This document shows, piece after piece, positions 1 through 64,000 of a stretch of 64,000 bases of DNA (position 1 is the stretch's first letter; every line of letters begins with the position of its first letter). This DNA is from Cellvibrio mixtus subsp. mixtus J3-8 (lineage in GTDB: Bacteria > Pseudomonadota > Gammaproteobacteria > Pseudomonadales > Cellvibrionaceae): assembly GCF_000766945.1 (NCBI RefSeq), contig NZ_KN266207.1, positions 875,898-939,897 on the forward strand, written 5' to 3'. The notes beneath the pieces are model-generated. The model searched no databases, was not told where the DNA came from, and saw only the letters and a program-made list of their open reading frames with translations. A program made the position numbers and the translations under genes.

Positions 1-27
1 CCAGATTTATATAGCAGGCATAGGTGA
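1..27 (+). CDS. possible C-terminal tail of an upstream gene (partial)
   Basis: Frame 1 is open from the window edge to a TGA at 25-27, three bases before the ATG of the ABC ATPase gene. Such tight spacing would fit an operon continuing from the left. Only eight codons are visible, so this may equally be non-coding. Confidence 0.22.
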   Translation, partial: PDLYSRHR

Positions 28-30
28 GCT

Positions 31-978
31 ATGAAATATTCAATTGAAGTAAATGATTTACGCAAAAACTATAACGGTTTTGAAGCAGTAAAAGGCGTTA
101 GCTTTGCCGTTAAACAAGGCGTTTGTTTCGGGATTCTGGGGCCGAATGGCGCCGGTAAAACATCGCTATTGGGGATGATTGAGGGTGTTACACCGATTAG
201 TTCCGGTAGCATCAAAGTATTGGGAATGGATGTAAAAACCCAAATCAAACAAATCCAGCCTCACATCGGTGTCCAGTTGCAACAAAACAACTACTTCGAG
301 TTTCTCGATGTTGGTCAATTGTTGAATTTCTACAAAGAACTGCGCTCCGCCAATGGCCGTAAAGTTACCGGCGCATCGGTTGACGAATTGTTAGAGCAGC
401 TGAACCTCAAGGATAAAAAGAAATTCAAAGTGGAAGAATTATCCGGCGGGCAAAAGCAACGCCTATCTATTGCTATTGCGTTGCTGGAAGATCCACAAAT
501 TTTATTTTTGGATGAACCTACTTCTGCACTTGATCCGCACAGCCGGCATGATGTGTGGGCGTTTATCGAACACATCAAAAAAGACCCGAAGAAAACCATC
601 ATTCTGACAACCCATTACATGGAAGAAGCTGAAACCCTGTGTGATGAGTTAATGATCATGAGTGAAGGCAAAATTATTTCCCAGGGTGCGCCTTACGAAT
701 TAATCAGTGCATTGAGCCCGCATCACGATATCCAATTGCAATTCGGACGTGGCCAGTTCAGCCCGGATTACATGGTAGAGCTAACTGACATCATTGATTA
801 TCGTTGGGAGAGTGAATCCAACCAATTGACAATCAAGACGGCTCAATTTAACCAAACGCTTAAAGAAATACTGGGTGTGAGTGAAAACAAAAAAATCGAT
901 ATTGTGAACTTCAATGTGATTAAACCAAACCTTGAAGATGTATTTCTCTCCACCACTAAAAAGGATCTCGTAGAATGA
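31..978 (+). CDS. ABC exporter ATP-binding protein (ABC-2 type, DrrA/CcmA-like)
   Basis: Cytoplasmic ATPase subunit expected to energise export through the permease encoded next. The 315-residue protein has one nucleotide-binding domain: Walker A GPNGAGKT at residues 37-44, signature LSGGQ near 138 and Walker B LFLDEP near 160, followed by a C-terminal extension of about 90 residues as in drug and antibiotic exporters. An AGGTGA Shine-Dalgarno lies just before the ATG. Its stop overlaps the permease start by 4 nt (ATGA), so the two are translationally coupled. The substrate cannot be read from the sequence. The Dab aminotransferase, TonB receptor and lipoprotein hydrolase downstream suggest a small molecule or peptide. 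The family call is firm; the substrate is inference. Confidence 0.93.
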   Translation: MKYSIEVNDLRKNYNGFEAVKGVSFAVKQGVCFGILGPNGAGKTSLLGMIEGVTPISSGSIKVLGMDVKTQIKQIQPHIGVQLQQNNYFEFLDVGQLLNFYKELRSANGRKVTGASVDELLEQLNLKDKKKFKVEELSGGQKQRLSIAIALLEDPQILFLDEPTSALDPHSRHDVWAFIEHIKKDPKKTIILTTHYMEEAETLCDELMIMSEGKIISQGAPYELISALSPHHDIQLQFGRGQFSPDYMVELTDIIDYRWESESNQLTIKTAQFNQTLKEILGVSENKKIDIVNFNVIKPNLEDVFLSTTKKDLVE

Positions 979-2099
979 AAAAGACCTGGATATTCTTCAA
1001 ATTAAGAATGTTACAACTGAAATCCGATAAAACGGCATTGTTCTTTTGTTATGTATTACCGGTGTTGCTGTTGCTGGGGATTGGTTATCCATTGCAGTTG
1101 CAAAGTGACCCGAAGATAACGCTTTATTATCAGGACGAAATACAATCTGATGTAAGTCGCGGTTTCCTTGATAAATTACGCAACACTGCCGTGGTTGAAT
1201 TAATCGAGTTTGATGCCAGCACTGGCAGCCTGGACCAGGAAATTAGCGAGAACAAAGTCAAGCGCGTTTTACAATTGTTGCCGGAAGGAAAGCAGCCCGT
1301 TTTCCACGGAACCAATATCGTTGAGTCAGTTTCTGCATCGACTGAAAACAACCCGGAAATGAATATTTTCCTGAGTAAAAACAATATTGATGAAAATCGT
1401 ATAGAGAATGTCGCGTTGGCTGGCATTGTCAATAACGCACTTACCAACGAAAAACAACCGGAAGTGGGAGAGTATGTCCTGGCGAGTGATCGCATGTCAT
1501 CTTACCTGGTGACGCTGTTACCGGGCCTTATTGGTATGACGCTGATGATCATCGGGCTTAATGGTTTTGGAGGTGTTCTTATTGAAGAAGAACATCGCGG
1601 GCTATTTAAAAATCTAAAAACCGTAGATATTTCCCCGATACCATTCCTATCAGGATTGTTCCTGTCGCGCTTATTGATTTGTTATTCCGTCGCAGTAGCC
1701 TTGTGCCTGATGGCTTCATTGGTGTTCGATATCAGTTTTTCTTTCGATATACCCTTGTTTGCCTTAATTGTGACACTCGGCAGTGTGGCATTCCTTGGCG
1801 TAGGTTTGGTGATCGCTGCAATTAGTCCTTCTACAACAGCATTTAACGGCATCGTTAACTTTGTCCAATTGCCGTTTATTATTTTAGGTGGTGTATTTGT
1901 ATCCATCACCAAGTTCCCGGAATGGCTGCAATACATCTGTATGTTTATTCCGCTGGCGCAACTCAATGCCGCCATGCAAAAAATTCTTTTTGAATCAATG
2001 ACACTGTCAAACATTGGCGATTTAAGTATTGAGTTATCAATACTTACTGCCTGGTGTGTGGTTAGTCTGGTTATCGCTCGACTTAAATTTAATTGGTGA
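975..2099 (+). CDS. ABC-2 type transporter permease
   Basis: Inner-membrane partner of the ATPase just upstream, with overlapping start and stop codons. The 374-residue protein has one N-terminal membrane helix (about 20-40), a large extracytoplasmic domain to about residue 175, and five or six C-terminal helices. This is the layout of the ABC2_membrane_3 / YhhJ-type permeases that export drugs, lipids or other small molecules. Nothing in the sequence gives the substrate. The large periplasmic domain would suit hand-over to an outer-membrane partner, and the next gene does encode an outer-membrane protein, but that link is inference. Confidence 0.9.
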   Translation: MKKTWIFFKLRMLQLKSDKTALFFCYVLPVLLLLGIGYPLQLQSDPKITLYYQDEIQSDVSRGFLDKLRNTAVVELIEFDASTGSLDQEISENKVKRVLQLLPEGKQPVFHGTNIVESVSASTENNPEMNIFLSKNNIDENRIENVALAGIVNNALTNEKQPEVGEYVLASDRMSSYLVTLLPGLIGMTLMIIGLNGFGGVLIEEEHRGLFKNLKTVDISPIPFLSGLFLSRLLICYSVAVALCLMASLVFDISFSFDIPLFALIVTLGSVAFLGVGLVIAAISPSTTAFNGIVNFVQLPFIILGGVFVSITKFPEWLQYICMFIPLAQLNAAMQKILFESMTLSNIGDLSIELSILTAWCVVSLVIARLKFNW

Positions 2100-2108
2100 A
2101 GTGATTTA

Positions 2109-3494
2109 ATGAAGCCGGTAATGAAAGACAAACCAGTAATGAATGAAGAGCAATCAACAAGCAAAAAAAAGCATTTTTTTTTAGAGCAAAAGTGGCATCT
2201 GTATTTGCCAATTTTTTTGTTGGGCTTTTCTCATATTGCAGCCGGTGAAACCAGCGAAAAAGAGATACAACCTGTTACAGATATTTTTGACGACGTAGGA
2301 CTAACATACGACAACCCATATCAGGAAAAAATGTTATGGGGGGGGAATCGAAAATTTATTTATCAGCAGGATTTTGCGCGGGTTTTATCGGCTCCAACCG
2401 GCACCGCAACCAACCGGTCCTCGCTCAGGTTTCAATGGAATAAAGTCGCAGGGCAATATTATTTTAATGCGGACATAAAACCCATTGTTTACTGGAATGG
2501 CGATGATTCGATTGACGGTGACCGCTCAAGTGACGCCGATTTCAAGATTAAAGAGCTCTATGCAAAAGGAAGCTTTGGCAATACGACGGTTATGGTTGGC
2601 GACAAGATTATTGTTTGGGGCGAGTCGGATTCAACGGCGGTTACAGATGTAATCAGTCCGCAGAATATTACCGACCTGGTATTCACCAGCCTTGATGAAT
2701 CACGAATCTCGCAAACCATGTTAATTGTCGAGCACTACGTAAATAGCAATCAAATTAGTTTGATTATTAACCCCGATATTGAAGTTGACGAGCAACCACT
2801 GGTTGCACAAGGGCAAGGACAAACCGTTGAAAGTCGTATGGATGATAAGGATGCGGAAATCGGGATTAATTTCAAAACGGTCATCGGCAATGGCGATTTT
2901 TCGTTAATGTTCGCTGATTTAACCGATAACCAGGGTGTAGACGTTTTGGTAAAAAATCCGGATACAACTATTACCGTTTCCGAGAATTTTTATAAAAATT
3001 ATTTGATGGCTGGTGCTGCTGCCAACCTTAACTTCGGCGATATAGCGTTAAAACTGGAGCTGGCGTACAACAAAGATCGCGCCCAGGAACTTAACCCGGA
3101 TATGTTTGATGATCAAAAATATCCCTACGGTTATGGTATTAGCGATGAAGTTCTGTTTGCCGCTAATATTGATTATCAGGAAAACGGGGTTCGCGATTGG
3201 AGTGCCGGGATTTTACACTCAAGGTATGAATCGGATAGAAGCAGTTTTGTCATGGATGAAGGTAGTTACAACGAGTTATTTTTTGGTGTAACCAATAAGT
3301 TTATGCATGAAAACCTAACTGTTGGAATTAACTACCAGCACACAGTGGAAACCAAAGCAGCAATTTCGCAGCTTTCTCTCCGCTACAGCTTTTCTGATGA
3401 TTTGGCCCTGCAAGTGGATTTTTTTGATTTAAGAAAAATTGGCGGCACGTTTAACCAAACGAGTGCGATTACACGCCTTACTTACAGTTTTTAA
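2109..3494 (+). CDS. outer-membrane beta-barrel protein, DUF1302-like
   Basis: A 461-residue exported protein. After a lysine-rich N-terminus comes a hydrophobic stretch (about 28-45) ending in an AAG-like cleavage site. The rest alternates polar and aromatic residues and ends in phenylalanine, typical of outer-membrane barrels. A segment near residues 155-190 (KELYAKG, then VWGES, then VISPQN) resembles the conserved core of DUF1302 proteins; that assignment is from memory. Three ATGs lie close together (2109, 2121, 2139) and none has a strong Shine-Dalgarno, so the start is uncertain. The gene begins 9 nt after the permease and is probably in its operon. It contains unusual A8, T9 and G8 runs. 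A role as an outer-membrane channel for the exported product is inference. Confidence 0.72.
   Translation: MKPVMKDKPVMNEEQSTSKKKHFFLEQKWHLYLPIFLLGFSHIAAGETSEKEIQPVTDIFDDVGLTYDNPYQEKMLWGGNRKFIYQQDFARVLSAPTGTATNRSSLRFQWNKVAGQYYFNADIKPIVYWNGDDSIDGDRSSDADFKIKELYAKGSFGNTTVMVGDKIIVWGESDSTAVTDVISPQNITDLVFTSLDESRISQTMLIVEHYVNSNQISLIINPDIEVDEQPLVAQGQGQTVESRMDDKDAEIGINFKTVIGNGDFSLMFADLTDNQGVDVLVKNPDTTITVSENFYKNYLMAGAAANLNFGDIALKLELAYNKDRAQELNPDMFDDQKYPYGYGISDEVLFAANIDYQENGVRDWSAGILHSRYESDRSSFVMDEGSYNELFFGVTNKFMHENLTVGINYQHTVETKAAISQLSLRYSFSDDLALQVDFFDLRKIGGTFNQTSAITRLTYSF
2163..2345 (+). repeat. three homopolymer tracts (A8, T9, G8) in the 5' part of an outer-membrane protein gene
   Basis: A run of eight A at 2163-2170, nine T at 2174-2182 and eight G at 2338-2345 all lie within the first 240 bases of the DUF1302-like gene. 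The reading frame is intact through all three as written. Runs of this length can slip during replication and switch a surface-protein gene on or off, but no second allele can be seen here. Confidence 0.8.
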
Positions 3495-3536
3495 CCTATT
3501 ACATAGCGCAACGCATAAAATTAAAGGAGCTATTCC

Positions 3537-4847
3537 ATGACTGCGAACAACGATATTTTTTCTCTCCACGAATCCAAGGTGCGCTCCTATTGCCGCGCTT
3601 TCCCAACCGTATTCACTAAAGCCAAAGGAAGCCTGCTATTTGATGAATATGGCAATGAATATATAGATTTCCTCTGCGGCGCCGGTGCCGTTAATTTCGG
3701 CCATAACAACCCAATCATTAAAGAAAGCATCATCCAGTATCTGGAAAATGACGGTTTGGTGATGGGGCTTGATTTTCACACGCAAGCCAAACGCGAATTT
3801 ATCCGCAAGTTTAATGAATTGGTGTTGATGCCACGAGGCCTGGCATATCGCATGCAATTCACCAATCCTACCGGTACCAGTGTGGTCGAATCCGCGATCA
3901 AACTGGCAAGAAAATATACTGGTCGTGAAAACGTTTTTGCCTTTACTAATGGTTATCACGGAATGACGGGTGTTTCACTAAGCCTGACCGGTAACCGTGG
4001 CAATCGCCAGGCAATTTCCTACAGCAATGTTACCCGTTTGCCCTTTGATAAATATCTCGGTAGCGGGTTCGACGAGCTGTCCTATTATCGGAAATTATTG
4101 CGCGACAACAGCTCGGGAATAGATCTCCCTGCTGCAATTATCCTGGAAACCGTCCAGGGCGAAGGGGGAATTAATGTCGCCAGCGAAAAGTGGTTGCGTG
4201 AAATTGCCGAGTTGGCGCAAGAGTGCGGGGCCTTATTAATTGTTGACGATATTCAGGCAGGTTGTGGTAGAACCGGAAAGTTCTTCAGTTTTGAGCGCGC
4301 GGGTATTAAACCGGATATCGTGTGTTTATCCAAATCTATCGGTGCATTTGGCGTTCCCATGTCGCTGCTGCTATTCCGTGAAGATCTCGATATATGGAAA
4401 GTCGGCGAAGATATAGGCACCTTCCGTGGAAATAATATTGCCTTTATTGCCGCAGCAAAAATGCTGGACACTTATTGGAATGGTTTTGACTTTGAAGAGG
4501 AAATCGCCGAGCGAGCGGCGATTGTTAAAAGTTTTGCCCAGGGATTAGCCGATACCTATCCTGAGTTGATTAAAGAAAGCCGTGGTATTGGTTTGATGCA
4601 AGGTATCGAGTTTTACGATGAAACCCTTTGTGCAGCTATTAGCAAAAGTTGTTTTTCAAATGGCCTGGTTATTGAGCGAAGCGGTGAGCGGGATCAAGTG
4701 TTAAAAATCATGCCGGCCCTCACTATCGGGCTTGATGAATTACATAAGGGTTTGCAAATAATCGATCTTTCATTAGGTCAGGTTATTGCAAAAATCGCTG
4801 CAACTCAAAATATCGAGCGCGAATTATCTAGCGTGGTCGCCAGTTAA
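3537..4847 (+). CDS. class III aminotransferase, diaminobutyrate--2-oxoglutarate transaminase (EctB-like)
   Basis: Predicted PLP enzyme interconverting L-aspartate-4-semialdehyde plus glutamate and L-2,4-diaminobutyrate (Dab) plus 2-oxoglutarate in the cytoplasm. The 436-residue protein is of EctB length. Visible family features are the glycine-rich FTNPTGTS segment (108-115), NGYHGMTG (138-145), the VDDIQAGCGRTG PLP-ring motif (236-247) and the Schiff-base lysine K266 in LSKSIGAFG. An AAAGGAG Shine-Dalgarno precedes the ATG. EctA and EctC homologues are absent, so this is not a complete ectoine locus here. Such stand-alone enzymes usually supply Dab to siderophores or non-ribosomal peptides. 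It sits between an outer-membrane protein gene and a TonB receptor gene. Exact amino-acceptor specificity is not proven. Confidence 0.85.
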   Translation: MTANNDIFSLHESKVRSYCRAFPTVFTKAKGSLLFDEYGNEYIDFLCGAGAVNFGHNNPIIKESIIQYLENDGLVMGLDFHTQAKREFIRKFNELVLMPRGLAYRMQFTNPTGTSVVESAIKLARKYTGRENVFAFTNGYHGMTGVSLSLTGNRGNRQAISYSNVTRLPFDKYLGSGFDELSYYRKLLRDNSSGIDLPAAIILETVQGEGGINVASEKWLREIAELAQECGALLIVDDIQAGCGRTGKFFSFERAGIKPDIVCLSKSIGAFGVPMSLLLFREDLDIWKVGEDIGTFRGNNIAFIAAAKMLDTYWNGFDFEEEIAERAAIVKSFAQGLADTYPELIKESRGIGLMQGIEFYDETLCAAISKSCFSNGLVIERSGERDQVLKIMPALTIGLDELHKGLQIIDLSLGQVIAKIAATQNIERELSSVVAS

Positions 4848-4892
4848 TGCCCACTTGTTAGCAGTTACATCTTCAGTAGAATTTTATCGGAC

Positions 4893-4915
4893 TCATTGAA
4901 TTTCATATTCAATGA
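4893..4915 (+). promoter_or_regulatory. inverted repeat just upstream of the TonB receptor ribosome-binding site
   Basis: TCATTGAA (4893-4900) and TTCAATGA (4908-4915) form a perfect 8-bp inverted repeat with a 7-nt spacer. It ends two bases before the AAGGAG Shine-Dalgarno at 4918-4923. It could be an operator or an RNA hairpin controlling receptor translation. It does not match the Fur consensus. Confidence 0.5.
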
Positions 4916-4929
4916 ATAAGGAGCTTTTT

Positions 4930-7002
4930 ATGTCGCATTTTGTTCGAGGCACTGTTGCAACATTGGTTATTGCAGTATCGCCTCTGGTTTATAGTGCAGA
5001 AAATGCTGCACCAGCGGCAGCAACTGCTCCATCATCAGAAGCAGGCGATGAGGTTCAGGAAGTCCTTGTGTTTGGTTTACGCAAGGCAAGCTACACGGTT
5101 ATTACGGAAAATACAGAAAAGCTTGTCAACATGCCCGGTTCTTTTGGCGATCCACTGGGGGCTGTCAGTGCCTTGCCCGGTGTCATTATTCCCCGCGATG
5201 GCGGTTCGCCAGCGGTGAGGGGAGGAGCGCCTGAAGATAACCGGTATTACGTTGATGGTATGCCTGCCGGGTATATTTTCCACGATTTCAATACATCTAT
5301 TTTTGATGAAAATGTTATTCAGGACTTTCAATTATTTTCTGCCGGTTTTGGTGTGCAGTATTCACAAGCGACTGGTGCAATATTTGATATTCGTTTGCGC
5401 GACCCTGAAAACAAGGATTTAAGCACAAAGTTGAGCGCATCATTTTTGCGGGCGGGAATTTTTGTTGAAAGTGGCATTACCGATAATTCTGCATTTTATC
5501 TTTCCGCACGTAAGGGCTTGTTGCAATACTTTATTTCTGAAGATGATGAGCCGGATGATGATGGGTTGCGCATTATTTCTCCACCTGAAGACAACGATTA
5601 CCAGTTTAAATATAAATGGGATATTAATTCAGAACACAGTATTGCCTTTAGCCTTGCCGGGGCCAATGATTTTGTAGAGGCTGAGTTTACCGAGCTGGCT
5701 GATGATGTGCAGAAAAATCCGGATTTTGCTGGCGACGCCAAAGTGGATAAGGAATTTAATAGTGGCGGATTGAATTATGAGTATGCCGCTGAGTCTGGTG
5801 CCCAATTCAGGCTGACACTGGCGAAATATGCTGATTCCGAATTGGTAACCTGGGGCGATGATTATTCTCTTGAACTGCAACTGGACAGTGAGCTGGCACG
5901 CGCACAATACACAATTCCCCTCGGGGATAGCGGGCATCGCTTGGGAATGGGCGTGGAATATAATGAAAAGGTTTATGATTATTCCGCGCGCATGATTCAT
6001 TTTGTCTGCACCGATTTTGATGTGGATTGCCAGGATGGAAGAGGTGAGCTGATTGATACTGGCGAAAAATTATCTGTTGCTGAAAGCAGTATCTATTTAC
6101 TCGATAACTGGCAAGTGACTGATCGCGTCAACGTAGAAGTGGGTGTGCAACGCAGTGGCAATGACTACACTGACGATTATTTTGTTAATCCCCGTGCAGC
6201 CCTGTCGTGGGGTTTAACGGATTCATTGACGCTAATCAGTTCTGCCGGTGAATATAACCGTACACCGGATGTCGATACTATTCTTCGCGTTGTTGGTAAT
6301 CCTGAACTTCACGCACTGGAGGCCAAACATTTTACTTATGGTTTCAAAAATGAGTTCAATGATTATTGGAGTGTTATTGTTGAGGGATACCACAAGGAAT
6401 TGACCAATCTTCCACTCGCCCTTAATAACGGTGAACCCGACGCAAACTTGTTTTATACCAATGACGTTGAAGGTGAGGTGAATGGTGTTGACCTAATGTT
6501 GAATAAAAACCTTTCCAACAAATGGTTTGGTTGGGTTTCGGTTAGTTACGCAGAAAGTGAGCGCACCAATCTAAGAACCGGGCAAACCAGAACCTATACA
6601 TTGGATACACCATGGCTGGTAAACCTTGTTGCAAATTATCAGTTAACACAAAAATGGAATGCCGGCTTCAGGTTTAATTATCGCAGTGGAGAAGCCACCA
6701 CCAAAATTATCGGGATTCAACCGAATCCTGATTTTTCGGATAAATACATCCCGATTTACGGTGAAGCTTTTGGTACGCGCCTGCCACCTTATACGCGATT
6801 GGACGTACGTTTTGAACGCGACCTTGTGATGTTCGGCAAGGAATCGAGTTTCTTTATCGATATTCTGAATGTTCTCAATCGTGAAAATGTTTCCCAGCGA
6901 GTGTTGGATTACGAAAAGGTGAACGATACTGGCGAACTTCATCAACGCGATAGTGTCGACATGGGAGTTTTTGGCTCCCTTGGTGTCTCCATAACCTTGT
7001 AA
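4930..7002 (+). CDS. TonB-dependent outer-membrane receptor
   Basis: Predicted outer-membrane receptor that imports a ligand using TonB energy. An ATG at 4912 is also in frame, but AAGGAG at 4918-4923 sits 6 nt before the ATG at 4930, which also gives a clean signal peptide, so 4930 is preferred (690 residues). After the signal comes an Ala/Pro-rich linker, a TonB-box-like QEVLVFG, then a plug domain including ALPGV, AVRGG and YYVDGMP, and a long barrel of about 500 residues. It resembles receptors lacking a signalling extension, and no sigma/anti-sigma pair is nearby. The ligand is unknown; a Dab-containing product of this locus, or a metal complex of it, is inference. Plug and barrel appear complete. 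Confidence 0.9.
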   Translation: MSHFVRGTVATLVIAVSPLVYSAENAAPAAATAPSSEAGDEVQEVLVFGLRKASYTVITENTEKLVNMPGSFGDPLGAVSALPGVIIPRDGGSPAVRGGAPEDNRYYVDGMPAGYIFHDFNTSIFDENVIQDFQLFSAGFGVQYSQATGAIFDIRLRDPENKDLSTKLSASFLRAGIFVESGITDNSAFYLSARKGLLQYFISEDDEPDDDGLRIISPPEDNDYQFKYKWDINSEHSIAFSLAGANDFVEAEFTELADDVQKNPDFAGDAKVDKEFNSGGLNYEYAAESGAQFRLTLAKYADSELVTWGDDYSLELQLDSELARAQYTIPLGDSGHRLGMGVEYNEKVYDYSARMIHFVCTDFDVDCQDGRGELIDTGEKLSVAESSIYLLDNWQVTDRVNVEVGVQRSGNDYTDDYFVNPRAALSWGLTDSLTLISSAGEYNRTPDVDTILRVVGNPELHALEAKHFTYGFKNEFNDYWSVIVEGYHKELTNLPLALNNGEPDANLFYTNDVEGEVNGVDLMLNKNLSNKWFGWVSVSYAESERTNLRTGQTRTYTLDTPWLVNLVANYQLTQKWNAGFRFNYRSGEATTKIIGIQPNPDFSDKYIPIYGEAFGTRLPPYTRLDVRFERDLVMFGKESSFFIDILNVLNRENVSQRVLDYEKVNDTGELHQRDSVDMGVFGSLGVSITL

Positions 7003-7042
7003 TTTAGCAAGCGCTTCTTTTTCCCATAAAAGCATTGAAACC

Positions 7043-7068
7043 CATCCGCTGCTCATTCAGAGCGGATG
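7043..7068 (+). repeat. inverted repeat between the receptor and hydrolase genes
   Basis: CATCCGCT (7043-7050) pairs with AGCGGATG (7061-7068) across a 10-nt loop. No T-run follows, so it is not a standard terminator. It may be an mRNA-processing or attenuating hairpin between cistrons. Confidence 0.35.
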
Positions 7069-7124
7069 ATGCTTTCGTGCGCACGTTTTATTCATCCAGT
7101 TAGCACCAAACCAGGAGGTTTCCA

Positions 7125-8177
7125 ATGAATTTTTTTTCGAGGCTTCATTTCTTTACCAGACTGTCCGGAACCACAAATATCTTCCCGGGAAAATTTTTGA
7201 AAATAATGTTTTGCACCATCCTTTGTTTACTGGTTGCTTCCTGCGAAGAGGATATGGCAAAGAAGGGCGCGCTGGTTCCCAAGACAGTTGATGAGGATAA
7301 GCAACTGCCATCGTTAAGTATTAATGGAACCCGGTTGCATGTGGAAACCTACGGAAACAGGAATGATCCTTTGCTGGTTGTATTACACGGCGGGCCAGGA
7401 GCTGATTACCGTTCAATGTTGAAGGTACAAGAGCTGGCAAAAGAAGGTTTTTTTGTGGTGTTTTATGATCAGCGCGGCTCAGGTTTATCCAAACGCGAGA
7501 GCCGGGGGCATTATAAGGGCAGGGATGTTGTGCAATTATTTATTGATGATCTTGATGCGTTAATTGATTATTTCCATGTGTCGCCCCGGCAAAAAATATT
7601 TCTCCTGGGGCACTCCTGGGGGGCAATGTTAGCCACTGCTTATATCAACCAGAACCCCTATAAAATCAGCGGCGCAATTTTGGCGGAGCCCGGTGGCTTA
7701 ACCTGGAAACAAACAGAGGATTACCTGGAGCGTTCCAACAAAATAAAATTTTTCTCTGAAGCATTAAATGATGCAACGTTTGCAGAGCAAATATTTGCAG
7801 GGCGAAGCGAACATGAAATTCTGGATTACAAAGCTTCTTTCTTTTCCACGTACGAAAACGCGCCGGGAAATACTATCGGCAATCCGTCAAATTATCCGTT
7901 TTGGCGCAACGGTGCCGTCGTTTTTAGCGAGACGATTGATTACGCCGAAGACCATGGATTTGATTTCACCACGAACCTGGATAAATTCACACCACAAATT
8001 TTATTCCTCTACAGCGAAAAAAATAAAGCTTACGGTTTGGGATGGGCCGACAAAGTGGCGGCGCCTTATCCCAATAGTGAAATAGCCTTAATAAAAGGTG
8101 CAGGGCATGAAATGGTTTATTTTGCCTGGGATAATTTTTATCCGTTGGCTGCCAGCTATTTGAATCAGATGAAATAG
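7125..8177 (+). CDS. lipoprotein alpha/beta hydrolase, proline iminopeptidase (S33)-like
   Basis: A 350-residue hydrolase with HGGPG at 88-92, DQRGSGLS at 115-122 and the nucleophile elbow GHSWG at 162-166 (Ser164), as in S33 prolyl aminopeptidases, plus a late GAGHEM with the likely catalytic His. The region that normally carries the acid residue reads YSEKNKAYG, so the third catalytic residue is not obvious. A hydrophobic segment ends in LVASC with Cys40, a lipobox, so the enzyme is probably membrane-anchored in the periplasm rather than cytoplasmic like most relatives. AGGAGG 6 nt before the ATG fixes the start, although this leaves an unusually long N-region before the lipobox. A T8 run follows the start codon. 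A role in trimming or maturing a peptide product is inference. Confidence 0.8.
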   Translation: MNFFSRLHFFTRLSGTTNIFPGKFLKIMFCTILCLLVASCEEDMAKKGALVPKTVDEDKQLPSLSINGTRLHVETYGNRNDPLLVVLHGGPGADYRSMLKVQELAKEGFFVVFYDQRGSGLSKRESRGHYKGRDVVQLFIDDLDALIDYFHVSPRQKIFLLGHSWGAMLATAYINQNPYKISGAILAEPGGLTWKQTEDYLERSNKIKFFSEALNDATFAEQIFAGRSEHEILDYKASFFSTYENAPGNTIGNPSNYPFWRNGAVVFSETIDYAEDHGFDFTTNLDKFTPQILFLYSEKNKAYGLGWADKVAAPYPNSEIALIKGAGHEMVYFAWDNFYPLAASYLNQMK

Positions 8178-8192
8178 TAAGGGAGTGCAGAT

Positions 8193-8849
8193 ATGAAAAT
8201 AGCATCTACGATCGCGTTACTAATGCTCTCAACCAGTGCCAGCGCACTGGACGTAAACTGGCGTACGTTAGACAAAGACACTCGATATTTGGGGGGAATG
8301 CAATTTGGTGCAGACTATGGCTCCTATTACAGTTTTGCCTACGGGCAAAAGTTAGGTAATGAGAACGCTCCCGTCATTGCAGGTTATGAGCTATTACTTC
8401 CATTTGGCGATACCATTGCAGATGATTACAAAATGAAAGCCAGCTTACAACGGGAATTCTGGCGTTCTGGCAATCTTTCATTCGGCCTTCAAGGTGGGCT
8501 TATTTTCAGGCGCTATGAGTCAGTAATGGCCCGCTTTTATAATGTGGGTGCTGATGTAGTTTCTACATTTGGTTACCTTAAACCAAATTGGGGGGCAGAA
8601 TTATTGGTTAGTTATGATTACTCCATGGCTACCCATATTAAAAATAAATTGCTCAAGGAATACTACCCTGAAATTAAAGATGGCTGGTATGACTCATCGG
8701 GCGGAAATTTTAAATTTGGTGCCCGGTTTAACCGGGTATTTGGTTCAACAACAACTTTCTTTAATATTGGCAGGGCATTCGGCCAGGACTTTGAAGATAA
8801 TCCAACACTACCGTTTTACGTTGAGTTATCGTTGCAACGGCAATTTTAA
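8193..8849 (+). CDS. hypothetical exported protein, small beta-barrel-like
   Basis: A 218-residue protein whose first 18 residues form a typical signal peptide ending in ASA. The mature part is rich in alternating Tyr/Phe/Gly strands and ends in QRQF, as in outer-membrane barrels of about eight strands. A GGGAG Shine-Dalgarno precedes the ATG, and the gene starts 15 nt after the hydrolase, so it likely ends the same operon. I do not recognise the family. Confidence 0.6.
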   Translation: MKIASTIALLMLSTSASALDVNWRTLDKDTRYLGGMQFGADYGSYYSFAYGQKLGNENAPVIAGYELLLPFGDTIADDYKMKASLQREFWRSGNLSFGLQGGLIFRRYESVMARFYNVGADVVSTFGYLKPNWGAELLVSYDYSMATHIKNKLLKEYYPEIKDGWYDSSGGNFKFGARFNRVFGSTTTFFNIGRAFGQDFEDNPTLPFYVELSLQRQF

Positions 8850-8884
8850 TCGTAGGTGGCAAAATACAAAAAACGTAATAAATA

Positions 8885-8908
8885 AAGGCAGCCTGCCCAG
8901 GCTGCCTT
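8885..8908 (-). terminator. rho-independent terminator for the Omp85-like gene
   Basis: AAGGCAGCCT and AGGCTGCCTT form a 10-bp stem with a 4-nt loop. Read on the minus strand it is followed by TTTATTTATT, so it terminates the leftward transcript, and it may also stop the convergent rightward one. Confidence 0.75.
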
Positions 8909-8940
8909 ATCATGAATAGGTTGCCAGTGATCAACTCTTG

Positions 8941-10593
8941 TCAAAAACCGGTTTTTATTCGAACAGATATTTGGTATTTATCAATTCCAGGTCCATCATC
9001 CAATGCATATGCAAAATCAATGTGACCAACATTATGCGCCCCATCATCGCGCCCACCGGTGCGAGTTCCGGAAATTCGTAAACCAATTCCAATATCGCGC
9101 AATGTTTTCTGGTAATCCTGCGGTACATTAGAATTTCCCCAGGCTTTACCTTCATCATAAAAAACAGCTGCGCCGAGATGAAATAATGAAAACCATTCTG
9201 TTTCACCAAAATAGCGCTGTTCAACAGTAAGTAATCTCGAACGATCTCCAGCCATAAACCTCGCGGGATAACCTCTTAAGCCAGTATCACCTCCGAGTTC
9301 CAATGGCATATCGGCAAACAAATTCTTTCCGTAGGTTTCATTCATAGTTACATAAAATTGGCCGCGCGAAAAATTCTGCCAGTGATAGCTAATATCCAGT
9401 TTAGAAATAGATTGTGTACTTTGTTTGCTGCTGTAAAAACCCGTTGTGGAGAATTCACCCGTGAGCAATTGTGATGGGGTAAATTGAAAGGCTTTGCTGT
9501 ATTCGAGCTCAAGAAGAGTGGAACCATCAAGGGGCTCTGTATTTGCCATCACCTTACCGATACGTGCTCGCCATTGTGAGCCAAGGTTAAAATCCTCAAT
9601 ACGATTAATTTGTTGGATGTTAAGTGATTTGATAAATCGGTTATGGAGGTAGGAATATTCAAACCAGGCTATGTTGTAATCCCGGTTAAACGGCAATTCT
9701 CCATCATAACTATTTGTAGCACCCGGAACTTCAAAAAAATCATGTTTAACACTATCCCAACCTAGCGTCCAGCGCATCGTTCTATCATCTGTCGATGAAT
9801 CCAGGCGCTGTCCATAAAATACCGAATAGTTAGTTCCGTCATGGCCAAATCGCCACGCTTCGTCACCAGCGTTATAAAGTGTATCTTCACGCTCAAAATC
9901 GAGCATATCAAAGCCGGCAGTCCAGGGAGTTCGAATGGATCGAAACGGGTTACTAAAATGAAACTCCTGTTGTTTTCCATCACTATTGTCGGCATAAGCT
10001 AAAGCAAGTTGTTTGTCATTACCAAAATTGGGATCGCGATAAACAATAATATTACTGGTGCGATCAACGCTTGAGTTTTGCTCAACCTTTACCGTTTTTC
10101 CTAATCCGAGAAAATTGGAGTCATGTAAACCGTAACCATAATGAGTGTTGCCGCCAGTATTTGAGTAGGTAATTTTTGGAATTAGTGTCCATACTTCACG
10201 GACGTCAACGTGTATTTTTTGGCCGACGCCTTGTGTTGTATCGGAATTGTCTTGTGAAGTTACTTTTGCTTCAGCAAAATAGCGTCGCTCACGCAATCGC
10301 CGCTCGCTTTCTTCCAGTAAATGCTTGTCCAGCGGATCGCCTTTTTTAAAGGTGAGATCTTTTTCGATAACATGTTTTTTAGTATCAATATGTAATCTAT
10401 TAACCAGGCGAAAGAGCATATTGTTTTCCTTGGGATTTGATTCATCAAATACCGGATGGACAACAACCGTTATCTCTTCGATCACTGGCGGGTTATTATT
10501 TGATTGTGCAGGAGCGGGCACAGGGTCTGCTCCATAGGCAAGGCGACAACCGAGTAAAGGCAATAAACCTAAACAAAAAAATTTACGCTCCAT
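8941..10593 (-). CDS. Omp85/BamA-family outer-membrane protein with a short POTRA region
   Basis: A 550-residue exported protein with an N-terminal signal peptide ending near AYG-AD. A POTRA-like region (about 40-135) is followed by a barrel of about 400 residues. GDTGLRGYP near residue 440 corresponds to the conserved loop-6 (V/L)RG(F/Y) motif of Omp85 proteins, and the chain ends in phenylalanine. Only one or two POTRA repeats fit, against five in BamA and three in TamA, so this is neither of those. It lies 57 nt after eptA on the same strand and may belong to that operon. Its substrate is unknown; a role in assembling or moving envelope components is inference. Confidence 0.8.
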   Translation of the reverse strand: MERKFFCLGLLPLLGCRLAYGADPVPAPAQSNNNPPVIEEITVVVHPVFDESNPKENNMLFRLVNRLHIDTKKHVIEKDLTFKKGDPLDKHLLEESERRLRERRYFAEAKVTSQDNSDTTQGVGQKIHVDVREVWTLIPKITYSNTGGNTHYGYGLHDSNFLGLGKTVKVEQNSSVDRTSNIIVYRDPNFGNDKQLALAYADNSDGKQQEFHFSNPFRSIRTPWTAGFDMLDFEREDTLYNAGDEAWRFGHDGTNYSVFYGQRLDSSTDDRTMRWTLGWDSVKHDFFEVPGATNSYDGELPFNRDYNIAWFEYSYLHNRFIKSLNIQQINRIEDFNLGSQWRARIGKVMANTEPLDGSTLLELEYSKAFQFTPSQLLTGEFSTTGFYSSKQSTQSISKLDISYHWQNFSRGQFYVTMNETYGKNLFADMPLELGGDTGLRGYPARFMAGDRSRLLTVEQRYFGETEWFSLFHLGAAVFYDEGKAWGNSNVPQDYQKTLRDIGIGLRISGTRTGGRDDGAHNVGHIDFAYALDDGPGIDKYQISVRIKTGF

Positions 10594-10650
10594 AAATCGC
10601 CTCTTGTATTAATCGTTAATATTATTTTTAGCGAGACCTTTCACGTTAAT

Positions 10651-12348
10651 TTAATGGTGACTAATACAAGGGGCATAAATATCTAAATTCGGTTGATAAT
10701 ATTTAGTCCTGATATCAAGTAATCCTAAAAATGAATGAAAAATATTATCGTGACTAAACTCTTTATTTTTCAGGCCTGCCAGGCATTCTTTGCTCAAACC
10801 TCTATCGCGATAAAAATTGGATGATGCCCAGAAAATGAAAGGAACATTTTTTTGATGCTCAGGTGCGAAGGCGTATGGCATACCATGCAAGTACAAATTA
10901 TTTTCCCCCAGGGATTCCCCGTGATCAGAGACGTAAACCATAGCGGTGTTGTAAGCAGATTGCTGGTTGGTTAACCAATCAATGACTTTACTGAGAAAAT
11001 AGTCGGTATAGCGGATGGTGTTATCATATGCATTGACAACTTCTTCAGTTGAGCAATCTTGTAATTTATTTGTGCTGCAAACGGGTTGATACACCCGCAT
11101 TGAATCCGGGTAACGTTGGTCATAAGCAGGGCCATGGCTACCATTTTGATGTAACACAATAAATTGGTTTCGCCCTGTGAGCTTATTCGATAATTTATCC
11201 AGGAGAGCCTCGTCATAGCAGTTACCATCCTTGCAATTTGCAGAAGAAACCAGCTCATCAGGGGACTCATACACAACCCGATCACAGGTACCTTTGCATC
11301 CGGAATTATTATCCCTCCAGAGTACATCAATACCGGCTGTACTGATGAAATCCAATAAACCATGTTGGGTTTTGGCTTTGCCGTCACTGTATTCCGAGCG
11401 AGCGAGTGCAGAAAACATGCAAGGCAAAGACACAGCGGTGGATGTACCGCAGGAAGAAAAATGGTTGAAATTGATAATATCTTTTTGCGCGAGCAACGGA
11501 GTAGTGTTTCGTTGATATCCATTCAGGCCGAAGTTCGCAGCGCGAGCAGTTTCTCCTACAACAAATATAATCAATAACGGTTTTGTTTGCCGGATAGTGC
11601 CGGTTCCCAATTGTGCATCATGGCTGATTGGATTTATCACTACCGGGCGCTGGCTGTTTTCTTTCAATAGGGAAACACCCGCATTAACAAACCCTAAAGG
11701 GTTCGCTAAAAACCGCACTTCCTTGTGATTGCGAAAAAAAGAACTGTAATAATCTGAAAGGCTCAATATTAGTAATAATGAGATGATCAAGGATAATCCT
11801 GTTGGAACAGTGCGATTCCTTAATTCTTGCCAGAAACTTCCCCAGAGGATTCGGGTTTTGACAACCATTAAAGATGGCAAGACCCCAAGGAAAAAAATAT
11901 AACCAATCAAATGTAAATTGATTAAACCTTTCGCCTCCTTCGTATCGGTTTCCCACACGTTTCTAAGCATTTCCTTATCGATCACAACACCATAGGTATC
12001 CATAAAATGAGCAGCAAATGCGCCCCCTAGCAGTAAAAATACACTGACAGGTTTAACAAGGCCGGGAATGCATAGCAGATTAATAAGGAAAAACGTTAAT
12101 AGCCACAACAATGGCACCAGGCTAATAGCAAAAAGGGCGGCGCTCAATGAATCTATTGCCTGGGTATTCCATGCTTCAAAAAAAAAGGATTTATTAAATA
12201 ACAATACAAATACTAACGATAGGCCTAATGAAAAATATTGGCCAGGTATCTGAACACTGAATGAGTCAAGGCGCTGACGCATTAACAATAGAAATGCCAG
12301 CTGAGTATTGTATAAACTCTTGAACGCAAGATTATTGGGTAGATTCAT
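10651..12348 (-). CDS. eptA: phosphoethanolamine--lipid A transferase (EptA/MCR family)
   Basis: Inner-membrane enzyme moving phosphoethanolamine from phosphatidylethanolamine to lipid A, which lowers surface charge and polymyxin binding. The 565-residue protein has about five N-terminal helices (residues 40-200) and a periplasmic sulfatase-like domain. Conserved sites include E266 in VVGETAR and the nucleophile T304 in CGTSTA, with the flanking cysteines C300 and C310 that form a disulphide in MCR-1. YVSDHGES and the late HGMP motif carry further metal ligands. It overlaps the PAP2 gene by 17 nt. A PmrA-type box precedes that gene, which matches how eptA is controlled in enteric bacteria. 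Family call very firm; lipid A as acceptor is by family. Confidence 0.93.
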   Translation of the reverse strand: MNLPNNLAFKSLYNTQLAFLLLMRQRLDSFSVQIPGQYFSLGLSLVFVLLFNKSFFFEAWNTQAIDSLSAALFAISLVPLLWLLTFFLINLLCIPGLVKPVSVFLLLGGAFAAHFMDTYGVVIDKEMLRNVWETDTKEAKGLINLHLIGYIFFLGVLPSLMVVKTRILWGSFWQELRNRTVPTGLSLIISLLLILSLSDYYSSFFRNHKEVRFLANPLGFVNAGVSLLKENSQRPVVINPISHDAQLGTGTIRQTKPLLIIFVVGETARAANFGLNGYQRNTTPLLAQKDIINFNHFSSCGTSTAVSLPCMFSALARSEYSDGKAKTQHGLLDFISTAGIDVLWRDNNSGCKGTCDRVVYESPDELVSSANCKDGNCYDEALLDKLSNKLTGRNQFIVLHQNGSHGPAYDQRYPDSMRVYQPVCSTNKLQDCSTEEVVNAYDNTIRYTDYFLSKVIDWLTNQQSAYNTAMVYVSDHGESLGENNLYLHGMPYAFAPEHQKNVPFIFWASSNFYRDRGLSKECLAGLKNKEFSHDNIFHSFLGLLDIRTKYYQPNLDIYAPCISHH

Positions 12349-13030
12349 AGGGCTTTAACATCACTTCGTAGCAAATAAGAGAAACCATCCAGCAAATACC
12401 TAATGACCAGATATCGTGCGAGAGAAAATGGGCGCCGCGTAATTGTTGTGAAATTCCGAAAACAATACCCAATGACAATGAGAAAAATAACGCTGGCCAA
12501 CGCCAGAATGATTTTGAGTATAGCCCAACAAAATAAAGTGCTACCCACGCGAAGCCGGCACTCGCGTGTCCAGCTGGAAAGCATTGGCTACCATTGCGAA
12601 CCCAAAGTTGCTCTATTAATGACAGGTATTCTTGCGTGCCACCGTAACGGGAAAAGTCCCAGGGGCATGAAATGTTAGTGAAGATTTTGCCGACACTGAC
12701 GATTAGTGATCCTGAAATAGTGGCCACGGATAAATATTGCAATCGGTGTTTCCATGCAGCCAATAGCGGAGAGATGTAGGACAGGAGCAGCAACATTACT
12801 ACACTAAACAATAAGGCAATGGAAAAATACTTTCCGCCCTTATGGATAAGCACTGCAGTAACCCATTCGTTTTTAAAATACCATTGGTTGCCTTCCGATT
12901 GATAAATAAAATCGGCGAGAGCCTGGTCCAAGCCAGTAATTTCTATTATTACGCTGATAAAAATTAATGTCGCCAGTACTTTAGCTGAGGCAAACAATAA
13001 AGATTTTTTGTCTATGCTGCTCATAAACAT
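12332..13030 (-). CDS. PAP2-family membrane phosphatase, possible lipid A phosphatase
   Basis: A 232-residue membrane protein with about six helices. PAP2 motifs are recognisable: K115-x6-C122-P123 (Arg of the usual KxxxxxxRP replaced by Cys), PAGH at 152-155, and R198 with H205-D206. The replacement is also seen in PAP2 proteins found beside eptA genes, though I recall this rather than having checked it. The reaction would be removal of a phosphate from lipid A or undecaprenyl pyrophosphate, facing the periplasm. ATGs at 13030 and 13024 are both possible and neither has a clear Shine-Dalgarno. The eptA start overlaps its 3' end, so the two enzymes are coupled: one may clear a phosphate and the other decorate. 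Confidence 0.85.
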   Translation of the reverse strand: MFMSSIDKKSLLFASAKVLATLIFISVIIEITGLDQALADFIYQSEGNQWYFKNEWVTAVLIHKGGKYFSIALLFSVVMLLLLSYISPLLAAWKHRLQYLSVATISGSLIVSVGKIFTNISCPWDFSRYGGTQEYLSLIEQLWVRNGSQCFPAGHASAGFAWVALYFVGLYSKSFWRWPALFFSLSLGIVFGISQQLRGAHFLSHDIWSLGICWMVSLICYEVMLKPYESTQ

Positions 13031-13072
13031 ATACAGAGAGATTCAAATTGAATAATCAGAATAGGTCAGAGG

Positions 13073-13105
13073 ATATTACGTGGCAAAAATTAAGAGATCC
13101 TTAAG
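13073..13105 (-). promoter_or_regulatory. PmrA/BasR-type box and -10 element upstream of the PAP2-eptA operon
   Basis: Read on the minus strand, positions 13105-13089 give CTTAAG-N5-CTTAAT, a full match to the enteric PmrA consensus (C/T)TTAA(G/T)-N5-(C/T)TTAA(G/T). After exactly 10 nt comes TAATAT (13078-13073), a good -10 hexamer. The PAP2 ATG is about 43 nt further on. Confidence 0.72.
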
Positions 13106-13225
13106 TGTTTCAGAAACTGCACAGGCTGGATTTAATTGAAGAGGATTTAATTGGCAGGTTTTTTATTCGTCGGGGGTATAAATACAGAATAGATAATGCC
13201 CACTCCCAAAGCGGTGAAATGAGCT

Positions 13226-14050
13226 TTATATGGATGTACGATTCCGGCGATACCCATTCCAAAGCAGTATCAATAATAAAGGCATCACAGCCACCCAATA
13301 AAAAATAACTTGTATCGCGTTTGGGCTGGAGTCATAGCCTATAAGGGCATAGAGTAATTCGCCGAGCCAGGAATGTTCGTTAATGATGCTTGATGTATCC
13401 CACAAGGGAGTTGCAGAATCTAATATTCCAATTTGCAATAGCTGCCGGGCTATTTGCATTGAAAGCCCGCCGCATAGAAGAACGAGAAAAACAAATAAAA
13501 TATTTAAAAATGCGCGTGCCGAAATAAACACCAGGAGATAATAAGTAATTACTCCCAGGCTGGTACCTATACCGACACCGATAGCACCCCCGATTAGTGC
13601 AGACTGCAATAAATTCGGATCATGTAAGAAGCCTCCGACATAAATCCATATCTCTGCCACTTCTCGTGCAAGTGATAAACCAACAGCGAACACAGCGCAA
13701 AATATTAACTTTCGATACGGCTTTATTGATTCATTAGTGAGCGGTAAGTATTGAACATGGGAAGGTGTATTAAATAATAGTGGTGCAATTATTGAGGCGA
13801 TAACAATAAATGACAAAATTACCGAAAAATAGAGCAGGGCATTGATCCATTCCTGCCCGGTGCCATCAAATGCATCCGCGATAGCGTATGCGTAGCAGGC
13901 TAACAACCACGAGCTTAGCATTCCCAGAGCCAGGGCAATTACTATCCAATTAAACGCGATGGATAATTTCCTGCTCATCACTAATAACATGGTAATAATT
14001 AGTGCTGCTTCCAACACTTCTCGCAATATCAATAAAATTGCATCAACCAT
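13226..14050 (-). CDS. FTR1-family iron permease
   Basis: Inner-membrane iron importer of the FTR1/EfeU family. The 274-residue protein has about seven helices and both iron-binding REXXE motifs: REVLE at 10-14 and REVAE at 129-133. It starts 10 nt after the cupredoxin gene, and this pairing of FTR1 with a periplasmic cupredoxin domain is known from Efe-type systems. Here no EfeB peroxidase or full EfeO follows. The gene is last in an operon led by the PmrA/PmrB-like regulators, so its expression should follow theirs. Confidence 0.9.
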   Translation of the reverse strand: MVDAILLILREVLEAALIITMLLVMSRKLSIAFNWIVIALALGMLSSWLLACYAYAIADAFDGTGQEWINALLYFSVILSFIVIASIIAPLLFNTPSHVQYLPLTNESIKPYRKLIFCAVFAVGLSLAREVAEIWIYVGGFLHDPNLLQSALIGGAIGVGIGTSLGVITYYLLVFISARAFLNILFVFLVLLCGGLSMQIARQLLQIGILDSATPLWDTSSIINEHSWLGELLYALIGYDSSPNAIQVIFYWVAVMPLLLILLWNGYRRNRTSI

Positions 14051-14060
14051 ATGCCGACCT

Positions 14061-14390
14061 TTAATGTTGTGCGCGAATCACGCCCTGGGCAGTTTTGGGA
14101 TTAAATTCACCAAAAAAGGGATAGTCCCCCGACTTTAAGGGACCAATAAATATTACCGCCCTGGCCCCACCCATAATGACTTTTTCGCGGTTAAGCTCAT
14201 AGCTCTCAAACTCTTCAGGCGTTGGATCTTTATTAATAATAATTAATTTTACTTTGGTATCAGCGGGCACAACCAGTGTTGAAGGGAAGAATAAGTGATC
14301 GTGAATTTCAATCGTAAATTCCGGTACCGTCGCGGCTGAAATAGCGGGGGACATGCAGAGTAATATTAAGATGAATTTCCTAAATATCAT
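14061..14390 (-). CDS. periplasmic cupredoxin-fold protein partnered with FTR1
   Basis: A 109-residue exported protein with a signal peptide of about 19 residues (ending AISA) and a single small beta-sandwich of the Cupredoxin_1 type. The segment EEFESYELNR and the late YPFFGEFNP are typical of FTR1-linked cupredoxins. The Cys ligand of type 1 copper proteins is missing, so acidic residues and a few others would have to bind metal. Its start overlaps the histidine kinase gene by 11 nt. It probably delivers or oxidises iron for the permease encoded next. Confidence 0.85.
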   Translation of the reverse strand: MIFRKFILILLCMSPAISAATVPEFTIEIHDHLFFPSTLVVPADTKVKLIIINKDPTPEEFESYELNREKVIMGGARAVIFIGPLKSGDYPFFGEFNPKTAQGVIRAQH

Positions 14391-15768
14391 TCGTTTTTTC
14401 TCCTTTTTTTCCAGCAGTAAATTTCACTGTCACCAATAATCCTGATGCGAACGATGATTGGGTAAGGCGAATATCTGCCTGATGTAAATCCACTACTTGT
14501 TTTGCGATAGACAAGCCTAATCCGCAACCAGGGGTTCCTGAATCATGGCGATCACCATGCAACCGGTAAAAGCGGTCAAATACTCGTTCACGCTGCTCCA
14601 CGGGAATGCCCGGGCCGTTGTCCATAACTTCCAGTATCACAACATTCCCTCGAAGCCAGGTATGTAACACTACGTGCCCGTTTTTTTGCGTATATTTAAT
14701 GGCATTGCCCAATAAATTATTAATTAATGTTTCGAGGGCGGTAGCATCGCCATTTATCCAGCATTCGTCGCCGTCAAATTCAATATTGATATCTTTATCA
14801 CTCAATGCTTCGCTGGCCGATACAATGACTTGTTTCGTTAATGCCGTAAGGTTAACGGGTTTGAACTGACTCATAAAATGGTCTGGCGATGTTTTATTGA
14901 GCAATAAAATTTGTTCCACCAAGTAGCGCATGCGTTTGATGCCCTGTTGTAATTTGTGCGCAGATTCAGGTACGGGGTTAACTTCATGCAATAAGTTTTC
15001 ACAATGGATATTTAATGCGGCGATCGGTGTTCGCAATTCGTGCGCAGCATCGGCTGAAAAACGTTGCTCCCGGATAAATGAAGATTCCAGCCTGCGCAGC
15101 AATTCGTTTGCAGATTGCGCCAACTGCAGCAGTTCAATAGGCATATTTTGGTGTTCTATGGGGCGCAAGTCAGTGGCTTCCCGTGCATGAAATTCTTTTG
15201 CAAGCACCGCTACCGGCTTTAAGCCAATTCCCAAAACCCACCAAATAACAAAACCAATCAGTGGAATAGCGATTACCATCGGGGACACTGCTTGCAGGAT
15301 TATGGATTCAGCGAGGCGATAACGTTGATCATCACGCTCCGCTAATAAATACCAACCTGAATTATTTGCCGCCTCTGCCACCAATACGTGCCAACGATAA
15401 TGATTAAAATTAGCAAACTGATTGCCCGCTTTTAAATCAGTAATTATTTCGTTTGGCATAGCGGCCGAGCGCGCAAGCAATTTCCCCTCGTTACTGACCC
15501 ACTGGAATTGCAAATCGGCTATTTGCGGGGATGATGAATCATTTTTCTGTGGTGTAGGAAATATTTCCGGAGCAGGGCGTTGCAAATATTCCTGGTAACG
15601 AGAGGGCAATACGTAATCAAGTAGATCCACTTGTTGTAGCAACCGTTTATTAAACAATCGTTCTGCTTCTTCCATACTCCCAAGGTAACCGCGCACCGCA
15701 GCAGCAAAATTGGCCAGCGTTACTATTGCTACCAGCAACACAACCAAAAATATGCGGATGGATTTCAT
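14380..15768 (-). CDS. sensor histidine kinase, PmrB/QseC-like
   Basis: A 462-residue inner-membrane kinase: helix 1 (about 4-24), periplasmic sensor domain, helix 2 (about 163-182), HAMP-like linker, dimerisation domain with phospho-acceptor H243 in AAHELRTP, and an ATPase domain with the N-box (NAIKYT) and VMDNGPGIP. The periplasmic part has acidic E33-E-A-E36 just after helix 1, an ExxE pattern like the ferric-iron site of PmrB, though QseC-type kinases have acidic residues there too. Its ATG overlaps the response-regulator stop by 4 nt. With FTR1 and a cupredoxin downstream and PmrA boxes upstream, iron sensing is a reasonable inference. Confidence 0.9.
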   Translation of the reverse strand: MKSIRIFLVVLLVAIVTLANFAAAVRGYLGSMEEAERLFNKRLLQQVDLLDYVLPSRYQEYLQRPAPEIFPTPQKNDSSSPQIADLQFQWVSNEGKLLARSAAMPNEIITDLKAGNQFANFNHYRWHVLVAEAANNSGWYLLAERDDQRYRLAESIILQAVSPMVIAIPLIGFVIWWVLGIGLKPVAVLAKEFHAREATDLRPIEHQNMPIELLQLAQSANELLRRLESSFIREQRFSADAAHELRTPIAALNIHCENLLHEVNPVPESAHKLQQGIKRMRYLVEQILLLNKTSPDHFMSQFKPVNLTALTKQVIVSASEALSDKDINIEFDGDECWINGDATALETLINNLLGNAIKYTQKNGHVVLHTWLRGNVVILEVMDNGPGIPVEQRERVFDRFYRLHGDRHDSGTPGCGLGLSIAKQVVDLHQADIRLTQSSFASGLLVTVKFTAGKKGEKTNDI

Positions 15769-16424
15769 TGGCGGGGAACCATATAACCAATACCACGCAT
15801 GGTACGAATAAAATCAGCGGGCAATTTTTTTCGCAAGTTGTGTATATGGACTTCAATCGCATTGCTGGAAACTTCGTCGCCCCAACTGTAGAGTTTTCCT
15901 TCAAGGCCTTCTTTGGTTTGAATAATCCCAACATGCTCGACCAATGCTTTTAACAACATATATTCCCGGCGCGATAAATTTATTGGTTCATTGTTTAACA
16001 ATGCCAGATGGTGGGCCGTATCCAATGTGACCGGGCCCACTTGTATCAGCGCGGTAGGCGCATTACCAAGTCGCCGTTCCAGTACGCGTAATCGCGCAAG
16101 TAATTCATCTACCTCAAAAGGCTTTGTAAGGTAATCATCCGCACCCGCATCCAGGCCTGCAACTTTCGCAGTAATACTGTCCCGTGCAGTGAGAATCAAC
16201 ACTTGTGTTGGAAATTGTTTTTGACGCACCTGTTGAAGCAAATCCATACCGTCCATATCGGGCAATCCCAGGTCCAACAGGAGAATGTCCGGAGACTCGG
16301 CGGCAAGATAAGCGCTCGCAGTCTTGCCATTATCTAACCAGGTAACGGCGAATCCGGAGCGTTTAAGCGCAGTTACAATTCCATCAGCAAGAAGGCTGTC
16401 ATCTTCAACTAACAATATGTGCAT
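15765..16424 (-). CDS. OmpR-family response regulator, PmrA/QseB-like
   Basis: A 219-residue transcription regulator. The receiver domain has the acidic pocket E7-D8-D9, phospho-acceptor D51 in LLLDLGLPDMDG, and the conserved lysine in DDYLTKPF near 101. The C-terminal winged helix (about 125-219) ends in RTMRGIGYMV, as in PmrA and QseB. GAGGG lies 6 nt before the ATG. It heads an operon with the kinase, cupredoxin and FTR1 genes. A PmrA-type box with a -10 element lies 130-160 nt upstream on the same strand, so the operon is probably autoregulated. Confidence 0.93.
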   Translation of the reverse strand: MHILLVEDDSLLADGIVTALKRSGFAVTWLDNGKTASAYLAAESPDILLLDLGLPDMDGMDLLQQVRQKQFPTQVLILTARDSITAKVAGLDAGADDYLTKPFEVDELLARLRVLERRLGNAPTALIQVGPVTLDTAHHLALLNNEPINLSRREYMLLKALVEHVGIIQTKEGLEGKLYSWGDEVSSNAIEVHIHNLRKKLPADFIRTMRGIGYMVPRQ

Positions 16425-16553
16425 TCCAATCCCTCTTTTTAGGATACCAATCTTTCATGACGCAGAAACTGCTCAAGATTGGTGTTGCGAAACAAAAAGC
16501 TTACGCAATTATAGCTTTAGAATTGGGCGCTACAGCCTGATTAGTCGGGGCGC

Positions 16554-16586
16554 AGGGTAAAAAAGGAAACTTAAGGGATGCTTAAG
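16554..16586 (-). promoter_or_regulatory. PmrA-type box and -10 element for the response-regulator operon
   Basis: CTTAAG-N5-CTTAAG at 16570-16586; the half-sites are palindromic, so it reads the same class on both strands. On the minus strand, 10 nt beyond the box lies TACCCT (16559-16554), a weak -10. The leader to the ATG at 16424 would be about 120 nt. Another leftward -10-like TATAAT lies at 16513-16508. Confidence 0.62.
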
Positions 16587-16636
16587 GTGCGCCTTTTAAA
16601 CGCAACAATAAGAAAACTTTATTTGTTTATCCGATT

Positions 16637-16669
16637 CTTAAGAATCACTTAAGTTTCAGTGGTTAGCAT
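16637..16669 (+). promoter_or_regulatory. PmrA-type box and -10 element upstream of the LtaS/OpgB-like gene
   Basis: CTTAAG-N5-CTTAAG at 16637-16653, followed after exactly 10 nt by TAGCAT at 16664-16669. The ATG of the phosphoglycerol-transferase-like gene is at 16701, leaving a leader of roughly 25 nt. Confidence 0.68.
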
Positions 16670-16700
16670 GCCGCACTTTTTACTCAGGGTTAACTGAACA

Positions 16701-18677
16701 ATGCCGTCTATTACCAGGTCTTCCCGTGCAAGTGTTTTTGGTCCTTACATATATTTGGTACGTATGGCGGTTTTATCCCTGTTAGTACTCGGTATTAGCC
16801 GTATAGCGCTCGTAGGCTGGAATTATGACCGGGTGATGGCCGCCGGAAATCCGGGCAGCATTTTTTTCCAGGGCGTGAGAGCAGACATTATCCTTGTTTG
16901 CTTATGGCTTTTAATACCTGTTTTATGTGCACCACTGTTTGCATGGAGCCGTTGGGCAACAATCTGGTTTAAGGGGACTTATATATGGTGCCTTATCGGA
17001 TTGATCAGCATCTTGTTTATGGAACTGGCAACGCCGGCATTCCTGATGCAATTTGATAGCAGGCCGAATCGTCTTTTCATTGAATATTTAAAATATCCGC
17101 AAGAAGTTCTATCAACTTTATGGCATGGATTCAGGCTGCCATTTATTAGCGGTTTACTATTAACAATATTATTAGGATATGGGCTTCATTGTCTTCTGCG
17201 TTTACCAACACCATCTTTAGCCTTATGGTCCCCGGCAAAAAATTTGTTAGTGTGGCCATTGGTTTTCGTTGCAGTGTTTATGGGGATCCGCTCTACGACA
17301 GCCCATCGTCCTGCAAACCCTGCGTTGTTTGCTATTACCAGTGATTCAATGGTGAATTCATTGATCATCAACTCCGGCTACTCCGTTCTTTATGCGCTCT
17401 ACAGTATGAAACATGAAGCTCGTTCCAGTGAGATTTATGGAAAATTATCGACACACGAAATGCTTCAATACAGCCTTGATTGGCCATGGTTAAAAACTTA
17501 TCAATTTAATCATTCTGAATATCCTACCCTTCACCATCAATCGGCTGCATTTACCCATGACAAGCCCTTAAACCTGGTTATTATTTTGCAAGAAAGTATG
17601 GGAGCTACTTTTGTTAAGTCGCTCGGTGGCGTTGCAGTAACACCCGAACTGGAAAAGTTAGCGGAGGAGGGAATATGGTTTGAACATTTGTATGCTACCG
17701 GAACCCGCTCTGTACGCGGCATTGAGGCTGTGGTTTCAGGTTTTCCACCTACGCCGGCACAGAGCGTTGTAAAATTGTCTAACAGCCAAAATAATTTGGC
17801 GACGATTGCATCTGTACTTCAATCTGCGGGATATCAAACCCAATTTATCTATGGTGGTGAAGCGCACTTCGACAATATGCGCGGTTTTTTCACCAACAAT
17901 GGATTTCAGGATATTGTTGACATAAAAAAAATCGCCAACCCGGTTTTTGTCGCAAGTTGGGGCGCAAGTGATGAAGATCTTTTTAATACTGCTCAGCGGG
18001 AGCTAAATACTCTCCATAAAGCAGGAAAACCATTTTTTAGTCTGATTTTTACCTCAAGTAATCACGCGCCTTTTGAATTTCCTGACAATCGCATAACGTT
18101 ATTCGAGCAACCCAAAAATACAGCCAACAATGCAGTTAAATATGCTGACTGGGCCATGGGACGTTTTATCGAGCAGGCCAAACAAAGTGATTATTGGAAA
18201 AATACAGTTTTTCTGATTGTGGCTGACCACGACAATCGCGTTTACGGTAACAATCTTATTCCCGTTGAAAAGTTTCAAATCCCCGGATTAATTCTTGGTG
18301 CAGACATAAAGCCATCAAAAATATCGATGCTAGGTAGCCAAATTGATTTGGCCCCCACATTATTATCATTGATGGGAATTTCAACTTGTCACCCAATGAT
18401 CGGACGTGACTTTGCCAGCGACCGTGAAAGTCCCGGCCGCGCAATTTTACAATTCGAAGATTATTTCGCATTAATGGAACAAGACAAAATCACTATTTTA
18501 AAGCCCGATCAAACAGCAGTTATTGCACACTATAACGAGCAAAAGAAAATTCTGGATATTTCAGGACACGCATCTGAAACTGAAATGAAAAGGGCGCTAG
18601 CGCATGTACAACTCCCATCGTATTTATATCGCGAGCGGCGCTATCCCAACGTGCCTGATTGCTACCGTAGAAAATAA
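16701..18677 (+). CDS. LTA synthase family / sulfatase-like membrane phosphotransferase (OpgB-like)
   Basis: A 658-residue inner-membrane enzyme with about five helices in the first 210 residues and a periplasmic alkaline-phosphatase-type domain (290-640). LQESMG with E298 and GTRSVRG with T335 match the metal-binding Glu and nucleophile Thr of LtaS-type enzymes, and VADHDNR near 513 supplies further metal ligands. LtaS polymerises glycerol phosphate in Gram-positives; Gram-negative relatives such as OpgB add phosphoglycerol to periplasmic glucans. Which acceptor is used here is unknown. The Shine-Dalgarno is weak and distant. A PmrA-type box lies directly upstream. Confidence 0.85.
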   Translation: MPSITRSSRASVFGPYIYLVRMAVLSLLVLGISRIALVGWNYDRVMAAGNPGSIFFQGVRADIILVCLWLLIPVLCAPLFAWSRWATIWFKGTYIWCLIGLISILFMELATPAFLMQFDSRPNRLFIEYLKYPQEVLSTLWHGFRLPFISGLLLTILLGYGLHCLLRLPTPSLALWSPAKNLLVWPLVFVAVFMGIRSTTAHRPANPALFAITSDSMVNSLIINSGYSVLYALYSMKHEARSSEIYGKLSTHEMLQYSLDWPWLKTYQFNHSEYPTLHHQSAAFTHDKPLNLVIILQESMGATFVKSLGGVAVTPELEKLAEEGIWFEHLYATGTRSVRGIEAVVSGFPPTPAQSVVKLSNSQNNLATIASVLQSAGYQTQFIYGGEAHFDNMRGFFTNNGFQDIVDIKKIANPVFVASWGASDEDLFNTAQRELNTLHKAGKPFFSLIFTSSNHAPFEFPDNRITLFEQPKNTANNAVKYADWAMGRFIEQAKQSDYWKNTVFLIVADHDNRVYGNNLIPVEKFQIPGLILGADIKPSKISMLGSQIDLAPTLLSLMGISTCHPMIGRDFASDRESPGRAILQFEDYFALMEQDKITILKPDQTAVIAHYNEQKKILDISGHASETEMKRALAHVQLPSYLYRERRYPNVPDCYRRK

Positions 18678-18839
18678 CAGCACCAACGCCAGGGACGATG
18701 CAGTAATAGGGCTTAATGTTGTAAGGGACTATGACGAGTTGGATAAACAGACGGGGCCGATAAAGTCGACCCCCTTGAATGGTCATGATAATATACGATT
18801 TAACATAATCTACATTATGCGAAATTTCATATTACAGGA

Positions 18840-19202
18840 TTACGCATTTGCCACCATGTCAAATAGCTCACTTTCCTGGGGAGTTTCCGGTGATGCATGG
18901 AGCATTTCAATTAATTGATTGCCGGTTTCCTCGCTCAATGTATCCAGTTCAACACCGAAACCGTGGTCAGTGGTATGAATGACGATGGAATCAAAACGAT
19001 GCCGCTGCAATTTTTGTGAATTGCGATAAACCAGAATTTCCACACCTAATTGTTGCAACGGCTTAACATCCGCTAAATCCGACTTTATAAACAAACCGTG
19101 GCGTGTACCATTTTTAATACGACCAATCGCCACAGGCACTTCGTATTTATAGAGGAGGATTTTAATGTCGGCGTTATAGCGCGCGCTGCATCTGTGTTCC
19201 AT
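18840..19202 (-). CDS. PilZ-domain protein
   Basis: A 120-residue single-domain protein. The N-terminus has RCSAR (R4-x3-R8), the RxxxR part of the c-di-GMP-binding site, and about 27 residues later NGTRHG stands for the usual (D/N)xSxxG, with Thr for Ser. It may therefore bind c-di-GMP, consistent with the cyclase and phosphodiesterase genes elsewhere in the window. It appears monocistronic between convergent and same-strand neighbours. Its target is unknown. Confidence 0.75.
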   Translation of the reverse strand: MEHRCSARYNADIKILLYKYEVPVAIGRIKNGTRHGLFIKSDLADVKPLQQLGVEILVYRNSQKLQRHRFDSIVIHTTDHGFGVELDTLSEETGNQLIEMLHASPETPQESELFDMVANA

Positions 19203-19256
19203 AGCGATTCCTTTATAGGTTGAGTGATAAATGTCCTATCAGGCACTTAAACGTTT

Positions 19257-20771
19257 TTAGCCTAAACGATGATAGGTTGCCAATAACTGCCGAACACGAT
19301 CAGCAAGTGTGGGTTCAACTTGATCCCACGAAAACTTCCACACCCAATTTTTATCCGTCGTACCGGGCATATTCATCCTGTGCCCTCCATCCAGCTCCAA
19401 AAAATCTTGCATGGGAATAATGGCCATGCCACCTACTGACGCCAAAGCTGCTTCAATTAATAACCAGGGCAACTTATCTTTCGAATTAAAACAATATTCC
19501 TGCACTTGATTGCGGCTAGCCTCGCTTAACGTATTCCACCAGCCTTGCGTGGTATCGTTATCGTGTGTGCCGGTATAAATCACATCGCTTCGTGTATGGT
19601 TGTGTGGCAAATGCGGATTGTTGGTATTTCCATCAAACGCAAATTGCAGGACCAGCATTCCGGGTAAATCAAACTGATTTCGCAATGCTTCAACTTCTTC
19701 GGTAATTACACCGAGATTTTCCGCAACGAGCGGTAACCCCGGGAAGGTTTTGAAACAGGCATTCAGGAAAGCCTCTCCCGGGGCTTTGACCCATTTGCCC
19801 TGGCGAGCATCATGACTGCCGCCAGGGATTTCCCAATACGCCTCAAAACCGCGAAAATGATCAATACGAATCAAATCGAACAATTGTAATTGTGTACGTA
19901 ACCGCGCAAGCCACCATTGAAAACCATCAGCTTCCATAACTTGCCAGGCATAATGAGGATTGCCCCAATGCTGGCCGGTTTCTGAAAAGTAATCCGGCGG
20001 AACTCCTGCAACGGTTAAAGGGCACCCCCCTTCATCCAATTGAAAATAATGCTGCTGGGCCCATACATCCGCACTGTCATGACCAACAAAAATAGGCATA
20101 TCACCAAATAAAGAAATATTCCTTTGGTTGGCATAATCTTTTAGCGCATGCCATTGGCTAAAAAATACGAATTGTTCAAACAGAACCACATCAATATCAG
20201 AATTTAATTCAATGCGAATTTTTTCTAATGCCGAATGCTTTCGTTGACGCAAATCAGCTGGCCAATCACTCCAGGATGCACCATCAAATTTTTTACGCAA
20301 TGCACAAAATAGTGAAAAATCATCTAACCAATAGTTTTGTTGTGAACAAAAAGTCTGAAAGTTTTGACGGGTAGCTTCGCCTTCAGTTGAATTTAAGAAC
20401 GCGTAAAAAGATAAAGCGAACTTTTGACGTGCAACAGCGATATTTTTTTCGCCGTCATGTTGCAAATCCCCTGCCCTGATCCAGCCTTTTTCTATCAACC
20501 AATCCAGGCTAACGAGCTCTGGATTCCCTGCATGTGCAGATATTGATTGATAAGGTGACATGTCCGCTTGCGTTGGCCCGATGGGTAGCATTTGCCAAAT
20601 TGTTAAACCCGCTTTCGCTATCAGATCTATAAAATAATAGGCGTCTTTCCCCAAAGTGCCGAATCTATTTTTTTGATCGTCTTCCCAAAAGGATTCCGAA
20701 CACGGTAATGAGGTTGGATGCAACAAAACACCAGCTGTGCGGCGCGCAAAAATTGGAGATTTTTCTGCCAT
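19257..20771 (-). CDS. malQ: 4-alpha-glucanotransferase (amylomaltase, GH77)
   Basis: Cytoplasmic enzyme that transfers alpha-1,4-glucan chains between maltodextrins, releasing glucose. The 504-residue length is that of the compact DPE1/amylomaltase type, without the N-terminal extension of E. coli MalQ. Motifs include GDMPIFVGHDSADVWA, the nucleophile Asp in RIDHFRGFEAYWEIP, the acid Glu in AENLGVI, and GTHDNDTTQGWW. AAGGAA precedes the ATG. It lies 38 nt after the GH57 gene and is the last gene of a glgC-GH57-malQ operon. Confidence 0.95.
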   Translation of the reverse strand: MAEKSPIFARRTAGVLLHPTSLPCSESFWEDDQKNRFGTLGKDAYYFIDLIAKAGLTIWQMLPIGPTQADMSPYQSISAHAGNPELVSLDWLIEKGWIRAGDLQHDGEKNIAVARQKFALSFYAFLNSTEGEATRQNFQTFCSQQNYWLDDFSLFCALRKKFDGASWSDWPADLRQRKHSALEKIRIELNSDIDVVLFEQFVFFSQWHALKDYANQRNISLFGDMPIFVGHDSADVWAQQHYFQLDEGGCPLTVAGVPPDYFSETGQHWGNPHYAWQVMEADGFQWWLARLRTQLQLFDLIRIDHFRGFEAYWEIPGGSHDARQGKWVKAPGEAFLNACFKTFPGLPLVAENLGVITEEVEALRNQFDLPGMLVLQFAFDGNTNNPHLPHNHTRSDVIYTGTHDNDTTQGWWNTLSEASRNQVQEYCFNSKDKLPWLLIEAALASVGGMAIIPMQDFLELDGGHRMNMPGTTDKNWVWKFSWDQVEPTLADRVRQLLATYHRLG

Positions 20772-20809
20772 TAATTTTGTTCCTTACCGCATTAAAACAA
20801 TGAATGCAA

Positions 20810-22537
20810 TTAGCTGACATGGCCTTGTCGCATGACACCACCAGACGCAGGATCACCTCCACCAATACTGATTACCTGGTTTAAATACCCGGGAGCTGGA
20901 GTTTCAATCAACGCATATAGGTTCATCAGGTGACGGCGAAATAAATATTCAAAATCGCTGACGCTTTGTGCTGGATTGTAGTCGCCAAACCACCAAAACC
21001 AATCCGAACCTTCACATAACGCCAATTGCTTTTCTATTTGTGCGAGTTGTTCCGCAGAAAAATTACGGTTACGCAAGGCTTGATCAACTTGCTGTTTCGC
21101 ATCACATAACATATCCCAACCACGATTTTTATCTTTGTCGCCTATCCAGGTGGAAAAGGTGCCGTACACCCAGCTACCAGCGACTAAATGTGGCAAGCGT
21201 AATGGCTCCGGATTTTGTTGATCCAGCACTTCACTGTAAGTTGAAAGTTCGAGTAATGGATGAGTAGTTAAACGCTCATAAAGGGAATGTAAAAAATGGA
21301 ATGCATTTTCGGGAAAATACTCCCATGCATTTTCGCCATCCATAATGACAGAGATGACAGTATTTTTTGTATCTTTAGCAGCATTTGCAATATTCACCAT
21401 GTGATTTACAAGATCACCGATGGCGTCGTCGGAGTGCCATGTTGAATATTTAAATCCGATGAGGTCAGATAATCCATCATCGCGAAAAAAGGTATTTATT
21501 TTCACACTGGCAAATTCGTATGCGCGATGCAAGGATTGTTGCGTTGCCTGCAATTCAGTTGCTATTGAGTGATTTTCGTGGGCCCTCAAACTATTGTGCA
21601 ACACGGAATCCCCCGTTGCCGCCCAATCGAATTTAGCTTCATGGAGCAATTTTAACGTGTCATCACTCAGCGAACCTTCAGAGGCCCAACAGCCACGAGG
21701 ACGTTTGCCAAAATAATTCTCAAATGATTTTATACCCTCATTCAAATGCCATTTCGCGCGATTGCGCCCATCCGGATAACAAGTCGCATTCGGCAACGCG
21801 ACATTGGGCATTGCTTCCTTGGCAGAATTTAAATCAATGAGCAACGGAATAATCGGATGCGCATAAGGACTCATGCAGAGTTCAATTTGCCCATTATCGG
21901 CGAGTTTTTTGTAACGGGGGCCGATAGAAGCCACCAGTTCACCAATAATAGTCAACAATTCACGCCTATCTTCCAGGGTAAAACTACGTTCTTTGAGCTG
22001 CAGTCGCTGGATGCGCTCATCACTGCGGCGAGGAATTTCAGCGAGCCAACTCAGATGGTACCAAACTCCCAAATCCACTAAAAATTGTTCATTTAAATAG
22101 CGGCTGAAAAAAGGCTTATCCTGAAAATTTTTCACCAGGTCAGCAAGTTCACGGTAAACCGGGAAACGCTCAATCATCCGTTCACGATTTGCACGCAGAT
22201 ATTTTTGTGCAAGGTCAACAAACGCCATACTGCCTGGCGCAGGTAAGTTGGGTTCAACGAGTGATGCTAATACAGCATCTTTGATTTTCTCTCCATTTGA
22301 TAAATGTGCGGCTATTTGCTGCGCATAATCATCAAGTTGTTCTAATAAAATGGGTGCGAAGTTAACGACTGCCTTTGCTGCTGGCTGCGCTTCTATATGC
22401 GCAGCCATATCGACGTAATCTTTAATGGCATGAAGATATGTCCAGGGGAAATAGTACTCCCCTGTCATGATGTCGCGATAATCCGGCTGGTGCATGTGCC
22501 ATAAAAATACGACTTTTGTTTTGCCATTATTAGCCAT
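20810..22537 (-). CDS. glycoside hydrolase family 57 alpha-glucan-active enzyme
   Basis: A 575-residue cytoplasmic protein without a signal peptide. GH57 motifs are visible: HMHQPDYRD near the N-terminus, the segment [11 protein letters not shown] with the probable nucleophile Glu, and MDGENAWEY with the probable acid Asp, followed by a helical C-terminal domain. GH57 includes alpha-amylases, 4-alpha-glucanotransferases, amylopullulanases and branching enzymes; the sequence alone does not choose. It overlaps the glgC stop by 8 nt and precedes malQ, so it acts in glycogen or maltodextrin turnover. Confidence 0.9.
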
Positions 22538-23795
22538 TGACTTCGTCCTGCCCGAGCATACCGGGAGTTACCAATACAACGCCTTTGGGAGAAACGTGGA
22601 AACGTTTTTTATCGGCTTCGAGATCGTAACCAATTACAGTTCCTTCAGGAATTTTGCAACGGCGATCAATTAATGCTTTACGAATCTTGCAATTGCGCCC
22701 TACTTCTACACTGGGAAATAAAACAGAATCTTCAATCTCGCAATAGGAATGCACACGTACACGCGGAAACAGTAATGAATGTTTAACAGCGGAGCCGGAA
22801 ATAATGCAACCACCGGCAATGAGCGAATCAACAGCAAAACCGCGACGCCCATTATCATTAAACACAAATTTGGCTGGCGCTACTTGCTCCTGGTAAGTCC
22901 AGATGGGCCACGCTGCGTCGTATAAATCCAGCTCGGGTGTTATACCGGTAAGCTCAAGGTTGGCTTCCCACAGTGAGTCCACTGTACCCACGTCGCGCCA
23001 GTATGCATCGCCACCAGAAACCGGATCACGGAATGGGAATGCGTTTACGCGATGGGTTTTAATCATCGAAGGGATGATATCTTTTCCAAAATCATGCGAA
23101 GAATTTGGATTATCGCGATCCTTTAATAATTCGCGAAATAATACTTTGGTGCTGAAAACATAAATTCCCATTGAGGCTAATGCTTTGTCGGGCTTGCCCG
23201 GCATTGATTCAGGTTTTGGCGGCTTCTCTGTAAATTTGACAATCCGATGGTCATTATCGATATCCATAACACCAAATGCATTGGCGATATCAAGAGGAAC
23301 TTCGATACATCCAACAGTAATATCTGCGCCACGTTCAACGTGGGCAGCAATCATCGTACCGTAGTCCATTTTATAAACATGGTCTCCGGCGAGAATTAAA
23401 ACGTATTCGGGATTGTGGCGACGAATGATGTCGATATTTTGTAACACTGCATCGGCAGTGCCTGCATACCAGGATTCGCTCAAACGTTGTTGCGCGGGTA
23501 ATAATTCGACAAACTCTCCGAGTTCGCCCCCGAGAAAACCCCAACCACGCTGCACATGGCGATCCAGGGAATGTGATTTGTACTGGGTGAGAACGCTAAT
23601 ACGACGAATGCCAGAATTAACGCAATTGGAAAGGGGGAAATCAATGATGCGAAATTTGCCACCAAAATGTACCGCAGGTTTTGCACGCCAATCAGTGAGT
23701 TGATGCAATCGGGAACCACGCCCACCAGCAAGTATTACCGCTAAAGTTTCTCGAGTAAGACGACTAACAAAACGACCCGATGTAGGTGTACTCAT
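22530..23795 (-). CDS. glgC: glucose-1-phosphate adenylyltransferase
   Basis: Makes ADP-glucose from ATP and glucose-1-phosphate, the committed step of bacterial glycogen synthesis. The 421-residue protein has the nucleotide-binding LAGGRGSRL near residue 18, [15 protein letters not shown] with the conserved activator-site Lys, [10 protein letters not shown] near 107, and a C-terminal left-handed beta-helix. An AAGGA Shine-Dalgarno precedes the ATG. It heads the leftward operon and is divergent from glgB, so both halves of the pathway share one intergenic control region. Confidence 0.97.
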
Positions 23796-24176
23796 TACAA
23801 CGTATTCCTTATGGCTATTGTGTGTAACAACGATGAATTTTTTGTGACCTCGTTGACAAGATTAAGAGCAATATCAATGCCAATAAATTGATCTAACTCA
23901 AACTCTGGTCATACACAAAAATTGTTGGTGCACTTTTTAACAGATTGGATGCCCGTTTTAAATGCACAGCTAAGTGTAGCCACAAGTTTGGCACCGAACC
24001 TGCAAATGTCTTTAACAGACACCGATTTTTGTAAAAAATTGGTGCAACAAAATTTATCGATAATGGCTAAGCTAGTAGAGCCCAAGCATATGACATTTTT
24101 ATGTAGCCCAAAACTGTGCAAATACGGTGAAAAAATTAAATAACGCGCCACACTTTTTACTTTAGGAATCAAGTGC
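23796..24176 (+). other. glgC/glgB divergent intergenic region
   Basis: This 381-bp stretch must hold promoters for both glycogen operons. A TTGACA hexamer lies at 23853-23858 (+) but has no good -10 at 16-18 nt, and the region before glgB has only weak elements. Short open frames on both strands (about 73 and 89 codons) show no recognisable motifs and no ribosome-binding site. I see no riboswitch or repeat. Confidence 0.5.
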
Positions 24177-26384
24177 ATGTTGAATCACAAGCAGGACAAA
24201 CCTTTAACCCACGAAATGCTCCGCATAGTTACCGCTACCCACCACGATCCCTTTGAAGTCCTTGGTCGCCACCCGCTTTTAAGCGCCGCTTCCGCGAATG
24301 CCGATACAGTTATCCGCATATACCTGCCAGGCGCACGGAGCGCTTCACTGTTAATTAATCAACAAATACATGCATTGAAACGCATTGAGGGGACTGATTT
24401 TTTCGAATGGTACGGGCTGGGCGAAAAGCTGCCTCCTCATTATCAAGTGCAATGGTTTGACCGTCACAATGTGACGCATACGGAGTATGACCCCTATTGC
24501 TTTGCACCATTATTGGGCGATATCGATATGCATCTATTCGCAGAGGGACAGCATTGGGATATCTATCAACACCTCGGGGCCAATCTACGCACCGTTGATG
24601 GTATCCAGGGCGTGCTCTTTGCAACCTGGGCTCCGAATGCAGAACGAATTAGCGTCGTGGGTGATTTCAATGATTGGGATGGCCGCCAACACCCTATGCG
24701 GGTCCGTGGAGGAAGCGGTTTATGGGAGGTGTTTATTCCCGGCATCAAACCGGAAGCCCTTTACAAATTTGAAGTCCGTAATCGTGCGACGGGGGCCGTC
24801 TTCCTTAAATCTGATCCTTATGGTCAGGCATTTGAATTGCGCCCACAAACCAGCTCTATTGTAAAAGTCCCTTCACAATACGCATGGCAAGATGGCGATT
24901 GGATCAACAAGCGCGCCCATTGGGATTGGCAAGCATCGCCCATGTCGGTTTATGAGGTTCACTTGGGTTCATGGCGCCGTGGCTGGGCCGGCGAATTTAT
25001 GACTTATCGGGACCTCGCTCATCAATTGGTTGATTATGTAAAACCATTGGGGTTTACCCACATCGAAATTTTACCGGTCAGTGAACACCCGCTGGATGAC
25101 TCCTGGGGCTACCAGACCACTGGCTACTATGCCCCCACCAGCCGTTTTGGCACGCCTGACGAATTTCGCTATTTTGTAGACTATTTACACCAGCATGGAA
25201 TCGGGGTCATCCTCGACTGGGTTCCCGCACATTTCCCCAAAGACGCCCATGCCCTCGCCCGTTTTGATGGCTCTGCGCTTTATGAACATGAAGATCCGCG
25301 CCTGGGTGAGCATCGCGATTGGGGTACGTTGATTTATAACTACGGACGCAACGAAGTCCGTAACTTTTTATTGGCCAACGCGCTCTTTTGGTTAAAGGAA
25401 TATCACATTGATGGGTTGCGTGTAGATGCTGTGGCCTCAATGTTACACCTGGATTATTCACGTGAAGCCGGCGAATGGATTCCCAATATTTATGGTGGCA
25501 ATGAAAATCTGGAAGCGATGGCTTTTTTACAAAAGCTGAATGAAATTTGCCATGGTCGACATCCCGGTACATTAGTCATTGCTGAAGAATCAACCGCCTG
25601 GCCACAAGTTACTCGTCCCACCTGGGTTGGCGGTTTGGGTTTCTCTATGAAGTGGAATATGGGGTGGATGCACGACACACTGGATTATCTCACTAAAGAT
25701 CCAATACATCGCCAATACCATCACAACCAATTAACCTTTGGCATGATGTACGCGTTTAGCGAAAACTTCCAACTGCCCTTCTCCCACGACGAAGTCGTAC
25801 ATGGCAAAGGCAGTATGATTAACAAAATGCCGGGCGATGACTGGCAAAAATTTGCGAACTTGCGTTTGCTTTACACTTACCTTTTTACTTATCCCGGTAC
25901 CAAACTATTATTTATGGGCAGCGAATTTGCGCAATGGAGTGAATGGGCCCATGGTCGCTCACTGGATTGGCACTTGCTGGACTATGATCGCCACCAGGGC
26001 ATTCATGCATTAATTAAAGATTTAAATCATTGCTACACCGGAATGCCTTCCTTGTATCAACGCAGTTTTCGCGGAGATGGTTTTGAATGGATCGATTGCC
26101 ACGACAGCACCCAGTCTATTGTTAGTTACATCCGTAAAAGCGATCATGATTTTTCGATCATAATTTTAAATTTCACACCAGTATCACGCTCTGGTTATCG
26201 TATTGGTGTCCCCGTAGCTGGCGCCTATCATGAAGTATTGAATTCTGATTCCAGCTTCTATGGTGGCAGTAATGTCGGCAATGCCAATCCGCTTTATACG
26301 CAACCGGTGCCGTGGATGAACCACCAGCAATCGCTGGAAATAAATTTGCCACCACTGGGTGCATTAATTTTAAAGATTTCCTGA
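24177..26384 (+). CDS. glgB: 1,4-alpha-glucan branching enzyme (GH13)
   Basis: Introduces alpha-1,6 branches into glycogen. The 735-residue protein has the double N-terminal arrangement of E. coli-type GlgB: an N1 module (about 20-110), a CBM48 domain (about 125-215) with [11 protein letters not shown], the GH13 barrel with [18 protein letters not shown] (nucleophile Asp), IAEEST (acid Glu) and [13 protein letters not shown], then a beta C-domain. AGGA lies 9 nt before the ATG. It is followed after 25 nt by glgA. Confidence 0.97.
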
Positions 26385-26409
26385 TTACTTATTTAAAGAA
26401 GGATCACTT

Positions 26410-27855
26410 ATGCAGAAAATTTTATTTGCAACCAGTGAAGTTTATCCGTTGATTAAAACCGGTGGTTTGGCGGATGTAACCGGCAGCTTGCCTCGTGCAC
26501 TGCAAAAACAGGGTTATGACATAAAAATTATATTGCCCGCTTATGCGAGCGTGCTGGAAAAAGCATCTGCATCGGGCATAAAAAAAATTACACAATTGGA
26601 TATTGATGGCAACCCGGTCGTTATCAAACAAACACGCTTGCCCGGAACAAAAGTTACGGTGTGGTTAGTCGATATCCCGGAGTTTTCAGAACGAACCGGG
26701 AATCCTTACTGTGGACCGGATGGCAATGACTGGATCGATAACCATAAACGCTTTTATATTTTTTCCAAAGCGACAGAGCTTATTGCATTGAATCAAGCCA
26801 ATCTCGATTGGCAGCCGGATATAGTTCATTGCAATGACTGGCAAACTGGTTTGGTTCCCGCATTATTATCATTACACCCTAACCATCCTGCGACTGTTTT
26901 TACTATTCATAACCTCGCTTACCGCGGCCTCTTTTCGCACCAGGCATTTGCCGAACTAAATTTGCCCCAGGCATTCTGGCATCATGAGCGTTTGGAGTTT
27001 TATGGCCAAATGTCTTTCATTAAAGGCGGAATTGCGTTTGCAGATTATGTAACTACCGTTAGCCCGAGTTATGCACGTGAAATACAAAAGCCTGAATTTG
27101 GTTACGGGCTTGACGGATTGTTGCGCTATCGCAGCGATTCGCTGGCAGGAATTTTAAATGGAATTGATAACGATGAATGGAACCCGGGAACAGATACGCA
27201 TTTAACCCACACCTATAATCGACGAACATTGGGAAATAAACGCAAAAACAAACAACTCCTGCAGGAAAAAATGGGATTGGAGGTTAATAGTGATAAGCCG
27301 TTATTAGGATTTATTGGACGCCTCGTCGATCAAAAAGGTGTTGACCTGATACTGTCACAAATGAATCGCTTATTAACTTCAAATTATCAATTGGTAATCC
27401 TTGGCAGTGGATTTCCCCACTACGAACAAACCTTACGAAATATAGCCGAACAAAATCCACAAAAAGTTGCCGTGCATTTGGGTTACGATGAGGCGCTTGC
27501 GCATCAAATTGAAGCCGGTAGTGATATCTTCCTGATGCCTTCTATTTTTGAACCTTGCGGCTTGAACCAAATGTACAGCCTTCGTTACGGTACTTTGCCA
27601 GTTGTTCATGCTGTGGGAGGTTTGCGAGATACCGTTACTGAACAACCACTCAATAATATCGACGATCAAGCAAATGGATTCGTGTTTCATCAACCCGATG
27701 GTGATGAATTATATGCAGCAATTGAACGCGCAGCCGAGGCTTATCATCAACCCGATATCTGGAAAAAATTGCAAATCAATGCAATGAGCCGGGATTACTC
27801 CTGGGAACAAAGTGCGAAGCAGTACGCTAATATTTATACAGAGCTACTCTCTTAA
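26410..27855 (+). CDS. glgA: glycogen synthase (GT5)
   Basis: Elongates alpha-1,4-glucan from ADP-glucose. The 481-residue GT-B protein has the N-terminal KTGGLADVTGSLP substrate loop at about residues 16-28, HCNDWQTGL near 139, FIGRLVDQKG near 300 and the C-terminal PSIFEPCGLNQMYSLRYG with the conserved Glu. AAGAAGGA precedes the ATG. It closes the glgB-glgA operon, which ends in a strong terminator. Confidence 0.97.
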   Translation: MQKILFATSEVYPLIKTGGLADVTGSLPRALQKQGYDIKIILPAYASVLEKASASGIKKITQLDIDGNPVVIKQTRLPGTKVTVWLVDIPEFSERTGNPYCGPDGNDWIDNHKRFYIFSKATELIALNQANLDWQPDIVHCNDWQTGLVPALLSLHPNHPATVFTIHNLAYRGLFSHQAFAELNLPQAFWHHERLEFYGQMSFIKGGIAFADYVTTVSPSYAREIQKPEFGYGLDGLLRYRSDSLAGILNGIDNDEWNPGTDTHLTHTYNRRTLGNKRKNKQLLQEKMGLEVNSDKPLLGFIGRLVDQKGVDLILSQMNRLLTSNYQLVILGSGFPHYEQTLRNIAEQNPQKVAVHLGYDEALAHQIEAGSDIFLMPSIFEPCGLNQMYSLRYGTLPVVHAVGGLRDTVTEQPLNNIDDQANGFVFHQPDGDELYAAIERAAEAYHQPDIWKKLQINAMSRDYSWEQSAKQYANIYTELLS

Positions 27856-27865
27856 TCCACTTCAT

Positions 27866-27898
27866 AAAAAAACGAGCCAGAAGAAGGCTCGTTTTTTT
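27866..27898. terminator. bidirectional terminator between glgA and the peptide ABC operon
   Basis: Seven A, then ACGAGCC-type stem, a 7-nt loop, GGCTCG and seven T. The run of A on one side and T on the other lets it end both the rightward glgA transcript and the leftward peptide-transporter transcript. Confidence 0.92.
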
Positions 27899-27912
27899 GT
27901 ATCACACCTGCA

Positions 27913-29529
27913 CTATAGTTTAGGTATCGCTGCTAATAATTGTTGCGTGTAAGATTGCTGAGGTGCGGCAAATAAAGATTCCGTTATACCCTCCTCTACC
28001 ACTTTACCTTTCTGCATCACCACAATACGATCACATAAATACCTAACCACCGACATATCATGAGAAATAAATAACATCGTCAATTTATGTTTTTGCGTTA
28101 ACTTTAACAGTAACGCCAAAATTTGTGCCCGGATAGTCACATCCAATGCTGAAACAGGTTCATCAGCGATAATGAGTTTTGGTTTGAGGGCAATAGCGCG
28201 AGCAATTGCGATACGTTGGCGCTGCCCACCAGAAAACTCATGAGGGTATTTACGAATAAAGCGACGATCCAAACCTACATCATCCATCAGTTGATTCACT
28301 TGTTCCAACACAGTGGATTTATTGGCTAGCCCATGAACCAACAATGGTTCAGCGAGGGTGTCAAATACCGTCATGCGTGGATTTAGTGAAGCATACGGAT
28401 CTTGAAAAATCATTTGAAACTCGCGGCGTGCATTTTTTAACGATTCACCGGTTATAGTTGATAGATCCTTACCATTAAAAACAATTTCGCCCGCCTGTGA
28501 ATCTATCAAACGAATGATGCTACGACCAAGAGTTGACTTGCCCGAACCCGATTCCCCCACTAACCCCAACACTTCACCTTCATAAAGATTTATGGATACA
28601 TGATCCACACCTTTAACAACGCTTTTTATGCGTTGAAATAAGGTGCCGGTGTACGCAGGGAACCCGACTTCAAGATCTTTCACTTCCAACAACGGTGGTC
28701 TTTTGTAATCAACAGAATGCTCGGAGGCCGGTTTTGCAGTCGTTAATACTGCACTGAGTAATTTTTTTGTGTAGGGTTGTGTTGGATTTTTAAAAATACT
28801 TTGGGTATCGCCTTGCTCAACCAGCTTACCTTTTTCCATAACCAACACATGATTTGCCATCTGTGCTGCAACACCCAAATCATGAGTAATAAAAATAACC
28901 GTTAACTGACGTTTTCTCTGGAGGTTTTTGATCAAGCTCAATATCTGTGCCTGGACTGTTACATCTAATGCTGTCGTTGGCTCATCGGCAATTAATAATT
29001 CCGGTTCTGCTAATAAAGCCATAGCAATCATTACACGCTGGCGCATCCCGCCGGAAAATTGATGCGGATACTGATCAATGCGCTCCGCTGCATTTTGGAT
29101 TCCTACTTCAACAAGAACCTCAATAGCTTTTGCCCGTGCCTGCTGTTTATTAATGGCGGTGTGGACTAATAACACCTCCATTAATTGGTCAGCAATGCGC
29201 ATGTAGGGATTCAGGCAAGTCATCGGATCCTGGAAAATCATCGCAATTTTATGCGCGCGAATTTTGCGCATTTCATTCTCTGGTAAACTTAATAAATCTT
29301 GTCCATTAAAAAGCGCGCGACCCGATTCGATTTTCCCGGGCGGCATGGGAATCAAACCTAACAGGCTATAACAAGCAACAGACTTTCCAGAGCCAGACTC
29401 GCCCACAATACCTAATACATCGCCGCGATTAATTGAAAAACTTAAGTCCTCTACCGCGACAGTCTGGCCATTGCGGGTATTAAAAACCACACGTAAATTT
29501 TCGACAGATAACAATGCTTCGCTGGTCAT
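27913..29529 (-). CDS. peptide ABC transporter, fused double ATP-binding protein (OppD-OppF / YejF type)
   Basis: A 538-residue protein with two complete nucleotide-binding domains in tandem. Each has GESGSGKS Walker A (near 42 and 312), an SGG(M/Q)RQR signature and an IADEP Walker B, plus the C-terminal oligopeptide/dipeptide extension after each. It powers import of peptides through the two permeases encoded just upstream. It starts 2 nt after the OppC-like stop. Fused forms are typical of YejABEF and related importers. Confidence 0.93.
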
Positions 29530-29531
29530 AA

Positions 29532-30422
29532 TTAATCCCTGGATGCTCTTGGATCTAATGCATCACGCAAACCATCCCCCAGGAAATTGAGAGAAAAAAG
29601 CGTAATTGTTAATATCAAACCAGGGAAAAATAACAACCAGACATACTCTTCCATCACTTCAACTCCGCTGGCGATTAATGATCCCCATGAGCTTGCTGGC
29701 GGTTGTATCCCCAACCCTAAAAAACTTAAAAATGATTCAAGCAGGATCACACTGGGGATGGTCAAGGTTGTATATACAATGACGGGGCCGAGTACATTGG
29801 GAATTAAATGGCGTGAAACGATTCGCGCAGGCGATAACCCCATAGAAATAGCAGCTTCAACAAATTCCTGCCTTTTGATCGCCAATACCTGGCCACGGAC
29901 TATACGAGCCATGGTTAGCCATTCTACCGCCCCGATTGCAAGAAATAGCAACAGGAGGCTACTGCCAAATACAACCGTTAACAGAATGATGAAGATGGTA
30001 AATGGTAAAGCATAAAGAGCATCAACAATTCGCATCATTACTGCATCGGTTCTACCACCAACAAAGCCGGCAATCGCCCCCCACAAAACACCAATGGTTA
30101 GTGCGACTGCTGTGGCGATAAAACCTACTGCCAATGAAATACGGCTTCCGTACATAATCCGAGTGAGTTGATCGCGACCAAGGATATCGGTTCCCAACCA
30201 ATGTTGAGCCGATGGCGGTGATGCGCCGAGCTCCAAATTCTGTTCTTCGTAAGAATAAGGCGCAATCCACGGGGTTAATAAAGCAATAACAATTAACGCT
30301 AATAAAAAATAAAGACCGAGCATGGCCATTCTATTTTTTCGTAAACGTGCCAATGCATCCTGTGTTAACGAACGCCCTTTTTCCAGTTGTGAAAGCTCGG
30401 GAATTTTGATGACCTCAGACAT
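29532..30422 (-). CDS. peptide ABC transporter permease (OppC/DppC-like)
   Basis: Inner-membrane subunit of the peptide importer, 296 residues from the preferred start. A longer frame to 30470 would overlap the previous gene by 46 nt; the ATG at 30422 (MSEVIKI) sits 2 nt after that gene's stop with AAGGGG upstream, so it is chosen. It has the OppC N-terminal domain, about six helices and the EAA loop (EFVEAAISMGLSPARI), then the PRASRD C-terminus. Confidence 0.93.
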   Translation of the reverse strand: MSEVIKIPELSQLEKGRSLTQDALARLRKNRMAMLGLYFLLALIVIALLTPWIAPYSYEEQNLELGASPPSAQHWLGTDILGRDQLTRIMYGSRISLAVGFIATAVALTIGVLWGAIAGFVGGRTDAVMMRIVDALYALPFTIFIILLTVVFGSSLLLLFLAIGAVEWLTMARIVRGQVLAIKRQEFVEAAISMGLSPARIVSRHLIPNVLGPVIVYTTLTIPSVILLESFLSFLGLGIQPPASSWGSLIASGVEVMEEYVWLLFFPGLILTITLFSLNFLGDGLRDALDPRASRD

Positions 30423-30424
30423 AA

Positions 30425-31360
30425 CTATCCCCTTGCCTCCAGCTCTTGGCGCAATTTTGGATTGAGCCAAACAAGTACTATATCGGCGAGCAAATTAAAT
30501 AAAATAATTAGAAATGCAAAAAATATAGTGCACCCAAGAATCATTGTGTAATCGCGATTAAACGCAGCAGTTACATAAAACCTGCCCAATCCGGGAATCT
30601 GAAAAATAGATTCAACAACAAAGGAGCCGGCCAGCAATCCAGCAATTGCTGGCCCCAGAAATGAAATTACCGGGGTAATTCCGCCGCGCAACGCATGCAC
30701 AAACACAATACGGCTCGTAGACAATCCCTTTGCGCGGGCTGTACGAATATAATCTTGCGAGAGAATATCCAACATTCCACCTCTACTAATACGGGCAATG
30801 TAAGCTGCATATACAGAGCCAAGCGTAATTGAAGGTAATATTTTGTCACCCGGAATTTCGCCCCATCCTGCAACGGGAAGCCAATCCAGCCAAATGCCAA
30901 ACACTAATAGCAAAATCGGACCCAATACAAATGTAGGCATGCAAATTCCTACCATTGCCGCCGACATTGGAATGTAATCCTGCATACTATTTGTTTTTAA
31001 CGACGCGATAATACCGGCCGTTAACCCCGTAACCAATGCAAAAATTAATGCATAGAAAGAGAGCTCCAACGTTGCGGGAAGGCCGGCAGCTATAAGGTCA
31101 TTTACAGTGTGGCTCGGATATTTGAACGATGGCCCTAAATCGCCCTGAACTACATTCGCAATGTAATCCAGGAATTGTTTCCATAACGGATCATCAAGGT
31201 GGTAGCGTTCATTTAAATTTTTTATCACTTCGGGGGGAACTGCGCGATCTTCATCAAATGGCCCTCCTGGTGCAGAACGGATCATTATGAAAGTCACAAG
31301 TGACACCATAAAAAGCACCGGTATCGCTTGTAAAACACGTCGTACAATAAACATAAACAT
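30425..31360 (-). CDS. peptide ABC transporter permease (OppB/DppB-like)
   Basis: A 311-residue inner-membrane permease with a first helix beginning RRVLQAIPVLF, a characteristic OppB start, then a periplasmic loop, about five more helices and the EAA motif DYIRTARAKGLSTSRI. It starts 7 nt after the binding-protein stop, with GGAG overlapping that stop region. ATG 31354 is an alternative start two codons in. Confidence 0.93.
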   Translation of the reverse strand: MFMFIVRRVLQAIPVLFMVSLVTFIMIRSAPGGPFDEDRAVPPEVIKNLNERYHLDDPLWKQFLDYIANVVQGDLGPSFKYPSHTVNDLIAAGLPATLELSFYALIFALVTGLTAGIIASLKTNSMQDYIPMSAAMVGICMPTFVLGPILLLVFGIWLDWLPVAGWGEIPGDKILPSITLGSVYAAYIARISRGGMLDILSQDYIRTARAKGLSTSRIVFVHALRGGITPVISFLGPAIAGLLAGSFVVESIFQIPGLGRFYVTAAFNRDYTMILGCTIFFAFLIILFNLLADIVLVWLNPKLRQELEARG

Positions 31361-31367
31361 GCGTGTT

Positions 31368-32975
31368 TTACTCCAGGTATATCTGCTTGAATGAATAATA
31401 ATCCATCGGATTGTCGTACCAGTTCTTCACTGATTTTGATACCAGGCGATTCCAGTGATAAGTGTATAGCGGCAAAATTGGAACCTCATCTACAAGAATT
31501 TTGTCTGCCTTCTGAAAATAAAACATACGTTGTTCCGGATCAGCCTCCAGTGCCGACGCGCGAATTAATGAATCATATTCCGTGCTTGCAAAACCGGTTT
31601 TATTATTACCATTGCCGGTCGTAAACATTTCCAAAAATGTAAACGGATCAAGATAGTCCCCCACCCAGGATGCCCTATCAATTTCATAATCCATTTGGCG
31701 TTCACGGTCCAGGAATACTTTCCATTCAACATTTTCCAAACTTACTTCAATACCCAATTCCTTTTTCCACATTTGTTGAATAGCCATGGCAACATTTCGA
31801 TGTTCATCGTTGGTGTTAAATGCAATGGTTAACGTTGGAAAACCTTTTCCTTCCGGAAAACCCGCTTCAGCGAGCAGCTTTCTAGCCAGATCGGGATCGT
31901 AGGGCATTTTTGCTTCAGGTACGTAAGAATTTGGATCAGGTGCAGTTAATGCATAGGCGGGTTTTTGACCAAACTTGGTGACATACTCAACTATTTGGTG
32001 TCGGTTAACGCTATAGGCAAGGGCTTTGCGAACACGCAGATCATTCAACGGTTTTATAGTGGTGTTAAAACGATAAAAATAAGTTGCAAAATTTTGAAAG
32101 GAACGCAGAACGCCATCATTTTTTGCTTTGTAATACTCTAATTTATCGCGCGGCAAATAATAGGTGATATGCAATTGCCCGGCCCTGAACATACGTTCTT
32201 CTACCGTATATTTAGGAATTGGATAAAATCTTATTTCATTAAGTTTTACATTGGCCGCATCCCAATAATAAGGATTACGTTTGACGGCGATATATTTTGT
32301 TGGAATCCATTCAACGGGAATAAATGGTCCATTGCCTACAAAATTTTCCGGGCGAGTCCATTTTGTACCTCGCTCGTCTATTGCACCAAATTTTTCAATA
32401 GTGGGGATATGCAGTGCAAATGCGCTGTGATGGGCGAGTAACTGCAGGAAATAAGGAGTCGGTGCTATGAGTTCGACATCCAGGATTTTTTTATCAAATG
32501 CTTTAACACCGACATCTTCGAAACCAATTTTTCCTTCGTGAAATGCCTGGCCATTTTTTACTACGTATAACGATGTTGCGTATTGGTTACCTAACGCAGG
32601 CAGAAAGCTTCGCCGCCAGGATTGCACAAAATCATTTGCAGTCAGGTCATCGCCATTTGACCATTTGGCATTTTCCCGGATATAAAATCTATACTTTGTT
32701 CCATCTTCTGATATATCCCACCGTTCCGCTACACCCGGCACCACCTTAAGCGTTTTAGGATCCCTTGCGACCAACCCTTCGAACAACGCTGCCTGCACAC
32801 GTGACTCGGGCATACCAGTGGTGACTTGCGGATCCAGATCGGAGATTTCATCGCCATTTGCAATATGCAAAATCTGCTGCTCATTACCTATATCAACCAG
32901 TTTTTGCGACTTTCCACAACCAGATAGCAGGCCAGCAGCCATTACACAAATCATCAGCCATCGTATCGCATGCAT
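31368..32975 (-). CDS. peptide-binding lipoprotein (SBP_bac_5, OppA-like)
   Basis: A 535-residue substrate-binding protein of the oligopeptide family. The N-terminus is a lipoprotein signal with the lipobox LSGC and Cys20, so it is membrane-tethered, unlike soluble periplasmic OppA of E. coli. Core features include the early DLDPQ segment, WSNGDDLTANDFV and ALAYSVNRHQIV. It lies 30 nt after the M3 peptidase gene and heads the transporter genes proper. Confidence 0.93.
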   Translation of the reverse strand: MHAIRWLMICVMAAGLLSGCGKSQKLVDIGNEQQILHIANGDEISDLDPQVTTGMPESRVQAALFEGLVARDPKTLKVVPGVAERWDISEDGTKYRFYIRENAKWSNGDDLTANDFVQSWRRSFLPALGNQYATSLYVVKNGQAFHEGKIGFEDVGVKAFDKKILDVELIAPTPYFLQLLAHHSAFALHIPTIEKFGAIDERGTKWTRPENFVGNGPFIPVEWIPTKYIAVKRNPYYWDAANVKLNEIRFYPIPKYTVEERMFRAGQLHITYYLPRDKLEYYKAKNDGVLRSFQNFATYFYRFNTTIKPLNDLRVRKALAYSVNRHQIVEYVTKFGQKPAYALTAPDPNSYVPEAKMPYDPDLARKLLAEAGFPEGKGFPTLTIAFNTNDEHRNVAMAIQQMWKKELGIEVSLENVEWKVFLDRERQMDYEIDRASWVGDYLDPFTFLEMFTTGNGNNKTGFASTEYDSLIRASALEADPEQRMFYFQKADKILVDEVPILPLYTYHWNRLVSKSVKNWYDNPMDYYSFKQIYLE

Positions 32976-33005
32976 AAATATAACTCTGTCAGAAGTTAAT
33001 AATCA

Positions 33006-35069
33006 TTATTTTGAAAGGTCTTTTGCAAATGCATCAAAACTGTAAGGTCTTCCAAGAAAATCCTCTACCAATTCAGATGCATCTTTTTTTCCACCGGGCG
33101 CTAATACTGTTTCGCGATACCGTTGAGCCAATTCAGCATTACGCAATCCTTTTTTCACGAATTCACTGTGCATATCAGCAGCAATAACCAATGACCACAT
33201 ATAGGTGTAATAAAGAGACGAGTAACCATTTAGGTGGCCAAAACTGGTATAAAAATAGGTATCGTCCACATAACCAAAAGGTGAATACGAAGATTGTATT
33301 TCGGCCATTTTTTTGTTTAGGTCAAGCGTGGCAGGATCCTGATTATAAAAACCCAACGATAATGCAGCATAGAAGAGTTGATGCTTGGTCCACATTCCTT
33401 TGCCAAAATCGCGCGCTGCAACCATCTTTTTTACCAGTTCAGGAGGAATTACTTCACCTTTCTCGTTACGTGCAAACTTGGCCAATGTCGCAGCATCCCA
33501 AACCCATTCCTCTAACATTTGCGAAGGTGCTTCAACAAAATCCAATTCAGTTTTGGTACCAGAAAAATAAATCCAACGCTGATCCACGCCAGCGAAAATA
33601 TCGTGCATTAGATGGCCGAATTCATGTAAAAAAGTTTCGACATCGGTGTGTTCCATTAAACCGGAAGGGAAATTACAAACCAGGGCTGCTTCTGGTAATT
33701 GAAGGTCTTTGAGCCCGCTGGTTATTGAAAACTGGGCCGCATGTTTGTATTTGCCATCACGCGGATGCATATCCAGGTAGAAACGGCCAATCACTCTTCC
33801 CTTCTCAACAATTTCATAGGCGGTTACTGTTTCGTGCCAAACCTTGGTATTCCAGGGGCGAATACTGATACCAAACATGGTCTCCATTAAATCAAAAATT
33901 CCTTTACGAACATTTTCGTATTGAAAATATTGGCGCACCTCCTGGGAGTTGACCTCGTATTTTTCTTTCTTGACCAAATGTTCTAAATAGAGTTTCTGCC
34001 AATCCGCAACTACCTTGGCTGATGGATCTATTTTTTGTAGCCGTTTCAATAATTCGTTGTATTCGATCTCAGCGCGAGGATTAGCCAGTGTAGAAACTTT
34101 GTCGATAAATGATTGGGCATTAGCCGGATTCTTAATCATTTTATCTTCGGTGATATATTCTGAAAAATTTTTATAACCTAACAGCTGTGCTAATTCATAA
34201 CGTTTTTCAAGCAGCTGTTGTAAGACCTTTTTATTTTCCGGATAGGCCTGCTGCCTGAAAATTACATAGAATTTTTTTCGCAATGCATCATTTTCGGCAA
34301 ACTGCATAAAGGGGACGTAATCAGGATATGCAGTGGTAAGAATTATTTTCCCTTGTGCATCAGGTTTATGCGCATCAATATAATCTTGCGGCAATCCACT
34401 CAAATCACCAATAGAATCAAGAACCAACTGACGCGCGCCATCACGTATATTTTTATCGAACTGCTGGCCTGTTAAATTAATTTCTTCATTTAGTGCTTTA
34501 ATACGTGCGCGGGTTGCATCATCTTTATCAACACCCGAACGCTTATAATCGAGCAACATACGCTCAACGAAACGGCGATCCTGTTCATCCAGGACATTTT
34601 TATCAATCTTCGCAATACGATTATAAAGTGGGCGCGACAGACTGATTTCACTAATTAATGAGACCAGATTTTGCTCGCACTGCTCAGCGGCAGTACGCAT
34701 TTCCGGATTCGGATGAACATTGGCATAAAGGCTGGACAGGTTCATTTGCCGATCAAGAATAATATCCACAGCATTAATACTTTGTAGCAAATCTTTCTGG
34801 CTGTAATTTTTGGATGACGATAGGTCAGCCATATAAGCCTGTACCTTTACGTAATCATTCTGACAATTATCCAAATAGCTTTTGGCGTTTTTATCTGCCG
34901 GTGCAGTCCAGGTAATTGCGGTTGCATCGTTTGGTACGGCCTCACCCGATTTGGAGGGCAGAGTTGAGGTGCAGCCATTCAGGAGGATGCCAATTAGTGC
35001 GCATAGAGGTAATTTGCTTACAGATATGGCTGTGAGGAACAATCTGTTTGAACCCAGGAACAACGTCAT
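33006..35069 (-). CDS. lipoprotein M3-family zinc oligopeptidase
   Basis: A 687-residue thimet-oligopeptidase-type metallopeptidase. The zinc site HEFGH is at residues 482-486. The N-terminus carries a hydrophobic signal and the lipobox LNGC with Cys33, so this copy is predicted to sit in the envelope, whereas classic M3 enzymes (OpdA, Dcp) are cytoplasmic or soluble. It is the first gene of a five-gene leftward unit with the peptide-binding protein and transporter, which suggests cutting of oligopeptides before uptake. The catalytic family is certain; the coupling is inference. Confidence 0.92.
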   Translation of the reverse strand: MTLFLGSNRLFLTAISVSKLPLCALIGILLNGCTSTLPSKSGEAVPNDATAITWTAPADKNAKSYLDNCQNDYVKVQAYMADLSSSKNYSQKDLLQSINAVDIILDRQMNLSSLYANVHPNPEMRTAAEQCEQNLVSLISEISLSRPLYNRIAKIDKNVLDEQDRRFVERMLLDYKRSGVDKDDATRARIKALNEEINLTGQQFDKNIRDGARQLVLDSIGDLSGLPQDYIDAHKPDAQGKIILTTAYPDYVPFMQFAENDALRKKFYVIFRQQAYPENKKVLQQLLEKRYELAQLLGYKNFSEYITEDKMIKNPANAQSFIDKVSTLANPRAEIEYNELLKRLQKIDPSAKVVADWQKLYLEHLVKKEKYEVNSQEVRQYFQYENVRKGIFDLMETMFGISIRPWNTKVWHETVTAYEIVEKGRVIGRFYLDMHPRDGKYKHAAQFSITSGLKDLQLPEAALVCNFPSGLMEHTDVETFLHEFGHLMHDIFAGVDQRWIYFSGTKTELDFVEAPSQMLEEWVWDAATLAKFARNEKGEVIPPELVKKMVAARDFGKGMWTKHQLFYAALSLGFYNQDPATLDLNKKMAEIQSSYSPFGYVDDTYFYTSFGHLNGYSSLYYTYMWSLVIAADMHSEFVKKGLRNAELAQRYRETVLAPGGKKDASELVEDFLGRPYSFDAFAKDLSK

Positions 35070-35335
35070 AACACCCCTCCAGTATCAATAAATGGTTTTC
35101 CCGCGCTGCAATATCGCCGGTGAACGAGGCATGGTAGTACAGTTTTCAATACAAACAAAGAGGATAAAATTGCTTAATCATTAAGGACTTATGTGATATT
35201 TTTCGCGTTTTCCCCGCATTTGGATGGGTTAGCCATCGGCAATTTGCTTTCCATACTGAGTTTCCCAACAAATTTACAGATTGCTGCTAAGCTTCAGTTA
35301 AATCCCTAGAAAACGCCTATAACTAGATTTGAATT

Positions 35336-35953
35336 ATGCGTGATTATTTACTGACTGAAGATCAACGTGATTGCCTTCAGGAAATTACGAATGTTGCCAT
35401 GGGACAAGCGGGCTCACACCTGGCTCGCCTGCTGAATGTTTTTGTCGTTTTATCCATTCCCCACGTTAGCGTATTAAATCCAACCGATATTGCGATGGCG
35501 TTGCAATCACTGAACAGGGAAGGGAAAGACGATATCGTTCACGGCGTTTGCCAGGGATTTATCGGTGGCGGCATAGCAGGTGAAGCCATGCTTATTTTTC
35601 ATGGCACCGATTTTGAAGACTTGGCCAAGCTGCTCAAATATGACCGCATTCCTGATGAGCAAGCGCAATATGAACTATTAATGGATACAGCCAATGTGCT
35701 TAATGGGGCCTGTTTGCGCGGCCTGGCAGAACAGCTTGACACCCATTTCAGCTTCGGACCACCAATGTTACTGGGACAACACTGCAACATTACCGACCTT
35801 CTCCAAAATGACAATATGAAATGGAAACAAGCCCTGGTCGTTGAAATTAATTACGCTATTGAAAATCACAAAATCAACTGCGATTTATTACTCGTTGTAG
35901 CTGAACATTCGATTCATGGATTAATTGAAAAACTCAATTATTTACTTGATTAA
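35336..35953 (+). CDS. CheC-like phosphatase domain protein
   Basis: A 205-residue protein of the CheC/CheX fold. The first active-site motif is D12-x3-E16-x2-N19 followed by x22 and P42, exactly the CheC pattern. The second is E113-x3-D117-x2-N120, with Asp for the usual Glu. CheC dephosphorylates CheY-P in chemotaxis. No cheY or cheA is adjacent; instead a PAS-GGEEF gene follows 23 nt later, so it may act on a receiver domain in a c-di-GMP pathway. Confidence 0.82.
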   Translation: MRDYLLTEDQRDCLQEITNVAMGQAGSHLARLLNVFVVLSIPHVSVLNPTDIAMALQSLNREGKDDIVHGVCQGFIGGGIAGEAMLIFHGTDFEDLAKLLKYDRIPDEQAQYELLMDTANVLNGACLRGLAEQLDTHFSFGPPMLLGQHCNITDLLQNDNMKWKQALVVEINYAIENHKINCDLLLVVAEHSIHGLIEKLNYLLD

Positions 35954-35976
35954 CTTTGGGCATTTAAAGACAAACG

Positions 35977-36939
35977 ATGGCAATGAGCGACGAACTCAAT
36001 AAGTTATTTAAAGATGTCCATTGGCAAATGGACATCTTGCAAAATATCGATGTAGGTTTAGTGGTGATGAACCAGGACTACACGATTGAAGTTTGGAACA
36101 GCTTCATGCAAAACCATAGCAGCAAAGCACCTGAGGATGTGCTGGGAAAAAGCTTGTTCCAGGTTTTCCCTGAGCTACCAGAGCAATGGTTTCGCCACAA
36201 GGCCCAAGCTGTTTTTGTATTACAAAACGCCACATTTACCACTTGGGAACAGCGCCCTTTTCTATTTCGTTTTCCTCATTACCGCCCTATTACTGGCACT
36301 GCGGAATACATGTATCAAAACAGTACCATTATCCCTCTGGCAGACACCAAAGGCATTGTTGGCCATATCTGCCTGATAATTTATGACGTAACCGATACAG
36401 CTGTTAATAAACTTGCACAACAGCAAGCAAACAAACAGCTTCAGAACCTGAGCCGTACCGATCATTTAACTGGTTTATTTAATCGTGGTTATTGGGAGTT
36501 ACGTTTAATTCAAGAATTCAAACGTTATGACCGCTATGAGCAATCCTCTAGCCTGATAATGCTCGACATAGATCATTTCAAGAAGATTAATGATAAGTAT
36601 GGCCACACGGTTGGAGATGAGGCGATCCGTGGAGTAAGCCGCGCAATAAAAGAACAAGTCAGAGACCTTGATATTGCCGGGCGTTACGGCGGAGAAGAAT
36701 TTGCAATAATCCTAACCAATACCGACGGAGATGGAGCGTGTGTTTTTGCTGAACGTTTGCGCAACACAGTTGAAAATCTGACAGTTTATGCAGAAGGGCA
36801 CGAGATTAAATTTACTATTAGCCTGGGAGTCGCAGAAATGAGCAACCAGGTCAGGGATCATCGAAACTGGATTGAAAGAGCTGACCATGCCCTGTATCGC
36901 TCAAAGGAAACTGGTCGAAATCGTTGCACAATGCTTTGA
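35977..36939 (+). CDS. PAS-GGDEF diguanylate cyclase
   Basis: A 320-residue cytoplasmic protein. A PAS domain (about 17-140) precedes a GGDEF domain (about 155-320) with the active site GGEEF at 238-242, so it should make c-di-GMP from two GTP. An RxxD product-inhibition site (R229-D-L-D232) lies five residues before it. ATGs at 35977 and 35983 are both possible; neither has a strong ribosome-binding site. It probably forms a two-gene unit with the CheC-like gene, closed by a terminator. Confidence 0.93.
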   Translation: MAMSDELNKLFKDVHWQMDILQNIDVGLVVMNQDYTIEVWNSFMQNHSSKAPEDVLGKSLFQVFPELPEQWFRHKAQAVFVLQNATFTTWEQRPFLFRFPHYRPITGTAEYMYQNSTIIPLADTKGIVGHICLIIYDVTDTAVNKLAQQQANKQLQNLSRTDHLTGLFNRGYWELRLIQEFKRYDRYEQSSSLIMLDIDHFKKINDKYGHTVGDEAIRGVSRAIKEQVRDLDIAGRYGGEEFAIILTNTDGDGACVFAERLRNTVENLTVYAEGHEIKFTISLGVAEMSNQVRDHRNWIERADHALYRSKETGRNRCTML

Positions 36940-36947
36940 CGAACAAT

Positions 36948-36975
36948 AAAAAAGGCTTCAAATGAAGCCTTTTTT
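36948..36975. terminator. bidirectional terminator between the diguanylate cyclase and ppiD
   Basis: AAAAAAGGCTTC and GAAGCCTTTTTT form a 12-bp stem with a 4-nt loop. A run of T follows on either strand, serving the convergent genes on both sides. Confidence 0.93.
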
Positions 36976-36993
36976 ATTAGGTGGCGGATGATT

Positions 36994-38859
36994 TTACTCT
37001 ACGGTAGCAGCATCTTTTAATAGTTTTTGATAGCTCGCAAAATCGTTACGGCCATAAATACTACCTAGCTGAGCTGTAATAGCTGTCTTTTGTTCTGGCG
37101 TAACTTTATCAAAGCTGCCAGCAGTTACACTCTCCAGGACAACAACTGCTAAATCTCCCGAACCAGTTAGAGTGCTGCCATAACTATTGGTGCCTGCCTG
37201 TGGCTTGCTCATAGTGAAGGCATAACGCAACACATCAGCATCAACTTCAGCATTACTTCTAGCGGCAGCTTTAACTTGCTTTAACTCAACTCCATTAGCC
37301 TTGCTTAGCTCCTCAAATTTTCCGCCAGCTTTTAATTCAGCAATTAGCTTGGTTGCCTGATCATTCAAAAGTGTACGCGCTTTCTGATCTTTAAGGGTAT
37401 TAACGATTTGCTCCTTCACATCAGCAATAGGTCTAACCTGTTTTGGTTTGTAATCTGTCTTTTTCAATACGATGACATTGCTTGAATCAAGCTCAATAAC
37501 ATCACTGCTATTACCTTCCTGCAATACTTCCTGAGAAAAAGCCGCTTCCGAAACTTTTGGATTTGCCAATAGATCTTTGCCTTTATTACGCTCGAACAAA
37601 CCGGAATTCTGTACTTTTACTCCCAACTCATGAGCTACATCAGCAAGGCTTTCTGCGTTATAAGCCAAATCCCGCAATTTTTCTAATTGTGCTACAAATA
37701 ATGTTTCAGCTTCAGCACGCTTCAACTGCTCCTCTACACTAGCTTTTTGCTCTTCAAATGTAGGAGGTTCAGATCCTTTTTCTGCTAGTAATTTAATAAA
37801 ATGAGTACCTGCATCAGTTTTAACCGCTGCCGAAGTTTGCCCTACTTTTAACGCAGCCAATGCAGTTTCAAACTCTGCCGGGAAAGCATCTCCTTTTGTA
37901 AAACCAAGATCCCCACCCTGCTCTTTGCTTCCCAAATCGTCAGAATATTCTTTTGCCAGCTTTGCGAAATCTTCACCGGCTGCCAATTTTTCAGTCACAA
38001 GTTTGATTTTTTCTGCATTATTATTTTCAATCAAGATATGCGCTGCATGACGCTCAGTCGCTGCAACAAAGGATGATAAGTTTTGTTCGTATTGCTTGCG
38101 GATTTGTTCTTCAGTAACAGAAACAGTTTTAACTAACTCTGAAACACTCAAACTAATGTAATCAACAGAAACTTGTTCATCACTAGTAAATGCCTGCTGA
38201 TTAGCATTGTAGTAAGTTTGAATTTCATTCTCATCAATCGTGATACCTTCGCGAATTTTTGCAGAAGGCAATATCACATAAGATAAGTCTCGAGACTGGA
38301 AGCTCAACGCCACAATATCATTAAGCTGCGCAGGAGTTGCAAAAGCAGTAGCAGTCAACCCGGATTGAAGCTGGTTTATAACCAGCTCTTCGGAAAGCAA
38401 CTTCGTATAAGTGCCATGCGTATAACCCATGTTACGCAACAATTGTTGATAACGATTATTATCAAAAGCGCCTGATTCATTTTTAAATTGCTGCGAATTG
38501 CTAATTTGTTCGTGAAGATAATTATTCCCGATTGTCATACCTGAACCATCGGCCGCTTGAAACAAAACTTTGCGCTGGACAAGATTCTCAATAACAGGTT
38601 TACGCAAATATTCATCACTCAAAAATTCAGCAGGAATTTGATCTCCATAGGTATTAAGCATTTGTTGCTTTTGATTTCCTATTGCTCGCGCAACATCAGT
38701 CTCGGTAATTACTTCACCATTTACTTTTGCGGCCTGATTAGCTGAAGTGTCCCAATTAAATAGAGCCTCAACACCAGTGAGAGCAAAAATGATTACAAGA
38801 AATCCAATTAAAATAAAAGAGATAACGCCTCTGGAATTGTCTCTGAGGTTCTGTAACAT
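36994..38859 (-). CDS. ppiD: periplasmic folding chaperone / PPIase PpiD
   Basis: Membrane-anchored chaperone at the Sec translocon that helps newly exported proteins. The 621-residue protein has an N-terminal helix (about 15-34), a SurA-N-like domain, one parvulin-type PPIase domain (about 260-360, with AAHILI, GGDLGF and TDAGTHFIKL) and a C-terminal chaperone domain. It follows hupB, the standard gamma-proteobacterial order, but a terminator lies between them, so it likely has its own promoter. Confidence 0.95.
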   Translation of the reverse strand: MLQNLRDNSRGVISFILIGFLVIIFALTGVEALFNWDTSANQAAKVNGEVITETDVARAIGNQKQQMLNTYGDQIPAEFLSDEYLRKPVIENLVQRKVLFQAADGSGMTIGNNYLHEQISNSQQFKNESGAFDNNRYQQLLRNMGYTHGTYTKLLSEELVINQLQSGLTATAFATPAQLNDIVALSFQSRDLSYVILPSAKIREGITIDENEIQTYYNANQQAFTSDEQVSVDYISLSVSELVKTVSVTEEQIRKQYEQNLSSFVAATERHAAHILIENNNAEKIKLVTEKLAAGEDFAKLAKEYSDDLGSKEQGGDLGFTKGDAFPAEFETALAALKVGQTSAAVKTDAGTHFIKLLAEKGSEPPTFEEQKASVEEQLKRAEAETLFVAQLEKLRDLAYNAESLADVAHELGVKVQNSGLFERNKGKDLLANPKVSEAAFSQEVLQEGNSSDVIELDSSNVIVLKKTDYKPKQVRPIADVKEQIVNTLKDQKARTLLNDQATKLIAELKAGGKFEELSKANGVELKQVKAAARSNAEVDADVLRYAFTMSKPQAGTNSYGSTLTGSGDLAVVVLESVTAGSFDKVTPEQKTAITAQLGSIYGRNDFASYQKLLKDAATVE

Positions 38860-38993
38860 TTTAAACTCCTAGCTTGGAAGAAAGCGTTTTGCGCAAAAGG
38901 TATCGCACAAAGAAACCTAATAATTAATTATTCGATGTTAAAAGGCATTAATTTGTAATCGTTAAATATATATACAAAAGCCACATCACTAAG

Positions 38994-39021
38994 AAAAAGG
39001 CGCATATAAATGCGCCTTTTT
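38994..39021 (-). terminator. terminator downstream of hupB
   Basis: AAAAAGGCGCAT and ATGCGCCTTTTT form a 12-bp stem with a 4-nt loop and a T-run in the leftward direction, 35 bases after the hupB stop. Confidence 0.92.
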
Positions 39022-39055
39022 GCATCTCCGATTATTTATCGGAAATAACTATCAA

Positions 39056-39328
39056 TCAATTGACAGCGTCTTTAAGAGCTTTACCGGGTTTGAATCCAGG
39101 TACTTTTGCTGCAGCAATTTTAATTTCCGCACCTGTTTGAGGATTACGTCCAGTACGAGCAGCGCGCTCTTTCACTGCAAACGTACCAAAGCCTACCAGA
39201 ACAACAGAATCACCATTCTTCAGGGCACCAGTGATACTTTCCACTACCGCATCCAAGGCACGTCCGGCAGCTGCTTTAGGAATATCCGCAGATGCGGCAA
39301 TAGCTTCAATCAGCTCAGTTTTGTTCAC
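39056..39328 (-). CDS. hupB: DNA-binding protein HU-beta
   Basis: Histone-like nucleoid protein, 90 residues, the usual HU length. The start is a GTG ([10 protein letters not shown]) at 39328, with AAAGGGG 6 nt upstream; a longer ATG frame to 39448 adds 40 residues unlike HU and is rejected. Visible features are the FGTF segment and the DNA-binding arm RTGRNPQTG, followed by [10 protein letters not shown]. It lies downstream of lon with about 200 nt between, which likely holds its promoter. Confidence 0.97.
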
Positions 39329-39531
39329 ACTTAACCCCTTTTGATTATTTGTTTCTAAAAACACAGCACAAATTAATGTCGCGAATAATTTACTTGGCTG
39401 CGCAGCAAATGAATTGCGATTTATACCAACAGTGTCGGAGAGGGTCAAGGAAAGCTTACAGCTTTACACAAAACCCGCCGAACACTGATCACAAAACAAC
39501 CTGATGCACCTTTTTTGCAATAAAGCACTCT

Positions 39532-41952
39532 TTAATGCGTATTTAACCGAGCGTCTGTTTCTGGCGCTTTTTGCGCCGCCTTTTCCAGGGCCCGATACTC
39601 TTCATCACTGAGTGGCTTGGGATGGAATTGCAGAGCGATATCAAGAACCTCATCAATCCATTTAACAGGCTTAATCACTAAATCTGCTTTTATGTTGGCC
39701 GGAATCTCTTTCAGGTCACGCTCATTATCAGCAGGAATGATAACAGTCCGGATTCCTCCGCGATGTGCGGCTAGTAGCTTTTCTTTCAATCCGCCAATGC
39801 GAAGAACTTCGCCACGCAAAGTGATTTCTCCTGTCATGGCTACATCTGCTTTGACAGGTATACCGGTCAATACAGACACCAACGCGGTACACATAGCAAT
39901 GCCCGCACTTGGCCCGTCTTTCGGAGTCGCACCTTCAGGAACATGTATGTGCACATCTACCTTTTCATGATGGTCTGGTGCGATACCCAATGCCTGACCT
40001 CGAGAACGAACCACAGTTAGTGCAGCTTGAATGGACTCTTGCATCACATCACCGAGGGATCCAGTCTTAATGATCCGGCCTTTACCAGCAACTGCAGAGG
40101 ATTCAATTGTGAGCAACTCTCCCCCGACTTGCGTCCAAGCCAATCCGGTCACCTGACCAATCTGATCTTTACTCTCGGCTTTGCCAAAATCAAATTTTCT
40201 AACGCCTAACAAATCCTCAAGCAAATCACTGCCAATAATATCTGCCTTATTGCTTTTACCTTTTACATGAAGCGTAACTACCTTACGGCAAATTTTAGCG
40301 ATTTCACGTTCAAGTCCGCGAACCCCAGCCTCGCGAGTGTAGTAACGGATAATATCTTTAATTGCTTCGTTTGCGATTTTGATTTCAGATTCTTTCAGTC
40401 CATTGGCCTTCATTTGCTTGGGTATTAAATAACGCACTGCGATATTTAATTTTTCATCCTCGGTGTAACCAGGAATTCGAATAACTTCCATCCGATCCAA
40501 TAATGGGCCGGGAATATTCATCGAGTTGGATGTACAAACAAACATCACATCAGATAAGTCGTAATCAACTTCTAAATAATGATCATTAAAATGACTATTT
40601 TGCTCTGGATCCAATACCTCCAATAAAGCGGATGCAGGATCACCACGATTATCCATTCCCATTTTGTCAATTTCATCAAGCAAGAAAAGCGGATTCTTTA
40701 CACCTACTTTCGCCATTTTCTGAATTAACTTTCCTGGTAAAGAGCCAATGTAAGTCCGGCGATGCCCGCGAATTTCCGCTTCATCGCGCACACCACCAAG
40801 CGCCATGCGAACAAACTCACGATTAGTAGCTCGTGCAATGGATTCACCCAATGATGTTTTACCAACCCCGGGAGGACCCACCAGGCAAAGGATTGGTCCC
40901 TTTACCTTCTTAACACGCTGCTGGACAGCCAGATACTCCAGGATTCGCTCTTTTACCTCTTCCAAACCGAAATGATCTTTATTTAGCACCTCTTCAGCCC
41001 GGACTAAATCATTTCGCACCTTGCTGCGCTTACTCCAAGGCACCTTGATCATCCAATCAATGTATGCGCGGAGAACCGATGCTTCAGCGGACATTGGTGA
41101 CATCATCTTTAATTTGTTGAGCTCAGTGCGCGCTTTTTCTTCTGCGTCTTTTGGCATGGCGGCAGAGAGAATTTTCTTTTCCAGTTCATCAACCTCATTT
41201 ACCTCTTCACCCAACTCTCCCAATTCCTTTTGAATAGCCTTGATTTGTTCATTGAGGTAATACTCACGTTGACTTTTCTCCATTTGCTTTTTAACGCGCC
41301 CACGGATTTTCTTTTCAACATGGAATAAATCCACTTCTGCATCCATTAAATCCAGCAATAATTCGATGCGGGCATGAATATCAGCAATTTCCAATATGGA
41401 TTGCTTCTTAGACAAATCCAAAGACATATGCGCCGCAATTGTATCGGCCAAGCGCCCAGGTTCATCTATTCCTGATAATGACGTAATAACTTCGACAGGG
41501 ACTTTTTTGCTCAGGTTTACATACTGTTCAAATTGGCCGATTGCAGAGGCAACCAAGGCGCGCGCCTCTGCCCCTTCAACATTGGGGCCTGTAACAATTT
41601 CTGCATTTGCTTTAAAGAACCCACCAACATCTTCTATCGATTCAATCCTGGCGCGCTCTCGTCCCTCAATCAAAACCTTGACGGTTCCGTCTGGTAACTT
41701 AAGCAACTGCAATATGGTTGCCACCGTTCCAATTTCATATAAATCTTCAGCCTTGGGCTCATCTTGCTGGGGATTTCTTTGCGCTACTAAAAGTACCTGC
41801 TTATCTGCAGCCATAGCCCTTTCCAGGGCCTCAATGGATTTGCCTCTTCCAACAAACAAAGGCGTAACCATATGCGGATATACAACTACATCACGCAACG
41901 GCAGTAAGGGAATATCAGTAATACGGGGTTCGAGTGGGGTTTCAGCGACCAT
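39532..41952 (-). CDS. lon: ATP-dependent protease Lon
   Basis: Cytoplasmic AAA+ serine protease for damaged and regulatory proteins. From the ATG at 41952 (GAGG upstream) it has 806 residues; the longer frame to 42009 adds an unconserved leader. It has the N-terminal Lon substrate domain, a coiled coil, Walker A GPPGVGKTS at 359-367, Walker B PLFLLDEIDK, and the catalytic dyad Ser682 (PKDGPSAG) and Lys723 (GGLKEK). A sigma-32-like promoter lies directly upstream, and a terminator separates it from clpX. Confidence 0.97.
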   Translation of the reverse strand: MVAETPLEPRITDIPLLPLRDVVVYPHMVTPLFVGRGKSIEALERAMAADKQVLLVAQRNPQQDEPKAEDLYEIGTVATILQLLKLPDGTVKVLIEGRERARIESIEDVGGFFKANAEIVTGPNVEGAEARALVASAIGQFEQYVNLSKKVPVEVITSLSGIDEPGRLADTIAAHMSLDLSKKQSILEIADIHARIELLLDLMDAEVDLFHVEKKIRGRVKKQMEKSQREYYLNEQIKAIQKELGELGEEVNEVDELEKKILSAAMPKDAEEKARTELNKLKMMSPMSAEASVLRAYIDWMIKVPWSKRSKVRNDLVRAEEVLNKDHFGLEEVKERILEYLAVQQRVKKVKGPILCLVGPPGVGKTSLGESIARATNREFVRMALGGVRDEAEIRGHRRTYIGSLPGKLIQKMAKVGVKNPLFLLDEIDKMGMDNRGDPASALLEVLDPEQNSHFNDHYLEVDYDLSDVMFVCTSNSMNIPGPLLDRMEVIRIPGYTEDEKLNIAVRYLIPKQMKANGLKESEIKIANEAIKDIIRYYTREAGVRGLEREIAKICRKVVTLHVKGKSNKADIIGSDLLEDLLGVRKFDFGKAESKDQIGQVTGLAWTQVGGELLTIESSAVAGKGRIIKTGSLGDVMQESIQAALTVVRSRGQALGIAPDHHEKVDVHIHVPEGATPKDGPSAGIAMCTALVSVLTGIPVKADVAMTGEITLRGEVLRIGGLKEKLLAAHRGGIRTVIIPADNERDLKEIPANIKADLVIKPVKWIDEVLDIALQFHPKPLSDEEYRALEKAAQKAPETDARLNTH

Positions 41953-41997
41953 TGGATCCTCTCTTCTCTGGCGGCAGCTATAACTGCCATAGAACAA

Positions 41998-42026
41998 GAT
42001 TGGGGGCAAAAAGGGGCAATTACAAG
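41998..42026 (-). promoter_or_regulatory. candidate heat-shock (sigma-32) promoter of lon
   Basis: On the minus strand: CTTGTAA at 42026-42020, then about 13 nt, then CCCCCAATC ending at 41998. This is close to the sigma-32 pattern CTTGAAA, 13-14 nt, CCCCATNT, and would start transcription about 40 nt before the lon ATG. Confidence 0.6.
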
Positions 42027-42046
42027 TTTACCGGAGGAGAAAAAAC

Positions 42047-42074
42047 AAAAAGAGCGCTAAATTGCGCTCTTTTT
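42047..42074 (-). terminator. terminator downstream of clpX
   Basis: AAAAAGAGCGC and GCGCTCTTTTT form an 11-bp stem with a 6-nt loop and T-runs on both sides. It lies about 30 nt after the clpX stop and just upstream of the lon promoter. Confidence 0.92.
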
Positions 42075-42106
42075 GTTTTTCCTGAATAAAAATCACTCAG
42101 GATTTA

Positions 42107-43405
42107 TTATTCATCAGCTGCAGCTTTTGGTTGCTTTTCAGCAGTTTCATATACCAACAATGGCTCAGACTCGCCTTTTATAACTGACTCATCAACTACA
42201 ACCTTGACAACATGCTCTTCAGCTGGAATTCGATACATCGTATCAAGCAATACCGATTCCATAATTGAACGTAGACCACGGGCACCGGTCTTACGCTCAA
42301 GTGCGCGCTCCGCAACCGCGTCCAACGCATCCGTCCTGAAATCAATTTGAACACCTTCCATCTCGAATAATCTTGCATATTGCTTGGTCAATGCATTACG
42401 AGGCTCAGTGAGAATTTGAATCAATGCGGCTTTATCTAACTCATCCAATGTTGCGATGACAGGTAAGCGTCCTACAAACTCAGGAATTAAGCCATATCTC
42501 ACCAAATCCTCTGGTTCCAGATCGTGTAACGTTTCGCCAAAGTTTCTCTTTTCATCTTTGCTCTTAACTTCAGCACCGAATCCAATACCACCTTTTTCCG
42601 AACGATCTCGAATAACCTTGTCCAGCCCCGCAAAAGCTCCACCGCATATAAATAGGATATTTGATGTGTCTACTTGTAAAAACTCTTGCTGGGGATGTTT
42701 ACGTCCACCTTGAGGAGGAACAGATGCAACAGTACCTTCAATTAACTTTAACAATGCCTGTTGGACACCTTCACCCGACACATCTCTGGTGATTGATGGA
42801 TTATCGGACTTACGAGAAATTTTATCGATTTCATCAATGTAAACAATACCTTGCTGCGCCTTTTCAACATCATAGTCGCACTTTTGCAACAATTTCTGAA
42901 TGATGTTTTCTACATCCTCACCCACATATCCCGCTTCGGTTAGGGTAGTAGCGTCTGCAATTGTAAAGGGGACATCCAGTAATCGAGCAAGCGTTTCTGC
43001 AAGCAAAGTCTTACCACTGCCTGTAGGACCAACTAAAAGGATATTACTTTTGCCTAACTCAACTTGCTCTTTATCTTTGCCGGCCTTGTCACCAAAACGC
43101 AAACGCTTGTAATGATTATAAACAGCTACCGCCAATACCTTCTTGGCCCTCTTTTGACCAATTACATATTGATCAAGGATTGCTGATATCTCATGCGGTT
43201 TCGGCAATTTTTCTGAATTGCCTTCAGTGGCATTTTCCTGAATTTCTTCGCGGATAATGTCGTTACACAAATCAACACATTCATCGCAAATGAAAACGGA
43301 TGGGCCCGCAATTAGCTTACGAACCTCATGCTGGCTTTTGCCACAAAAAGAGCAATACAGTAACTTTCCGCTTTTATCACCTGAGTCACTAGTGTGATCG
43401 GTCAT
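42107..43405 (-). CDS. clpX: ClpXP protease ATP-binding subunit ClpX
   Basis: AAA+ unfoldase feeding substrates to ClpP. The 432-residue protein has the N-terminal zinc domain (C18-x2-C21, C40-x2-C43), Walker A GPTGSGKT at 126-133, a Walker B YIDEIDK, and the ClpP-docking IGF loop within GGIGFGAEV. It lies 130 nt downstream of clpP, enough for its own promoter. Confidence 0.97.
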
Positions 43406-43434
43406 TGGCCCACTCCATCAAAATTTCTATAACA

Positions 43435-43463
43435 ATTGTCAGGTCGAAGAGCCAAATTTCAAG
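43435..43463 (-). promoter_or_regulatory. candidate promoter of clpX
   Basis: On the minus strand CTTGAAA (43463-43457) is a perfect sigma-32 -35, but the element 13 nt later, CCTGACAAT, only partly matches CCCCAT. The same bases read as TTGAAA, 16 nt, GACAAT for the housekeeping factor. Which is used cannot be told. Confidence 0.35.
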
Positions 43464-43535
43464 CTATCAGAGTAGAATTTGGCACTTTTCTCACCTTTTA
43501 TCTTGACTAAAAATCAAAAAATTTGACAATTAAAG

Positions 43536-44174
43536 CTATTTGGTTGGCTGAATTCGCTTTTCAATAACCGCATCAACCAAGCCATATTCTTTAGCCTGGT
43601 GCGCAGACATGAAGTTATCGCGCTCAGTGTCTACTTCTATTTTCTCAATTGGTTGACCCGAATGGAAAGCCATCAGTTCATTCAATTTAGCCCGAATTTT
43701 TAGTATTTCTTGCGCCTGAATATGAATATCGGATGCTTGCCCTTGAGCGCCACCGCTTGGCTGATGAATCATTACACGTGAATTTGGTAGACAAAAACGC
43801 TTACCCTTCGCTCCCGCATTTAACAAGAATGCACCCATGCTGCATGCCTGACCGATGCACATAGTGCTGACATCTGGTTTTATAAATTGCATGGTATCGT
43901 ATATTGACATCCCAGCCGTTACTGAACCGCCAGGAGAGTTGATATATAAATGAATATCTTTATCCGGATTTTCAGCTTCAAGAAATAATAGTTGAGCAAC
44001 CACAAGATTCGCCATGTAATCTTCTACAGGCCCTACTAAAAATATAACGCGCTCTTTCAGCAATCGGGAATATATGTCGAAAGACCGCTCCCCCCTTGCC
44101 GTCTGCTCAATAACAATAGGAACTAAACCGCTATTAATTGTAGAAGAATGGGAATTCATATATTCGTATGACAT
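43536..44174 (-). CDS. clpP: ATP-dependent Clp protease proteolytic subunit
   Basis: Serine peptidase that forms the tetradecameric chamber of ClpXP. The 212-residue protein has the triad Ser112 (GQACSMGA), His137 (MIHQPSGG) and Asp186, in register with E. coli pro-ClpP, and a short N-terminal propeptide. It lies between tig and clpX in the conserved order. Confidence 0.97.
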
Positions 44175-44312
44175 CGTGCATTTTGTCCTTAAGCGGGCTT
44201 TTATAGCATCGCCAAATTTGAGAACTGTTAGGTTTTGACATTAGAGAGCTTAACCCGTGATGGGATTATATGCCAGTATAAAGAGGGATTTTGGGAGGTA
44301 TTCGAAGAAGGG

Positions 44313-44342
44313 AAAGCTGCAAAACGAGTGTTTTGCAGCTTT
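44313..44342 (-). terminator. hairpin downstream of tig
   Basis: AAAGCTGCAAAAC and GTTTTGCAGCTTT form a 13-bp stem with a 4-nt loop, 10 nt after the tig stop. The T-run is good on the + strand but short (TTTCCC) in the leftward direction, so it may attenuate rather than fully stop tig transcripts before clpP. Confidence 0.65.
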
Positions 44343-44351
44343 TTTAAACAA

Positions 44352-45665
44352 TTAACGCTGAGCGTTGGCTTTAATGATTTCGTCGTAGTTGGTTTCCAAA
44401 TCAACAACTTTCGCCTGACCTAAAATATAATCAACTACCTGGTCTTCAAGAACTGCCGATTCCACACCAGCCAGCAACTCCTGGTTACCGTTATAGTATT
44501 CAACAACTTCTTTAGGCTCTTGGTATGTAGAAGCAATTTCTTCAATCATTGCGCGGACACGCTTGGCATCCGGCTTAAGTTTATTAGCTTTTACAATTTC
44601 GCCAACAATCAAACCCAGAGTAACGCGGCGAGTAGCCTCTTCCTGGAACATAGTGTCCGGAAGCAAAGACTTCACATCAAAATTTTGCTGCTGCCCACCA
44701 AATCGTTGCAACATTTGATTACGCAAAACCTCAACTTCATTAGCAACTAACGCTTTCGGCACTTCAGTGGTATGAGAAGCAATTAACGCATCCATTACCT
44801 GACCCTTTACCTTGGCTTTAAGCGCATTAGCCAATTCACGATCCATATTGGCTTTAACTTCTTTACGGAACTGCTTCTCGCCGCCTTTTTCTACTCCAAA
44901 CTTTTGGAAAAACTCTTTTTTGAGCTCTGGTAATTGCGCTTCAAAAACGTTATTTACAGTGATAACGAATTCAGCGGCAGCACCTTTCAACTCTTCCGCC
45001 TGGTAATCATCAGGGAAGGTTACTGAAACAGTTTTTTTCTCACCCGCTTTCAAACCTACGATACCGTCTTCAAAACCAGGAATCATAGATTTTGAACCCA
45101 GCACCAATTTATGGTTATCAGCCTTGCCGCCGGCAAACTCAACGCCATCTTTAGTGCCAACAAAGTTGATATCAACCTGATCACCATCTGCCGCAGCACG
45201 ATCTACCACAGACCAGGTAGCCTGATGCTTGCGCAACACTTCGATCATGTTGTCTACATCAGCTTCAGTCACCTCAGCCTTATAACGATTAATCTCATAA
45301 GCAGAAAGGTCACTAAGGGCAACACTTGGATAAACCTCAAAAGTCGCCACATATTCCAGATCTTGCCCGACAGCCAATTGTTTTGGTTGAATAGAAGGCT
45401 GACCAGCTGGTTTTACATTTTCTTTCTGTACAGCAGCGTAGAACGAACGACTAATTACATCACCAACAACTTCTTGACGAATGCCAGCACCAAAACGTTG
45501 CTTAACTACAGACAGGGGCACTTTGCCTTTGCGGAAACCTTTAATGCTGACATTGCGAGCAGCTTGCTTCAAACGATTTTCAACTTCGTTTTCAACTTGC
45601 TCCGCAGGTACGCCTACTGTCAGGCGACGTTCCAATCCAGATGTTGTTTCAAGTGAAACCTGCAT
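44352..45665 (-). CDS. tig: trigger factor
   Basis: Ribosome-bound chaperone and peptidyl-prolyl isomerase. The 437-residue protein begins MQVSLETTSGLERRL, has the ribosome-docking GFRKGKVP at 43-50, an FKBP-type PPIase domain (about 155-245) and the helical C-terminal chaperone cavity. A tRNA-Leu gene lies just upstream on the same strand, as in Pseudomonas. Confidence 0.97.
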   Translation of the reverse strand: MQVSLETTSGLERRLTVGVPAEQVENEVENRLKQAARNVSIKGFRKGKVPLSVVKQRFGAGIRQEVVGDVISRSFYAAVQKENVKPAGQPSIQPKQLAVGQDLEYVATFEVYPSVALSDLSAYEINRYKAEVTEADVDNMIEVLRKHQATWSVVDRAAADGDQVDINFVGTKDGVEFAGGKADNHKLVLGSKSMIPGFEDGIVGLKAGEKKTVSVTFPDDYQAEELKGAAAEFVITVNNVFEAQLPELKKEFFQKFGVEKGGEKQFRKEVKANMDRELANALKAKVKGQVMDALIASHTTEVPKALVANEVEVLRNQMLQRFGGQQQNFDVKSLLPDTMFQEEATRRVTLGLIVGEIVKANKLKPDAKRVRAMIEEIASTYQEPKEVVEYYNGNQELLAGVESAVLEDQVVDYILGQAKVVDLETNYDEIIKANAQR

Positions 45666-45732
45666 ATGTGCCTCGTGAGATAACTAATGTTTGGCGGTCG
45701 ATCAGGGGCTTATTATAAAACCCCGTAGAATA

Positions 45733-45817
45733 TGGTGCGGACGGAGAGACTCGAACTCTCACACCTTGCGGCGCCAGAACCTAAACCTGGTGTGTCTACC
45801 AATTTCACCACGTCCGC
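45733..45817 (-). tRNA. tRNA-Leu (UAG)
   Basis: An 85-nt gene with CCA encoded. The acceptor stem GCGGACG pairs with CGTCCGC, the D-arm contains AAATTGGTAGAC, and a class II variable arm (CGCCGCAAGGTG-like) is followed by the T-arm GAGTTCGAGTCTC. The anticodon TAG lies at 45783-45781, by close match to E. coli tRNA-Leu(UAG). It is 67 nt upstream of tig. Confidence 0.96.
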
Positions 45818-45982
45818 ATTGGATCACCTTTTCTTACATGGAAGATAGGTGCTGACTAAATCTTACTGCGCATTAACTATTTGATTTTTAATGTTTTTTA
45901 TAAAAATCATCGGGTCGGTCGCGCGAAGGGTGCTGATTGTGCCACAGTCATTATGTGGCTTCAACTTTTTATGCATTTCTCA

Positions 45983-46507
45983 TTAATACTCAGCGCCAGT
46001 TTGACGCTGACGCAAAACCATAGTCTTGAACTCACCAATCCAATTTTTAAGCAATTCAGAATTCAATGCTGTATGAACAGGCTCAACCTGGGTCAAGTCC
46101 ACAACCTCAATGAAGTTTTCAGCCCCGAAAGCTTTCTTTTCAATTTTTTTTGGGGGGGATTTAAAAACCTGCAAATGATACCGCAGAACATCTCTTAGCC
46201 AACTCCCTTCCCGGTTCTCAAGCTCCTGCAATTCAACAACCTCCGACGGGCACTTTCCCAATTCATGCAATGAAGAGGATAGTTCTCCAAGGGAGTTGAT
46301 GGTTTCAGGATTTTTAATACCATTGTTCTCCGCCAGCTCACGCAAGTAAAAATGGAAAGCTGTATATAAATGAAGCAATGATGACTCATAGGCTGCTTGC
46401 CGCTGAAACTGCTGGCCGGCTGTTGCATCAGAAGCATTATCTGCAAGGAAAAGAATTGCTGTAGCGAAACCAAGTTTTTGGTTAACCAGGGATAGGTGAT
46501 TGCTCAT
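45983..46507 (-). CDS. conserved hypothetical protein, DUF6586-like
   Basis: A 174-residue, mainly helical soluble protein without signal peptide or membrane segment. It resembles the conserved gene next to topA in Pseudomonas, annotated as DUF6586, by my recollection. Near the C-terminus the coding strand holds a C7-A8 run (46158-46144). It lies downstream of topA on the same strand, separated by a hairpin. Function unknown. Confidence 0.7.
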   Translation of the reverse strand: MSNHLSLVNQKLGFATAILFLADNASDATAGQQFQRQAAYESSLLHLYTAFHFYLRELAENNGIKNPETINSLGELSSSLHELGKCPSEVVELQELENREGSWLRDVLRYHLQVFKSPPKKIEKKAFGAENFIEVVDLTQVEPVHTALNSELLKNWIGEFKTMVLRQRQTGAEY

Positions 46508-46544
46508 GTAAATAAGTGCGATGAAAAATATGGATGCGAATTAA

Positions 46545-46568
46545 AATGGCCAGCATTAGCTGGCCATT
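46545..46568 (-). terminator. hairpin at the 3' end of topA reading
   Basis: AATGGCCAG and CTGGCCATT form a 9-bp stem with a 6-nt loop. In the leftward direction TTTTAATT follows. It lies 4 nt after the topA stop and just upstream of the DUF6586-like start. Confidence 0.7.
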
Positions 46569-46572
46569 AATA

Positions 46573-49194
46573 TTATTTCTGTACCTGCCATTTACCAGCG
46601 TTATAAAAGGCCTTCCAGCCAGTCGCCTTACCGTTGACCTCGGTCTGGACATATTGCTCTTTCGTTTTACGGCTAAAGCGAATAATTGCCTTATTACCCT
46701 CTGGATCTTTGGCGGGAGCCGATAACAGGAAATGATATTTGGGATCAATTTGATCTTTGTATGGCAATAGCTCTTCCACCAGAGGAGCACGGGTTTCACG
46801 ATTTTTCGGGAATTGACTGGCCGCCAGAAAAAGACCTGCCGCACCATCACGCAAAACATAATGGTCATCCACTTTTTCGCAACGCAATTCCGGCATGGAA
46901 ATAGGTTCTACTTTTGGCGGTGCCGCTTCGCCACTTTTCAGAAGCTTGCGAGTATTCTTACACTCACTGTTAGTACAACCAAAATATTTGCCAAAACGGC
47001 CCGTCTTTAGCTGCATTTCGCTGCCGCATTTATCGCACTCAATTGTCGGGCCTTCGTACCCCTTTAAGCGGTAGGTGCCCTGCTCCACCTCATAGCCAGG
47101 ACAATCGGGATTATTGCCACAAATATGCAGTTTACGACTTTCATCCAGCAAGTAAGAATCCATCGCAGAATTACAAAGCTTGCAGCGATGCTTTGAACGG
47201 AGTTGTCGAGATTCAGCCTCCTCATCCGCTTCAGCATCGATAACCTCATCACCAGACACCAAATTCATTGTATTTTTACAGCGTTCTTTGGGGGGAAGTG
47301 CATAACCGGAACACCCCAAAAACACACCTGTGCTCCCGGTGCGAATCTGCATGTTACGACCACAAAGATTGCAAGAAATATCGGTGTTGGTTGGATCATT
47401 TGCCCTCATGCCGTTAGAGGAGCTGGATGCAGATTCAAGCTTCTTACTGAACCCCGTATAGAATTCATCAAGTAAATCACGCCAATTCTTACCACCCTGG
47501 GCGACAACATCCAAAGCATCTTCCATGTTAGCGGTAAAACCGTAATCCATTAGATCATCAAAACTTTCCACCAAGCGCTCAGTTACTATATCGCCCATTT
47601 TTTCAGCATAAAAACGACGATTATCCTGGCGCACATACCCACGCTCCTGGATGGTGGAGATAATTGCGGCATAAGTAGATGGGCGACCAATTGCGCGCTT
47701 CTCCAACTCCTTTACCAAACTGGCTTCGGTATAACGCGCAGCAGGTTTGGTGAAATGTTGCTGGGGATTCAGCTTGATGAGTGGCAATACCTGCCCAACT
47801 TTCATCTCAGGCAAAACAACATCTTCATCTTTTTTCGCGATTTGCGGCAGCACTTTGGTGTAACCGTCAAAGCGAATTACACGGCCCCGAGTGCGCAACT
47901 CGTATTCACCGGCATTAACCACAACACTCGTACTGGTGTATTCGGCAGGGGTCATTTGACAAGCCACAAACTGCTGCCAAATTAACCCATAAAGTCGTTC
48001 AGCATCCCGCTCCATTCCACTTAATTGATTGGGCAAAACCTCAACATTCGATGGGCGAATCGCTTCGTGGGCCTCTTGGGCCCCTTCTTTACTTGAGTAG
48101 GTAACCGGCGATTCAGGTAAATAAAGTTTGCCATAATGACCAAGAATATAATCGCGACAACCCTCTACCGCCTCCTTGCTGAGGTTAGTGGAGTCTGTAC
48201 GCATATAAGTGATATAGCCTGCCTCATACAAACGCTGAGCCATCATCATGGTTTTCTTAACACCAAACCCTAAACGAGTGCTTGCCGCCTGCTGCAAAGT
48301 TGAAGTAATAAAGGGAGCAGAAGGCTTGGAGTGGGTTGGTTTATCTTCGCGGCTGGAAACTTTATAACTGACGCCCTGCAACGCTTTGACCGCAGCCATC
48401 GCCTGCGCTTCATTAATTGGCTTAAACGCTTCATCACCTTGCTTTTTCACTTCGAAACTGGCGACCTGGTTTTTGCCTGCCTGCAAATCGGCAAATAATG
48501 TCCAGTATTCTTCCGGGATAAATGCACGAATTTCACGCTCGCGCTCTACCACCAGACGAACCGCAACAGACTGAACGCGCCCGGCCGACAAACCACGCGC
48601 AACCTTTTCCCATAGCAATGGCGAGACCATATATCCCACAACCCGATCCAGAAAACGACGGGCCTGCTGCGCATCTACACGATTTTGATCAATAGGGCCC
48701 GGGGTTTTAAACGCGTTTTGGATGGCAGTTTTAGTAATCTCATTAAAAACAACACGGCGATAGCGGGATTCATCACCTCCGATTGCCTCACGCAAATGCC
48801 ACGCGATAGCCTCTCCCTCTCTATCCAAGTCGGTTGCGAGATAAACCGTGTCGGCCTTTTCAGCGAGCTTTTTCAGCTCCTCTACCACTTTTTCCTTTCC
48901 GGGAAGAATTTCGTATTGGGCCTCCCAATTGTTTTCGGGATCGATGCCCATACGATTAATCAGTTGGCTCTTACTTTTTTGAGCCTGATAGCGAGCCTTA
49001 TCCTCTGCAGACATTTTTCTGGTCGCAGCTGCCTGTTTGGCACGCTCTTTAGCATCAACCGGTTTGGCTCCACCGCTGGTTGGCAAATCGCGAATGTGGC
49101 CAATACTGGATTTAACGATAAAGTCATTCCCCAGGTATTTATTAATGGTTTTTGCCTTGGCAGGCGACTCTACGATAACTAAAGATTTACCCAT
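46573..49194 (-). CDS. topA: DNA topoisomerase I
   Basis: Type IA topoisomerase that relaxes negative supercoils. From the ATG at 49194 ([17 protein letters not shown]) it has 873 residues; a longer frame to 49251 adds 19 unconserved residues. It has the Toprim DxDxE in TDLDREGE (121-128), the active-site Tyr330 in ITYMRTDST, and three C4 zinc-ribbon repeats in the C-terminal third, then a basic tail. Confidence 0.96.
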
Positions 49195-49524
49195 GATGGT
49201 TAGAAATGTCTCTATATAAAGGAAGGCTGTGCAAGTTGAAAAATATGCCAAACTAATACTGCAGAGCCATCAAAAAGGCTAAACTAGCGTTTGAAGGTGC
49301 GCATATATAAGACCTGAGCCGCAAGGGGTCAAGCGATTATTTCCATGAAGACTTATAGCTGAGCTCTGGCAATCACGCAAAATCAATCCTAAGATGGCAC
49401 TTTAAGCAACTTTAACTTTTGTTATTAACGCATTGATTTAAAAAGAACTTAATAAAAATCATGATTCAAAAACAAAAACCAATAATTTCGCGCTATTGCG
49501 ACCAACAGACCAAATAGACTACGC
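49195..49524. other. intergenic region between topA and a divergent hypothetical gene
   Basis: This AT-rich 330-bp stretch should hold the topA promoter and that of the divergent gene. A TATATA lies on the topA strand about 30 nt before its ATG, but no convincing -35 accompanies it. No repeat, RNA gene or extra coding frame was recognised. Confidence 0.45.
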
Positions 49525-50238
49525 ATGACCCTAATTGTTGTTCTCGTTTTTTTGATGCTTGTAACACTTGTAGGTGTCAGTGTTATTAACCGCATGCAGC
49601 AGCGGCAGCGCGAGCGCCGGCTGCAGCAGCGGCGCTTGCGCAATCAGGCTGATGAATTAAATGAGGTAGTAATTACCCTTGAGCAAACTATCCCTAACCG
49701 GGTTATTACCAAACATATCAACGACATGATTATTGGTTTGCAGCAGCAAATGCTGGCGCTTGAAGATAAGAATCCGCAACATATTGAAGCTGCCATTCAC
49801 AAGAGCGAGCTTTATTCAGAAGAACTTTTGAATCCCCAGACCCGGCCACATATCAGCTACCAGCGTGAGAGTGACGCGCAGATTGCAAAAACGCAGTTAC
49901 ACCTTAATGAAGCTATGCATCTGATAACCCAGCTGGCAGCGCGCGGAGTTATTAATGAAGTCGAATTGGATACATACCTTTCCGAATTGCGTTGGGCTTA
50001 CCTTATGGTTTCAGTGATGTCGTACATTGGCCAAGGCGAAAAATCCATGGCGATTAGTGATCGCTTTTCCGCTCAGGCTTTTTATCGCAAGGCACAGCAA
50101 TTACTGATGGAGTCAATGCATCAGGACCCTCGCCGCCTGAAAATGATTAAAGAGTTGAGCGAAATGGTAGACGGTGACCGGGTTGGCCTAAGCAGGGAAT
50201 TACGGGAGCCAACCTCCGCAGCACTCAAACTACACTGA
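49525..50238 (+). CDS. hypothetical membrane-anchored coiled-coil protein
   Basis: A 237-residue protein with one N-terminal membrane helix (about 3-22), followed at once by a Gln/Arg-rich coiled coil (about 24-65) and a helical C-terminal domain. The topology suggests an inner-membrane anchor with the body in the cytoplasm. Its 3' end overlaps the convergent next gene by 9 nt. I do not recognise the family. Confidence 0.72.
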   Translation: MTLIVVLVFLMLVTLVGVSVINRMQQRQRERRLQQRRLRNQADELNEVVITLEQTIPNRVITKHINDMIIGLQQQMLALEDKNPQHIEAAIHKSELYSEELLNPQTRPHISYQRESDAQIAKTQLHLNEAMHLITQLAARGVINEVELDTYLSELRWAYLMVSVMSYIGQGEKSMAISDRFSAQAFYRKAQQLLMESMHQDPRRLKMIKELSEMVDGDRVGLSRELREPTSAALKLH

Positions 50239-50742
50239 TAAATCCGCAATAGCAGCCGCTTGTAAATCATTCAGCGCCGAGGCTATCAGATCCAATATAT
50301 CCTTATCCCCTTTTTCACCCCAGAATAGAGCGGTTCCGGCCTCTCCCTGAGTGATAACTGCAATTGAGCCAGGCAATTTCGGCAAATAATCCATTAATTT
50401 TGCACGTACCGCTTGATTAGGGCGAATCTCGTTATACCAGTCCCACTCGCGATAAAAATTCCCTTCATGCTCATATTGGGTACGTACCAGAATCCAGGTA
50501 GGCAATACTTGCATTGCAGCTGTTGGAGTTAAATAGTAAACCGGCGACATGCCCGGGTCTTCCATATCTGTTTTTAATTTTGGCAGCTTGCGTAAGGTAA
50601 AGCGTAGCCCCAATTTCGTGGCATATTGGCGCAATGCCTCTTTACGCTTCTGGGCTGGATTTGGCCGCAACATTGCTATGGGCCCAAGCACGAGTGAAAT
50701 AGCCAAAATAAGAATTACAAAAAACCAGATATTCATGGACAA
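50230..50742 (-). CDS. hypothetical single-pass membrane protein
   Basis: A 170-residue protein with an N-terminal helix (about 4-24) and a soluble domain containing a WYNEIRP-like segment and ALFWGEKGD. Similar proteins are sometimes labelled YajC-like because of the N-terminal helix, but nothing else supports that. It overlaps the convergent preceding gene by 9 nt at the 3' end. Function unknown. Confidence 0.68.
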   Translation of the reverse strand: MSMNIWFFVILILAISLVLGPIAMLRPNPAQKRKEALRQYATKLGLRFTLRKLPKLKTDMEDPGMSPVYYLTPTAAMQVLPTWILVRTQYEHEGNFYREWDWYNEIRPNQAVRAKLMDYLPKLPGSIAVITQGEAGTALFWGEKGDKDILDLIASALNDLQAAAIADLSV

Positions 50743-50824
50743 CCCTAAATATTTACCAAAGAGGAACTAGGCTTAGATTAATCTTGTCACTAGGTTAATC
50801 ATCCGTCGGAGAGAGGTGAGCATC

Positions 50825-51283
50825 ATGAGTGAATCAATCAGCTACCGCCATATCATTGTAGGTGTGGATTTATCGGAAGACTGTCCTACCGTCATACAAC
50901 GTGCAGCCGGAATTGCCAGCGCTTGTCGGGCCAAATTGACGTTAGCTTATGTCCTGGAGCCCATCGCATTTGCGTATGGGGGCGACATGCCAGTTGACCT
51001 CAGCGGAGTCCAGGAACAACAAGTTCATAAAGCAAATGCCGAATTGGCCCAGCTTGCAAAAACCACGAATTACCCGATCCAGCAGCAGCACGTTTTAGTC
51101 GGTCAACCTGCTGCCGAATTGCATTATTTAGCGGAACAGGAATCGGCAGATTTGATTGTTGTTGGTAGCCATGGCCGTAAAGGCTTTGCCCTACTGCTCG
51201 GCTCTACCCCAAACAGCGTATTGCACGGCGCCACGTGTGACGTACTTGCAGTATTGGTACGAAAACAAACCGAAGAATCATGA
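50825..51283 (+). CDS. universal stress protein (UspA family)
   Basis: A 152-residue single-domain Usp. The ATG at 50825 is preferred to a GTG at 50816 because GAGGTGA sits just upstream. It begins RHIIVGVDLSED and has the nucleotide-loop motif VVGSHGRKG with GST nearby, so ATP binding is plausible. Usually induced by starvation or stress. Confidence 0.92.
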   Translation: MSESISYRHIIVGVDLSEDCPTVIQRAAGIASACRAKLTLAYVLEPIAFAYGGDMPVDLSGVQEQQVHKANAELAQLAKTTNYPIQQQHVLVGQPAAELHYLAEQESADLIVVGSHGRKGFALLLGSTPNSVLHGATCDVLAVLVRKQTEES

Positions 51284-51311
51284 ACAGGAATAAAACAATC
51301 CGATGATTGGC

Positions 51312-53231
51312 TTATTCCTGCTGCATATCCTCTAATTCTGCCCAGCGCTCAAAACAATCATCCAATTGCTGTTGGACCTGGGCCAGTTCCTGCAGTTTTT
51401 TTTCAACAACAGGGGCAGATTGCGTGTAAAAATCCCCGGCTGTTGTTTCGGCTTGCAACGCAGTTAGTTTACGTTCGAGGCTTTCAATTTTTTGCGGCAA
51501 CTCATCAAATTCCTTCTGGAATTTATAACTTAGCTTTTTAGTCTTGGGAGCCGCTTTTGCAGTTGTTGCTGCCGGAGCAACTACGTTACTTGTTTCGGGT
51601 TTAGCAGCAGTGACTTGCGGCAACTCATCCGCCTGGGTCCATTTTCCTCCCTGGCGAATCCAGTCATCATATCCACCAACATATTCGAGGACATTGCCAC
51701 GCCCTTCAAAGGCAATAACACTGGAAACTATGTTATTCAGAAACGCACGATCATGGCTGACCAGCAAAATAGTGCCGGAATAATCCGTCAATATTTCTTC
51801 GAGCAGCTCCAGTGTTTCAACATCAAGATCGTTAGTCGGCTCATCAAGCACCAATAAGTTCGCCGCCTTACTGAACAATTTAGCGAGTAATACGCGATTG
51901 CGCTCACCACCGGAAAGCGCACGCAAAGGTGTGCGAGCGCGCTCACCGCTAAACAGGAAATCACTCAGATAAGAAAAGATGTGTTTGGATTTGCCATCAA
52001 TATCAATAAACTCACGCCCTTCGGCAATATTATCGACAGCGTTTTTATCCAGATCCAATTGATCGCGCAACTGATCAAAATAGGAGACCTGTAAATTAGT
52101 CCCCAAACGAACCGTACCGGATTGCGGCTGCAACTCACCCAAAATTAATTTGAGCAACGTACTCTTGCCCGCTCCATTCGCACCGACCAAACCGATTCGA
52201 TCTCCACGGATAATACGCGTGGATAAATGTTTAATAATTTGTTTATCACCCCAGGCATAGGAAACATCATTAAGCTCAGCGACCAACTTACCTGAGTCAC
52301 CGCTGCTGGCGAGAGTAAAGTTAGCTTTGCCTACAACTTCCCGGCGCTCAGCGCGCTCAACACGCAATGCTTTCAATGCACGTACGCGCCCTTCATTACG
52401 AGTGCGTCGCGCTTTAATACCCTGACGAATCCACACTTCTTCTTGAGCTAATTTTTTGTCGAACAATTCGTTGTGGCGCGCTTCATCAGCCAATGCCTGT
52501 TCGCGGTACACCAAAAAGCTGCTGTAATCACCCTGCCAGTACCGCAAATTACCACGATCCAACTCAGCAATGTGAGTTGCCAATGCTTGCAACAAAGAGC
52601 GGTCATGGGTGATAAAAATCAACGCACCGTTGAAAGCCAGCAACTGTTTTTCCAGCCATTCGATGGCTGCGATATCCAGATGGTTTGTTGGTTCATCAAG
52701 CAGTAATACATCCGGCTCAAGCACCAATGCCCGAGCCAGTGCAACGCGACGACGCCAGCCACCGGAGAGTTCACGCATGTAACGATCCGCCGGTAAATCC
52801 AGACGGGAAATAATCTCTTCCACTTTTTGCTGCAATAGCCAACCATCGCGCGCTTCTATTTGCTGCTGCAATTGCGTCATGCGCGCAAGTTGTGCATCAG
52901 AAATTTCAGCACCGTGGGAAAGCGCACGATATTCTGCCAGCAATTGGCCAGTACCATCGCTACCGGCAGCCACTGCATCAAACACCAAACGGTCATCCGC
53001 TTCTGGCAAATCCTGCTCAAGGCGCGCAATGCGGATACCGTTTTGACGAATGACTTCGCCTTTATCCAGATCCACCTCGCCGGCGATAACTTTTAGCAGG
53101 CTGGACTTCCCAGCACCGTTGCGGCCAATCAAACACAAACGCTGACCTTTTTCGATACTCAGGTCAACGCCATCAAGCAATACTTGCAGGCCGTAACTAA
53201 GGCCGGCTTTTTCAATTTTAATCAAAGACAT
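51312..53231 (-). CDS. uup: ABC-F ATPase Uup
   Basis: Cytoplasmic ABC-F protein acting on ribosomes or branched DNA, not a transporter. The 639-residue protein has two nucleotide-binding domains (GRNGAGKS at 36-43 and GANGAGKS near 350), two LSGG signatures, the linker between them, and a C-terminal coiled coil after an Ala/Pro/Thr-rich hinge, which is the mark of Uup. Confidence 0.94.
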   Translation of the reverse strand: MSLIKIEKAGLSYGLQVLLDGVDLSIEKGQRLCLIGRNGAGKSSLLKVIAGEVDLDKGEVIRQNGIRIARLEQDLPEADDRLVFDAVAAGSDGTGQLLAEYRALSHGAEISDAQLARMTQLQQQIEARDGWLLQQKVEEIISRLDLPADRYMRELSGGWRRRVALARALVLEPDVLLLDEPTNHLDIAAIEWLEKQLLAFNGALIFITHDRSLLQALATHIAELDRGNLRYWQGDYSSFLVYREQALADEARHNELFDKKLAQEEVWIRQGIKARRTRNEGRVRALKALRVERAERREVVGKANFTLASSGDSGKLVAELNDVSYAWGDKQIIKHLSTRIIRGDRIGLVGANGAGKSTLLKLILGELQPQSGTVRLGTNLQVSYFDQLRDQLDLDKNAVDNIAEGREFIDIDGKSKHIFSYLSDFLFSGERARTPLRALSGGERNRVLLAKLFSKAANLLVLDEPTNDLDVETLELLEEILTDYSGTILLVSHDRAFLNNIVSSVIAFEGRGNVLEYVGGYDDWIRQGGKWTQADELPQVTAAKPETSNVVAPAATTAKAAPKTKKLSYKFQKEFDELPQKIESLERKLTALQAETTAGDFYTQSAPVVEKKLQELAQVQQQLDDCFERWAELEDMQQE

Positions 53232-53393
53232 AGAAAGAATAATTCAGGTAGTTTTCCAGCCAAAATGATACTGGCAGAAGCCCCGGTTGGCTGGTATTCT
53301 CAATCAATCACGGGATGCGAAAAAAGTGCCGCATCATATCCCACCAGCCAGCCAGAACCAACCCGCACGGTTTTATAATAAATTGAGGTTCCC

Positions 53394-55382
53394 ATGAGGT
53401 TTTCGAAAATACTTTGGCCAGTCACACTCAGTGCCAGTGTATTCATCGGCAGTATGACCTTGATCAGCGCCGAAGCAGCAACGACTCCTGCCGCAAAAGC
53501 AGCCCCGGCAAAACAGGATCAACGCCAGTTGGAGCGACAACGATATACGCAAGCGCAAAAAGCGCTAAACGCTAAAAATATGGGCGAATACCAACGCCTG
53601 GTAAAACAACTGCAACATTATCCCCTGCTGCCTTATCTTGAATACCAGGAGCTCACTGATCGTTTAATCACACTTCCCAAAATAGAAGTGCAATCATTTT
53701 TTACCCGTTATCCGGATTCTTATTTATCGGAACGTCTCACCCACCGCTGGTTGCGAACCCTGGCACAGCGCGAGCGCTGGAGCGATTACCTGCATTTTTA
53801 CGATGCACGTTTAACTGACCCTGAACTCACCTGCCTGCACGTGCGTGCGCGCCTGGCAACTGGCGATAAAACGGCACTTAAGGATGTAGCAGTACTATGG
53901 AATATTGATAAAGCCCAATCAAAATCGTGTGACCCGGTTTTTGATGAGTGGAAAAAAGCTGGCCTGATGACACCGGAGTTAATTTGGGAGCGACACAAAA
54001 AAGCAGTCAAAGCCGGCAACAAAAGTATGGCGAGTTATTTAAGTAATTTATTACCAACCAGTGTTCGCCCTGCTGCAGTATTAATGCAGGAAGTAGATGC
54101 CAATCCACGGTTGCTTAAACAAACTGCAAAATTCTCCAAACAGTCTGTACAAATGAAAGCAGTTATTCTGCACGGACTTGAAAAACTCGCCCGTACCAAT
54201 GCCAAAGAAGCGCTGGCATTGTGGCATCAGTATGACGCACAACAATTATTCAGCGATGAAGATCGTATTGATATCAAATATGAAATTGCATTGCGCTTGT
54301 TGCGCCAGGATCACGAAGCAGATGCTGAAAAATTAGCAGCATCTACACCCAATTTAACGCGCACTGATTTGCTAGAGTGGTTATTGCGCGAATCGTTGCG
54401 CAAACAGGATTGGGAGCGCGTTAATGAATGGCTTGCCCGTTTACCAGAAGATGCACGCAAATCCGAGCGCTGGCGTTATTGGCAAGCGCGCACCATGGAG
54501 CAGCTTGATATCAAAGAAATAAATGGTGAAACGCCCATGGCGATTTACCAAAGCGTTGCGCCCGCTCGCAGCTTCTACGGTTTTCTGGCGGCCGATAAAA
54601 CCGGCGGCACTTATCATTTATTAGACAGGCCACTCAGCGTAACTGAACAACAAATTCGCGCGGTTGAAAATTCACAAGGTATGCAACGCGCGCGCGAATT
54701 TTTTATGCGCAACGAATTAGCCGCGGCTAGCCGCGAGTATTTTCACAGTGCGCGTCGCATGCCCACAGAACAAATGATTATCGCCGGGCGCCTTGCGGAA
54801 AAATGGGGTTGGTATCGCCATGGCATCCAGTTAATGGCTGAAGCCCAATCCTGGGATGAACTGCAAGTACGCTTCCCGATTGTTTACAAAGATCACGTTA
54901 ACCGTGCCGCCAAACAAACCTCGGTAAACCCGCTGTTTATTTTCGCGGTGACACGCCAGGAAAGTGCGTTTATGCACGATGCAAAATCCACCGCCGGTGC
55001 GGTGGGCCTAATGCAATTATTGCCATCAACAGCCAAACATACAGCGCAAAAAAATGGCCTGAGTTTTTCACCGAATGATTTAATCACACCGGAAAAAAAT
55101 ATCGCTTTAGGCAGTCGCTACTTAAATCACTTGCTGGATGTATTTGATGGCAATCGAATACTTGCCGCTGCTGCTTATAACGCAGGCCCATCGCGTGTTA
55201 AGAAATGGCTCAACAAAGAAAAGAATTCGCAGCTTCCTTATGACGTATGGATTGAAGCCATTCCCTATAAAGAAACGCGTGGCTACGTACAAAACATACT
55301 GTCTTTCTCGGTGATATATGCATATCGACTGGGGCAAGAAACAAATTTTGTTACGCCGGCAGAGGCAACCCGTCACCTGTAA
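53394..55382 (+). CDS. slt: soluble lytic murein transglycosylase
   Basis: Periplasmic enzyme that cleaves peptidoglycan to 1,6-anhydro-muropeptides. The 662-residue protein has a signal peptide (ending near SAEA), a long superhelical ring domain, and a C-terminal SLT domain with the catalytic Glu523 in TRQESAF, then GAVGLMQLLPSTA and AAYNAGPSRV. GAGG precedes the ATG. Confidence 0.95.
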   Translation: MRFSKILWPVTLSASVFIGSMTLISAEAATTPAAKAAPAKQDQRQLERQRYTQAQKALNAKNMGEYQRLVKQLQHYPLLPYLEYQELTDRLITLPKIEVQSFFTRYPDSYLSERLTHRWLRTLAQRERWSDYLHFYDARLTDPELTCLHVRARLATGDKTALKDVAVLWNIDKAQSKSCDPVFDEWKKAGLMTPELIWERHKKAVKAGNKSMASYLSNLLPTSVRPAAVLMQEVDANPRLLKQTAKFSKQSVQMKAVILHGLEKLARTNAKEALALWHQYDAQQLFSDEDRIDIKYEIALRLLRQDHEADAEKLAASTPNLTRTDLLEWLLRESLRKQDWERVNEWLARLPEDARKSERWRYWQARTMEQLDIKEINGETPMAIYQSVAPARSFYGFLAADKTGGTYHLLDRPLSVTEQQIRAVENSQGMQRAREFFMRNELAAASREYFHSARRMPTEQMIIAGRLAEKWGWYRHGIQLMAEAQSWDELQVRFPIVYKDHVNRAAKQTSVNPLFIFAVTRQESAFMHDAKSTAGAVGLMQLLPSTAKHTAQKNGLSFSPNDLITPEKNIALGSRYLNHLLDVFDGNRILAAAAYNAGPSRVKKWLNKEKNSQLPYDVWIEAIPYKETRGYVQNILSFSVIYAYRLGQETNFVTPAEATRHL

Positions 55383-55440
55383 TTGACGCCCTGCTCCTGA
55401 ATGTGTGAGAGTTCGGCTCTCTGAACTTACAGCTCTGGAA

Positions 55441-55476
55441 AATAAAACGCCGGCATCATTGTGCCGGCGTTTTATT
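55441..55476. terminator. bidirectional terminator between slt and cheV
   Basis: AATAAAACGCCGGCA and TGCCGGCGTTTTATT form a 15-bp stem with a 6-nt loop, with A- and T-rich flanks serving both convergent genes. Confidence 0.92.
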
Positions 55477-55496
55477 GTTGACAGCTTGTCAAAGAA

Positions 55497-56444
55497 TCAA
55501 TTTTTATTCGCGCCTAAAAATTCACGCAAGCGTTTTTGTACTACCTTCGCCAGTTCGTCCGGCTGGAATTTGGAGAGGAAATCATTACATCCTACTTTCT
55601 CTACCATCGCCTTATTAAAGCTACCACTTAACGATGTGTGCAGCACCACGTACAAATCTTGCAACGCGGGATCCTTGCGCACCTCCGCAGTCAGGCGATA
55701 CCCATCCATTTCCGGCATCTCGGCGTCGGTGACCAGCATTAGAATTTCATCAGTCACTTTGTGGCCAGCTGCAACCCACTGACGCAAATGTGTAAGCGCC
55801 TGCAGGCCATCCTGCATTGACAGTACCTCAATACCAAGATTTCCCAACGTTTCCCTGACTTGTTTAACAGCAGTAGGAGAATCTTCCGCCAGCAGGATTT
55901 TTAGTTTGCGACGGCGAGCCTCGGCAACCAGATCTGAATCAAGCACCTCATCTGAAACACGGGTGTTATACGGGATGATATCCGCAAGTACCCGCTCCAC
56001 ATCCAGAATCTCAACCAGCTGATCGTCAATACGGGTAATTGCGGTAAGGAAATGGCTACGACCAGTGCCTTTTGGAGGCGGTAAAATCAATTCCCAGTTT
56101 AAATTAACGATCCTGTCCACAGCACCGATTAAAAAGGCCTGCACCGAACGGTTGTACTCGGCCACAATTAAATTTGCATTTTCGATGTCTTTAAGCGGGC
56201 TCATCCCAATAGCCGCGCGCAGGTCAATAACCGGAACTGCCTGATCACGCAAATGTGCAACACCCGATATATGCGGATGACTATGGGGCACATGACGCAG
56301 CCTGGGAACCTTTACAACCTCTTGCACTTTGAACACGTTGATGGCGAACAGCTGCCTGCCCCCCAAGCGAAACATAAGCAGCTCCAGCCGATTTTCACCG
56401 ACCAGGCGCGTACGTTGATCTATTGAATCCAGTAACTTGGACAT
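55497..56444 (-). CDS. cheV: chemotaxis coupling protein CheV
   Basis: A 315-residue fusion of a CheW-like domain (about 15-160) and a receiver domain (about 180-310) with phospho-acceptor D240 in TDAEMPEMDG. It couples chemoreceptors to CheA and may serve in adaptation. No other chemotaxis operon is next to it. Confidence 0.93.
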   Translation of the reverse strand: MSKLLDSIDQRTRLVGENRLELLMFRLGGRQLFAINVFKVQEVVKVPRLRHVPHSHPHISGVAHLRDQAVPVIDLRAAIGMSPLKDIENANLIVAEYNRSVQAFLIGAVDRIVNLNWELILPPPKGTGRSHFLTAITRIDDQLVEILDVERVLADIIPYNTRVSDEVLDSDLVAEARRRKLKILLAEDSPTAVKQVRETLGNLGIEVLSMQDGLQALTHLRQWVAAGHKVTDEILMLVTDAEMPEMDGYRLTAEVRKDPALQDLYVVLHTSLSGSFNKAMVEKVGCNDFLSKFQPDELAKVVQKRLREFLGANKN

Positions 56445-56658
56445 ACCCCTACCCTAATTGCGCTTGCCAAGGCATTGAATAAACAATAAAAAGTATAGGC
56501 AATAAGTAATTGCTCTGCCCAACATTAATCAGCTATCCAGGTAATTAAAAAAACGCGGGCGATCCCTGCCATTGAATTCATTTGTTTTTTTATTACGAAA
56601 TTGATTGTCGCCCGCTATAAAATCGATTAGAGTCGAATTCCTTTTTACCCCTGACCGA

Positions 56659-56757
56659 ATGTTACTTATGTATACACCTCGTTTTGCAAGCAAACATTAC
56701 GCGTGGCGATCAATTGCGATTGCACGATTTGCTTTGCCATGGCGGACGAGAAGGTAA
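56659..56757 (+). CDS. possible small arginine-rich ORF
   Basis: A 32-codon frame starting ATG at 56659 (an in-frame ATG also at 56668) and ending TAA at 56757, 21 nt before the lone terminator. The product would have seven Arg residues and no known motif. No good Shine-Dalgarno is visible, so the transcript may instead be a non-coding RNA. Confidence 0.18.
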   Translation: MLLMYTPRFASKHYAWRSIAIARFALPWRTRR

Positions 56758-56778
56758 AAAGTATTTATTTTTATACCC

Positions 56779-56815
56779 AAAGGCCGCAGCGACAACTCTG
56801 CGGCCTTTGTGTTTT
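56779..56815 (+). terminator. rho-independent terminator without an assigned gene
   Basis: AAAGGCCGCAG and CTGCGGCCTTT form an 11-bp stem with an 8-nt loop, followed by GTGTTTTT on the + strand. Confidence 0.85.
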
Positions 56816-56864
56816 TAATGCCCTTGATTTCGCTGCGAACAATCTGATAACCAGGGAGTTTATC

Positions 56865-57140
56865 GTGGCGATTTTTATAATCTATTTTTATGCATTGAAT
56901 TTATGGGCCAGCGTCCTGTCTCACAGGATAGATTCTGGTGCACTTGTTTTATTCATCTTATTACCTGTATTGCCCTGCCTTGTAATCATAATTTGGTACA
57001 TTGCAACCAACCGCGCAACATCATCACTTTGCCATCGCACACAACAATTAATGCGCGGCAGTGCAGGGCCAGACGAATTACTTATTCGTGAATTGGAAAA
57101 TACAAATCGCACCCGGGCCGATCAAGATAATTCAGGATAA
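56865..57140 (+). CDS. small two-helix membrane protein, hypothetical
   Basis: From a GTG at 56865, with AGGGAG 6 nt upstream, the frame gives 91 residues: two hydrophobic segments (about 2-22 and 28-50) and a hydrophilic Arg-rich tail. A longer frame to 56703 runs through the terminator hairpin and is rejected. The second segment, with prolines and a short loop, resembles phospholipase D-nuclease N-terminal-like small proteins only loosely. Family not recognised. Confidence 0.5.
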   Translation: MAIFIIYFYALNLWASVLSHRIDSGALVLFILLPVLPCLVIIIWYIATNRATSSLCHRTQQLMRGSAGPDELLIRELENTNRTRADQDNSG

Positions 57141-57319
57141 CCCACATTGATTAGCAATATTCCGGAATGCATTGTCCCGGAATATTGTCTCGCACCGGTT
57201 AACATCCTGGAAAATGCTGGTAAGCTGAAAGTTAAGGTCTACACTTCTATAGTTGCCAACTCCATGATTGGCTGATCAACATTAACAACAATGACAACAA
57301 TGACAAATTGATCTTTTTT

Positions 57320-58552
57320 ATGACCGAAGCGATTCCGTTACTGGCACGTCAACCGATTTTCAACGGCAACATGCAAGTTGTTGCGTATGAGCTTTTATGT
57401 CGCAACAGTGAACTGACCCAAATTGGAACTCGCGATGGAGATGCAGCCAGCTCACAAGTATTACTTAATGCGTTCACAGAATTATCTATTGAGCAAGTTG
57501 TTGGCAAACACAAAGCATTTGTGAATTTCACCCGCACGCTAATAGATACACCGCCCCCGTTCAGCCGGCAAAAATTGGTTATCGAAGTCCTGGAAGGGCA
57601 AAAGGTAGATGCAGCAATGCTGCATTCACTCATGCAATTGCGCGATCAAGGTTATACCATCGCGCTGGATGATTTTGAATTAACAAAGGAAACTGAAACC
57701 CTGGTGGCTTACGCCGACATTATCAAACTGGATGTTTTGTATTTATCGGCAGAAAAATTAAAGCACCACATTGATTATTTAAAGCCGTTTGGTATTACGC
57801 TGATCGCGGAAAAAGTTGAAACCTACGAAATGTTTGAACGTTGCAAAGCGTTGGGTTTCGATTTATTTCAGGGTTACTTCCTGGCAAAGCCAAAAGTCAT
57901 TACCGGCAAAAAAATATCGGAAAATAAACAATCCGTATTGCAATTACTGTCAGCCCTACATGATCCTGACGTTCCCATTGAAAAGATCGAACGCATGATT
58001 GCGCGCGATACACTCCTGAGTTTTAAACTGCTGCGCCTGGTAAATTCGGCGGCGTTCGGTTTATCCCGCGATGTAGAATCACTACGACAAGCCATTATGT
58101 TGCTTGGACTAAATAAACTCAGAAACTGGGTGAATTTACTGGCGCTCTCCAATTTAAGTGGTAAGCCACACGAATTGAGTATTGCAGCGCTTACTCGTGC
58201 GCGCATGTGTGAGCTTATCTCCAGCGAACTCAATCAACACCATCGGCCAGATGCCTTTTTTACGGTAGGATTATTGTCAACACTGGATGCTTTTCTGGAT
58301 ACACCACTGGAAGAATTATTAGCAAATCTTTCCTTAAGTGAATCGCTCAACAAAGCGATGCTTAATCATTCAGGCCCTGAAGGCATGGTGTTGCAATTGG
58401 TTCAATCCCATGAGCAAGGGGAATGGGAGAAAATTGATTGGCAGGCCCTTGCTACCAAAGGCTTAACACAAGAAAAATTGGCAAAGATTTATGTGGATTC
58501 ACTGCGTTGGGTTGCTGAAACCATGAATACTTTGGGTCTGGAGTCGTCTTAA
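57320..58552 (+). CDS. EAL-HDOD domain protein (YuxH-like)
   Basis: A 410-residue cytoplasmic protein with an N-terminal EAL-type domain (about 5-200) and a C-terminal HDOD domain (about 200-400). The ATG at 57320 is preferred to a TTG four codons earlier. EAL features kept include YELLCR, FVNFTRT, ALDDF, IIKLD, AEKVE and LFQGYF, but the usual loop after DDF (GxGxSS) is replaced, as in most EAL-HDOD proteins. Whether it cleaves c-di-GMP is therefore uncertain; it could be a binding or regulatory protein. Confidence 0.9.
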   Translation: MTEAIPLLARQPIFNGNMQVVAYELLCRNSELTQIGTRDGDAASSQVLLNAFTELSIEQVVGKHKAFVNFTRTLIDTPPPFSRQKLVIEVLEGQKVDAAMLHSLMQLRDQGYTIALDDFELTKETETLVAYADIIKLDVLYLSAEKLKHHIDYLKPFGITLIAEKVETYEMFERCKALGFDLFQGYFLAKPKVITGKKISENKQSVLQLLSALHDPDVPIEKIERMIARDTLLSFKLLRLVNSAAFGLSRDVESLRQAIMLLGLNKLRNWVNLLALSNLSGKPHELSIAALTRARMCELISSELNQHHRPDAFFTVGLLSTLDAFLDTPLEELLANLSLSESLNKAMLNHSGPEGMVLQLVQSHEQGEWEKIDWQALATKGLTQEKLAKIYVDSLRWVAETMNTLGLESS

Positions 58553-58578
58553 TACAGAGTAGCATTTATATTTTTACA

Positions 58579-58830
58579 TCATTCATATGAAAATTTTTGC
58601 AAAAATATTGATGCTTGTGTTGTATCAAAAGGCCAACCAAGCTCCTCCTCAAAATCGTTAAATTTCAATACTGGAATTCGCACCCCGTAGCGCTCAATTA
58701 ACTCATCGGATTCGGCAATATCTACCTCTTCCAGACGCAATGGCAAATTACTGATGAGCGGAGCAAGAATATCCCAGGCTAGATCGCACAAATGACAGCC
58801 TGCAGTGGAATAGAGGTAGACTGTTTTCAT
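58579..58830 (-). CDS. glutaredoxin-like thiol protein
   Basis: An 83-residue thioredoxin-fold protein with the redox motif C12-H-L-C15, a cis-proline region VRIPVL, and a C-terminal GWPFD segment. This is the glutaredoxin family (DUF836-type) of small proteins. Its ribosome-binding site is overlapped by a hairpin. Confidence 0.85.
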   Translation of the reverse strand: MKTVYLYSTAGCHLCDLAWDILAPLISNLPLRLEEVDIAESDELIERYGVRIPVLKFNDFEEELGWPFDTTQASIFLQKFSYE

Positions 58831-58831
58831 A

Positions 58832-58861
58832 AAACTGCATTCCGGTTAAAGAATGCAGTTT
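58832..58861 (-). terminator. hairpin between the DUF5610 gene and the glutaredoxin-like gene
   Basis: AAACTGCATTC and GAATGCAGTTT form an 11-bp stem with an 8-nt loop. In the leftward direction the stem ends one base before the glutaredoxin-like ATG and includes its only candidate Shine-Dalgarno (GGAA). It may end the upstream transcript, gate translation, or both. Confidence 0.6.
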
Positions 58862-58886
58862 ATCAATATCGGGGATAATAAAAAAC

Positions 58887-60173
58887 TTAACGCAACTCAA
58901 GCGCAAGGATTTGATCCATAAAATCACGGAAACGTTTGCCTTGCTGCTCTTCTATTTCGCCAGCACCAGTTACCTTTTCAGCAACATTGCCTAACAACGC
59001 TTGTGGCTGGTCAAATATTGATGCTTTATCAAGGCTATCAAGCAAGTCTTTAATAAAATTACCTAAAGGCAATAATTGCTCACTCAACAAATTCGGTTTA
59101 CTGTCGTCAGTTCCGCGCGCCGGCCCGACACTTTGATAAGCCTGGGTAACCTGTTGTATTTCCGCTTGAGCCAGGTTCAACGAAAAAGTAGCAATTTGTT
59201 CATCGTCATAACCGAGGTTTATTGCTTGTTCAAATGCAGAATCCAGATTGCCCGCAAAAAATTGTCCGGCCAAATCGTTAACGCGACCTAACAAATCGTT
59301 AATCGCCCCCAATTCCTCTTCACTTAAATCGCCTTCTACATTCACGGAAAACGATTCGCTTGAGCTGTAACTCGCATTTAGCGCGCCCACAGAATTATTA
59401 CCACGCCCTGCACGCCCCGCTTCAACAGCCAAACCTTCGCTTGAAGTAGCTTTGATCGTAACTTTATCACCGTCTTTAGTCGTCAACTCAAAACTGAATT
59501 CGCGTGCACGACCATACTCATAATTACCGTAACCAAGATAACTGCTGGTAGCCGCCGGTAAAAAATCAGGGACATCCAGCTTGGTCGCTGGTTTGGTTGA
59601 GGTTTTCACTTCACCAGTGTTTGGTGGAGTCGGTTTACTATCAGTGGGGTTAGTGGAATCGATGAATTTTTTGCGCAACTCATCGACACCTTCAAGTACC
59701 AGGTCATACGTTTTGCCGATGTCAGTCTTGATTTCCGGAGACAACAAGCTAAGCGCCTCCAGCTTTTCACTTGCTTCCGCAAAACCTTTTTTGAATCCGG
59801 ATAAGCCAGCCTCCAGGCGCGCTTGCAATTGTTCCTGGGTAGCACCTTCAGCCACATCTAATTGTAAGCGACGCTCAATAAAGCCCAGGATATTACCGGC
59901 AACTTTCTCTGCCGTTAGCGGTTCATTTTTTTCGTATTCGGCACTGGCTGATTGGCCGCGCGAGCTGATTTTTTCATAGGCGGCAGTCAAAGTCCGATTG
60001 ACGATTTGCAACGCCGTCTGACGCTTGTCTTGTAAAGATAAACCTTCCGGTAGTTGCTCTACCTTTTGCGCCTTACTCTGGGTGGAACTTTGTGCAGCAG
60101 TACCAGGCTGACCCAATATATTAGTCAAAGAGGAGTTGGCATTAGACGGATTGTTAAGCGAAGAAATATTCAT
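58887..60173 (-). CDS. DUF5610-domain protein
   Basis: A 428-residue soluble protein; the ATG at 60173 (MNISSLNNP) with AGGTGA upstream is preferred over one 13 codons earlier. It begins with a Ser/Asn/Gln-rich linker, then a helical domain (about 55-180) resembling DUF5610, then a Thr/Pro-rich hinge and a beta-containing C-terminal half that mentions acidic and glycine-rich stretches. No signal peptide is seen. Function unknown; it is first in line before FHA and two-component genes on the same strand. Confidence 0.7.
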   Translation of the reverse strand: MNISSLNNPSNANSSLTNILGQPGTAAQSSTQSKAQKVEQLPEGLSLQDKRQTALQIVNRTLTAAYEKISSRGQSASAEYEKNEPLTAEKVAGNILGFIERRLQLDVAEGATQEQLQARLEAGLSGFKKGFAEASEKLEALSLLSPEIKTDIGKTYDLVLEGVDELRKKFIDSTNPTDSKPTPPNTGEVKTSTKPATKLDVPDFLPAATSSYLGYGNYEYGRAREFSFELTTKDGDKVTIKATSSEGLAVEAGRAGRGNNSVGALNASYSSSESFSVNVEGDLSEEELGAINDLLGRVNDLAGQFFAGNLDSAFEQAINLGYDDEQIATFSLNLAQAEIQQVTQAYQSVGPARGTDDSKPNLLSEQLLPLGNFIKDLLDSLDKASIFDQPQALLGNVAEKVTGAGEIEEQQGKRFRDFMDQILALELR

Positions 60174-60246
60174 AAAGTCACCTGTGAGCAACACGTGTCT
60201 GTGGCATCTCACAGGTTATCGACCATTACCCGGAAAGCTTAAAGAC

Positions 60247-61128
60247 TTATTTACGTGTTAAAACTACTGCCGTTATAACCACAACAGCTACCACGCCCAA
60301 AAAGATTAGCCCAAACTTTCCTTTATTGCGTTCTTCTGGGGTTGTTTTTGGCGAATTATTGCTGCCAGGTGTACGGTTAATTGAAGATGAACGCGTTACT
60401 GCGGGCCCTTTGGCAAGCTCGGGACGTTTCGTCTCAATAATGTCGGGCCTCGCGGGTGCAGCCTTACGTACGGCTGTTTTTGCCAGATCATCTGAAGGCC
60501 CCATGACCCCAAAACTAAGCGCATCAAAACGCAACTCATCGCCGCGCTTTACACGGGCCTCGGCCACACGTTTGCCATTCAGATAGGTTCCATTGGCAGA
60601 GTCCAGGTCCTTAACAAACAACATACCGTCAATCACTTGTAATTGCGCATGACGACGGGACAAGTGCGCTGCTGACAGACTGATATCGCATTCACTTGCG
60701 CGACCAATAACATTGAGCTCTTTCAATGGGAATACACGATTTGCCAACGCAGAATGATTAGCCTTTAGCGACCAGCCAGTCGCCTTGGGTGCGCGTAATT
60801 GCGTTGCATTAGATGACTCTTCAACAGCAATTCTGGCTTCTTTTTTAGGATCTATAACCAGCAGCTCAACTGCCCCCAGAACTATCTCGTCATCCGGTTT
60901 TAATTCGCAGGCACCATTTACCGGCTGGCCATTAACCAATACCGGTTGGGTTGGAATCAAATTGCGCAGGGTAAGGTGCTCATTATCAACGAGCACTTCA
61001 AGATGAATATCGCTGGCTAAAGGGTCATCAATTACCAATGCGTTAGTCGCCGAGCGGCCAATGGTAATCTTCGGCTCCACCAACCATACCGCATTGTATT
61101 TATTATCTTTAAAGCGGATTTTAAGCAT
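60247..61128 (-). CDS. double-FHA-domain membrane protein
   Basis: A 293-residue protein from the ATG at 61128 (the frame can extend nine codons further). It has two forkhead-associated domains. The first (about 20-85) has IGRS but SDIH in place of the phosphothreonine-contacting SRxH; the second (about 130-200) is canonical (GRASECD, LSRRHAQL, NGTYLNG). A Pro/Ser/Thr-rich linker leads to one C-terminal membrane helix (about 272-291). It should bind phosphothreonine proteins at the membrane, but no Ser/Thr kinase gene is in the window. Confidence 0.9.
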   Translation of the reverse strand: MLKIRFKDNKYNAVWLVEPKITIGRSATNALVIDDPLASDIHLEVLVDNEHLTLRNLIPTQPVLVNGQPVNGACELKPDDEIVLGAVELLVIDPKKEARIAVEESSNATQLRAPKATGWSLKANHSALANRVFPLKELNVIGRASECDISLSAAHLSRRHAQLQVIDGMLFVKDLDSANGTYLNGKRVAEARVKRGDELRFDALSFGVMGPSDDLAKTAVRKAAPARPDIIETKRPELAKGPAVTRSSSINRTPGSNNSPKTTPEERNKGKFGLIFLGVVAVVVITAVVLTRK

Positions 61129-61227
61129 AAACTTTAACCTTAACGCCAGTGTCAAAACGGGTTTGAATGATGCAATAGCTATGCAGTGATTTCAACACTT
61201 GCGCGTCGGTTACAACGCAAATCATTT

Positions 61228-61974
61228 TCACGGTAAATACAGTTTTAATACACCGCCACCGAGAGGCCCATCGTTGGCAATAGTCATGTACCCCTGCCCC
61301 TTTTTGGACTTGTGCAGCTCCAGTACTTTGCGCGCGAATAATAATCCCAAACGGGTATTGCCTGAACCGAACGATACCGCCGCCTGAGGCAATGACCCCA
61401 GCAACATACTTTGCGGATAGCCCTGGCCATCATCAGCTACCGCAATACATAAAAATCCATTTTCCTCTATGACGCGTATTAATAATTGGTTGCGGCAATA
61501 CCGCGCGCAATTTACGACCAGATTATTCAATACACCGCCAATCAATTCATTATCAAAATACCAGCCAAGGTCAGGGTCACAATCAACTTGAACCTGAATA
61601 TCACGCGAACGCAACAGCGTATCATTGCGTGCGATTTGCTCCTCAATAATATCGGCAACATGGTGTTCATCGATAACAACAACCAATGTTTTTTCGTCCA
61701 TCCGATAGAGTGATAACAGTTGCACCAATTCACCATTAATGCGAGCAGCTTCATACTCCAGGGTAGAGAAAAACTTTGCTTGTTCGGCATCTTTCGGCGG
61801 CGAACTTTCTACCATTGCTGCCACTGTGTTGAGCAACATCCCCAGCGAATTTTTCATATCATGCACACTGGAAGCCAATACAAACGAGAAATCAATTGGC
61901 GGCATCTGACTGTCCTCGGCGGGCAATGTTTCTTTATCGGAAGATGAGTCCACGTTAACCTCGTTTGTCTTTTT
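61228..61974 (-). CDS. soluble sensor histidine kinase
   Basis: A 248-residue kinase with no membrane helix or input domain. The probable phospho-acceptor is H39 in SSVHDMKNSLG, followed by a helical dimerisation region and a HATPase domain with LNNLVVNCARY (N-box) and VADDGQGYP. ATGs at 61974 and 62004 both overlap the upstream receiver-TPR gene (by 20 or 50 nt), so translation is coupled and the two are probable partners. Confidence 0.85.
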   Translation of the reverse strand, partial: KKTNEVNVDSSSDKETLPAEDSQMPPIDFSFVLASSVHDMKNSLGMLLNTVAAMVESSPPKDAEQAKFFSTLEYEAARINGELVQLLSLYRMDEKTLVVVIDEHHVADIIEEQIARNDTLLRSRDIQVQVDCDPDLGWYFDNELIGGVLNNLVVNCARYCRNQLLIRVIEENGFLCIAVADDGQGYPQSMLLGSLPQAAVSFGSGNTRLGLLFARKVLELHKSKKGQGYMTIANDGPLGGGVLKLYLP

Positions 61975-63601
61975 CATTGGCCCGCGCAAGGCCAGTATAG
62001 ACATCGTTTAATTGGCGAAAGCGCTGATACTGGGGATGTTGCTGTGAAATAATGGCGTTGGTTTTTGTAAGCGTTTGCAGCACTTTCTCATTCACTGATT
62101 TATCAAACTTCAATCTCAATTTATCGATCATTGCCTGCACATAATTCAGACGCAAGCCTATATGGTTAGGTAATTTTTGCAGTGCAGTTTTAAACGCATC
62201 GGCGGCGGCAGAAAAATCTTTGGCATTGTATAAAGAGATACCTTTTTTATTGATCTCAGCGACCATAAGCTTGTTTTTTTCGCTCCGTGGTTCGTCCAAT
62301 AACACATCCAGTTTTTGCAATTTGTCCTCGCTGCCCGCATAGCGCTGCAGCAGGTCAGTTAATTGCTGCTGTGCTTCATCTGTTTTACCCAGTAGACGCA
62401 ATGCGCGTACCATTTCAATTTGCACATCCAATGCTGAATCATCTTTTGTAGCACCCAATGCAGATTGGGCACTGGCAAGAGCTTCTTGCGCACGGCGCTG
62501 GTCGCCATTACACACTTGTAACTGGCTTTCCAATAACAGTGATTCCACTTTACGCAAATTGGATTTGCCAAAATTATCCTCAAGGCTATTAATGCAACTA
62601 ATAGCATCGCGCACCATCGGTTTGGCAAGTTCTTTATCAATGGAAAATAAATCAATGGTCGATTGTGCAAACAGCGAATGAACAGATGCCTTATCAAAAC
62701 AGGAATGCTCGCCCAGTTTCACAGCGCGTTTCAATGCATTGGTCGCTGTTACCAAATCGTTATTTTGCTGGGCTACATCCCCCAGGGCTTGTTGACGCAA
62801 AATCGATAACGGCGATAACTCGGTCGCTTTGCTGAGTATATTTTGCAATCCCTCCAGATCATTTTGCTGTTTAAAAACTTCCGCCTGCAAATCATAAGCC
62901 TTCATACACAACGGGCTGGATTGCAGAATATTTTCCAACCACTGCTGCGCTCCCAATAAATCATTTTGGGCAAGCTTGGTTCTCACCATCCCAAGCTGCG
63001 CCCACTCCAATTCACGCACATCCAATACACTGCGATAAATTGCTTCTGCTTGCGCGATTTCATTATTGTCCAGATACAACTGTGCCAGAATTTTCTGGCA
63101 GGCATTGGTGTAACGGCTGCCTTTCGCAATCAGGTCTTTACAGGCTGCAATAGCCGCCGCAGGATCGCCGGATTTTTGCGCAGCCAATACCGATTTCAGT
63201 TCGACACGTTGCTCGATCAAACGACTTAACCGTTGGTCAAGTGCTTTAGGCGTTATCGGTTTGGCCAGATAGGCATCAGGCTCATAATCATAAGCCGCCA
63301 TAATAATACTTTTACTACTTTCGGCTGACACCAGAATAAAAAGACTATCTGAACAAGGGTTCACTGTAGAGCGCAATTCTTCCAGAACTTGCTGACCACT
63401 TTTACCCTTGCCCAAATTATTGTCACAGAGGATTAAATCGTAGGAGCGCGCTTTGCAAAAACGCAGGGCCTCTTCACCACTGGCTGCGGAATCCACATTG
63501 CCAATCCCCAGATCCATCAGCATTTTGTTGAGTGTGCCGCGAAAATTTTCGAAGTCATCGATGATCAGTGCGTGCATCTTGTAATAGCCAAGATCAGCCA
63601 T
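61955..63601 (-). CDS. response regulator with C-terminal TPR repeats
   Basis: A 548-residue protein with an N-terminal receiver domain (about 8-130; acidic D15-D16, phospho-acceptor D60 in ILCDNNLG, and the lysine in YLAKPITP) followed by about 400 residues of tetratricopeptide-type helices. No DNA-binding or enzymatic output domain is present, so it signals through protein contacts. AAGGAGG lies 7 nt before the ATG. It overlaps the kinase gene. Confidence 0.9.
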   Translation of the reverse strand: MADLGYYKMHALIIDDFENFRGTLNKMLMDLGIGNVDSAASGEEALRFCKARSYDLILCDNNLGKGKSGQQVLEELRSTVNPCSDSLFILVSAESSKSIIMAAYDYEPDAYLAKPITPKALDQRLSRLIEQRVELKSVLAAQKSGDPAAAIAACKDLIAKGSRYTNACQKILAQLYLDNNEIAQAEAIYRSVLDVRELEWAQLGMVRTKLAQNDLLGAQQWLENILQSSPLCMKAYDLQAEVFKQQNDLEGLQNILSKATELSPLSILRQQALGDVAQQNNDLVTATNALKRAVKLGEHSCFDKASVHSLFAQSTIDLFSIDKELAKPMVRDAISCINSLEDNFGKSNLRKVESLLLESQLQVCNGDQRRAQEALASAQSALGATKDDSALDVQIEMVRALRLLGKTDEAQQQLTDLLQRYAGSEDKLQKLDVLLDEPRSEKNKLMVAEINKKGISLYNAKDFSAAADAFKTALQKLPNHIGLRLNYVQAMIDKLRLKFDKSVNEKVLQTLTKTNAIISQQHPQYQRFRQLNDVYTGLARANEKDKRG

Positions 63602-63697
63602 TCGTCCGCCTCCTTAGGGGAAATCAGACTAAGGATAGCGCAGGATTGGCAGCTCGCTAGCTTTTACCTGCACGTAAACCGTGTTGTTGCGGGATAT

Positions 63698-64000
63698 TTA
63701 TGAATGAAGAGTACGTCGGCGCGAGTAGAACAATTGGTTGCCCCCCTGCACTTTCGCACTGTGTTTTGCATCAGCAAGTAATTGGGATACCTGATGATGG
63801 GTTTTGCAAGCATCTACATCCGGGCTAACGCAACCAATTGCCAAAGTGAGTGGACCAAATTTCTGGCGATGTCCCTGGCGATCAAAACTCCAGTAATCCA
63901 TTTGTTCCTCCGGTAACAGGGTCGCACTGGTAGCAATAAATTCGTTTAAAACAGTTTCACAGCGTCGCCGCCAATCTTCGCTACGCAACACCAGGATAAA
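63698..64000 (-). CDS. C-terminal part of a GGDEF-domain protein (cut by the window edge)
   Basis: The frame is open to the right edge and ends at 63698. The first visible residues, FILVLRSEDW, are those that normally follow GGEE in a GG(D/E)EF domain, so the edge appears to cut inside the active site. The later LTLAIGCVSPD and AKHSAKVQGGNQLF match the end of the family. Whether it is an active cyclase and what its N-terminal domain is cannot be seen. Confidence 0.8.
   Translation of the reverse strand, partial: FILVLRSEDWRRRCETVLNEFIATSATLLPEEQMDYWSFDRQGHRQKFGPLTLAIGCVSPDVDACKTHHQVSQLLADAKHSAKVQGGNQLFYSRRRTLHS

What the first reader, a model, noticed from the sequence alone, without database searches (positions are those of the whole stretch)
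13073..16669. Three PmrA-type boxes with identical promoter spacing define a small regulon
Seen directly: CTTAAG-N5-CTTAA(G/T) at 13089-13105 (-), 16570-16586 (-) and 16637-16653 (+), each followed after exactly 10 nt by a TAnnnT hexamer. They face the PAP2-eptA operon, the response-regulator operon and the LtaS/OpgB-like gene. The consensus is that of enteric PmrA/BasR. Three such sites within 3.6 kb, next to the right genes and with equal spacing, are unlikely by chance. The inferred regulon includes a polymer-synthase-like gene and an iron permease, which is wider than the classical one.
Basis: partly seen in the sequence, partly recalled or inferred. Interest (0 to 1): 0.72.

Follow-up and report, generated by a model that had tools for sequence, protein, structure and literature searches.

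The report
Iron-linked regulator's three promoter boxes
A Cellvibrio-type bacterium carries three matching DNA switches through which one sensor-regulator pair very likely controls its own iron-permease operon and two sets of cell-envelope genes; the switch is of a known kind, but it is tied to an old iron-permease-linked regulator found in many bacteria.

Summary
Confirmed and largely explained. The three CTTAAG-N5-CTTAAK boxes exist, each followed after 10 nt by TAnnnT. In the 5.18 Mb genome CTTAAK-N5-YTTAAK-N10-TAnnnT occurs exactly three times, all here. PmrA-type boxes in E. coli show the same N10 spacing.

Comparison ties the boxes to the regulator at 15765-16424. Of 144 family genomes, 36 of 37 with a homologue of at least 54% identity carry the pattern, against 15 of 107 without. 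All 14 orthologous operons in the genus have a box with the N10 hexamer, two with one mismatch.

In 10 of 14 genus operons the box precedes T_hemolysin/AMP-ligase/haem-oxygenase-like/SDR/TPR genes that end in the regulator operon; here these are gone, and boxes serve the regulator operon, PAP2-eptA and an LtaS/OpgB-like gene. Orthology to enteric PmrA is unresolved. Binding, direction of control and signal are untested.

The parts
13073..13105 (-). Box 1 CTTAAGGATCTCTTAAT plus N10 plus -10-like TAATAT, promoter of PAP2-eptA
   Evidence: counterpart before PAP2-eptA in G016 and G009
16554..16586 (-). Box 2 CTTAAGCATCCCTTAAG plus N10 plus TACCCT, promoter of the regulator operon (autoregulation)
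   Evidence: counterpart in 14 of 14 genus operons with at most 1 mismatch
16637..16669 (+). Box 3 CTTAAGAATCACTTAAG plus N10 plus TAGCAT, promoter of the LtaS/OpgB-like gene
   Evidence: also before LtaS-like genes away from the regulator in G004 and G007
15765..16424 (-). OmpR-type response regulator, PmrA/QseB group, FTR1-linked clade
   Evidence: Pfam Response_reg + Trans_reg_C, NCBIfam, PDB best hit BasR 8jo2, best match of the genome to the PmrA model, 228.9 bits, the next 205.1, trees
14380..15768 (-). Sensor histidine kinase; heavy-metal-sensor and QseC models score best, both below cut-off
14061..14390 (-). Cupredoxin-like protein, probably periplasmic
   Evidence: PF13473, E 1.7e-27
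13226..14050 (-). FTR1/EfeU-type iron permease
   Evidence: PF03239 over cut-off; NF041756 57 bits against cut-off 255
12332..13030 (-). PAP2 phosphatase, lipid A phosphatase-like
   Evidence: PF01569; NF028538 92 bits below cut-off 275
10651..12348 (-). eptA, phosphoethanolamine-lipid A transferase
   Evidence: NF028537 605 bits over cut-off 500; the EptA equivalog NF008619 542 bits below its 660
8941..10593 (-). BamA/POTRA-like outer membrane protein behind eptA; relatives in G001 and G007 have a box of their own
   Evidence: membership in the eptA operon is inferred
16701..18677 (+). LtaS/OpgB-like membrane protein of the sulfatase fold; closest solved structure VP1736 (3lxq)

Best explanation
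The three boxes are binding sites of the phosphorylated response regulator encoded at 15765-16424. Two DNA-binding domains sit head to tail on half-sites 11 bp apart; the box lies where a -35 element would be (10 nt before the -10 hexamer), so the regulator most likely recruits sigma-70 polymerase as a class II activator. It thereby raises its own operon (regulator, kinase, cupredoxin, FTR1 permease), PAP2-eptA (lipid A modification, possibly with the BamA-like gene) and the LtaS/OpgB-like gene. Shown: sites, spacing, conservation, co-occurrence with this regulator. Inferred: binding, activation, operon limits. The signal is unknown; a metal such as iron is a guess from the permease and cupredoxin.
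For: Full pattern unique to this locus in the genome. N10 geometry the same at the PmrA-type boxes of E. coli pmrR, eptA and arnB. In 80 loci fetched by regulator similarity, 67 box-orientations have TAnnnT at offset 10 in 40 cases and in 0-4 at every other offset from 0 to 23. Of 34 loci with a T_hemolysin gene upstream of the regulator and at least 300 nt held before it, 24 have the strict box, all 24 with TAnnnT at N10; other spacers from N1 to N10 give 0-4 loci, none with the hexamer; 7 more have one mismatch plus the hexamer. Genus: pattern in 13 of 14 genomes with the orthologue, 0 of 7 without. Family outside the genus: 23 of 23 against 15 of 100. Before eptA genes (47% identity or more): box in 11 of 14 genes of regulator-bearing genus genomes, 0 of 5 in the others. 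DNA-recognition stretch close to BasR: SSNAIEVHIHNLRKK against STNTLEVHIHNLRDK.
Against: No binding or transcript data. Three regulator-bearing genomes (G005, G012, G014) have no box before their eptA and 9 of 16 LtaS-like genes have none, so these targets are not fixed. The only strict hit of G012 (C1:908127) is at an unrelated place overlapping the end of an ORF; its operon box is TTTAAT-type. Fifteen family genomes have the pattern without a homogue of 54% identity; in G026, G133 and G142 a weaker homologue stands within 3 kb, in others not. G017 (79% complete), where no orthologue was found, has a TTTAAG-type box at the start of a 30% identical transferase gene. Genomes in the tables are related, so p-values overstate independence, and the 54% line was drawn after seeing the list. 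A consensus sigma-70 site just past box 1 could serve PAP2 instead.
Confidence: 0.82

Rival explanations
1. The boxes are bound mainly by another PmrA/QseB-type regulator of the same cell, such as the one at C11:119510-120163 (46% identical), or by both through cross-talk.
For: PmrA and QseB overlap on targets in enterics (passages of PMC10729948, and PMC2653508). The C11 regulator is the second-best match to the PmrA model (205 bits) and has a one-mismatch box with TATTCT about 0.7 kb upstream. Some relatives hold a second regulator next to PAP2, eptA or the BamA-like gene.
Against: Boxes follow the FTR1-linked regulator: 13 of 14 against 0 of 7 genus genomes, although a second type occurs in G011, G013 and G015 without the pattern. 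A box stands before the FTR1-linked regulator's own operon in 14 of 14.
Confidence: 0.08
2. The regulator represses these promoters, its dimer blocking polymerase at the -35 region.
For: The box covers the -35 position, a place from which a bound protein can also block (established knowledge).
Against: The consensus scan found no sigma-70 site on the three hexamers, so they look activator-dependent. Same geometry as the E. coli PmrA-type boxes, whose genes are known as PmrA-activated (recalled).
Confidence: 0.09
3. Chance clustering of an AT-rich palindrome-like word.
For: Bare CTTAA-N6-CTTAA is only mildly over-represented in the genome (12 places against 2-8 for other gaps).
Against: Full pattern 3 hits, all here; boxes kept in orthologous operons and before eptA and LtaS-like genes elsewhere in relatives.
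Confidence: 0.01

Closest known systems
PmrA/PmrB (BasR/BasS) regulon of enterics
   Same: Box (C/T)TTAA(G/T)-N5-(C/T)TTAA(G/T) (passage of PMC10729948; CTTAA-N5-CTTAA in PMC1525208), N10 to the -10-like hexamer in E. coli, eptA among the targets, similar DNA-recognition stretch.
   Different: Regulator below the PmrA model cut-off, kinase not PmrB-like in its N-terminal part, operon with cupredoxin and FTR1, LtaS/OpgB-like target. arn genes were not searched for.
QseB/QseC (PreA/PreB)
   Same: Kinase matches the QseC model over its length, regulator scores close behind PmrA; the PreA list includes cytochrome b561 (passages of PMC2653508), and a b561-like gene (named by eye) stands by a box in G006, G014 and L040.
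   Different: Both scores are below cut-off; the QseB consensus printed in PMC10729948 is another sequence; grouping with QseB disfavoured but not rejected (p-AU 0.066).
FTR1/EfeU iron permease with cupredoxin partner (EfeUOB, FtrABCD; names recalled)
   Same: Permease and cupredoxin family members side by side.
   Different: Embedded in a two-component operon; no EfeB-like or ferredoxin gene among the annotated neighbours.

Membership tests
PmrA-box promoter | Two YTTAAK half-sites in direct repeat separated by 5 bp | tested here: met
PmrA-box promoter | Box 10 nt before the -10-like hexamer as at E. coli pmrR, eptA, arnB | tested here: met
PmrA-box promoter | Bound and activated by the phosphorylated regulator | not testable with these tools
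   needs gel shift, footprint, transcripts
PmrA (BasR) orthologue | Score over the curated PmrA model cut-off | tested here: not met
   229 bits against 330
PmrA (BasR) orthologue | Groups with BasR in a tree | tested here: inconclusive
   BasR outside the FTR1-linked clade on a long branch; p-AU 0.212 for holding them together; only E. coli BasR was available as named reference
PmrB kinase | ExxE iron-binding motif in the periplasmic part (recalled) | tested here: not met
   EEAE in the window kinase is not conserved: of 27 relatives aligned 8 have any E..E in the first 190 residues, and only L031 at this place, L036 one residue off
QseC kinase | Score over the curated QseC model cut-off | tested here: not met
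   180 bits against 475, over residues 4-448
PmrA regulon | eptA among direct targets | tested here: inconclusive
   box before PAP2-eptA here and before 11 of 14 eptA genes of regulator-bearing genus genomes; sequence evidence only

The most novel reading that the evidence does not exclude
The CTTAAG tandem box belongs to an old, widespread iron-permease-linked two-component system whose main target is an uncharacterised operon (T_hemolysin/AMP-ligase/haem-oxygenase-like/SDR/TPR), perhaps biosynthetic. Envelope targets eptA and LtaS/OpgB-like were added in some lines, and in the window's clade took over after the five metabolic genes were lost from the operon. The enteric link between iron and lipid A modification could then descend from this older metal-handling circuit.
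Probability: 0.3. Interest if true: 0.65.

Novelty: new variant of a known kind. Interest (0 to 1): 0.46.

Why it matters
It gives a sharply defined, testable regulon outside the enteric and clinical species: three promoters with one geometry, one regulator, an iron permease in the feedback loop. It also shows within one genus how the target list of a regulator changes while its DNA site and promoter spacing stay fixed, and it points to a conserved operon of unknown product whose promoter carries the same site from Vibrio to Cellvibrio.

Tried and rejected
Extra regulon members in this genome: the 9 other CTTAA-N6-CTTAA places were read and the one-mismatch scan gave 21 hits against 25 in the control; none is claimed. 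Iron sensing through an ExxE motif: not conserved. Orthology to PmrA or QseB: not resolved. Sigma-70 consensus scan: none of the three sites marked.

Literature, held library only: no paper holds Cellvibrio, two-component and PmrA together (0 papers) or PmrA and thermostable hemolysin (0 papers). Searches listed nothing on this system by title or start of abstract; only 12 of 84 papers were listed, 20 of 188. Passages only were seen of PMC1525208, PMC3973317, PMC10927774, PMC10729948 and PMC2653508; other papers as listings.

Deletion history: apart from G016 and G009, the window stretch 16425-16700 gave only short matches around boxes of relatives (81% over 37 nt to the T_hemolysin promoter of G016, 76% over 46 nt in G007, 88% over 25 nt in G006). 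This fits, but does not prove, that the regulator took over that promoter. The G016 remnant locus (L283) may be contamination: the assembly is listed with 7%.

Full report
Observation. Two of the three are made of palindromic CTTAAG hexamers, so only the -10-like hexamer gives them a direction. The bare word CTTAA-N6-CTTAA is found at 12 places in the 5,183,709-base genome, three of them here, against 2 to 8 places for the other gaps from 1 to 14 (two-strand duplicates merged and one tandem array counted once, by hand). None of the other 9 has TAnnnT at N10. CTTAAK-N5-YTTAAK-N10-TAnnnT has three hits, all here, and none for the reversed control. Opening the first base to Y adds two TTTAAT-type hits, and one mismatch gives 21 against 25 in the control, so the genome gives no sign of further members. 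The sigma-70 consensus scan did not mark the three hexamers; it did mark TTGCCA-17-TATTCT at 13086-13058 (-), a possible rival start for PAP2, in a scan with no more sites than shuffles.

Neighbours. The genes are a response regulator, a histidine kinase, a cupredoxin, an FTR1 permease, PAP2, eptA, a BamA/POTRA-like protein and, divergently, an LtaS/OpgB-like enzyme. Only eptA passes an NCBIfam cut-off (605 bits against 500 for phosphoethanolamine-lipid A transferase). The nearest solved structures by sequence are BasR for the regulator and Vibrio VP1736 (3lxq) for the LtaS-like protein.

Geometry. In E. coli K-12 the boxes before pmrR (CTTAAGGTTCACTTAAT) and eptA (CTTAAGGTTGGCTTAAT) are followed after 10 nt by CATACT and GAGCAT, and the one-mismatch arnB box (CTTAAGGTTAAGTTAAT) after 10 nt by TAAAAT. 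The box covers the -35 position.

Conservation of the operon box. In 35 a T_hemolysin gene lies upstream of the regulator, in 34 with at least 300 nt before it: 24 have the strict box and all 24 have TAnnnT exactly at N10; spacers N1-N4 and N6-N10 gave 0 to 4 loci and none with the hexamer; of the 10 misses, 7 have one mismatch with the hexamer, L035 one mismatch with CATCCT, L036 two mismatches with TAGCTT, and L038 nothing convincing. Over all 67 box-orientations in the 80 loci TAnnnT stands at offset 10 in 40 cases and at any other offset from 0 to 23 in 0 to 4.

Genus test. Twenty-one genus genomes were searched. The orthologue (73% identity or more) is in 14, not found in 7. The strict pattern occurs 27 times in 13 genomes, reversed control 4: 13 of 14 with the orthologue, 0 of 7 without. 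By the neighbours the 27 stand before the regulator operon (11), PAP2 or eptA (8), LtaS-like (2), a b561-like gene (2), a second cupredoxin in front of PAP2-eptA (1), a BamA-like gene (1), a second transferase (1) and at one unrelated place (G012:C1:908127). Every one of the 14 regulator operons has a box with at most one mismatch and the hexamer at N10 (12 without mismatch; G002 and G008 with one). Before eptA genes of 47% identity or more, 11 of 14 genes (9 of 12 genomes) in regulator-bearing genomes have a box (G006 with one mismatch; G007 and one copy of G010 with a CA-type hexamer); the misses are G005, G012 and G014; 0 of 5 genes in genomes without the regulator. Two of these genes are cut by contig ends (G019, one of G010) and the G002 match holds one stop. 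For the LtaS-like gene 7 of 16 have a box (five with TAnnnT at N10), all in regulator-bearing genomes; 0 of 4 in the others; the second copies in G000, G009 and G016 have none. Several boxed eptA and LtaS-like genes are far from the regulator (G001, G002, G004, G007), so the site is kept in trans. A second, 28-34% identical transferase gene has a box at or before its start in G006, G010, G017 and G019; G017 has no orthologue found but is 79% complete.

Family test. In 144 genomes of the family (genus included) the strict pattern has 75 hits and the reversed control 14 (both added up by eye). Of 37 genomes with a homologue of at least 54% identity 36 have it, against 15 of 107 without; outside the genus 23 of 23 against 15 of 100; in the largest other genus 19 of 19 against 2 of 29 (in one search the 20 best candidates per genome were scored). 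Relatedness makes the p-values too small. The 54% line was drawn after seeing the data; at 50% two more boxed genomes (G125, G142) and one unboxed (G045) would join. Three of the 15 exceptions have a weaker homologue within 3 kb of the box (G026, G133, G142); the others are not explained.

What the regulator is. In a tree of 122 rows all regulators whose locus shows the cupredoxin fall in one clade (56 rows, 100/98), next to a Vibrio/Marinomonas group (support of the join 95/51, weak) that has the T_hemolysin operon but no cupredoxin or permease match in the loci. E. coli BasR and QseB lie outside, BasR on a long branch. Holding BasR with this clade is not rejected (p-AU 0.212), QseB is at 0.066. 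The best kinase model is a heavy-metal sensor kinase, then QseC, both below cut-off. So it very likely works on a PmrA-type box; whether it is PmrA cannot be told. An ExxE motif is not conserved.

History. In 10 of the 14 genus operons the order is box, T_hemolysin (PF12261), AMP ligase, haem-oxygenase-like oxidase, SDR, TPR protein, regulator, kinase, and, where the contig reaches, cupredoxin, FTR1 and a further protein; 35 of the 80 wider loci have T_hemolysin upstream too. In G000, G009, G016 and G002 the first five genes are missing in front of the regulator and the box stands directly before it; in G000, G009 and G016 LtaS-like and PAP2-eptA stand beside it with their own boxes. G000, G002 and G009 have no T_hemolysin match at all. 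G016 has a separate T_hemolysin operon with its box, followed by fragments of a regulator and of FTR1, which looks like a decaying old locus unless it is contamination. In G008 LtaS-like already stands divergent to the complete operon, so loss of five genes could bring about the window's left-right layout. This is inference.

Verdict. A conserved, small regulon with PmrA-type boxes under an FTR1-linked regulator; new variant of a known kind. Binding, signal and direction of control rest on analogy.

Noticed in passing
L032:1450-5307 and upstream of the regulator in 10 of 14 genus operons: Conserved uncharacterised operon T_hemolysin, AMP ligase, haem-oxygenase-like oxidase, SDR, TPR protein under the same box; also in Vibrio, Marinomonas, Pseudoalteromonas and Methylophaga loci.
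   Followed up: partly
L283 (G016:C112:36000-45000): T_hemolysin operon with box followed by fragments of a regulator and an FTR1 permease; a decaying copy or contamination.
   Followed up: partly
L241, L243, L040:5336-5908: Cytochrome b561-like genes (in L241 and L243 next to a VIT-like transporter, names by eye) stand behind or beside a box; b561 is on the PreA list of Salmonella (PMC2653508, passages).
   Followed up: no
L040, L048, L060, L065 downstream of the cupredoxin: FTR1-like proteins of these Alteromonadales appear to lack the REXXE motif (recalled) seen in the window's permease, so they may not carry iron.
   Followed up: no
L229, L230, L231, L232: A second two-component pair (46-47% identical regulator) stands next to PAP2, eptA or the BamA-like gene in G001, G005, G011 and G012.
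   Followed up: partly
L037: A contig filed as Klebsiella pneumoniae MAG groups beside the Cellvibrio regulators and has an EptA-like gene (38%) inside the operon, just before the regulator; the label looks wrong.
   Followed up: no
L088:8246-10195: In Vibrio diabolicus an LtaS-like gene follows the kinase gene.
   Followed up: no
L072:5578-8332: In an unrelated gammaproteobacterial MAG a 49% identical regulator and a 35% identical LtaS-like gene stand side by side, each with a YTTAAK-N5-YTTAAK box but without TAnnnT at N10.
   Followed up: no
G000:C3:9151-9204: Tandem array of the 7-base unit CTTAATG.
   Followed up: no
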